Part shown: positions 1-22,550 of the stretch, one piece after another
Layout of the letters: each line of letters opens with the position of its first letter
How positions within the stretch are numbered: the stretch's first letter is position 1
DNA from: a virus
Virus record (IMG/VR): IMGVR_UViG_3300042691_004960
Span: 1 to 22,550 of that record
Direction: 5' to 3' (one strand)
DNA length: 22,550 nucleotides
The notes under the pieces: model-generated
What the model saw: the letters and a program-made list of their open reading frames with translations, nothing else
What the model was told of the DNA's origin: nothing
The model's database searches: none
Program-made: the position numbers and the translations under genes

Positions 1-1056
1 CCCTGCCGCAATGCACCTGAACGTTGCGCGGATCTCATTGTTATCAAGATCTACATCATCTGTAATCGACTGCAGCGCAAACTTGGCAGTCCCCAGCATG
101 TACGTGCTGCCACGATCTAAACTTTCAACCAGCTGATACCGTGCTTCCTTTGCAGCTTCCTGCGCTACGTTATCCTTCTTAGCCTCTGCCTTTGCAAATA
201 CAATTGTTATCACTGCACCAACCGCATACCGTCCAGTGCCGCCAGCCCCCCATCCGTTACTGGTTAACGTAATCCCATTGTTGGCAGTCTCAATATCTCC
301 ATTCTGTTTCCGCTCCTGTACTTCTACATTGATCGGGATAGGATTAAACACCCCGCAGCTGGTCAAACTAGACGGGCTAAACGTCTGGCTAAATCCTGTA
401 CGCCGTACCGCACCATCAATGATTCGGCATACATCGTCAGCCGATGCAGCGCCTACCCTTGACGGATCACTATCATCACCAATCACTCGATCAGCAAACG
501 ATACACGACCGTTGCTGTTGTAATACAGCCATGTCTTTGATGCAGCAAACTCACGCAATGGCAGTTGGCCAAATGCAACACGATCCCAATCGATCGTACG
601 CACTCTCGCCGCACCTACCACAAGCAACAATTGCATGAATTGACTGCTGCCATAACTCCGCACACTGCTCCACACCAGCGACGTTGCAACCCTCACCCCA
701 CCCCTTGGGTTCTGTTTGGTGTTGGTGTAGACCAGATTGATCGGATCGCCATACTGCGCCAGCTCTTGGGAGCTGTTGAACCCAAACCGTGGCGCAAACC
801 GCTGCTCTCTTGTCTGCCGCGGTGATCGGCTACTGGGAAGCGATGGCCGCATCAGCAGCATGCTCGCCACCTGGAACAGGATGCCAACCACCGTCAAAAT
901 GATGGATGTGGTTAGCGGATCACCCCGTAACTCCTGCTGCCGTTCCTCGATGCTCTGGCTGCAGTCACGCTGCACCGCCAGAAAATCAAGGTACTCTTCC
1001 TTGCTTACCCCAAGCTGTTCAATCAGCTGGTGCTCATACGGCAGTAACGGTCTCAT
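1..1056 (-). CDS. Tail hub/tip protein, N-terminal part (gpJ position), runs off the left end
   Basis: The frame is open from ATG at 1056 to base 1, giving 352 codons with no stop, so the gene continues outside the window. Its ATG overlaps the stop of the NlpC/P60-like gene (ATGA). The protein begins MRPLLPYEHQLIEQLG, has a strongly hydrophobic segment at about residues 50-70 (IILTVVGILFQVASMLLM), and then a beta-rich stretch with a YGDPINLVYTNT motif at about 102-113. That motif resembles the G-x-P-I-x-x-V-Y-G segment near the start of many central tail hub proteins. Position directly after the tape measure and gpM/L/K-like genes is where lambda carries I and J, the tail-tip and host-specificity genes. 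The role as tail hub or tip is inferred from order plus this motif. The membrane-like helix is unusual for a rigid tip protein and might be buried or contact the tape measure. Confidence 0.72.
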   Translation of the reverse strand, partial: MRPLLPYEHQLIEQLGVSKEEYLDFLAVQRDCSQSIEERQQELRGDPLTTSIILTVVGILFQVASMLLMRPSLPSSRSPRQTREQRFAPRFGFNSSQELAQYGDPINLVYTNTKQNPRGGVRVATSLVWSSVRSYGSSQFMQLLLVVGAARVRTIDWDRVAFGQLPLREFAASKTWLYYNSNGRVSFADRVIGDDSDPSRVGAASADDVCRIIDGAVRRTGFSQTFSPSSLTSCGVFNPIPINVEVQERKQNGDIETANNGITLTSNGWGAGGTGRYAVGAVITIVFAKAEAKKDNVAQEAAKEARYQLVESLDRGSTYMLGTAKFALQSITDDVDLDNNEIRATFRCIAAG

Positions 1057-1427
1057 CGCATCCGAAAATACTGCCCAACACCACGCGGCATCGGTGCCTG
1101 TCCCACAGTCTGCCCAGCCGTGATAAACATCACCCACCCTTCAATTACCACACCCATTGCCGCACCACCCGTAGACGGAAACAGCAGCACATCACCGCAT
1201 TCCGGCAATTCGACAACCTGACCGTTACGCTCTAAAAACCGCCGCAGCTGTAGCAATGTGAACGTGTCGGACGTGTGCTCTTCATACACCCACTCAAACT
1301 GCTCTGCATAATCTCGTAGCCCCAACCGGCGCCGTACTTCACACACCAGCTGGAAACAATCAGTGCAACCCTCGCCGTCTGATGGCCGCGCACCCCACCG
1401 ATACTGCAAGCCGATCAAATCATTCAT
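1053..1427 (-). CDS. NlpC/P60-like tail-tip peptidase (gpK-like), probably lacking the catalytic His
   Basis: A 124-residue protein with the NlpC/P60 N-terminal signature: Y9-R-W-G12, a loop, then T22-D-C24-F-Q-L-V, where C24 aligns with the nucleophilic cysteine of this papain-like peptidoglycan endopeptidase family. A GDVLLFP segment follows at about residue 78, matching the family's G-D-L-v-f-F strand. The next strand, which normally begins with the catalytic histidine (H-V-G-I), reads A-A-M-G-V-V-I here, so methionine occupies the histidine position. In lambda-type tails gpK helps open the cell wall during DNA entry or assists tip assembly. This copy may be structural only. ATGA overlaps join it to the genes on both sides. 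Family assignment is by motif and position. Confidence 0.75.
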   Translation of the reverse strand: MNDLIGLQYRWGARPSDGEGCTDCFQLVCEVRRRLGLRDYAEQFEWVYEEHTSDTFTLLQLRRFLERNGQVVELPECGDVLLFPSTGGAAMGVVIEGWVMFITAGQTVGQAPMPRGVGQYFRMR

Positions 1428-1891
1428 CGCAGGTACAAGTCTGCATTCAATGGCAGCACCCCTACGTTGTCGCTCGTTAAAGTACGCGCCGGGAAATCAC
1501 TGCCCACACTATCCATTGCTGATCGAAAACGCAACTCTACCGTGTCATCATTAAACCCAGCGCCAGCACCAACGTAGTAATCCTCATACTGGTTGGCAAT
1601 ACCACCCGATGCTGTCAGCCACAGCGTCGTTAGCGTCAATTCACTAAGACGGTTTCCATTGCCTTCTTCGACTAACCTGAGCACCACTTCCAGATTGGGA
1701 AACAGCACCTGCAAAGGGTTGTTGTCACCATTCAGACTGGCCGTTGCACCATTGGCCTGAAACGGCGCAAAGTCATATTTTGCACCGACGTACTGATACT
1801 GCTGCCCTATAAAGTAGTTTTGATACCGATGTCTAGTGCCGGTGCTGGTTTGCAGATTGAACAGCTGCGCGATCCTAATCTGGCTGCTCAT
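1424..1891 (-). CDS. Tail-tip minor protein (gpL position)
   Basis: A 155-residue protein, beta-rich and aromatic-rich, with no membrane segment. It has repeated tyrosines near the N-terminus (HRYQNYFIGQQYQYVG) and ends LPLNADLYLR. I do not recognise a catalytic motif. Its place between the gpM-like and NlpC/P60-like genes is that of lambda L, a distal-tail protein that links the tail tube end to the tip. In lambda gpL binds an iron-sulphur cluster, but no cysteine is visible here, so that feature is absent. Start and stop overlap the neighbours by four bases on each side, consistent with coupled translation in the tail operon. The product name rests on gene order. Confidence 0.68.
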   Translation of the reverse strand: MSSQIRIAQLFNLQTSTGTRHRYQNYFIGQQYQYVGAKYDFAPFQANGATASLNGDNNPLQVLFPNLEVVLRLVEEGNGNRLSELTLTTLWLTASGGIANQYEDYYVGAGAGFNDDTVELRFRSAMDSVGSDFPARTLTSDNVGVLPLNADLYLR

Positions 1892-2283
1892 ACGTTCAGC
1901 TCGCCAATCAGCGTCACAGTTACCGTTGCAATGCCGACTGCATTTTGCGCCCAGTCAATATCCGGCGGCTCGGCATACTCCCACAAGATATTGCTCGGCT
2001 TCCTCAGGTCTGTACGCAGTGGTGTGTCTACACCAGCAAACACCTCAGCTGGTAACGTGAACCGCTCAAATCCACCTTCAACACGCCCATAATGGTTCGT
2101 GATTTGACGCACATCACCTTGTCGCCGGTTGGCAAATGTCAATGACAGCTCATACCCATACGCCTTGTTGCCATAACTACGCTTCACCGTAGTTCCCGCC
2201 ATACTCCGGTACGTCTTGACTGGATACCGGCCCAGACGCATCCGCCGACCGGATGGCTTTACCTGAGGGAACTCGATTGACAT
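1888..2283 (-). CDS. Distal tail protein (gpM-like)
   Basis: A 131-residue protein whose ATG shares a base with the tape measure stop (TGATG). An AGGGA ribosome binding site lies seven bases upstream inside the tape measure gene. The sequence opens with MSIEFPQVKPSGRRMRLGRYP and continues with alternating hydrophobic strands ending VTVTLIGELNV, as expected for a small beta-sandwich tail protein. Length and location directly downstream of the tape measure match lambda gpM, part of the conical tail-tip initiator. No enzymatic motif is visible. Confidence 0.7.
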   Translation of the reverse strand: MSIEFPQVKPSGRRMRLGRYPVKTYRSMAGTTVKRSYGNKAYGYELSLTFANRRQGDVRQITNHYGRVEGGFERFTLPAEVFAGVDTPLRTDLRKPSNILWEYAEPPDIDWAQNAVGIATVTVTLIGELNV

Positions 2284-5200
2284 CAGCGGATCCCTACCCT
2301 GCTACGTGTGCTCGGGCTCTGCTGCAGTCTGTCCAGCGTCATGCTCATCCCACGCTTGGCGCCATCGCTTGCGGCGAGCTTCCTGGTTTCGCGGGCCGAT
2401 GCCTGCAGCTGTTCAACAGTGACATACTCGACTTTGTTGATCGGGTCGTAACCAGTCTCAAAGCTCATATTCAACACCGGTGATCCGTTGCCAGCTGGTG
2501 ATGCACCCATCAATTCACGCATCCGATCGCGGCCTACATCGTCACGCATCTGCATCGCAACAGGAATCCTGCGACCATCCGGCAGCGGTACATACGCTTC
2601 ATTCATCATCCCCTCGCCAAACACTGCCACCTGGGGAGAATTGGCAACACCTCCACGGGAATACGTCCGCAACGGCATCGGGCCACGCGATGACATAACG
2701 CCGCCGTTTGCAAACCCCGTAAACCCTGGCGTGAAACTCAGCCCCGTAGACAAGCCTCCAGCGCCAAATGGCCCAGCTGCGCTGGGATTGAATGCCATCC
2801 CGGGCGCCGATGGAAAGGCAAACATCTTGGCAATACCAATCGCGATATATTGCGCAATCATCGTCTTGGCCGTCTGTATCAGCGCATCAGCCATTCCCTT
2901 AAGGAAGTCGGCAAATACTTCCTTGGCAGACCTGGCACCTGTCACCATGTCAGCAAAGCCCCTACTGGCCAGCTCTGCCGCCTGATCCGCTGCAGCACCC
3001 ACCATCGGATACTTTTGCAGCAACGCATCCAAATCTGCCTTCTGCTGCTCCAGCGGGTTATACGCTGATGGTGACATTACATCCAACGTAAGCGCCTGCA
3101 TCATCCGCACACGTTCGGCGATCAGATCATTGATCTCCTGTTCTTCTCGTTTCTGCAGAACCAGCAGGGCGCGATTCTTTTCGGTTTCAATTCGAGCCTT
3201 TTCTTTGTCGATGTTTTGATTAATCCCTAGCTGTTTCAGTTCTTCCTGTATCGCCAGCAGGTCAGTCTCCTGTTGCTTTGCCTTGTCGATAATCTCATTA
3301 CGCTCAAACGCATATTCCAGCCGCTGACGATCAATCTCTGTCGTAGCACCCGACAACTCGATTTCTTTTTCCAGCTCCGTGATGCTCTTGGTTCGTGCTT
3401 CGACGAACTCTTCTAGGCGTTTGTTGGCTTCGGCTTGTTTCTGTTGCAGATCCTCGGCAGCCTTCGCCTCGGCCTGAAGCGTGGATGCAAAATCATCTAG
3501 GCCCGCACCAGGGCCAGTGCCGGCGATCTCACTGAACACCCGTCGAGCATTTGCCTTGCGCTCTGGTAGCGCCTTGATGCCGCTCCGTTCGTAATCTCGA
3601 TCAAACACCACCGCCGCTTCCTCCGGCGTGGTAGCGCGCCGCAGCGACGCCAGCGCCCGCGACTCAGGGCCCAGCAGCTCGCTCACCATGAACCGCAGCT
3701 GGGTCTGCAGGTTGCCAGCCGCAGCGGGGCCGCCAGCGAACCGCACTAGGTCGGTTTGCCTGCTACCGGTCCACTGAGCCAGGCCATAGCCGCCCACTCC
3801 ACGGGGTAGCCCGACTGCGCCACCTTCGTTGATTCGAGGATTGAGGCCTGATTCTCGAATCAGGTTGCCCACGATCCCGGCAGCCTGCGCTGGCGTCAGG
3901 TTCAGGGCCGACTGCAGCGACTTGGCAATCTGCGCGCCGATGGATTCAGCGGCTCTCTCGGTGGCCGCCCGCCCTGCCGATCCGCCAGCACCTGCCCCAC
4001 CACCACCAGCAGCGCCGGGTAGTGCGGGTGCGGGTGGAGCACCGGGGAGGGTGCCGGGAGCCTGAGGCACGAATGGCGCAGCACCAGCCACAGGCCGGCC
4101 CGTCGCCGTGTCGTAGGTGATCCCGCCCACGGTGTAGGTGTTCGGCACGCCTGCCGCCTGCAGCCGCTGCTGACCCGTCTGCATTGCGCTGACAGCTGCA
4201 TCCCCCACATTGATTCCCGCCGAGGCCAGGATTGCCATGAACGGGTTGGAGTAGTTGATCATGTTGGAGATGGTCTGCTGCCATCTCGACTGCACGAAAT
4301 CAAACGCCGCAGAGAACACGTTGCCGATCGTGGTAGAGACGCTCTGCATCGCGCCTGCCAGCCACTGGCCGTCAACGCCGATGGCGCGCAGGGCCTCGCC
4401 AGCGCGATCGCGCGCCCAGCCAAACATCGTTGCGAAGCTGTTGGCGATGTTCTGCACACCCTTGGCCAGGAATTGACCCATCGCCGTAGCCGCATCGGTG
4501 ATGCGCTTGAACGATGCCTGCGCGTCAGCGGCGATTGATCCCCAGAACAGCTTGAACCGCTCGGGGTAGGTGTTGACAAACTCCCTGAACGGCTCGATGA
4601 ACTTGTAGGCCGCTGCCGTGGCCGCGATGATACCGGCTGCGGCCAGTACCCAGGGATTGGCCAGCACGGCGAGGTTCAGGCCGGTCTGCGCTGCAGTGGC
4701 GGCGCCTGTTGACGCGGCATAGGCCTGCATGGCCTTCGTTGCAGCGCTGATCCCGCCAATGGCGCTCATCGCCGTGGTCAGGCCGAGAACGGCAACACCG
4801 GCAACGGCCGCGGCGGCTCCAACCTGCTTGATCGGCTCTGGCAGTTTGCTGGTCTGCTCCAGTATTCCGGTTGCCGCCTTAGTGAGCGCGATGGTAATTG
4901 GCAGCAGCGATTGCCCGAACTGAATTTGCAGCTCCTGCCCCGCAATCTGCAGGTTGCGGAACTGCTGCGCCGGGCCTTTCATCGCCTCAGCCAGCTTGGG
5001 GGCGCCGTCGCGCTCGATCCGCCCGAGAGCAGTCAGCACGATGTCGCCGGTGATCCTGCCCTCTTTCGCAAGCTCGCGGATCTGGCCGATCGGCACGCCC
5101 ATCACCTCGGCGATGCCCTGCACCACCGCCGGGGTCTGCTCAAATACGCTGTTCAGTTCTTCGCCGCGCAGGACGCCGGTGCCGAGCGCCTGGCTCAGCT

Positions 5201-5888
5201 GCAGAAACGCCGCGCTGGCCTCAGCCGACGTGGTGCCGCTCAGCTTCGCTGCCGTGTTGAATCCGTTGTAGACCGTGCTGATCTCCTCCAGCGTTAGCCC
5301 AACCGGCCGCAGCCTGGCGTAAATCTGGGCGAACTCTTGATTGGTCTGCGTCTGCGCAGTGCCGAACCTCTGCGCGGCTGCAGTAGCAGTGGCCTGTACC
5401 CGGCTGTAATCGTCGAGCCCCTGTGACAGCGACCTCAACCGCCGCTCTGACTCCTCACTCGCCACCACGGCGCTGAGTGATCCGCCGATGGCCCTGCCGG
5501 CGCCGATGGTGGCCAGGCTGCCGGCGAGGCCCGCTGCCAGCCTGCGGCCCAGCGAATCACCCGCCGCTGCCGCCGTCCCATCCAGCCCCCGCAGCTTCCC
5601 TTCCAGCTTCTGGATCTCCGCCCCGTACCGCTGAAACTCGCGGCTGCCGATCTTGGCCTGTTCTTGCAGGCCGCGGAATGCGCCGATGCTGCTGCGGATG
5701 CCGGCGATCGTGTTGTCATTGGCGCGGGCGAACTGGAACGTCGCGGCCCGCAGGGTGCTGATCTCGCGTGCTGTGGTCTGACTGTTCTTGCCCAGATCCT
5801 GCAGCGACTTCTTCACCCGGTCGATATTCCCGCCGCCTTTCACCTCGGCCGACAGCCGGATGGCGGTATCCAAGCTCATCCGGCTCAT
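2283..5888 (-). CDS. Tail tape measure protein with internal lysozyme domain
   Basis: A 1201-residue protein, the longest in the window, as usual for the ruler that sets tail length and travels into the cell with the DNA. Domain order: basic coiled N-terminus (1-125); tape-measure N-terminal region with the LRGEELNSVFEQTPAV motif at about 240-255; hydrophobic Ala/Gly/Val helices at about 330-440; a Pro/Gly/Ala linker at about 605-645; a phage tail lysozyme-like domain at about 646-790 with NLIRESGLNP (probable catalytic Glu) and YGLAQWTG; a charged coiled coil at about 795-935; and a C-terminal segment with FANGGV and GEGMMNEAYVPLPDGRRI, typical of lambda-family tape measures. Its ATG overlaps the gpT stop (ATGA). 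The lysozyme domain probably opens peptidoglycan locally at infection. Confidence 0.95.
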   Translation of the reverse strand: MSRMSLDTAIRLSAEVKGGGNIDRVKKSLQDLGKNSQTTAREISTLRAATFQFARANDNTIAGIRSSIGAFRGLQEQAKIGSREFQRYGAEIQKLEGKLRGLDGTAAAAGDSLGRRLAAGLAGSLATIGAGRAIGGSLSAVVASEESERRLRSLSQGLDDYSRVQATATAAAQRFGTAQTQTNQEFAQIYARLRPVGLTLEEISTVYNGFNTAAKLSGTTSAEASAAFLQLSQALGTGVLRGEELNSVFEQTPAVVQGIAEVMGVPIGQIRELAKEGRITGDIVLTALGRIERDGAPKLAEAMKGPAQQFRNLQIAGQELQIQFGQSLLPITIALTKAATGILEQTSKLPEPIKQVGAAAAVAGVAVLGLTTAMSAIGGISAATKAMQAYAASTGAATAAQTGLNLAVLANPWVLAAAGIIAATAAAYKFIEPFREFVNTYPERFKLFWGSIAADAQASFKRITDAATAMGQFLAKGVQNIANSFATMFGWARDRAGEALRAIGVDGQWLAGAMQSVSTTIGNVFSAAFDFVQSRWQQTISNMINYSNPFMAILASAGINVGDAAVSAMQTGQQRLQAAGVPNTYTVGGITYDTATGRPVAGAAPFVPQAPGTLPGAPPAPALPGAAGGGGAGAGGSAGRAATERAAESIGAQIAKSLQSALNLTPAQAAGIVGNLIRESGLNPRINEGGAVGLPRGVGGYGLAQWTGSRQTDLVRFAGGPAAAGNLQTQLRFMVSELLGPESRALASLRRATTPEEAAVVFDRDYERSGIKALPERKANARRVFSEIAGTGPGAGLDDFASTLQAEAKAAEDLQQKQAEANKRLEEFVEARTKSITELEKEIELSGATTEIDRQRLEYAFERNEIIDKAKQQETDLLAIQEELKQLGINQNIDKEKARIETEKNRALLVLQKREEQEINDLIAERVRMMQALTLDVMSPSAYNPLEQQKADLDALLQKYPMVGAAADQAAELASRGFADMVTGARSAKEVFADFLKGMADALIQTAKTMIAQYIAIGIAKMFAFPSAPGMAFNPSAAGPFGAGGLSTGLSFTPGFTGFANGGVMSSRGPMPLRTYSRGGVANSPQVAVFGEGMMNEAYVPLPDGRRIPVAMQMRDDVGRDRMRELMGASPAGNGSPVLNMSFETGYDPINKVEYVTVEQLQASARETRKLAASDGAKRGMSMTLDRLQQSPSTRSRVGIR

Positions 5889-6319
5889 GTCGCCCCGCTC
5901 GCCCTGGCCTGCTTCAGTCTAAAAGCCGCCAAATACTCCCTTTCCATCAACCGTAAATCCTCCAATATCCACACCCGATCGCCGCGCTTCACTTCCTCGT
6001 CTTTAGCCATCATTATGAATACGCCATAATCCAACCCGTACGGGCCATTCATCCCTACACGCCACTGCGTTTGCAGACGCATAAACCATCCCAATGCCTC
6101 TGCATTCGTCGCCAACACGCCAAACGTTTTCGGCATATCATCTACTGGCGCCGGGGCACTGCCGAAAAACACCTCTCGCGCTTCGGCAGCATCATCGCCC
6201 TCCCCCTCATCATCTGCGGCGCCGGCCAGATACCGCGCCGCATCAATCAGTTTTTTGCCCGCAGCCCTCCAGCCTTCGCTGCACTCTTCTCGCTCGGCTT
6301 CCCTAAACTCTCGCGCCAC
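5885..6319 (-). CDS. Tail assembly chaperone, gpT-like part (DUF1799 family), made by -1 frameshift from gpG
   Basis: The frame is open from a GTG at 6319 (144 residues), but there is no convincing ribosome binding site before that GTG. The useful part begins after the slippery site at about 6250 (KKLIDAARYL onward). The C-terminal half carries the DUF1799 signature: WFMRLQTQWRVG, then GPYGLDYGVF, then EDLRLMEREYL. In lambda the G-T fusion, produced by ribosomal -1 slippage, binds both tape measure and tail tube protein and loads the tube around the ruler. The adjacent A AAA AAC site and stem show the same arrangement, so this reading frame is probably never translated alone. Confidence 0.88.
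   Translation of the reverse strand: MAREFREAEREECSEGWRAAGKKLIDAARYLAGAADDEGEGDDAAEAREVFFGSAPAPVDDMPKTFGVLATNAEALGWFMRLQTQWRVGMNGPYGLDYGVFIMMAKDEEVKRGDRVWILEDLRLMEREYLAAFRLKQARASGAT
6216..6256 (-). promoter_or_regulatory. Programmed -1 frameshift signal: slippery heptamer plus stem-loop
   Basis: Read on the minus strand, the heptamer A AAA AAC spans 6256-6250 in the gpG frame and is followed at once by the gpG stop TGA (6249-6247). After an 8-base spacer, GCGGCGC (6241-6235) pairs perfectly with GCGCCGC (6222-6216) around a 12-base loop, which can form two further GG:CC pairs. Slippage of both tRNAs by one base turns AAA AAC into AAA AAA and reads CTG ATT GAT onward, which is exactly the gpT frame. 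Heptamer, spacer length, GC-rich stem and gene context all fit known -1 sites. Confidence 0.92.
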
Positions 6320-6708
6320 GCTTGATAAATCGCCTGCGCGGCACCCTGCACCCGATACATCTTCGACTTGCTCGCATCACTGAACTCCACCGGCTCGCCA
6401 TCCTGGCCCACTACCTCATCACCCCAGCCGCACAGCACCTCATCCGCCAGATCCTCATACGTGCACGGCAGCGGCTCGGCAAACGCTGGCTTCTCTGGAT
6501 CATCCTTGCTGAACCCCTGCAGCAGCTCCAGCCGGTGACGAATTGCCAGCACCATCTGCGCTTCCTGCGCCTGCAGTGCATCACAATCCTCTTCGTCCAG
6601 CACCCGGAAATGTGCCGTGAACCGATACGGTTTTTTCACGCCACCCTTGGCCGGTAAATCAACACTCACCGGCCACTCAATAAACTCAGGCTGATACAGA
6701 TGGAACAT
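6247..6708 (-). CDS. Tail assembly chaperone, gpG-like part
   Basis: A 153-residue protein located between tail tube and tape measure, the fixed position of gpG. It is acidic in the middle (CDALQAQEAQ, KDDPEKPAFAEPLPC) and ends with a lysine/alanine-rich tail, GGLRAKN. Its last two sense codons, AAA AAC, are the slippery site, and the TGA stop follows directly. Ribosomes that slip back one base continue into the gpT frame. The free gpG and the fused gpGT are needed in a set ratio for tail assembly in lambda. The start ATG at 6708 has no obvious ribosome binding site, and a 74-base AT-richer gap separates it from the tail tube gene. Confidence 0.85.
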   Translation of the reverse strand: MFHLYQPEFIEWPVSVDLPAKGGVKKPYRFTAHFRVLDEEDCDALQAQEAQMVLAIRHRLELLQGFSKDDPEKPAFAEPLPCTYEDLADEVLCGWGDEVVGQDGEPVEFSDASKSKMYRVQGAAQAIYQAWRESLGKPSEKSAAKAGGLRAKN

Positions 6709-6782
6709 GGGACTAAATCAGGGGAATGGAAATAAATGGGTTGTAACTTAAGGTCAGATCTCCCAGTCTTGGTGTTTCATCA

Positions 6783-7964
6783 TCAGAAGAACACCAGCCG
6801 GGTTTCGTCGTTCTGGGTCTTGGGCAGTGCCGTAAACGGAATGCCCATCATGTCGATACCATCCGAATCAGGGAAACTCAGATCACCACTGATCTGAGTG
6901 TTCGGCATAAACAGAATCGAACTGTTGCCAGATACAGTGCCTTGCTGCACAACAAACACACCATCGCTCGCGCCGCTATTATCCGCTGCGCTGCTAAAAT
7001 AGTTCTTCGTCGCAACAGCTGGATTCTCAATCGTCAACGTACCATTCGGATTCGGCCTGTCCGTTATCCGCGCCTGCGGTGTGCAGTTGATCAAACTCCT
7101 GAAACTTACGCTATTTGCCCAGTCAAACGTAAACCCTTCACTGCACGGTCCATACCCCTGGAACTGCAGCGATTTCGTATGGCTCGGAGTCACAGGCAGC
7201 GGCTCGGCCTGTGCTCCATAACTGAACGATTCACTCGTCTTCGCAACCGGTGTCTGATAACGCCCTACACCAGTAATCGTGAACGTTCCATACTGGTTCA
7301 GCGGTGCACTCAATGCAGGGCTGCCACGAAATCCAACAATCCGGTGCACATTCGCATCCTTCACGCACACCAGCGTCGCGCTTGAATTGGCGCCAAATGT
7401 CGAAATCGGCTGATACACCGATCGAGCTGAAATCCGATACTGACTATCACCGCCGCCGGTAAACGCTGCAGTAGTCGGCAGCACCGTCACAACCCTGGTG
7501 CTGCCATTGTGTGCAACGATGATCCCCTTGTGGCCGCTGCCAGTCCCGCTGGTGATCTCAATCGGAAACCCCACATACGCATCGCTCGCAGGATTGCTGC
7601 CGCCAAGATCCGCCAGCGTTAAGCTCCCGGCACCGCCAGCAGTCGCAGCGCCGGTAATCTCAACGCCCAGCGTCTCATTCTTCCCGCTCGCCAGCAGCAA
7701 TGGCGCAAATCGTGGCGCAGTCGCAGCAGTTCCAGAACCGGACCACTCAAAGGTAATCGTCACCGCCACATGCTCATTGGTCAGCGGTGCACGATCAGCA
7801 CCCAAAAACCCCTTAAGCAGGTTCCGCTGCACACGATCACCCGTGATCGGATTCACCTCAATACTCACCACCTTCACCGCATCGGATGCGGTAGGCGTTG
7901 AATCGGTGCCGTAAGTGCTCTCGGTCTTGGCAAGAATGAAGCTATTGCGGATCAACAGGCCCAT
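6783..7964 (-). CDS. Major tail tube protein with an inserted beta domain
   Basis: A 393-residue protein. Its N-terminus (KTESTYGTDSTPTASDAVKV, then a conserved L-x-x-x-F-L-G-A-D-R and the GSGTAATAPRFAPLL stretch at about 77-91) is typical of siphophage tail tube proteins, which stack as hexameric rings around the tape measure. Residues about 113-180 form an extra module (YVGFPIEI, GTGSGHKG, HNGSTRVVTV) of a kind inserted in several phage structural proteins and probably displayed on the tube surface. The C-terminal part resumes the tube fold and ends DETRLVFF. ATG at 7964 shares a base with the stop of the short upstream gene, and GGAG lies eight bases before it. It is followed by a 74-base gap before gpG. 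Confidence 0.88.
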   Translation of the reverse strand: MGLLIRNSFILAKTESTYGTDSTPTASDAVKVVSIEVNPITGDRVQRNLLKGFLGADRAPLTNEHVAVTITFEWSGSGTAATAPRFAPLLLASGKNETLGVEITGAATAGGAGSLTLADLGGSNPASDAYVGFPIEITSGTGSGHKGIIVAHNGSTRVVTVLPTTAAFTGGGDSQYRISARSVYQPISTFGANSSATLVCVKDANVHRIVGFRGSPALSAPLNQYGTFTITGVGRYQTPVAKTSESFSYGAQAEPLPVTPSHTKSLQFQGYGPCSEGFTFDWANSVSFRSLINCTPQARITDRPNPNGTLTIENPAVATKNYFSSAADNSGASDGVFVVQQGTVSGNSSILFMPNTQISGDLSFPDSDGIDMMGIPFTALPKTQNDETRLVFF

Positions 7965-8119
7965 CAGTTTTTCTCCGTGGTCTTAATGGTCGGGGCCTTC
8001 GCAGCAGGCTTGGCCTCGGCTTCGGGCAGTGCCTCACCCTCGGGACGCATCACGCCATCAGCACCGCAGACGTATCGCCCGCTGATGCCGTGGTTCATTG
8101 GGTAGAAAGGTTCGCCCAT
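7964..8119 (-). CDS. Small 51-residue tail-module protein of unknown function
   Basis: A short open frame between tail terminator and tail tube genes: MGEPFYPMNHGISGRYVCG at the start, then an Ala/Glu/Lys/Pro-rich tail ending IKTTEKN. Its TGA overlaps the tail tube ATG, so it fits the coupled-translation pattern of the operon. The compact aromatic N-terminus with one cysteine followed by a flexible charged tail suggests a small binding peptide rather than an enzyme. I do not recognise a family. Without it there would be an unexplained 184-base gap. Confidence 0.65.
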   Translation of the reverse strand: MGEPFYPMNHGISGRYVCGADGVMRPEGEALPEAEAKPAAKAPTIKTTEKN

Positions 8120-8148
8120 CCCTAGCTAGTGCCGGATCTACCCTCAGC

Positions 8149-8601
8149 CTATGGAGCCACTGAGATGTCACTGTCCAGCGTCCTGTACTTCACCAAAAAC
8201 TGGAACCCAAACCACCCTGCTGTCAGGTCAGCCGCCTCATACTGTGGCCTCCATCCATCTGGCTGCACATCCTTTGCTAACCCGCCCATTGTCCGGTCGG
8301 CCATCATCCGCTGGTGCACCTGCACACCAATCGGATCCGCCAGCTGGTCTGGAATATCACCCCGCACATACACCTCGATCAGCACCGCCAGCGTCTGATC
8401 CAGCCGCCCCATACTCGCACCCGTAGTCCGTGGTGCATTGAATGGATCATCGTTGCCAGGACTCACGATGATCGCAGGTGCTTCATTCCTGCTCATCGCC
8501 TGCGCCCTGCTCCGGTAGATCCGCTGCCCTACCTCCGCAATGCCAGGCAGCGTCACAGTATGAATCCGGTTTAGGATTTGCTCGCGGATTGATGCTGTCA
8601 C
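8149..8601 (-). CDS. Tail terminator protein (gpU-like)
   Basis: A 150-residue protein starting at GTG 8601. It has the layout of small tail terminators: an N-terminal helix (REQILNRIHTVTLPGI), an R-S-R motif (YRSRAQAM), the strand APAIIVSPG, a central L-x-V-L-I-E-V-Y-V-R-G-D strand, a helix rich in charged residues, and a C-terminal FLVKYRTLDSD strand. Such proteins cap the growing tail tube and bind it to the head neck. Its place just before the tail tube gene matches lambda U. The nearest upstream late gene on this strand is beyond the plus-strand hydrolase, so this gene begins the tail half after an interruption and may need its own promoter or long read-through. Confidence 0.72.
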   Translation of the reverse strand: MTASIREQILNRIHTVTLPGIAEVGQRIYRSRAQAMSRNEAPAIIVSPGNDDPFNAPRTTGASMGRLDQTLAVLIEVYVRGDIPDQLADPIGVQVHQRMMADRTMGGLAKDVQPDGWRPQYEAADLTAGWFGFQFLVKYRTLDSDISVAP

Positions 8602-8634
8602 GCCACTCGATAGACCTACTCCAAAGGCTATGGC

Positions 8635-9561
8635 TTGACTGTGATCGGCATTAAAGGCGACAGCTTCACCTGGGACGGCCGGCCGGTGCGCCTGGCAGGA
8701 TCACACACTTGGAACACGGTCCAGCGCATTGCGGGCGAACGGATCAGCCTGCAGCAGCTGGCGTTGCCTGAGCCATCCAAAAGCGTCAGGCCCTTTACCC
8801 GGCTATGGACGATCGAGACAAAGGGATTCGTCGGTGAAAACAGCCTGTGGGGCAGCAACACGCCGGGGCTGATCAAGATCCAGGATGGGCCATATCGCAA
8901 CGACGGCAGCCTGAACCGCAAGTATTACCGGGCGCTGGAGCGCACCGTCAAGAGGGCTGAGCGCCGGGACATCGTGACCGGCGTGGTGCTGTTCGAGGGC
9001 AGCATCCCCGACATCTTCCCGCGTGCATGGGAGCAGCACCCGTTCAATGGCCTAGGTCCCGCCAGCCACGATCAGGTTCATACGCAAGGGCCATGGAACA
9101 AACTCCAGCAGCGGCACATCACCCGCACGGTGCGGACGCTTGAGCCCTACGACAACGTGATTTATGAGGTTGGCAACGAACTCATGGCCACCAGCACGGG
9201 GTGGTTCCAGCGGTGGGTTGTTGGACTGGTCAAGAAGCTCACCAACAAACCCGTAGGCGTTTCCTATGCCCGTGGCATCAGGCCCAGCAAGGGCAAGCAA
9301 GAGACGTGGATGGTCGCCTCCGGTGCCGACTGGATTGCACCACAGGGCAGCAGCATCGCCCAGATTGGTGGTGTGCCTGGGTTCCGTGGCCCGCAGGTGC
9401 TGGACACTGATCATGCTTGGCCGTTGGTGCCGAATCTTGCCGGGATGAAGTCAGCCTGGCAGCGTGGATTTGACGTGCTGCTGATGGATGGGATGAACGG
9501 CACCATGCTTAGGAATCAGGGCAGCATGGCCGCTGATCGAGCGTGGGTTGCGGATCTGTAG
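8635..9561 (+). CDS. Glycoside hydrolase-like protein (clan GH-A type), accessory gene on the opposite strand
   Basis: A 308-residue protein starting at TTG 8635 with AAAGG six bases upstream. An ATG at 8630 is out of frame and closes after two codons. The N-terminus (GRPVRLAGSHTWNTVQ) and the motif NVIYEVGNEL, with E182 as the likely acid/base residue, are those of TIM-barrel cellulase-like hydrolases. LDTDHAW at about 256-262 is another conserved-looking acidic motif, although a clear nucleophile Glu is not obvious. No signal peptide or membrane segment is visible, so it would act in the virion, or outside only after lysis. It lies antisense within the late operon, 33 bases from the tail terminator start and 9 bases from the next minus-strand stop. 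A role in degrading capsule or matrix polysaccharide is inference. Confidence 0.85.
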   Translation: MTVIGIKGDSFTWDGRPVRLAGSHTWNTVQRIAGERISLQQLALPEPSKSVRPFTRLWTIETKGFVGENSLWGSNTPGLIKIQDGPYRNDGSLNRKYYRALERTVKRAERRDIVTGVVLFEGSIPDIFPRAWEQHPFNGLGPASHDQVHTQGPWNKLQQRHITRTVRTLEPYDNVIYEVGNELMATSTGWFQRWVVGLVKKLTNKPVGVSYARGIRPSKGKQETWMVASGADWIAPQGSSIAQIGGVPGFRGPQVLDTDHAWPLVPNLAGMKSAWQRGFDVLLMDGMNGTMLRNQGSMAADRAWVADL

Positions 9562-9570
9562 CAGAAAACC

Positions 9571-9900
9571 CTAGGGCTTGGCGGCATAGTCTCCACATTC
9601 ATTCGCATAGCTAGGTCCGCCTTCTTCAGGATCAGGCCAGCCAAGCCGACAGGGGCGAATGCAGTCAGTATCCCAAAACCTGCAATTCAAGCAACTCAGC
9701 TTTGAAGTCTTTTTGTTCCATCGCGGAATCTCTGGCAACTTGTCGGCGTGAATCCTGCCCATGCGTACATCATCGATCACCCCCCAGCCGACGATGACCG
9801 CCAACAGCAGCGCCAACGGCAGGGGCAGGGCACCCAGCAGCCAGACCATCAACGCGGCCACTAGGGCGACGGCAACGGTGATACGGATCAGGTAGGGCAT
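9571..9900 (-). CDS. Membrane protein with C-terminal cysteine cluster, unknown function
   Basis: A 109-residue protein starting at ATG 9900, chosen because GGAGG stands five bases before it; the frame is open further upstream but without such support. Residues about 4-45 form two hydrophobic helices (IRITVAVALVAALMVWLLGA and a second Leu/Val/Ile-rich one). The C-terminal half is soluble and holds five cysteines spaced as CLNC, C, C and a final C before GDYAAKP, together with the tryptophan/proline motif GWPDPEE. This could bind a metal or form disulphides. Its position after fibre genes and its topology could suit a lysis-related or membrane-targeted accessory role, but nothing shows that directly. 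Confidence 0.72.
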   Translation of the reverse strand: MPYLIRITVAVALVAALMVWLLGALPLPLALLLAVIVGWGVIDDVRMGRIHADKLPEIPRWNKKTSKLSCLNCRFWDTDCIRPCRLGWPDPEEGGPSYANECGDYAAKP

Positions 9901-10049
9901 GGTTCCTCCAGAAGCCACTGCGCGATCAGCCGCCACTGGTCCGGGGTGAGCGATGGCCTGGCGTGCAGGTAGTCGGCACGTTCATCGGCATCCTGTAGCA
10001 ACTGCTGGGCGAGCTGTCGCTGGTGGTCGCGGATCACTACTCGGTCCAC
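9888..10049 (-). CDS. Small soluble protein (about 50 residues), unknown function
   Basis: A short frame ending at TGA 9888-9890, overlapping the start of the downstream membrane protein by 13 bases. Two GTG starts are possible: 10049, preceded by AGGG at four bases, or 10037, which overlaps the previous stop as TAGTG. The protein is helical and charged (RDHQRQLAQQLLQDADERAD) and then has SLTPDQWRLIAQWLLEEP, a typical amphipathic helix pair. The overlaps on both sides and codon content support a real coupled gene. Function unknown. Confidence 0.5.
   Translation of the reverse strand: MDRVVIRDHQRQLAQQLLQDADERADYLHARPSLTPDQWRLIAQWLLEEPCPT
9890..9903. repeat. 14-base direct repeat, copy 1 (partner at 10160-10173)
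   Basis: The plus-strand sequence AGGTAGGGCATGGT occurs here and again at 10160-10173, 270 bases apart. On the coding strand each copy contains an ATG CCC TAC CT start. Here it begins the membrane/cysteine protein (MPYLIR). In the other copy it begins a five-codon frame (MPYLL, stop). This suggests duplication of a gene start. Confidence 0.7.
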
Positions 10050-10156
10050 TGGACCCTGACCAACGCTGCGAAAAACAACGCGGTAAACAGCAGCAGGGGC
10101 GACATTCCTGCTGCCAGCATCGCAACCTCGGTCCAGGAATAGTTGGGGCAGGTCAT
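10037..10156 (-). CDS. 39-residue single-helix membrane protein
   Basis: Starts at ATG 10156 and ends at TAG 10037-10039. After a short polar start (MTCPNYSWTE) one long hydrophobic helix follows (about residues 11-34, LLLFTALFFAALV in its second half), ending in RVQWTE. Size and topology are those of very small phage membrane peptides, including some holin-like ones, but there is no direct evidence of lysis function and no endolysin gene nearby. Translation may depend on a tiny five-codon frame just upstream (MPYLL, stop TGA overlapping this ATG), because no ordinary ribosome binding site is visible. Confidence 0.45.
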   Translation of the reverse strand: MTCPNYSWTEVAMLAAGMSPLLLFTALFFAALVRVQWTE

Positions 10157-10159
10157 AAG

Positions 10160-10173
10160 AGGTAGGGCATGGT
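10160..10173. repeat. 14-base direct repeat, copy 2 (partner at 9890-9903)
   Basis: Second copy of AGGTAGGGCATGGT. On the minus strand it opens a five-codon frame whose stop overlaps the ATG of the 39-residue membrane protein. Confidence 0.7.
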
Positions 10174-10193
10174 AGTGGCCGAATCTACTACGG

Positions 10194-10448
10194 CTACGGT
10201 TTTGGAACCCACCGCAACGCAGATTCTAAAACCTCGGTTTCAGGATCGTCCGCGAGGTATTGGCCTGCGCTGTTCCGGGGCTGGTCGTAAATCCATTCGC
10301 TGCCATCTGGCGCAGTCCATGGTTGGAACCTCGTCGGGTTCTCGGGCCACTGCCATGCCACTGCCTGGAGTCCCGCCTGCAGCCCACTGATGAACGCCTG
10401 CGGCAGTCGCGACCTGCGATACCATGCGTTCGGCTGTCCAGTGCTACC
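10194..10448 (-). pseudogene. Remnant or unusual-start gene with the fibre-partner C-terminal domain
   Basis: An open frame of 85 codons between two stops, with no ATG. The only conventional start is GTG at 10361, giving 55 residues; a CTG further up would include QAFISGLQAGLQ. Its C-terminus reads WTAPDGSEWIYDQP, then GQYLADDPETEVLESALRW, ending VPKP. This matches the end of the 11092-11712 product position by position (W-T-x-P-x-G, G-Q-x-L-x-D-D-P-x-T, E-S-x-x-R-W-V), so the frame is protein-coding by homology. The two genes are separated by a plus-strand insertion. I infer a truncated relative of the fibre-partner gene, or a small gene with a non-standard start. Confidence 0.6.
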
Positions 10449-10515
10449 CTATTTATGTGCCCCGGCGGACTGGCATCCCCGAGGCGCGACCAATCCGCTA
10501 CTCAGGAGCAGACTG

Positions 10516-11070
10516 ATGACTAAAGACTACTTGACGAGCGAACCATTCAAACGGCTATTTGCGGTCTTCTATCTCTGGTACGAAGGAGACAGCAATTTAA
10601 TAGACATCTTTTGTGGAATCGCCACTAGCTTGAACTCAGCAATCAACATTGCTAACAGCAGGGCAAACGGGAGGCCTTGTGAAATTTTTATGCCAGGGCA
10701 AGAGGCTCCAGATGATGGAAGCTATGGTGACAAAAGATTGCGTTACAGAATTGCAGCAGTTGAGGCTGACTTTGCCTTTGAAGACGGTTGTGCATACGAC
10801 GCCAACCAGCCTGCCACTCAAAAGTGGGGTGAAGGTTGCGACAGCTCTGTGGCTATCAACTACGCTTCTATGTTCAGTGCCTGTCGCTCCCTGGAATCAC
10901 TTCCAGACTTTTCACAAGCTAAGGAAGCATGGGATAGTCTTGAGGTTGATTGGCAGGCAGTTTTTGCGGCCTGCAAGCCTGTAACGGAACCGGTCAACGA
11001 GCGGGAGAAATTACGGGAACGACGCGCTTCCTGGCAGCGCATACAAAAGCTGTTGTGCGCTGATAACTGA
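10516..11070 (+). CDS. Plus-strand accessory protein, unknown function, with one BspA-like repeat
   Basis: A 184-residue protein starting at ATG 10516 with AGGAG seven bases upstream. The frame extends further back but the ribosome binding site fixes this start. Base composition is visibly more AT-rich than the neighbours, suggesting a separate origin. The N-terminal half looks helical and aromatic (FKRLFAVFYLWYEGDSNLID). Residues 117-132 (YASMFSACRSLESLPD) resemble the repeat of BspA-like/DUF285 proteins, and a weaker second copy (WQAVFAACKPV) follows at 146-156. The C-terminus is basic (NEREKLRERRASWQRIQKLL). No signal peptide. It stands alone against the direction of the operon, as lysogenic-conversion or exclusion genes often do, but its function is not known. 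Confidence 0.8.
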   Translation: MTKDYLTSEPFKRLFAVFYLWYEGDSNLIDIFCGIATSLNSAINIANSRANGRPCEIFMPGQEAPDDGSYGDKRLRYRIAAVEADFAFEDGCAYDANQPATQKWGEGCDSSVAINYASMFSACRSLESLPDFSQAKEAWDSLEVDWQAVFAACKPVTEPVNEREKLRERRASWQRIQKLLCADN

Positions 11071-11091
11071 GGAGGTGAAGGCCTGGCACTC

Positions 11092-11712
11092 TCATGGCTC
11101 AACCACCACCCACCGCAGGGATTCCCTGGGCGGGGTCTGTGGGTCATCGGGGAGGAACTGCCCATCCTCCCCAGCGGCCTGGGCTACCCGGTAGAGGGTG
11201 CCGGTGGGGGAGGTCCATTCCTGGCCGAGGTTCTGGGCCGGAGGCGGCACCGTCAGCGCCTCGGTGAAAGCGGCTGGCAGATCAAACCCCTGCGCCATGC
11301 TCAGCACCCCAGCCAGCAGCTGATCAGAGATCAGGCCCAGCCCACGGGCCATCGACCAGGAGTCGAGAAACACCCGAGCATCCCCATCGGCAGCCTTGCC
11401 GAGGCCCACACCCAACCCAAGGCCTAGGGCCGGAAGCTGCTGCAGGGCCGTTCCTAGGAGTTGATTGATCGCCTCGGAGGCCTGCACTGCGGAGCCAAAC
11501 TGCACCCACTGAGCATCGGACTGACCATTGATTCCCCAAAATGCTTCGGCTATCTGGCGACTGTCAAACCAGTACCAATCATCTACTGGGTAGATGTAAT
11601 CAGCGTGGTTTGCGGCGGTTAGCGTAAATCCTGGCGCGTAAACGCTGGTGCCTGCATACTGGAGCAGGTCATCGGTGAACTTGTAGAAACCGGGGTAGGA
11701 CATGGCGATCAT
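11092..11712 (-). CDS. Fibre-cassette partner protein with C-terminal domain shared with the 10194-10448 frame
   Basis: A 206-residue protein. ATG 11712 overlaps the stop of the BspA-like fibre (TAATG) and is the best start; ATG 11703 is also possible. N-terminal part: PGFYKFTDDLLQYA, then an aromatic stretch (DDWYWFDSRQIAEAFWG). Middle: Ala/Gly/Leu-rich helix (GLGLGVGLGKAADG) followed by SMARGLGLISDQLLAGVLS. The last 42 residues form a separate small domain (WTSPTGTLYRV, DGQFLPDDPQTP, ESLRWVVVEP). Being translationally coupled to the fibre gene, it may be a fibre chaperone, adaptor or accessory subunit. I do not recognise a named family. Confidence 0.78.
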   Translation of the reverse strand: MIAMSYPGFYKFTDDLLQYAGTSVYAPGFTLTAANHADYIYPVDDWYWFDSRQIAEAFWGINGQSDAQWVQFGSAVQASEAINQLLGTALQQLPALGLGLGVGLGKAADGDARVFLDSWSMARGLGLISDQLLAGVLSMAQGFDLPAAFTEALTVPPPAQNLGQEWTSPTGTLYRVAQAAGEDGQFLPDDPQTPPRESLRWVVVEP

Positions 11713-13352
11713 TAGGCGGTAACGGTCCACCCTTTGGCGGTGGCAATGGTGGGGTCGTAGCCTGCTCCATTGATGCCGTAGTTGCCGGTTACAGTGATTG
11801 TTTGGCCGGTAACAACAGGCAGGCCGGTGAATAGTTCGTTCAGTGCGGCGGCTGATAACTTGCAGCTGGCTACAGAGAATGAGAAGCGCATTCCTGTAAG
11901 CTGGGCACGGGCGAGGGATGAGCAGTTGGCGACAAAGTTTGCGGCATTTGCTGCTGAGGAAATGCCGCTCATGTCAAGCGGCGGGATGCTTTCCAGGGAG
12001 GTGCAGCCTTGGAACATGCTGCTCATGTTCGTAACTGCTGCAACACTGCCTGGAAATACAGGGATTGTTTGCAGACTGCTGCAGCTTTGGAACATGCTGC
12101 TCATGTTCGTAACTGCTGCAACACTGCCTGGAAATGCAGGGATTGTTTGCAGACTGCTGCAGTTTTGGAACATGCTGCTCATGTTCGTAACTGCTGCAAC
12201 ACTGCCTGGAAATACAGGGATTGTTTGCAGACTGAAGCAGCCTTGGAACATGCCGCCCATGTTCGTAACTGCTGCAACACTGCCTGGAAATACAGGGATT
12301 GTTTGCAGACTGCTGCAGCTTTGGAACATGGTAGCCATGTTCGTAACTGCTGCAACACTTCCTGGAAATGCAAGGATTGCTTGCAGACTGCTGCAGCCGC
12401 TGAACATGCTGCTCATGTTCGTAACTGCTGCAACACTGCCTGGAAATACAGGGATTGTTTGCAGACTGGGGCAGCCGCTGAACATGCTGCTCATGTTCGT
12501 AACTGCTGTGGCATTAGGCAGTGACGGCAGCGATTGCAATGAGCGGCAGCCCTGAAACAGGGTTGATGCCATACTCGTCAACGCACCAACCGATACAATG
12601 TTGATCCGCTCTACATTTGCGTGAACAACAGTCGTCGAACCCCCAATCGTTAATCCCGTGCCACTGACCTGCGGCAATGCCATCGCAATATCCAGCCATC
12701 CTGTCGCATAACCATTCACCAACCCCGTCTGTCCATGCTTCTGAAAGAAGTTGGCAACTGTTAGGTTCTGTCCTGCCTGTGGTGTAATCGTCACTACCGC
12801 CACCTTATACGGCAGCAACGTGGCCGAACCGTCACCCGTAAACGTTACCGGACTGCCGCCAGCAGTCAGCGAAACTTGGAACGTATTTGCTGCTGCATTA
12901 ACAACAAAATACCGCTGCTTCGCAACAATTCCCGTTGTGGTAACAATGCTGTAGAACCGTACAATCGCGCCATTGCTCAGCCCATGAGCCGTGCGGTTGA
13001 CAGTGCTAGTTGCAGCCGTAAACGTAACCGGCGCATTCGTTCCAGCCAGCGCAGCAGAGTTAAAGTCAAACTCATAATCTGCTCTGGCATTGCTTGCATA
13101 GTTCGTCGTCGTCCCATCGCCATAATTGATGATGTAGGCGCCTTGGGCTAAGAATGCGAAAAAGTTGCCACCCTTGCCAACACCATCGCCAGGCCACACC
13201 GCATAGAGGCCAACGATCTTCTGCTCTGCCGCGCCAGGTGCGGTCAACGCTGGCCACGCCGCATTTCGCACCCACTCGTCAGCCGCTGCACCACCCGCAC
13301 CGCCTGCTACCAGCGTGCTGCCCAGATAGATTTTCCCAGTAGTCGTAGGCAT
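11712..13352 (-). CDS. BspA-like leucine-rich-repeat tail fibre (DUF285 repeats)
   Basis: A 546-residue protein encoded between a fibre gene and its partner. Residues 1-60: short N-terminal segment (GKIYLGSTLVAGG) that probably attaches to the particle. Residues about 70-195: a PKD-like domain (INYGDGTTTNYASN, VAVVTIT) interrupted at about 107-181 by an inserted module (TAHGLSNGAIVRF, RYFVVNAAANTFQVSL) known from many phage structural proteins. Residues about 260-460: 26-residue repeats with consensus NMSSMFQ-C-SLQTIPVFPG and SVAAVT, the DUF285 subclass of LRR found in BspA surface proteins. C-terminus: a terminal cap ending NYGINGAGYD and AKGWTVTA. BspA-like proteins bind host surfaces, so this is a good candidate for receptor recognition. 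Confidence 0.85.
   Translation of the reverse strand: MPTTTGKIYLGSTLVAGGAGGAAADEWVRNAAWPALTAPGAAEQKIVGLYAVWPGDGVGKGGNFFAFLAQGAYIINYGDGTTTNYASNARADYEFDFNSAALAGTNAPVTFTAATSTVNRTAHGLSNGAIVRFYSIVTTTGIVAKQRYFVVNAAANTFQVSLTAGGSPVTFTGDGSATLLPYKVAVVTITPQAGQNLTVANFFQKHGQTGLVNGYATGWLDIAMALPQVSGTGLTIGGSTTVVHANVERINIVSVGALTSMASTLFQGCRSLQSLPSLPNATAVTNMSSMFSGCPSLQTIPVFPGSVAAVTNMSSMFSGCSSLQAILAFPGSVAAVTNMATMFQSCSSLQTIPVFPGSVAAVTNMGGMFQGCFSLQTIPVFPGSVAAVTNMSSMFQNCSSLQTIPAFPGSVAAVTNMSSMFQSCSSLQTIPVFPGSVAAVTNMSSMFQGCTSLESIPPLDMSGISSAANAANFVANCSSLARAQLTGMRFSFSVASCKLSAAALNELFTGLPVVTGQTITVTGNYGINGAGYDPTIATAKGWTVTA
12011..12556 (-). repeat. Seven 78-base tandem repeats inside the BspA-like fibre gene
   Basis: Units begin at about 12011, 12089, 12167, 12245, 12323, 12401 and 12479. 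The first six are nearly identical at DNA level, sharing blocks such as GTTCGTAACTGCTGCAACAC and GGATTGTTTGCAGACT. The seventh is degenerate. Each unit encodes one 26-residue repeat. Differences cluster at the residues before and after the conserved Cys (for example SC, GC, NC) and the N-M-S-S / N-M-A-T / N-M-G-G positions. High nucleotide identity suggests recent expansion and a capacity to gain or lose units by recombination. Confidence 0.93.
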
Positions 13353-13354
13353 AC

Positions 13355-14506
13355 TCAGCTCGTAATAACGTACAGGGTTGATGCGCTTGGTGATGCAATC
13401 GCGTCGTACTCGGCCTGGGTCAGGCTGACAATGTTGGTCACTGCATCGGCGCCTGTGATTCCTGTGACATCGCTCACCACGGCAATGTCGATCTTTTGCT
13501 TGTCGGTGGCGCTGGCCAGACCCGCTGTAGTGCTGTTGACTAGGGGGAGCACCGCGTCATCCCCAGTCGAGCTGCGCACTTCGCGGCTGGCGGCGTCGTA
13601 GGTGAGGTTGGTGGCGACGTTCACTTGAGCGCCAGAGGCAACCCCGTCGAGCTTTGTCTTGTCCGCCCCACTCATCAGGCCGGCCAACGTCGTGCTCGCC
13701 TCAGGCAACGTCACGTCAGCGCCTGTAGAGCTGCCCAGCAGCCGACTGCTCGCCGTGTAACTCAGATCGGTCGGGCCGGGAATCGAGGGCAGTCCCGACA
13801 AACTGCCATATGCGATCTGCGCACCATCGCCGCCGTTGTGATCATGGCTGTTGCCATTGGTCACACCCTGCGCTGCTGGAGCAAAGTCTGTCGTTGCTGC
13901 AGCAGCGGCTGTCCCCAAGGTGGGCTTGTTCAGGATCTGGGCGTCACCACTGGAGGCGTTCCAGTCGGCGTTGACGTTTACCTCGGCGCCGGCCTGGATA
14001 CCATCGAGCTTGGTCTTGTCGGCGCCGCTCATCGAACCGGCGGCGCTGGTGGTCGCAGCGGTGATGCTGATCGCCGGGGTATTGCCACCAGAACTGACAA
14101 TCGGTGCAGTCCCAGACACTGAGCTGACACCACCTGACGGCAACCCCGTTAACTGCGACGCATCCACCGCCGGAAGCCTGCCAGCATTATCGAGCTGCAC
14201 CACATTCCCGGCTGCCGTGCCGACGTTCTGTGCCGCAGCACTACCGAGCGTTGGCCGGTTGCTCAGATCGCCATACGCTCCAGTCGTTGCAACCGTCGCC
14301 AAAGTCGACTCCAACGCATACTGCCCATGCGGATCCGCAGCAGCAACGTGTGCATTAACCGCCGCCGTAATCGATCCACCACATAAATCCGCAATCGCCT
14401 GCGTTGACGCATCTACCGTCGTCCCACCCTGATCCATAGGCACCCTCTCAGTGCCACTCAATGGCACCGTCGCATTAGGCAAACCCGTGATCGTTACGTC
14501 AGCCAT
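13355..14506 (-). CDS. Modular tail fibre protein
   Basis: A 383-residue, Ala/Gly/Ser/Thr-rich protein. N-terminus ITGLPNATVPLSGTERVPMD followed by TTVDASTQAIADL is a common phage fibre attachment segment. Then fibre-type modules appear in series: PHGQYALES, YGDLSNRPTLG, LDNAGRLPAVDASQLTGLP, twice SGADKTKLDG with a following V-N-V, DAQILNKPTLG, and HDHNGGDGAQI. The C-terminus, SLTQAEYDAIAS then STLYVITS, is a recurrent end of trimeric phage fibres. Likely an extended trimeric shaft, placed beside the BspA-like fibre, possibly connecting it to the particle. Start ATG shares a base with the stop of the head-tail joining gene (TGATG). Confidence 0.85.
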   Translation of the reverse strand: MADVTITGLPNATVPLSGTERVPMDQGGTTVDASTQAIADLCGGSITAAVNAHVAAADPHGQYALESTLATVATTGAYGDLSNRPTLGSAAAQNVGTAAGNVVQLDNAGRLPAVDASQLTGLPSGGVSSVSGTAPIVSSGGNTPAISITAATTSAAGSMSGADKTKLDGIQAGAEVNVNADWNASSGDAQILNKPTLGTAAAAATTDFAPAAQGVTNGNSHDHNGGDGAQIAYGSLSGLPSIPGPTDLSYTASSRLLGSSTGADVTLPEASTTLAGLMSGADKTKLDGVASGAQVNVATNLTYDAASREVRSSTGDDAVLPLVNSTTAGLASATDKQKIDIAVVSDVTGITGADAVTNIVSLTQAEYDAIASPSASTLYVITS

Positions 14507-14865
14507 CAGAGTGTCACCAGCAATCGATCATCAAGTGTCTTCAGCCGCAACCCGGCCAACGTAGTGATATACATCGCAATCGCCTCAATCTTCTCCAGCA
14601 CCATCACACAAAACCTCCCATCAGCCAACTTCAGTGGCTCATGCTGCAGCCTATACACCTGCCCCTCATGCAACACCTGATCCCCATACCCCAACCCACC
14701 AAACAAATCAGCCCGCACCGTCAGCGCATACTCCACACTGATCACCTGATCGCCCATCATCACCTGCGACTGGCGATCCATAATCCCTAAACCAACAACG
14801 GCCCCAGCAGTTACGCTAGAGCCGAAGTCAGCCAGCAGGAAATCATCGGGGATCTCCTGGATCAT
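14506..14865 (-). CDS. Head-tail joining protein (gpFII-like)
   Basis: A 119-residue protein. The pattern I-P-D-D-F-x-x-A-D-F-G at the N-terminus, a central strand with a Y-A-L-T-V-R-A-D segment, then GLGYGDQVLHEGQVYRLQHEP and a final strand VMVLEKIE follows the layout of gpFII-type joining proteins, which close the filled head and accept the tail. The last 25 residues extend past the usual end of the fold. It is the last recognisable head gene before the fibre cassette. Assignment is by motif layout and position. Confidence 0.68.
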   Translation of the reverse strand: MIQEIPDDFLLADFGSSVTAGAVVGLGIMDRQSQVMMGDQVISVEYALTVRADLFGGLGYGDQVLHEGQVYRLQHEPLKLADGRFCVMVLEKIEAIAMYITTLAGLRLKTLDDRLLVTL

Positions 14866-14870
14866 TGCGA

Positions 14871-15257
14871 TCAGGGCCGGTACTTCTTGATGCCAACCGC
14901 AACGCAGCTCACAACAGCGCTATAAGTGCCGGTTTCATCGAAGAAACTCAGCCGCAGCCGGGACGGCAGATCGTCTTTCGAGATCACCAGCCGGTTGTGA
15001 TAAGCGGCGACGGCCAGGTCAGGGAATGCGCCGCCGGTGACGTCTACGGCATCGCTACCGTCGGACGCATCGCCGGCCTGCACCTTCACCTTCATGGCGC
15101 TGCCGGCAGCGCTGGCAGGGGCGGTGAGGATTAGGCACACATCACCATCAAAATCATGGCAATTAACGGCGGTGGTGTTGTTCGCCGCTGACACAGTGGT
15201 TGGGGCCAGAATGGTGACGCTATGCAGCGCCTCCAGGTTGCGTTGTCTGATAGCCAT
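14871..15257 (-). CDS. Small beta-rich head or neck structural protein
   Basis: A 128-residue protein starting at ATG 15257, with GGAGG ten bases upstream inside the end of the preceding gene. It is a single beta-rich domain: SVTILAPTTVSAANN, CLILTAPAS, MKVKVQAGDASDG, then LRLSFFDETG and an end GIKKYRP. Proteins of this shape and ending occur in head regions of siphophages and are thought to be decoration or structural proteins, but I cannot name a lambda counterpart. Five bases separate its stop from the next start. Confidence 0.65.
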   Translation of the reverse strand: MAIRQRNLEALHSVTILAPTTVSAANNTTAVNCHDFDGDVCLILTAPASAAGSAMKVKVQAGDASDGSDAVDVTGGAFPDLAVAAYHNRLVISKDDLPSRLRLSFFDETGTYSAVVSCVAVGIKKYRP

Positions 15258-15259
15258 GG

Positions 15260-15505
15260 TCAGGTTTCCTCCGTGGGGGGCTGAGTGACCGTGCTGAGCA
15301 CGGGGTTGTTGTCCGTGGTGCGGCGTTTTCCGCCACGGCGTGGCGATTCGCCTTCGACCTCAGCGGCTGGGGCGGGAGCAGTGTGCTCAGTTGCCCACCC
15401 GCTGCGAATCATGTGAAGGCCAAAGTCGTTATCAACAGTAACCACGTCGCCGATCTCTCGATCCTTGCGACTGATCACCATCGATTCGAGCATCTCGACT
15501 TCCAT
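15260..15505 (-). CDS. Small head protein downstream of the capsid gene
   Basis: About 81 residues from ATG 15505, two bases after the capsid stop. ATG 15493, with GGAAG five bases upstream, is an equally good start. The frame is open further into the capsid gene but that extension looks non-coding. The ordered part is KDREIGDVVTVDNDFGLHMI, followed by RSGWATE, similar in layout to short phage head proteins with a G-D-V-v-x-V motif and a G-x-A end. The C-terminal half is a disordered Pro/Glu/Arg tail (SPRRGGKRRTT). Possibly a gpFI-like or decoration accessory. Confidence 0.6.
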   Translation of the reverse strand: MEVEMLESMVISRKDREIGDVVTVDNDFGLHMIRSGWATEHTAPAPAAEVEGESPRRGGKRRTTDNNPVLSTVTQPPTEET

Positions 15506-15507
15506 CC

Positions 15508-17583
15508 TCAGATACCCCACACAAAGGCCTCGGGATAGCGAACCCCAAAGTCGCAATCCTGCAGGATGCTGATCTCAACGCTGCCGGAATCCTGATACTT
15601 ATAGGGATTCACGCCGATGTCTTGGCCGCTCCAGAACGCCAGCAGCACCTGCGAGAAGTCGCCGAAGAGGCTATTATTCACCTCCAGCTGGTTTGACATC
15701 AGGGCCGGGTAGCCGTTGATCTCGTTGTTGCGCAGAACGTAGAAGTCGCTCTGAGCGTTCTCCAGCGTGGTCTTGTAGACGCCCCTTGCATGGGCGTTCA
15801 TCATGTACGCCATGCTGGGCACATCCAGGTTCGCCAGGCTCACCTTCGTTTCCATCTCAACCAGGTTGAGGAAGGTGCCAAAGTTATAGCTTACGCTGTT
15901 GATGGTCTTCGCCTGGCCGCCGGACAGCGTTTCAGTCTTCACCCCATCGGTGTACCGCAGGCCCAGGGGGCGCTTGGATCCGCCTGGGGAGTACAGGAAG
16001 TCCTTGTCAATACCAAGGGCGACCTTGCGGCTCAGGTGGCTGCGAACCCAGGCTTCGGAGGAGAATCCGGTCTGGCCGATGAAACGGCGCGTCAGGACAG
16101 TTTTCGCACCGACAGTCTTGGGCGTGAGGCTGACCTGGCCAACCAGGATCTCAGAGGCGTCAGGCGCCTGGCCCTCACCAACCCAGTAGTGAGTAGGGCC
16201 GGCGGTTTCCTTGGGGATGTCGATGTCACCCACCAGACCGCTCAGCACGGTGGCGCCGGCAGCGGTGATGCTCAGGCGGTTGTAGATCAGCTCAATCATC
16301 GAGCCAATCAGCAGGTCGGTGTCAATCAGCGCACCGCCGGTGGTGAATCCACCTGCGGTCTGATCAGCGCGGATGTTCTTACGACCGGCGCCCATGCCGG
16401 GGATCTGCGCGACCATCACGTCGGCGGGGATGCGGAACGAGCCCTGCAGCTCGCGGCCCGAATGCTTCACCGCAGCGGCGGACGCTTCCAGCTCCAGTCC
16501 GGCAGCATCACGCAGACGGGCATCGGTCGGGTCAGAAAAGTGCCGAATCGCATTCAGGATGTTGTACCGCTTCACCTCGCGGTCAGACATGCCGATCAGG
16601 CCATCAGCGCTCGACTGCATGCGACCGCTCATCTCGACCCTCTTGGCACCCTTGGCTTGCATCGCCAGCTCAAACAGCTCGGCGCGAACGCAGTCCACGC
16701 TGGCGCCAGACTCGATGTATTCATCGGCCTTTTCGTTGCCTGCGCCGGCCTTCTCGCACATATTCCGAATGGTCTTCGAGCGCTCGCGCTCAGCCTGCAC
16801 AGCGGTCATCTCCCGCTCTGCAACGTCAATGGTCTGGGTTGTCATAGCAGGAGATGCGGTTTGCATTTCTCCATTCAGGCTATGCACCTCCTCATTCTCT
16901 TCCTTCGCCACCTGATCATCCACGGGCGGTTCAGTTACCGCATCAACCAAAGCAGCAGTCTTGGCAACTGGCTTCCGTGGCTCGACAAACTCCACCAGTT
17001 TGGCCAATGCCTGCGGCATCTTGGCGAATCGACCCAAGGGCACAGCAGCTGCCTTCACATCGCGAGCCGGTGCCATCTCCGATGCAAACCCAAACTCAAC
17101 AGCCTCGGCAGCAGTAAGCCAGCTCTCGGCGGCCATCAGAGAACGCACGTCATCCTCGCTCAGTCCAGAGCGATCAACGTACGCTTGCCGATACGCAGTC
17201 GAAATCCGATCGATTAGATCAGCTTCCTTCCTGAGGTCATTGGCGCCACCAATGCCGAGCCCCCATACCTCATGGATCATAAGGAAGCTGCTCTCTGGCA
17301 TGACGATCTCATCGCCAGCCATCGCAATCAACGATGCAGCACTGGCAGCCACGCCGTCAATAATCACGCGCTTCCGTCCTGCGTACCGGGACAGCATCGA
17401 ATAGATCGCTAAGCCCTCCAGCGCATCGCCGCCATAGCTGAACAGATTGATCGTCAGCGGCTCATCGCGACCCGTCAACGCGCTCTGCACCTCTCGGGCT
17501 GTAATCTCCCAGCCCACCTCGCCAATCAAAGCCATTTCAAGCCCTGAGTTGTCGGCGGCGGCCTTAATTGCTACGCCAGTCAT
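15508..17583 (-). CDS. ClpP-like prohead protease / major capsid protein fusion
   Basis: A 691-residue polyprotein. Residues 1-175: ClpP-type serine protease with GVAASAAS (nucleophile S81), MIHEVWG (H104) and ESWLTAAEAVEFG (E153 in the acidic position, as usual for phage ClpP). Residues about 180-390: charged helical segment (NEEVHSLNGEM, EREMTAVQAERERSK) suited to scaffolding and later removal. Residues about 390-691: HK97-fold capsid protein (GGFTTGGALIDTD, HYWVGEGQAPD, FWSGQDIGVNPY, FGVRYPEAF). In related phages the protease cuts itself and the scaffold away to leave mature capsid. The ATG at 17583 has only an AGG nearby, enclosed in a hairpin. Confidence 0.93.
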   Translation of the reverse strand: MTGVAIKAAADNSGLEMALIGEVGWEITAREVQSALTGRDEPLTINLFSYGGDALEGLAIYSMLSRYAGRKRVIIDGVAASAASLIAMAGDEIVMPESSFLMIHEVWGLGIGGANDLRKEADLIDRISTAYRQAYVDRSGLSEDDVRSLMAAESWLTAAEAVEFGFASEMAPARDVKAAAVPLGRFAKMPQALAKLVEFVEPRKPVAKTAALVDAVTEPPVDDQVAKEENEEVHSLNGEMQTASPAMTTQTIDVAEREMTAVQAERERSKTIRNMCEKAGAGNEKADEYIESGASVDCVRAELFELAMQAKGAKRVEMSGRMQSSADGLIGMSDREVKRYNILNAIRHFSDPTDARLRDAAGLELEASAAAVKHSGRELQGSFRIPADVMVAQIPGMGAGRKNIRADQTAGGFTTGGALIDTDLLIGSMIELIYNRLSITAAGATVLSGLVGDIDIPKETAGPTHYWVGEGQAPDASEILVGQVSLTPKTVGAKTVLTRRFIGQTGFSSEAWVRSHLSRKVALGIDKDFLYSPGGSKRPLGLRYTDGVKTETLSGGQAKTINSVSYNFGTFLNLVEMETKVSLANLDVPSMAYMMNAHARGVYKTTLENAQSDFYVLRNNEINGYPALMSNQLEVNNSLFGDFSQVLLAFWSGQDIGVNPYKYQDSGSVEISILQDCDFGVRYPEAFVWGI

Positions 17584-17585
17584 TC

Positions 17586-17611
17586 AGCCTATAGCGATCT
17601 TGCTACAGGCT
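17586..17611 (-). promoter_or_regulatory. Hairpin spanning the portal stop and capsid start region
   Basis: On the minus strand AGCCTGTAGC (17611-17602) faces GCTATAGGCT (17595-17586) across a 6-base loop: nine Watson-Crick pairs and one G-U. It covers the portal stop codon and ends two bases before the capsid ATG, enclosing the only AGG that could bind the ribosome. No U-run follows, so it is not an intrinsic terminator. It could make capsid translation depend on ribosomes arriving from the portal gene, or be a processing site. Confidence 0.55.
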
Positions 17612-19304
17612 ATGAATCCCCTTCCGTACCCATTCCCGGCAGAGCAGCCGCTGTCGTCCCATTCTGTTGCTCAGGCAGGCCCAGCCTTCTCCGCAACGCC
17701 ACCTCGTACGCAATCTGCGCCCAAGTGCTCTCCAGATCAGTTCCATAAAGCTCTGCCATCTGGTCAGAGGTTGACTGCAGTCCCATTTCCTGCGCATCCT
17801 TATACGCTTTCATCTCCTTCGCGGGATCTACCCAGCTCCATGTGCGGGCCTGCCAGCGTGGGGACGTGTAAAGCTCTGGCTCGTTCCAATAGTTGCCAAA
17901 TAACTCAACAGGCAAAACGCCAGCCATTACGGCAGCATCAACCCATTCTTCAAACACTCGCTGGTGGAATTGCTGGATAAACAAAGACTGCATAACCCGA
18001 TACCAATCCCGAACCTCCAGCTTCTCTTCACGCATGGAGCTGTAATTAGCATCACTGTGATCGCCGCTGATTGCTGAGTAGCTGCTGGTAATGCCAGTCG
18101 AAAACCGGCGCAGCATTGTCTTTAGTACAATCTCAAACTGGTTATCATCAGGGCCAAATTGCGGCGGATACGGCTGCTCCCCAGGATTCAGCTCAACCCA
18201 TTGCCCCGGTGAGCTGCGAGACAGTATCTCCCCAGTGCTTGGGTCTTGCTCATCCGCCAAACCTGAGGATGCCCCTTCATTGGGATCCTCTTCCTTCTTG
18301 CCGACAAACCCAAGAATGTTGTTGACAATCCGCTTCCGGGTCCAGTGGGACTTTTCATATTCGTTGATATTGTGAATCGTCGTCAGAACTGGCGCTAGGT
18401 GGGGGATTTCACGGAGCTGCCCGATTTCATCGGGAATGAAAACATGAATCAAATCCCTTGCGTCTACAAAATAATGCTTAGGCTCATTGCTCAGTGGATC
18501 GCCTGGGTCGCTATTGCCCGGGTGCCGCCGCAATACCGCATACCGCGTAACACGTCCGCCACGACGATCATCGGTCTCAACACCAAGTCGCCAAAAATGG
18601 CCAGGCCGATCTGACATGCCATTGTAATCTTCATCAAGCTGATCAACGCTCAATAACTCGAAGCAAAGCTGTTCACGTCTAGGATTATTATTGGCAGATG
18701 ATCGAATAATTCGAACCATTGCGCCACCGTGCGTTTGAAACGCACCAGCAATCATCAGCTCAAACTGATGAAACGAATATCGCCCGGCAAGATCAAACGT
18801 ATCAGGCTTGCAAAACTGCTTCCACTTCGCTTCCAGAACTTGATTCCTGACATCATCACGCTCTAGCGCAGTCTGCGCCAGAATCATTCGATCAAGCGCT
18901 GCATCCAATGCTCGCCCTTGCTCACCCCTCGCCAGCAGCCGTGCAATCTCCATTGATACCTCAGCCCGCGCCCTGCCCGCTTGTCGATCGCTCCGGCCAC
19001 CAAGCGGGATCTGACCACGCATCTGCACACCTCGGGCGCCAATCACATTGATCTGCATGCTCCGCACTGCACGCCGGGCATACGGATTCAACAGCGCCTG
19101 ATAACGACACTTAGACCTAATCCCTTTCAATCCACCCCGCAGCATCGCCTGAGGATCGACAAACACTCCAGGCATGTCGCCCAACAGTCTTCCCCCAAGG
19201 TGGCCTGCTAGCCCTTGCTGCGCCCGCGCTTTTCGTGCTCGCGGGCCAGGGCCAGACTCCCAAACCCTGCGAGCAAAACCCTTCGCTCTGCCAATCAAAC
19301 TCAT
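17610..19304 (-). CDS. Portal protein (lambda gpB family)
   Basis: A 564-residue protein starting at ATG 19304, overlapping the previous stop (ATGA), with GTGAGG eight bases upstream. It has the basic N-terminus, the LNPYARRAVRSMQINVIGARG segment, GAFQTHGGAMVRI, the RPGHFWRLGVETD region, DARDLIHVFIPDEIGQLREI and the conserved TGITSSYSAISGDHSDANYSS stretch (active-site-like loop of this portal family), with WSWVDPAKEMKAYKDAQEMG near the C-terminus. Twelve copies form the vertex channel for DNA entry and exit. Lambda-family portals usually have about this length. It lies directly before the protease-capsid gene, as in lambda. Confidence 0.94.
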   Translation of the reverse strand: MSLIGRAKGFARRVWESGPGPRARKARAQQGLAGHLGGRLLGDMPGVFVDPQAMLRGGLKGIRSKCRYQALLNPYARRAVRSMQINVIGARGVQMRGQIPLGGRSDRQAGRARAEVSMEIARLLARGEQGRALDAALDRMILAQTALERDDVRNQVLEAKWKQFCKPDTFDLAGRYSFHQFELMIAGAFQTHGGAMVRIIRSSANNNPRREQLCFELLSVDQLDEDYNGMSDRPGHFWRLGVETDDRRGGRVTRYAVLRRHPGNSDPGDPLSNEPKHYFVDARDLIHVFIPDEIGQLREIPHLAPVLTTIHNINEYEKSHWTRKRIVNNILGFVGKKEEDPNEGASSGLADEQDPSTGEILSRSSPGQWVELNPGEQPYPPQFGPDDNQFEIVLKTMLRRFSTGITSSYSAISGDHSDANYSSMREEKLEVRDWYRVMQSLFIQQFHQRVFEEWVDAAVMAGVLPVELFGNYWNEPELYTSPRWQARTWSWVDPAKEMKAYKDAQEMGLQSTSDQMAELYGTDLESTWAQIAYEVALRRRLGLPEQQNGTTAAALPGMGTEGDS

Positions 19305-19858
19305 GGCTCAAACCTCACAAGGATTCTGCGGCTAGATGCCACACCCTGAGCCAACGCCTCAGCACGCCGCGCAGCCGCAACCCTGCTAATCAAGTCGTCG
19401 CGCTCCTTTCGTAATTCAGCTAGATCCGCACGTCGCACCTTTCGACCGCCAGATCCCAATGCACCAACCTGATACTCCTGCGCACCGCTTACCAGTGCCC
19501 TGATCGCTTCCTTAATCGCATCCAGATCAATCTCATCTTGGCTGCGATCATCAAATGCTCCAGGCGTGCCGCTAAACGCCAAACTGCGGCGCACCGTCAG
19601 ACCGCCACGCCTTACCGTGTGAGACGCTCCGTCGATCGTTGCCACCACCTGCAGCGCCCAATCACCTGCAGCCATTGCAGAGGTGACCTGCGCTGTTAGC
19701 TCAATCATCCAACCATCTGCTGTATTCACTCCAACCGCCTGAGCGCCAGCCCCAGCTGCCTTTCCTCGCAGCCAAACAGTCACCCCCTGCGCACCAACTG
19801 GCACGTCAGGTTCAACCCATCTAATCCGGTCTCCCTGGTATAGCTCCTTGGGATTCAT
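19301..19858 (-). CDS. gpW-like head-tail connector with an N-terminal beta domain
   Basis: From ATG 19858, four bases after the terminase stop, 185 residues; a longer frame overlapping the terminase end is open but less likely. Residues 1-95 form a beta-sandwich-like domain (GDRIRWVEPDVPVG, TSAMAAGDWALQVVATIDG, VRRGGLTVRRS). Residues about 110-165 match the small gpW fold: a helix DLDAIKEAIRALVSGAQ, a strand with QVGALGSGGRKVRR, then ADLAELRKERDDLISRV. In lambda gpW is a 68-residue plug added below the portal after packaging, and lies in the same slot between A and B. The extra N-terminal domain is known from other phage groups. Confidence 0.75.
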   Translation of the reverse strand: MNPKELYQGDRIRWVEPDVPVGAQGVTVWLRGKAAGAGAQAVGVNTADGWMIELTAQVTSAMAAGDWALQVVATIDGASHTVRRGGLTVRRSLAFSGTPGAFDDRSQDEIDLDAIKEAIRALVSGAQEYQVGALGSGGRKVRRADLAELRKERDDLISRVAAARRAEALAQGVASSRRILVRFEP

Positions 19859-19862
19859 CGGC

Positions 19863-21794
19863 TCACGACTGCAAATCAAATACTCGGCGTCGTGGGCGCC
19901 GCTTCCCTCCCAAGCCTACCGATGACAACCGCTGCGCCTCAATCAACCGCTCCAGCTGGTCCCACATCGTCGCCCGTGAATACCGCCGCGCCACCAACTG
20001 CAGCGCTGCATACGCCATCCTCGTACAGTCCCCCGCCTCATCCCTGCTACCGGTCGGCTTGTCCCATTTGTACTCTCGCTTGCCGGCACCCTTCTTTGGC
20101 ATCTTCTTCCACGGGAACAGCTCTGCCAAAAACTGATCCGTAGCAGCCTCACCAAAATGCAAATATCCAGGCCCAGGTTTCTCCTGCCGTAATCTCCCCT
20201 GCAGATGCTGAATACTTGTCTCATACCCCACCGGATACATCAGCACACCTTTCTTAATCACACTCTGATTCTTCCTGTTGATATTCACCGGCACTCCCTT
20301 ACCGATCAGCGGTTTACCCTTGCTCTCTGAACCCTTCATCGGCACCCATCTGCCCACCCTGGTGCGGCACCAGTCCCGTACTTCATGCGTCGCATATCCA
20401 CCATCATCAATACCACCTAACGCAATCTGCAGCTCTGCCCCATCCTCACGCTTCCATTTCGTCTCCAGCACTGCATCCAACTGATTCAACGTCTCAACCT
20501 GCTGTGGGTCGCCATCGATCTCAAAATGCCCCACATGCCAACCTTCCTCTCCCCTCCCCCATCCCCATATCGTCACCACCAGCCGCTCAGCCATCGCACC
20601 ACCGCCGCCCTGTACGTCAACGCCAGCGGTCAACACCAACACACCATTCGGCACCACGTCCGCTGGATACCCATTCCCAACTCCTGCATCCTGCCGCCGC
20701 TGAGACAATCCCTCCACATTCAACTTCCCGGTAATCGTGTCCTCCCATGGCACGCCCAACACCGTATTGTGAAACGTCTGCATCGAATCCGTATCACCCT
20801 TCCGCATCATCTCCAGCGCTTCTTGGTACTCACTCACCAGATTTCCCCACTCCGCTCCAGCGTGGTAGCTATACGCTGCCCAGATATGCCTACTCCTTAC
20901 CCTCGGATAACCATCCTTCAATATCTGCTGGCTACGGTCCAGCCCCAGCGGACATGCCCACCCGCCATGCTCATCCATCCATCGCAACCTGGCATATCCA
21001 ATCAACTCATGGCAGTTCTCACATTCATACTTCCCCGCATCCTCGCCTTCCTTTCGCATCTGCTCCCACCTCAGCACCTGATACTCCCCGCAATGCGGAC
21101 ACGGCAAGTACCGGTACTGCTGGTCACCCTTCTTAAACCACTGGTGCGTTTTATCATCAGGATAAATTGGCGTCCCGCCAATGATCGTCTTGCGGTTCCA
21201 GGTGGTGGCCGATCGATTCATCCCTAGCTTGATCTGATCACCTTCGTCGATCGCGTCATACGCTGACGGTTCCTCAAATATCACTACCGTCCGTTCCTTA
21301 CGCCGAAACCCCTTACCACTGGCAGCGCTCACAATATCGATCAGCCCGCCATTGGTGAGCTTTTTAAGCAGGATGGTATTCGTCGCCGTTCCCCTAGCCT
21401 TCGACTCAGCCAGTAACCCCTGCAAACATGGCGAATCCCTAAACAAATCCGATATATCTTCCTTACTATACTCTTCCGCATCATTCTGCACCGGCTGCAC
21501 AATCATGATCTTGCTCGGCTTCCAATGCGAGTAATACTGCACCGCGCCGATCTTCACGCACTCGGACCATCCCACACGGGCTGACTTCATGCAAACCTCC
21601 ACTTCCACATATGCACTGGTAAATCCATAAAACCAGTCACGCTGATACGGCCTAGTCGTCCACTTACCTTTACTCGCTGCATTACCCGTAACATGACCAT
21701 ACGTGTCCGCATACTCAACCCCGTTCAACAGCGGCCGTGGCCTGAAGCATTCCGCCAAGCTCCGAGCCATACTTATCCGATCGCGGCTGATCAT
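19863..21794 (-). CDS. Terminase large subunit (lambda gpA family)
   Basis: A 643-residue packaging motor and nuclease. ATG 21794 overlaps the small subunit stop, and GGAGGT lies six bases upstream. ATPase half: K70-S-A-R-V-G-W-S is the Walker A variant of the gpA family; TVVIFEEPSAYD (E174, E175) is the Walker B/catalytic segment; GGTPIYPDD follows. Two CxxC pairs (C232/C235 and C258/C261) probably bind zinc. Nuclease half: LTAGVDVQGGG and GGIDDGGY supply acidic residues, ending with DEAGDCTRMAYAAL. This family makes staggered cos ends. Usual length for gpA is about 640. Confidence 0.96.
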   Translation of the reverse strand: MISRDRISMARSLAECFRPRPLLNGVEYADTYGHVTGNAASKGKWTTRPYQRDWFYGFTSAYVEVEVCMKSARVGWSECVKIGAVQYYSHWKPSKIMIVQPVQNDAEEYSKEDISDLFRDSPCLQGLLAESKARGTATNTILLKKLTNGGLIDIVSAASGKGFRRKERTVVIFEEPSAYDAIDEGDQIKLGMNRSATTWNRKTIIGGTPIYPDDKTHQWFKKGDQQYRYLPCPHCGEYQVLRWEQMRKEGEDAGKYECENCHELIGYARLRWMDEHGGWACPLGLDRSQQILKDGYPRVRSRHIWAAYSYHAGAEWGNLVSEYQEALEMMRKGDTDSMQTFHNTVLGVPWEDTITGKLNVEGLSQRRQDAGVGNGYPADVVPNGVLVLTAGVDVQGGGGAMAERLVVTIWGWGRGEEGWHVGHFEIDGDPQQVETLNQLDAVLETKWKREDGAELQIALGGIDDGGYATHEVRDWCRTRVGRWVPMKGSESKGKPLIGKGVPVNINRKNQSVIKKGVLMYPVGYETSIQHLQGRLRQEKPGPGYLHFGEAATDQFLAELFPWKKMPKKGAGKREYKWDKPTGSRDEAGDCTRMAYAALQLVARRYSRATMWDQLERLIEAQRLSSVGLGGKRRPRRRVFDLQS

Positions 21795-22390
21795 CCCGCT
21801 ACCTCCCCTTCCGTAAACTCCCAGTCCGCTACGTTCTGCAGAAACTGATTCACCAACTTCGTTACAATGTCCTGCTCTTCTACCGTAAGATGCGGGATCT
21901 GGTTCTTAATCTGCTGCGGCAAACTCAACGCCTGATCCTGCAACGTCAGCGCCACCGCCTTCTGCGCTTGCTCTACATCATCCCGATACACCAGCTTCCC
22001 CTCCAGCAGCTCGCGCTCTACCTGCAGCTTCAGTTTCTTTTCGTACTCAGTCCAGGCGCGTTCTGTGTTGAAGTCTGGTGTGTCGCCATCAGCATCAGCA
22101 GGGCGCTTCTCTGACTGAGCTGCATCACTTCTGACGGCCATCCGTTCCTTCGCTGGCCGCAACGGCTTCTGCGCTGCTTCCACAGGCGCTTTTCGGCTGC
22201 CATGCTTGCTCTTCGTCTTCGGCACCTTCGCCCACGCATCATGCAGACCCTCCCGCCGCACATGCCGCACACCATTCACCAGCACCTCGTCGAGAAACCC
22301 GTTCTCGATCGCCCGGTAAACCTGATTCCTACTCGTCAGCCCCAGCACTGCCGCAGCATCACGAATAGTCAGCAGCTCAGTTCCCGCCAC
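21791..22390 (-). CDS. Terminase small subunit (gpNu1-like)
   Basis: A 199-residue protein starting at GTG 22390. Residues about 6-48 form a winged helix DNA-binding domain (LTIRDAAAVLGLTSRNQVYR, then a G-V-R-H-V wing). Residues 55-95 are a basic linker (KTKSKHGSRKAP). The C-terminal part (WTEYEKKLKLQVERELLEGK, VYRDDVEQAQKAVALTLQDQ) is the helical oligomerisation and large-subunit-binding region seen in this family, including its L-x-x-R-D-x-V motif. It recognises the packaging site. The start codon lies next to, and the first TGTCACA box just before, a cluster of possible recognition repeats. Confidence 0.88.
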   Translation of the reverse strand: MAGTELLTIRDAAAVLGLTSRNQVYRAIENGFLDEVLVNGVRHVRREGLHDAWAKVPKTKSKHGSRKAPVEAAQKPLRPAKERMAVRSDAAQSEKRPADADGDTPDFNTERAWTEYEKKLKLQVERELLEGKLVYRDDVEQAQKAVALTLQDQALSLPQQIKNQIPHLTVEEQDIVTKLVNQFLQNVADWEFTEGEVAG

Positions 22391-22391
22391 G

Positions 22392-22505
22392 TGTCACATT
22401 CGCTTGTCACAATCTATCTGTGACAGAATCTATGTGACAGGCCGGTTCTCCTGTGGTGGTGCTGGGGTGGGGGATATACTGGCCGGTTATTGCGAAACAG
22501 TCACA
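22392..22505. promoter_or_regulatory. TGTCACA box cluster upstream of the small terminase: candidate cos/packaging recognition site
   Basis: Four exact copies of a 7-base box stand at 22392-22398 and 22405-22411 (TGTCACA) and 22419-22425 and 22433-22439 (inverse, TGTGACA), spaced 13-14 bases apart. A near copy (AGTCACA) is at 22499-22505. GGCCGGTT also occurs twice, at 22440-22447 and 22481-22488. In lambda, gpNu1 binds repeated R sites in cosB beside the nicking site, just ahead of Nu1. The same arrangement is likely here; an operator controlling the late genes is the alternative. The remainder up to 22550 shows no gene. Confidence 0.5.
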
Positions 22506-22550
22506 TAACGATAGCATGTTCTCAATAGAGAAAACAGGCGTCGGAACTAA

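Follow-up and report, generated by a model that had tools for sequence, protein, structure and literature searches.

A probable lambda-type -1 frameshift with a putative Shine-Dalgarno-like 5' stimulator in the gpG/DUF1799 tail chaperone gene of a cyanosiphovirus-like phage

Phage lambda G/GT and its counterparts in long-tailed dsDNA phages (PMC5009743) are located before the tape measure gene and pair a short chaperone with a -1 fusion, the slippery heptamer lying near the end of the first ORF. The haloarchaeal virus HCTV-2 is described as using A_AAA_AAC for the g-t frameshift (PMC5009743). In another kind of cassette, that of Escherichia coli dnaX, a Shine-Dalgarno (SD)-like element ~10 nt upstream, an A-rich heptamer ending in G and a downstream hairpin are combined in a shift that ends the protein. 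Chaperones with a DUF1799 T domain in a -1 relation to gpG are found in the Serratia phage Scapp, the Hafnia phage Pocis76, the T1-like phage Shfl1 and the Synechococcus phages S-LBS1, S-CBS1 and S-CBS3. Since Scapp and Pocis76 were deposited with a frameshift join, annotators were already aware of frameshifting into DUF1799. The entries for S-LBS1, S-CBS1, S-CBS3 and Shfl1 carry no such annotation, and the paper on S-LBS1 is silent about a frameshift.

The locus described here lies on the minus strand of a 22.5-kb virus record (IMG/VR IMGVR_UViG_3300042691_004960, positions 1 to 22,550; this whole stretch is referred to as the window). Its genes run from terminase, portal and protease-capsid through the tail terminator and a probable major tail protein to gpG/T and the tape measure. 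The large terminase (TerL) is 61% identical to that of the freshwater Synechococcus phage S-LBS1 and distant matches to gpG occur in S-CBS1 and S-CBS3, on which grounds the virus is likely a siphovirus-like phage related to Synechococcus cyanosiphoviruses, with a picocyanobacterial host. Two scans of genome contigs for gpG relatives returned none, and thus no host genome or prophage was found, while a scan for close relatives with the T part returned near-identical contigs only. Several other features of the window were observed. A single ORF of 691 aa (15508-17583, minus strand; Pfam CLP_protease and Phage_capsid) joins a ClpP-like prohead protease to an HK97-type major capsid protein. A 546-aa protein with DUF285/BspA-type leucine-rich repeats in near-identical tandem units (11712-13352, minus strand) adjoins tail-fibre-like genes and is perhaps a host-attachment or repeat-variable protein. 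A 308-aa ORF (8635-9561, plus strand) runs opposite to the structural module that surrounds it and has no Pfam or PHROG match.

Between the probable major tail protein and the tape measure lie two overlapping ORFs, the second in the -1 frame. The first encodes a gpG-like tail assembly chaperone of 153 aa (6247..6708, minus strand), which matches the tail family phrog_569 (E = 4.8e-9) and has homologues at more than 80 viral loci. Its neighbour on one side, ORF 7964-6783 (393 aa), is without a family match and was assigned as the major tail protein by position; on the other side, directly after gpG/T, the tape measure (5888-2283) matches TMP_3. The tape measure also contains an internal phage tail lysozyme domain (2283-5888, minus strand; Phage_lysozyme2, E = 4.4e-30). 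The T part (5885..6256, minus strand) comprises 123 codons and a stop counted from the heptamer, and matches both PF08809 (DUF1799; E = 1.9e-10, 41.3 bits, above the Pfam gathering cut-off of 26) and the PHROG tail family phrog_680 (E = 3.5e-19). The -1 frame is open to 5885 and reads ...GGLRA-KKLIDAARYLAG... across the junction, and the predicted gpG-T fusion reads ...GGLRAKKLIDAARY....

The minus strand at the junction reads GGCT GGAGG GCTGCGGGC AAAAAAC TGA TTGA TGCGGCGC GGTATCTGGCCG GCGCCGCA. The heptamer A AAA AAC occupies 6250..6256 and the gpG stop TGA, the codon right after it, 6247..6249, both on the minus strand; as gpG ends in GCA AAA AAC TGA, the heptamer is in the correct phase for -1 slippage. 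It is the sole in-phase canonical X XXY YYZ heptamer (Y = A or T) within gpG, a second AAAAAAC, at 6636, being out of phase. A preliminary description of this DNA had placed the heptamer exactly in the gpG frame with the stop as the next codon and slippage leading into the DUF1799/gpT frame, and the first two points hold, while the last is strongly supported by comparison across relatives. Two further statements did not stand. The immediate stop is not a needed part of the site, since many close relatives read AAC TCA TAG; the gpG stop in relatives is TGA, TAA, or TAG one codon later. The ranking of the lambda site as weaker is unsupported, as G_GGA_AAG is listed among the highly shift-prone sites in E. 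coli, where A_AAA_AAC shifts much less readily than A_AAA_AAG (PMC5009743).

The close family consists of 31 non-redundant members, one of which (L002) has exactly the window's sequence at the site; protein identity between the relatives and the window is 61-75%. Alignment of the gpG/gpT overlaps, as the preliminary description had proposed, revealed the heptamer in all 31. Elsewhere in the same genes Lys is encoded by AAG in 85% and AAA in 15% of cases, Ala by GCA in 9% and Asn by AAC in 44%, and the codons between the conserved elements vary freely, as for the Arg at alignment column 154 (CGC, CGG, CGA, AGA). In a synonymous resampling with the protein fixed and codons drawn according to family usage, a terminal A AAA AAC arose from the window sequence in 0.6% of cases and any in-phase canonical heptamer within the last 21 codons in 5%. 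Such rarity in one sequence is, taken alone, only suggestive; chance is ruled out because the heptamer is conserved throughout the family.

If T were made separately from an internal start, the heptamer would be incidental. In favour of this, separate downstream ORFs are called in the annotations of S-CBS1, S-CBS3 and S-LBS1, and the window frame does contain start-like codons, namely GTG 6319 and, further down, GTG 6172 and ATG 6136. Their predicted SD pairing is weak, however, at -2.9, -0.7 and -1.7 kcal/mol, respectively. Of the 31 members, 28 have no ATG, GTG or TTG in the -1 frame from the last stop to the heptamer, and the window, with its GTG at 6319, is among the three that do; the earlier view that this GTG does not start gpT is borne out. 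Downstream of the heptamer, only one start-like codon recurs (ATG or GTG, where the window has GTG 6172), and five relatives have GTA or ATA there instead. The last -1-frame stop upstream lies 11 codons before the heptamer in most relatives and one codon before it in three (L094, L096 and L097), in which the gpG stop follows directly 3', so that a change of frame is possible only at the heptamer. Moreover, the stretch from the heptamer to the possible starts is itself conserved as -1-frame protein: differences at codon positions 3:2:1 number 693:245:175 over the -1 frame after the heptamer and 255:132:61 over its first 15 codons, and this third-position excess indicates protein selection on this stretch in a frame without a start of its own. 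Since internal starts also leave the fixed heptamer unexplained, independent translation of T is very improbable. In one relative (L045, from 1385 onward) the T part is cut after ...DYGVFI and runs into an unrelated stretch, and the resulting 309-aa frame appears to be a product of recombination or chimeric assembly.

An SD-like GGAGG, which the preliminary description missed, is located at 6266..6270 (minus strand), 9 nt 5' of the heptamer, and its predicted duplex with the anti-SD sequence amounts to -9.8 kcal/mol. SD-like stimulators of -1 shifts act at 9-14 nt (PMC5009743), a range into which this spacing falls. GGAGG is present in 30 of the 31 close-family members, the exception (L100) retaining the G-U-capable GGGGG. 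Because Gly-Gly is invariant in the close family, the GG.GG pattern is fixed by the protein, and SD-like elements are not general among DUF1799 phages (of 84 junctions in which the stop adjoins the heptamer, only 2 attain an SD duplex of -7 kcal/mol) and are hence not required; the motif might thus be a chance or protein-level feature, with heptamer and hairpin alone mattering. Codon choice makes this unlikely: the first Gly is encoded by GGA in 30/31 members vs 5% of the Gly codons elsewhere in gpG, while the following Gly codon varies freely in its third base, which lies outside GGAGG (GGG 15, GGC 10, GGA 6). Together with the spacing and the G-U-capable exception, this pattern looks like that of a lineage-specific, dnaX-type 5' element, which may stimulate the shift.

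The 3' side of the site is occupied by a predicted stimulatory hairpin (6215..6242, minus strand). The previously noted 7-bp perfect stem behind an 8-nt spacer is exact, and with an added basal U-A pair it becomes an 8-bp stem with a 7-nt spacer (arms 6242-6235 and 6222-6215), continued by inner pairs of 6234-6232 with 6226-6224 beside a bulged G at 6223. The predicted fold thus has 11 bp and one bulge, with a dG of -20.2 kcal/mol in 45 nt and z = -2.4; an Rfam search of the window returned no match. Within the close family every outer pair is kept, with 100% of cells paired. As to the covariation of the stem, for which the preliminary description had suggested a check, changes on both sides were indeed found at two pairs (C-G/U-G/U-A at the base and G-C/G-U/A-U in the inner stem of one clade), but few pairs vary and the shuffle control was only mildly exceeded (15/500 and 38/500), a weak test, given arms that show almost no variation and double as coding sequence in the -1 frame. 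Stronger support comes from distant relatives, in which hairpins built from different sequences are predicted at this position, with arms GCGCCGC/GCGGCGC in S-CBS1 and GCGCCGT/ACGGCGC in S-CBS3 and a 13-pair stem (z = -5.3) in S-LBS1.

DUF1799 matches 750 phage records, and two scans with DUF1799 alignments yielded 85 other unique junctions. In 81 of them an in-phase A_AAA_AAC or G_GGA_AAC was found in the -1 arrangement, abutting the gpG stop in 75: AAAAAAC stands right before the stop in 60 and somewhat upstream in 6, GGGAAAC right before the stop in 15, and 4 are in other arrangements. These four were first read as '+1'; on re-reading, L237 and L293 proved to have the usual heptamer and stop, leaving L241 and L258. 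Downstream RNA at the surveyed junctions is more stable than shuffled sequence (mean z -2.25). Where GGA AAC takes the place of AAA AAC, a gpG residue is altered but the slippery pattern persists, which speaks for slippage being under selection. Homologues with a broken heptamer and an intact gpT frame, named earlier as evidence that would speak against the frameshift, do occur in the distant Webervirus (L138 and L139; A_AAA_GUU) and Scapp (L141; A_AAG), yet they do not refute it, because a simpler lysine-tRNA slip site occupies that position and T stays in the -1 frame relative to gpG; their sequences suggest single-tRNA -1 slippage, in which one lysine tRNA would re-pair.

RNA polymerase stuttering on the A-run, giving frame-shifted mRNAs that are then translated normally, is a further conceivable route into T, and a run of six A's is indeed found at the site in all relatives, or seven in L100 and L107. 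Bacterial examples of transcriptional slippage involve runs of about nine A or T (PMC5009743), however, and the run here stays at six A's and a C without lengthening. Neither the GGGAAAC junctions, 15 of the 85, which lack a long run, nor a hairpin and an SD element placed as for a ribosome are explained by this route, which is scarcely credible. One relative (L095, around 1674) has five A's only at the slip site, a one-base loss that would leave T accessible only by a +1 or -2 shift; the most likely cause is a base deleted in sequencing or assembly.

In S-LBS1 (L134), the annotation names the gpG at 13023-13403 an ABC-transporter ATPase component (FepC) and covers only the end of T, at 13601-13744. 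By the present analysis the two would form one frameshifted chaperone gene, with the predicted junction peptide ...AKAKKLTAAVEHLF....

Programmed -1 ribosomal frameshifting of the lambda G/GT type, fusing gpG to the DUF1799/T frame, is the reading preferred for the window, with a probability of about 94%. The majority of ribosomes would end gpG at the TGA, and a minority would stall on A AAA AAC, detained by the hairpin in front and, in the close family, additionally by pairing of GGAGG with the 16S anti-Shine-Dalgarno sequence behind. The Lys-tRNA and Asn-tRNA would then slip one base back and translation would enter the DUF1799 frame to give the gpG-T fusion, at an efficiency that may differ from that in lambda. 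On the lambda model, the two products would together cover the tape measure protein and bring in the tail tube subunit at a fixed ratio of gpG to fusion.

Compared with the described systems, the locus is a well-supported member of the lambda G/GT type and otherwise ordinary, the lineage-specific putative 5' stimulator being its sole uncommon trait. It shares with lambda the position before the tape measure, the short chaperone with a -1 fusion and the heptamer near the end of the first ORF, and differs in using A_AAA_AAC rather than G_GGA_AAG, in the stop directly after it, in the strong hairpin, in the SD-like element of the lineage and in a T part that is DUF1799. With HCTV-2 it shares, by the review's description, the heptamer for the same gene pair, in contrast to which the host there is archaeal. 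The close family carries a predicted dnaX-like three-part cassette, mostly lacking in its relatives; the window heptamer ends in C instead of G, the shift extends the protein instead of ending it, and the gene is unrelated to dnaX. Besides the T domain and the -1 relation, Pocis76, Shfl1, S-LBS1, S-CBS1 and S-CBS3 also share the heptamer and the adjoining stop, whereas all the named DUF1799 phages lack a strong SD element and have another hairpin sequence, and Scapp and Webervirus have shorter slip sites.

A broader reading, to which about even odds may be given, is that a very widespread tail chaperone has DUF1799 as its T domain and is made by near-universal -1 slippage at X_XXA_AAC abutting the gpG stop, and that the lineage of the window gained a strong SD-like 5' stimulator, perhaps tuning the gpG:gpG-T ratio or offsetting a weak A_AAA_AAC site in a cyanobacterial host. 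If this is true, one phage family would provide a natural series for the gain of a dnaX-type stimulator, and related phages with and without the 5' SD element would be material for its share in tail-chaperone stoichiometry. The Pfam 'domain of unknown function' DUF1799 would receive a function-level reading as the frameshift-fused T domain of a tail chaperone, and the annotation of the isolated cyanophages S-LBS1, S-CBS1 and S-CBS3, in which the fusion is missing, would be corrected.
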